NCBI GenBank assembly: GCA_035288405.1
Contig: DATEAK010000379.1
Coordinates: 1-5,553 of the forward strand
Length of the DNA stretch: 5,553 nucleotides
Direction of reading: 5' to 3'
Origin: JACPSX01 sp035288405 [NCBI: bacterium]
GTDB lineage: Bacteria > JACPSX01
Position 1 is the first letter of the stretch. Each line of letters begins with the position of its first letter. Position numbers and translations under genes: made by a program. A model generated the notes under the pieces. That model did no database searches. It saw only the letters and a program-made list of their open reading frames with translations, and had not been told where the DNA came from. Positions 1 through 5,553 of the stretch are shown here, one piece after another.

Positions 1-227
1 GGGAACCCCCCATCGCGGGCGTCGATTCCCCGCTCTTGGTGGAGGGAGTCCGCCGGCACGGCCAGCCGGAAGTCGTTTATTTTCCCCGCCGGGAGATCCA
101 GGATGCGTTGCCCGGGTTCGTGAGTCCTGGAGATGTCCTGCTCACCCTGGGAGCCGGTGATGTGTGGAAATGCGGTGACAATTTTCTCAAGAGTAAGAGG
201 CCTCACAAGCGGAGGAAAGGAAATTGA
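1..227 (+). CDS. murC: UDP-N-acetylmuramate--L-alanine ligase, C-terminal end (partial)
   Basis: This is the 3' end of murC; the start lies left of the window and codons are read in frame from base 3. MurC is the cytoplasmic ATP-dependent ligase that adds L-alanine to UDP-MurNAc, the first peptide-forming step of peptidoglycan precursor synthesis. The visible ~74 residues show the typical end of the third Mur ligase domain: an EPPIAGVD segment, then VVYFPRREI, then the strongly conserved PGDVLLTLGAGDVWK near the C terminus. The ATP-binding and central domains are outside the window. The tail after the conserved block is short and very basic (KSKRPHKRRKGN), which is not a family hallmark. The TGA stop at 225-227 overlaps the TTG start of murB, which implies translational coupling. 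Identity rests on the GAGDVWK block and on murB following directly. An MpL-type paralogue is possible but unlikely in this context. Confidence 0.93.
   Translation, partial: EPPIAGVDSPLLVEGVRRHGQPEVVYFPRREIQDALPGFVSPGDVLLTLGAGDVWKCGDNFLKSKRPHKRRKGN
211..215 (+). promoter_or_regulatory. Ribosome binding site for murB
   Basis: GGAGG lies 8 bases before the TTG at 224, inside the last codons of murC. It supports this non-ATG start, which also overlaps the murC stop as TTGA. Confidence 0.75.
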
Positions 228-1189
228 TCGCGGCCAAGGGATCGAAGGATTCCTGCGCAAGGACTTTGGGAATTTCCACCGACCTCTTTCAGGGACTTGA
301 GGTGGCGGTGAAGAGAGAAGCGCTTCTCGGGAAGTATACCTCTCTGCGAATCGGCGGTCCGGCGCAGATCCTGGCTCTGCCGCGTACGGTGGAGGCCCTG
401 AAGGAGTTACTGGTCCGTGCTCGCCGGGCCGGACTGCCGGTCTTTCTCCTGGGGCAGGGCAGTAATTTGCTCGCACCCGACGAGGGGATTCGAGGGATCG
501 TGGTCTCACTGCGCCAGGGTTTTGATCAGATCGAACTTGGTCCTGGGGTGGCAAAGGAACACTGGCTTTTGAGAGCAGGCGCGGGCGTCAAGTTACAAAA
601 ACTGGTGCGGTTCTCAGCGGACCGGAATCTGGAAGGTCTGGAGTTCGCCGACGGGATTCCGGGTTCCGTCGGCGGCGCGGTGGCCATGAATGCCGGGACC
701 CGATATGGAGAGATTGCCTTGGTCCTCGATTCTGCCCGGGTCCTGGATTCAAACGGAGAGGTCCGGAATTGGAAAAGGGCGGAAATCCCGTTCTCCTATC
801 GGTCGAGCCATCTCCCTTCCGGCAGCGTGGTTCTGGAAGCGGTCTTTGTGCTGCATTCCGGAGATCCGGCCGAGATACGCCGCCGCATGACAGAGTATCA
901 GCAGTACCGACGCCGCAGCCAACCACTCTCGTCTCTCAGTGCCGGTTCGATATTTAAAACCCCCGCCGGCGCTTCCGCCGGTGCTCTCATCGACCAAGCC
1001 GGGTTGAAAGGGATGCAGCGGGGGGGAGCGGAGGTTTCTACCCGCCATGCGAATTTTATCGTAAATCGCGGCGGGGCCACGGCGGCTGACGTCCTGGCCC
1101 TGATGGCCGAAGTCGTGGAGCGGGTTCGCCTGCACAGTGGGATTGTTTTAGAGCCCGAGATTCGCTTTTTAGCGGAGCAGAGGGTGTAA
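224..1189 (+). CDS. murB: UDP-N-acetylenolpyruvoylglucosamine reductase (MurB)
   Basis: MurB is the cytoplasmic FAD enzyme that uses NADPH to reduce UDP-GlcNAc-enolpyruvate to UDP-MurNAc, just before MurC. The 321 residues fit the family (about 300). Visible landmarks in order are YTSLRIGGPA (38-47), opening the FAD-binding domain; the flavin loop GQGSNLLA (77-84); GIPGSVGGAVAMNAG (144-158); FSYRSS (190-195), with the active-site Tyr-Arg region; AGSIFKTP (240-247), whose Ser242 aligns with the catalytic serine; and LEPEIRFL (309-316), whose Glu312 aligns with the catalytic glutamate. The usual GSxFKNP has Thr in place of Asn here, a mild deviation. The TTG start is chosen because GGAGG precedes it by 8 bases and it overlaps the murC stop; about 35 residues precede the conserved core, as is common. 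ftsQ begins 3 bases after the stop, with no ddl between. Confidence 0.97.
   Translation: MIAAKGSKDSCARTLGISTDLFQGLEVAVKREALLGKYTSLRIGGPAQILALPRTVEALKELLVRARRAGLPVFLLGQGSNLLAPDEGIRGIVVSLRQGFDQIELGPGVAKEHWLLRAGAGVKLQKLVRFSADRNLEGLEFADGIPGSVGGAVAMNAGTRYGEIALVLDSARVLDSNGEVRNWKRAEIPFSYRSSHLPSGSVVLEAVFVLHSGDPAEIRRRMTEYQQYRRRSQPLSSLSAGSIFKTPAGASAGALIDQAGLKGMQRGGAEVSTRHANFIVNRGGATAADVLALMAEVVERVRLHSGIVLEPEIRFLAEQRV
1179..1184 (+). promoter_or_regulatory. Ribosome binding site for ftsQ
   Basis: AGAGGG lies 8 bases before the ATG at 1193, inside the last codons of murB. It is weaker than the sites of murB, ftsA and ftsZ, but its spacing is right and it favours this ATG over the in-frame ATG at 1226. 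Confidence 0.55.
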
Positions 1190-1192
1190 GCA

Positions 1193-1969
1193 ATGACGGA
1201 TTGGCGTTATCCTCGCGGAAGTCGGATGCAGGTCTTGAAGGGGCAGCGCAGCAGACTCGGTTTCCTGCTGGCTCCCGTTGCGGCACTGGCTGTCATTACT
1301 GTGGGGATTGTCGGCGTTCGTCAGGTGCAGAAGTTCCTGTTGACTGCGCGGATCTTTCAGGTTCGTCAGGTGTTGATCAGCGGCAACCAGCAGGTACCCG
1401 GCGCGCAGATTGTGCGGATGATGAACCTCTCACCCGGAACCAATCTGTTCAGCGTCGATCTGCAGAAAGCCGGAGAAAGGATCCGCGGGATTCGCTGGAT
1501 CCGCGAGGTGACTCTTCATCGCCAGCTTCCGGATACACTGCGGGTAAACGTTCGGGAAAGGACGCCATTTGCGGTGGTGGGGTCCCAGTCACGCTTGCTG
1601 GTGGATCAAGAGGGGGTTGTTCTCGAAGAGGATGTTCCTGAGGATCGCTATCGGCTTCCCGTACTGGAGGGCGTCGGCAAAATCCGCCAGACCTCGGATG
1701 GGAAGATCGAGGGAGAGGAGTTCCGTCTCGGGTTGAGTGTCCTGGCGGAAATCCAAGGGACAAAACTTGTGGAGGAGCCTTTTGTGGTGAAGCTGGAGCC
1801 TCACAATCGGGTCGTGCTGAGAGTGGAGGGGAAACCTGAGCTCAGGCTTCAGGCGCCGGCCATCACGGAACAGCTAAAACGGCTGCGGTCTCTGCAGGAC
1901 TTTTGGCGTGAAAAGCCCGGCCGGGAGTATATCGACCTGACGTTTGCCAACATGGTGGTGGTCAAATGA
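1193..1969 (+). CDS. ftsQ: Cell division protein FtsQ/DivIB
   Basis: FtsQ is a bitopic inner-membrane divisome protein that recruits FtsB and FtsL and connects the cytoplasmic ring to septal wall synthesis. The 258 residues have the expected order. A short basic cytoplasmic tail (1-22) is followed by one hydrophobic membrane helix (about 23-42, rich in Leu, Ala, Val and Ile). A POTRA domain follows (about 54-121), beginning FQVRQVLISGN and ending LRVNVRERTPFA. The beta-rich FtsQ domain comes next (about 122-255), with LLVDQEGVVL (135-144) and the closing strand YIDLTFANMVVVK (246-258), matching the usual end of the family. Length is normal and no defect is seen. The start follows AGAGGG at good spacing, 3 bases after murB. 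The stop TGA overlaps an ATG that is in frame with ftsA (ATGA at 1966-1969). Recognition is from domain order and position, because FtsQ sequence is poorly conserved. Confidence 0.93.
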   Translation: MTDWRYPRGSRMQVLKGQRSRLGFLLAPVAALAVITVGIVGVRQVQKFLLTARIFQVRQVLISGNQQVPGAQIVRMMNLSPGTNLFSVDLQKAGERIRGIRWIREVTLHRQLPDTLRVNVRERTPFAVVGSQSRLLVDQEGVVLEEDVPEDRYRLPVLEGVGKIRQTSDGKIEGEEFRLGLSVLAEIQGTKLVEEPFVVKLEPHNRVVLRVEGKPELRLQAPAITEQLKRLRSLQDFWREKPGREYIDLTFANMVVVK

Positions 1970-1979
1970 AGATGAGAAG

Positions 1980-1987
1980 GGAGGTGA
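1980..1987 (+). promoter_or_regulatory. Perfect Shine-Dalgarno sequence deciding the ftsA start
   Basis: GGAGGTGA is an exact 8-base complement of the usual 16S rRNA tail. Its GGAGG core ends 8 bases before the ATG at 1993. It lies downstream of the alternative ATGs at 1966 and 1972, so it cannot serve them. It therefore places the ftsA start at 1993. Confidence 0.85.
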
Positions 1988-1992
1988 AACGG

Positions 1993-3225
1993 ATGGGGCG
2001 TAAGAGGGAGAATGTGGTTGGACTCGACATCGGCACGACCAAAATCGCTGCGATCGTCGGGGAGTACGGGGATGACGGCCAAATCAACATCGTTGGGATC
2101 GGATCTCACCCTTCGCGAGGGCTCCGCAAGGGAGTTGTGGTGAATATTGAGAGCACGGTGGAGTCGGTTCGCCGCGCTGTGGAGGAAGCGGAGCTCATGG
2201 CCGGGATCAAAATTCACTCGGCCTATGTCGGGATTGCCGGCGGGCACATTCGAGGCTTCAACAGCCACGGGATCATCGCCATCAAGACCAAAGAGGTGAC
2301 CCCTGCAGACATCGACCGGGTGGTGGATGCGGCCAAGGCGATAGCCATCCCCCTGGATCGGGAAGTGATCCACGTACTCCCGCAGGAGTACATCGTTGAT
2401 GATCAGGACGGGATTCGTGATCCTCTAGGAATGTCCGGAGTCAGACTGGAAGGCAAGGTGCATATCGTCACGGCTGCGGTTACCTCGGCTCAGAACGTGG
2501 TGAAGAGCGTGAACCGGGCCGGCCTGGAGGTTGAGGACATCGCCTTGGAGCAGTTGGCCAGCAGCGAGGCGGTCCTGACTCCCGACGAGAAGGAGCTGGG
2601 GGTCTGCCTGGTGGATATCGGCGGCGGCACCAGCGACCTCGCCATCTTTGCCCAGGGCTGCATTCGTCACACCGCGGTTCTGTCCTTGGGCGGCAATCAC
2701 GTGACCAATGATATCGCCGTGGGACTGAGAACGCCGACACACGAAGCGGAAAAGATCAAGAAGAAGTACGGCTGCGCGTTGCGGGAGTTGGTCAAGGAAC
2801 AGGAAACCATCGAGGTTCCCAGTGTGGGGGGACGCGAGCCTCGTGTCCTTTCCCGGCAGCTTCTGAGCGAGATCATCGAACCCAGGATGGAAGAGATTTT
2901 CACTCTCATTCAGAGGGAAATCATCACCAGCGGGTTTGCGGATCTGATTAGTTCGGGAGTCGTGTTGACGGGTGGAGCGACGATTATGGATGGAGTACCG
3001 GAGCTCGCCGAGCGCGTGATGCACCTGCCTGTACGGCGCGGAATTCCCGCTGGGGTCGGAGGGCTGGTGGACGTGGTGAGCAGCCCCCTGTACGCCACGG
3101 GCGTCGGCCTTCTCTTCTACGGAAGACGATGCCAGCTCCAGGGACGCAATCGCCAGCTCAATGGCCATAACAAGTTCGATAAAGTGTTGAGCCGTATGAA
3201 AACATGGTTCGGAGATTTTTTCTAA
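1993..3225 (+). CDS. ftsA: Cell division protein FtsA, actin-like membrane anchor of the Z-ring
   Basis: FtsA is an actin-family ATPase that binds the FtsZ C-terminal peptide and holds the Z-ring on the inner membrane. From the ATG at 1993 it has 410 residues, normal for the family. Visible parts are phosphate-1 motif GLDIGTTK (10-17); the FtsA-specific 1C (SHS2) region (about 75-160), including HVLPQEYIVDDQ (127-138) and GVRLEGKVHIVTA; phosphate-2 motif VDIGGGTSDL (207-216); adenosine motif VVLTGGATIMDGVPEL (323-338); a polar linker; and a C-terminal amphipathic helix (395-410, KVLSRMKTWFGDFF at its end), the membrane-targeting sequence. The frame is also open from an ATG at 1966 that overlaps the ftsQ stop and would add MKMRREVKR, but that codon lacks a good ribosome site. 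The next gene, ftsZ, is its direct partner and begins 30 bases downstream. No broken motif is seen. Confidence 0.98.
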   Translation: MGRKRENVVGLDIGTTKIAAIVGEYGDDGQINIVGIGSHPSRGLRKGVVVNIESTVESVRRAVEEAELMAGIKIHSAYVGIAGGHIRGFNSHGIIAIKTKEVTPADIDRVVDAAKAIAIPLDREVIHVLPQEYIVDDQDGIRDPLGMSGVRLEGKVHIVTAAVTSAQNVVKSVNRAGLEVEDIALEQLASSEAVLTPDEKELGVCLVDIGGGTSDLAIFAQGCIRHTAVLSLGGNHVTNDIAVGLRTPTHEAEKIKKKYGCALRELVKEQETIEVPSVGGREPRVLSRQLLSEIIEPRMEEIFTLIQREIITSGFADLISSGVVLTGGATIMDGVPELAERVMHLPVRRGIPAGVGGLVDVVSSPLYATGVGLLFYGRRCQLQGRNRQLNGHNKFDKVLSRMKTWFGDFF

Positions 3226-3251
3226 TGGCGCAGTTCAAAAAGGAGGCGTGA
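3225..3251 (+). other. Possible 8-codon mini-ORF coupling ftsA and ftsZ
   Basis: The ftsA stop and an ATG overlap as TAATG. This ATG opens a frame of 8 codons (MAQFKKEA) ending in TGA, 4 bases before the ftsZ ATG. The frame runs through the ftsZ AGGAGG site. GGAG at 3211-3214 is 10 bases upstream and could support initiation. It could be chance; nothing shows that it is translated. Confidence 0.2.
3241..3246 (+). promoter_or_regulatory. Ribosome binding site for ftsZ
   Basis: AGGAGG (extended AAGGAGG from 3240) ends 9 bases before the ATG at 3256. It is a strong independent site, consistent with the high FtsZ level cells need relative to FtsA and FtsQ. Confidence 0.85.
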
Positions 3252-3255
3252 CTCT

Positions 3256-4398
3256 ATGTTTGAATTTCACGAGGAGCACGACCGGTCTGCCCGGATCGTG
3301 GTGGTGGGGATAGGCGGCGGCGGGGGCAACGCGGTCAACACCATGATCGTAGCCGGACTCAGCGGGGTCGATTTTATCGCTGCCAACACGGATGCCCAAG
3401 CCTTGAAGATTTCCCAGGCCCCGATCATCCTGCAACTGGGAGGGGAGCTCACCCGTGGCCTGGGCGCCGGGGCGGATCCGGAGGTAGGACGCAAGGCGGC
3501 CCTGGAGGATGCGGATAAGATCGCCGATCTTCTGCAAGGCGCCGATATGGTTTTCATCACCGGAGGGATGGGAGGGGGAACCGCCACCGGGGCTGCGCCC
3601 ATCATCGCTCAGATTGCCAGGGAGCAAAGATCTCTGACCGTAGCGGTGGTCACCAAGCCCTTTCTCTTCGAAGGGAAAAAGCGTATGACCCGGGCGGAAG
3701 AGGGGGTGCGGGAGCTGCGCAACGCCGTGGATACGCTGATCACGATTCCAAACCAGCGATTGCTCAATGTGGTGGGCCGCCAGACTCCTCTCACGGAGGC
3801 GTTTCGCACCGCGGACGATGTTCTGCGTCAGGCGGTCCAGGGGATCTCGGATCTCATTACGGTGCCCGGGCTCATCAACTTGGATTTTGCCGATGTGCAG
3901 ACGATCATGGCGGAGATGGGAATGGCCCTCATGGGGAGCGGTGTCGCAAGAGGTGAGAACCGGGCTGTCGAAGCCGCCCAGCGCGCAATTTCGAGTCCTC
4001 TTCTGGAGGAGTCTTCCATCGAAGGGGCCCGGGGAGTTCTCATTAACATCACGGGGGGAACCGATCTCTCCCTTCATGAAGTGACCGAGGCTTCCACTCT
4101 CATCCAGGAAGCGGCTCATGAGGACGCCAACATCATCTTCGGTGCCGTCATCGATCCCACCATGGAGGAGCAGGTGAGGGTCACTGTCATCGCCACGGGC
4201 TTCGGAGTTCCGGAACGCATGAGCCAGACCCCGCCCGAAAAATCCAGGGCGATTTCCGAACGGGACGATCTGGAAATTCCCACCCACATGCGCAGGGTGC
4301 AGGTAAAAAAAGAAGTCAATAGCCGGAATCCCGGAATCGTCATGTACGATGATGAAGAGCTGGACATCCCCACGTTCTTGAGGCGGCGTCCGGATTAA
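3256..4398 (+). CDS. ftsZ: Cell division GTPase FtsZ
   Basis: FtsZ is the tubulin homologue that polymerises with GTP into the cytoplasmic Z-ring. The 380 residues fit the family. Seen in order: glycine-rich loop [14 protein letters not shown] (15-28); [11 protein letters not shown] (40-50); [18 protein letters not shown] (65-82); nucleotide signature [13 protein letters not shown] (103-115); [13 protein letters not shown] (132-144); IPNQRLL (164-170); T7 loop NLDFADV (208-214), with Asp210 and Asp213 aligning with the catalytic aspartates; GTPase C-domain to about 318; a short linker; and the conserved terminal peptide [12 protein letters not shown] (369-380) that binds FtsA. Two oddities stand out. 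Residue 110 is Ala, where the signature GGGTGTG has a near-invariant Gly. [11 protein letters not shown] (337-347) also resembles the terminal peptide 30 residues later. The ATG follows AGGAGG by 9 bases. The protein otherwise looks fully functional. Confidence 0.98.
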
Positions 4399-4488
4399 GA
4401 GAGCAGGGAAGCGATCAGCGGTGGAGGGCAAGTCGGATTGAGATCTCAGAGCTGAAAGCTGATACGTACTGCTTGGGGCAAAACAGCA
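4399..4488 (+). other. Intergenic gap ftsZ to next gene, with palindrome and weak promoter-like pair
   Basis: This 90-base gap is the longest in the window. It holds a perfect 10-base palindrome, TGAGATCTCA (4439-4448), followed by a small AGCT-GAA-AGCT inverted repeat (4450-4460). I see no GC-rich hairpin with a T-run, so no rho-independent terminator is supported. TTGAGA (4438-4443) and GATACG (4461-4466) are 17 bases apart and resemble a -35/-10 pair, but only the -35 is good and the -10 matches poorly. A separate promoter for the next gene is therefore possible but unproven. Confidence 0.3.
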
Positions 4489-5553
4489 ATGAATCTGCTT
4501 GCCCTGATCTTTCCTAAGAGTCAGGACGGAACGAGCGCCGACCGTGAGTGGAAACGGTTTCAATCGAGTCTCAGGGTCCCGAAAGGTTGGCAAGTATGCG
4601 GGCAGGGGGTCTCCGATCCTCCACACCCGGGCTTCATTCCGGAAATTGGATCCCCCGCGATTCTTCTCTTTTGCGCCCGGTCCGAAGTGGATTTCCCTTT
4701 CGTCGTCCGGATCCTGGTTCTCCTTGGGCTGGACGGCGGAGAGGGGAAGCGCCGGCGCAACTTTCCCTGGATTCTTACCTATCTCAAAGATCCAGGGGTG
4801 AATCCGGAGCCCCTGGCCTCTTTTGTGGACGGATTTCTCCTGGACGAGCCGCAGAAAATTCTTCCCCGTATTTGCTTCGCTTTCTCCCGAGAGCGAAAAT
4901 TCTGGACGTCGCGGGCGGCGGCGATGATTCCCGGGTTGTATGCGCCCCGAAACTATCCTGTCGAATATACTCCCGCCGGCGTGATTCAGAGGATCAAGCC
5001 GCGCTCTCCCTTTTCTCAACCGAAGTCCTATCCTTGCCGTTTGCCGGCAGCCTGGTGGAGCCGCCACTTTCCCGGCAAGACGACCGGCGGGACAGTGGTG
5101 CGCGCGAAGAATGCAATTCTGTGGCCCCTCGCAGGCAGTGCGAAGCTTCGCCGGCTTCTGGGCCGACCTCCCGAGGAGGAACAGTACCTGTCTCAAGTGC
5201 CGGTTCTGCTTCAGCGCGGGGCGGAAAACTTCACTCTTCACTTCTTCGTGGGACTGCCGGGAGAAGGAGAGGAGGATCGGGAGGGGATTCTCCGTCTCGT
5301 GAAGCGTTTCAGGCATGCAGTGATCCGGTTCTGCCGTCCCGTTCCTTTTCATGGCTTGATTACTGTGGACCTGGTCAGTTTCTCGCCGAAGCCTTTCACC
5401 CCTCTGCAGTGGGAAGGCATGTTCCCGCTTGCATCCCTCCAACTCCTGATGAAGACCGTGGTCTCCAGACTAAGAGAAGTCCCCGGGGTCCAGGTGGTTC
5501 ATGATCTGCCGAAGTGGGCCTTCCTCTACGGAATGTTGGCCCGGGGAGATCGG
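4489..5553 (+). CDS. Radical SAM family-derived protein lacking the cluster-binding motif (partial, 3' end outside)
   Basis: The frame from the ATG at 4489 is open for 355 codons to the last base, without a stop. Family landmarks of B12-binding-domain radical SAM proteins appear in order. An N-terminal Rossmann-like part (about 55-118) includes SPAILLFCARSEVDFPFVVRI (55-75) and NPEPLASFVDGFLL (105-118). Then come IPGLYAPRNYPVEY (147-160); AGSAKLRRLLG (215-225), matching the usual EAGSERLR; NFTLHFFVGLPGEGEEDREGI (247-267); SFSPKPFTPLQWE (297-309); and PGVQVVHDLPKWAFLYGMLARGDR (332-355). The radical SAM CxxxCxxC motif is absent: the five cysteines (37, 62, 129, 183, 282) are scattered. Only about 108 residues separate IPGLY from GLPGE, roughly half of what I recall for full-length relatives, so the first barrel strands seem deleted. 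The GEGEE motif is DEPQK (119-123). The start follows only a weak GGGG site, but it is the first ATG after an in-frame TGA at 4453. Catalysis by the normal radical mechanism is unlikely; the function is unknown. Confidence 0.82.
   Translation, partial: MNLLALIFPKSQDGTSADREWKRFQSSLRVPKGWQVCGQGVSDPPHPGFIPEIGSPAILLFCARSEVDFPFVVRILVLLGLDGGEGKRRRNFPWILTYLKDPGVNPEPLASFVDGFLLDEPQKILPRICFAFSRERKFWTSRAAAMIPGLYAPRNYPVEYTPAGVIQRIKPRSPFSQPKSYPCRLPAAWWSRHFPGKTTGGTVVRAKNAILWPLAGSAKLRRLLGRPPEEEQYLSQVPVLLQRGAENFTLHFFVGLPGEGEEDREGILRLVKRFRHAVIRFCRPVPFHGLITVDLVSFSPKPFTPLQWEGMFPLASLQLLMKTVVSRLREVPGVQVVHDLPKWAFLYGMLARGDR

What the first reader, a model, noticed from the sequence alone, without database searches (positions are those of the whole stretch)
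4489..5553. A cluster-less radical SAM derivative directly downstream of ftsZ
The open frame keeps landmarks from the N-terminal region and from the second half of the barrel of a B12-binding-like radical SAM family (NPEPLASFVDGF, IPGLYAP, AGSAKLRR, FVGLPGE, SFSPKPFTPLQWE, HDLPKWA). It lacks any CxxxCxxC and appears to have lost about 100 residues where the cluster loop and first barrel strands should be. The frame stays intact for 355 codons with normal-looking composition, which argues for a protein kept under selection rather than a fresh pseudogene. The degenerate GEGEE motif also suggests long divergence. A retained non-catalytic radical SAM scaffold beside ftsZ could be a structural or regulatory partner in division, but that role is speculation. 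The family identity is from memory of motifs.
Basis: partly seen in the sequence, partly recalled or inferred. Interest (0 to 1): 0.72.

Follow-up and report, generated by a model that had tools for sequence, protein, structure and literature searches.

The report
Division-linked enzyme missing its catalytic core
Next to the cell-division gene ftsZ, one little-known bacterial lineage keeps a shortened relative of a radical SAM enzyme that has lost the part needed for its chemistry but is still preserved by selection, which suggests that the protein does a job that is not catalysis.

Summary
Window 4489-5553 (+), open at the window edge, encodes a TIGR03960-like radical SAM derivative directly after ftsZ. 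It has no CxxxCxxC in any frame and is about 97 residues short where cluster loop and first barrel strands belong. A second genome (L001, Candidatus Tectomicrobia MAG) carries the same truncated protein: 74% identity, 426 aa, no motif, between ftsZ and yggS. Between the two, dN/dS is 0.22 (bootstrap 0.16-0.30) and indels are in frame, so assembly error and recent decay are unlikely. Of 51 homologue loci read (best-scoring matches), 50 have CxxxCxxC and one is cut by a contig end; 20 of 37 short homologues lie downstream of ftsZ. The derivative thus descends from a widespread, often ftsZ-linked catalytic family. The C-terminal half is under stronger constraint than the rest, although both halves are at the divergent end of the family. 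Best reading: a pseudoenzyme kept for binding, not chemistry. A division role rests on gene position and on the QueE precedent, which is itself mixed. No usable fold model was obtained.

The parts
3256..4398 (+). ftsZ
   Evidence: TIGR00065 439.8 bits, E 8e-132
4489..5553 (+). cluster-less radical SAM derivative, 355 codons, open at the window end (426 aa in L001)
4516..4650 (+). N-terminal stretch that stands where the family has its conserved YPNxYxVGMSNLGFQ...CERVFLP segment; of 15 conserved columns before the retained N part 2 are kept, both in the first 9 residues
   Evidence: alignments; motif as in the consensus
4651..5013 (+). retained later part of the N-terminal domain (Radical_SAM_N2), with NPEPLAxFVDGFLL and PGLYxPRNYxVEYTPxG; the family's GG pair is changed
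   Evidence: 15 of 22 conserved columns kept in the window, 16 of 22 in L001; PF19864 35.0 bits in L001
5014..5112 (+). deletion zone: 33 residues stand for about 130; CxxxCxxC loop and barrel strands 1-3 absent
   Evidence: strand numbers inferred from the match of the catalytic profile to RimO/TM_1862
5041..5076 (+). LPAAWWxRHFPG, a motif at the deletion junction shared by window and L001
   Evidence: alignment A1
5113..5553 (+). retained second barrel half and start of the C-terminal domain (SAKLRR, GLPGE, SFSPKPFTPLQWE, HDLPKWA, LARGDR)
   Evidence: 20 of 27 conserved columns kept in the window, 18 of 27 in L001; dN/dS 0.102/0.813

Best explanation
This is a retained non-catalytic derivative (pseudoenzyme) of a widespread, often ftsZ-linked TIGR03960-like radical SAM enzyme. 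Shown by sequence: the [4Fe-4S]/AdoMet-binding front of the barrel (CxxxCxxC and, by inference, strands 1-3) and a conserved N-terminal segment are gone in both genomes where the derivative was found; the rest is under purifying selection, most strongly in the C-terminal half. Inferred: without a cluster it cannot cleave AdoMet reductively, so it works by binding, through the second barrel half and the C-terminal domain. Inferred from position only: the partner is probably of the division or peptidoglycan machinery made from the same gene cluster, much as a catalytically dead QueE still acts on division in E. coli.
For: Same truncated protein in L001, 74% identity, same place after ftsZ. dN/dS 0.156/0.716 = 0.22, bootstrap 0.158-0.297 from 300 resamplings; the other five frames contain stops in both sequences. 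Indels are 3 codons and 1 codon. C part dN/dS 0.13 against 0.28 for the N part and 0.38 for the deletion zone. Stem of the derivative pair in a C-part tree is 1.22, against 0.96-1.22 for the four longest-stemmed catalytic pairs and single end branches up to 1.86; with the N part added it is 1.93, the longest branch. Homologue loci: 46 of 47 and 4 of 4 later ones carry CxxxCxxC; the exception is cut by its contig end. ftsZ upstream on the same strand within about 6 kb in 20 of 37 short homologues. No second gene of this family was found in G001; the other hits read look like MiaB and RimO by eye. Precedent: QueE R27A is dead for Q synthesis yet still modulates septation (PMC11142719, passages; PMC4974570, passages).
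Against: Only two genomes, both drafts, carry the derivative. Its dN/dS is about three times that of ftsZ (0.075). It is at the divergent end of the family in both retained parts: mean identity to the 37 homologues is below all 37 members in the N part (both sequences), and in the C part below all 37 (L001) or all but 2 (window). It keeps fewer conserved columns than the typical member: window 0.68 (N) and 0.74 (C), L001 0.73 and 0.67, against family medians of 0.955 and 0.897 and lowest members of 0.696 and 0.733. Near-invariant E216, K228 and Y253 (L001 numbering) are changed. Both structure models were poor (mean pLDDT 38.4 and 44.9). 17 of 37 short homologues, and the nearest by path in the C-part tree (L037, L106, L036, L107), are not beside ftsZ. 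The QueE analogy is mixed: C31A and C35A, changes of two cluster cysteines, removed filamentation but not Q synthesis, so cluster cysteines matter for QueE's division effect.
Confidence: 0.62

Rival explanations
1. Gene in slow decay: the catalytic core was deleted and the rest is drifting, held open for now by chance or by translational coupling in the operon.
For: Long stem (1.93) with the N part included; dN/dS about three times that of ftsZ; loss in the N-terminal segment as well, and fewer conserved columns kept than in typical members in both parts.
Against: dN/dS 0.22 with bootstrap maximum 0.318, in-frame indels only, C-part branch within the range of catalytic relatives, C-terminal tail keeps 6 of 6 conserved columns in L001.
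Confidence: 0.14
2. Remodelled enzyme or ligand-binding protein: the shortened protein uses a new site (for instance around the conserved LPAAWWxRHFPG junction) for different chemistry or small-molecule sensing.
For: The junction motif is shared by both sequences although its surroundings are the part with the highest dN/dS; one cysteine there is conserved (183 in the window, 185 in L001).
Against: No ligand evidence; the motif was not searched for elsewhere; two sequences are few for calling a motif.
Confidence: 0.13
3. Split enzyme: strands 1-3 with the cluster are supplied in trans by another polypeptide, so the complex is still catalytic.
For: The C half keeps GLPGE, which lies on the active-site side in radical SAM barrels (recalled).
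Against: Profile A2 over G001 gave, besides the gene itself, three places: two look like MiaB and RimO by eye, the third (C44, E 0.008) was not read. Completeness of the genome is not known.
Confidence: 0.06
4. Assembly deletion or chimera in the window.
For: No genome is held for the window, so its source could not be checked.
Against: L001, at 78% nucleotide identity over the gene, has the same deletion with substitutions on both sides.
Confidence: 0.01

Closest known systems
TIGR03960 (rSAM_fuse_unch), B12-binding-like radical SAM proteins, short unfused form
   Same: Homologous over 359 columns; same C-terminal domain; same ftsZ-linked slot as 20 of 37 short relatives
   Different: No CxxxCxxC, no strands 1-3, N-terminal segment replaced, 426 instead of 539-611 aa (open frames); far below the family cut-off
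QueE of Escherichia coli (radical SAM enzyme that moonlights at the divisome; PMC4974570, PMC11142719)
   Same: Radical SAM scaffold; catalytic activity is dispensable for its division effect (passages read)
   Different: QueE keeps its cluster and enzymatic role, and two of its cluster cysteines are needed for filamentation; different radical SAM family and not encoded beside ftsZ (recalled)
RimO/TM_1862 (PDB 4jc0, 2qgq)
   Same: Among the six solved sequences that match the catalytic profile, second and third after 9ccb; weak fold match of the low-confidence model, 124 columns, E 0.03
   Different: Complete barrel with cluster, different function

Membership tests
TIGR03960 radical SAM proteins | score at or above the curated cut-off (462.3 bits) | tested here: not met
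   window 82.1 bits, full-length L001 123.3 bits. The cut-off alone does not decide: of four catalytic homologues scanned, L038 (492.1) and L028 (609.6) pass, L010 (437.5) and L013 (302.3) do not
TIGR03960 radical SAM proteins | common ancestry over N- and C-terminal parts | tested here: met
   hhalign probability 100, E 2.2e-58, 359 columns
Radical SAM superfamily | CxxxCxxC ligands of the [4Fe-4S] cluster | tested here: not met
   absent in all frames in window and L001
Radical SAM superfamily | Pfam PF04055 match over the barrel | tested here: not met
   15.7 bits against cut-off 29.5, profile 112-166 of 166 only; no match listed for L001 at E <= 0.1
Radical SAM superfamily | reductive cleavage of AdoMet | not testable with these tools
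   needs purified protein
PF19864 Radical_SAM_N2 | score over gathering cut-off 29 | tested here: inconclusive
   window 26.3, L001 35.0; both match only the latter two thirds of the model
ftsZ-linked short TIGR03960 homologues | gene downstream of ftsZ on the same strand, with yggS-proC beyond | tested here: met
   window after ftsZ (what follows is outside the window); L001 ftsA-ftsZ-gene-yggS-proC-yggT-divIVA-mtnA; in L054, L058, L059, L068 and L071 the homologue also precedes yggS and proC
Moonlighting division regulator like QueE | localises to or acts on the divisome | not testable with these tools
   no experiment available

The most novel reading that the evidence does not exclude
A deep bacterial lineage turned an ftsZ-linked radical SAM enzyme into a dedicated non-enzymatic division or cell-wall factor, which implies that catalytic members in many other lineages also have a division-related binding role besides their unknown chemistry.
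Probability: 0.23. Interest if true: 0.8.

Novelty: new variant of a known kind. Interest (0 to 1): 0.5.

Why it matters
Radical SAM enzymes are usually defined by their cluster. A selected, cluster-free remnant in the division cluster gives a natural deletion experiment: what survives marks the part of a widespread, often ftsZ-linked family, for which my paper searches found no study, that is needed without catalysis. It makes a concrete prediction, a binding function in the second barrel half and C-terminal domain, that can be tested on tractable catalytic relatives.

Tried and rejected
Assembly artefact: rejected by the shared deletion in L001. Pseudogene: disfavoured by dN/dS and in-frame indels. 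Hidden cysteine motif in another frame: none. Catalytic paralogue or split piece elsewhere in G001: none found, with completeness unknown and one weak place (C44) not read. Co-loss of pgeF, which lies between the homologue and yggS in five relatives: rejected, since G001 has it on another contig. The 735-aa antisense ORF 3235-5442: over the gene region its frame shows dN/dS 1.10, with 1 stop in the window and 3 in L001, so it is not taken as a gene. More cluster-less relatives: searches of 98, 386 and 386 partly overlapping genomes and small phylum sets list only G001 itself with a full-length match (the match list was cut at its weak end). Structure: two AlphaFold jobs with 2 and 5 sequences were poor; one Foldseek search had no match at E <= 0.001, its RimO match has E 0.03, and it is given little weight. 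G032:C321, first thought to be the missing front of L006, proved to belong to the other TIGR03960-type gene (by eye). Rfam: no match at gathering scores in window or L001. No promoter or terminator pattern in 4300-4600. Literature: ten narrow word searches of the open-licence library; I read passages of two papers and saw only listings of the others. None listed was recognisably about TIGR03960, an ftsZ-linked radical SAM gene of this family, or a cluster-less radical SAM derivative; subscription papers and preprints were not searched.

Full report
What is there. The window carries murB (224-1189), a ftsQ-like gene (1193-1969; 39.6 bits, under the models' cut-offs), ftsA (1966-3225) and ftsZ (3256-4398), then an open frame from 4489 to the window's end. 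Its translation matches TIGR03960 at 82.1 bits in two stretches, far below the cut-off of 462.3, and Pfam Radical_SAM_N2 and Radical_SAM below their cut-offs. No CxxxCxxC codon pattern occurs in any frame of the region.

A second genome has it. One pattern scan of the species-genome collection with this protein, a search that reaches close relatives only, found 17 candidate stretches of which one encodes a relative: L001, a Candidatus Tectomicrobia groundwater MAG, 74% identical over residues 1-355. There the frame from the matching ATG is 426 aa (1881-3161), in the order ftsA, ftsZ, this gene, yggS, proC, yggT, divIVA, mtnA. It lacks the motif too. Its genome is the only one held in its phylum. 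The deletion is therefore not an assembly fault of the window.

Selection. Over 354 codons dN is 0.156 and dS 0.716 (ratio 0.22); ftsZ gives 0.042/0.552 and the overlapping 209 codons of ftsA 0.029/0.659 (NG86). Indels are of whole codons (three and one). The bootstrap range (300 resamplings) is 0.158-0.297 and the maximum 0.318. Of the other five frames, four have ratios above 1 and the fifth (-2) 0.31; all five contain stops in both sequences. By part, the ratio is 0.28 (alignment codons 1-170), 0.38 (171-215, about the deletion zone) and 0.13 (the C-terminal part).

What the ancestor was. In 386 relatives' genomes, 46 have a match at E <= 1e-24; only G001, the genome of L001, matches over the full length. 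Loci were handed out for the best-scoring matches only. Of the 47 homologue loci so obtained have an in-frame CxxxCxxC; L006 starts at a contig end beyond the loop. Four more found also have it. Of 37 short homologues (open frames of 539-611 aa), 20 have ftsZ upstream on the same strand within the fetched flank of about 6 kb (13 of 17, 7 of 20). In L054, L058, L059, L068 and L071 yggS and proC follow, and a Cu-oxidase_4 (pgeF-type) gene lies between the homologue and yggS in all five. In L001 that gene is elsewhere in the genome. The derivative thus sits in the slot of a catalytic family, although 17 of the 37, and the four later ones, show no ftsZ nearby.

What was lost and kept. Where the homologues have 125-137 residues between the end of the retained N-terminal part and the fourth barrel strand, the derivative has 33. 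hhalign aligns the remaining parts on both sides. From the match of the catalytic profile to TM_1862/RimO the lost zone holds the cluster loop and strands 1-3; this strand numbering is an inference. Of columns conserved in at least 80% of the 37, the window keeps 2 of 15 before the retained N part, 15 of 22 in it, 3 of 19 in the lost zone (placement there is unsure) and 20 of 27 in the C part; L001 keeps 2, 16, 2 and 18, and 6 of 6 in the tail beyond the window. The invariant GG pair of the N part is changed.

Results that speak less clearly. In a leave-one-out comparison the median catalytic member keeps 0.955 (N) and 0.897 (C) of such columns and the lowest 0.696 and 0.733; the window keeps 0.68 and 0.74, L001 0.73 and 0.67. 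Mean identity to the 37 is 0.267 (window) and 0.287 (L001) in the N part, where members average 0.387 among themselves, and 0.338 and 0.326 in the C part (members 0.399); no member is lower in the N part, none is lower than L001 and two are lower than the window in the C part. So both retained parts are at the divergent end of the family; the shortfall is larger in the N part.

Rates. In a tree of the C part the stem of the derivative pair is 1.22 (plus 0.19 shared with L040 in a weakly supported fork), beside 0.96-1.22 for the four longest-stemmed catalytic pairs and end branches up to 1.86. With the N part included the stem is 1.93, the longest branch. The C part is thus fast but within the family's range. 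The place of the derivative among the homologues is not resolved in either tree; the nearest rows by path in the C-part tree are L037, L106, L036 and L107, which are not beside ftsZ.

Mechanism. Without cluster ligands and half of the barrel, AdoMet radical chemistry is very unlikely (established knowledge of the superfamily). Selection is strongest on the second barrel half and the C-terminal domain, which suggests binding of a partner that the catalytic family also binds. No catalytic copy was found in G001: profile A2 gave the gene itself and three other places, two of which look like MiaB and RimO by eye, the third not read. A division role is suggested by position and by E. coli QueE, where a catalytically dead mutant (R27A) still localises with FtsZ and modulates septation (PMC11142719, passages; PMC4974570, passages). 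The same paper's C31A and C35A mutants, at two cluster cysteines, lost filamentation but made Q-tRNA, so that precedent does not show that a cysteine-free protein can do it. A division role is not demonstrated here.

Structure. Two predictions were of low confidence. In the second, residues 231-300 and 321-340 of L001 had ten-residue means of 59-80 and showed alternating strands and helices. A Foldseek search had no match at E <= 0.001; RimO was second at E 0.03 over 124 columns. This is weak.

Verdict. The family link is right but formal membership fails. The division role stays a hypothesis.

Noticed in passing
L102 2869-4830, L103 2848-4863, L105 2833-4014: Contigs of the viral collection encode relatives of this radical SAM family (654 and 672 aa, one shorter frame) with CVHGCRFC; L102 and L105 also carry frames that look like ParB-type proteins (by eye).
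   Followed up: no
window 3235-5442 (-): A 735-aa antisense open frame spans ftsZ and the derivative; over the derivative its frame shows dN/dS 1.10 against L001, where it has 3 stops.
   Followed up: partly
G001:C287:18810-19496: The pgeF-type gene (PF02578), found between the radical SAM gene and yggS in five relatives, lies on another contig in the genome of L001.
   Followed up: partly
window 4399-4488; L001 1807-1880: The ftsZ-derivative intergenic region has short AGCTGA/GATCAGC-like repeats in both genomes (by eye).
   Followed up: no
window 5041-5076: The junction motif LPAAWWxRHFPG is conserved in both genomes although its surroundings have the highest dN/dS of the protein.
   Followed up: partly
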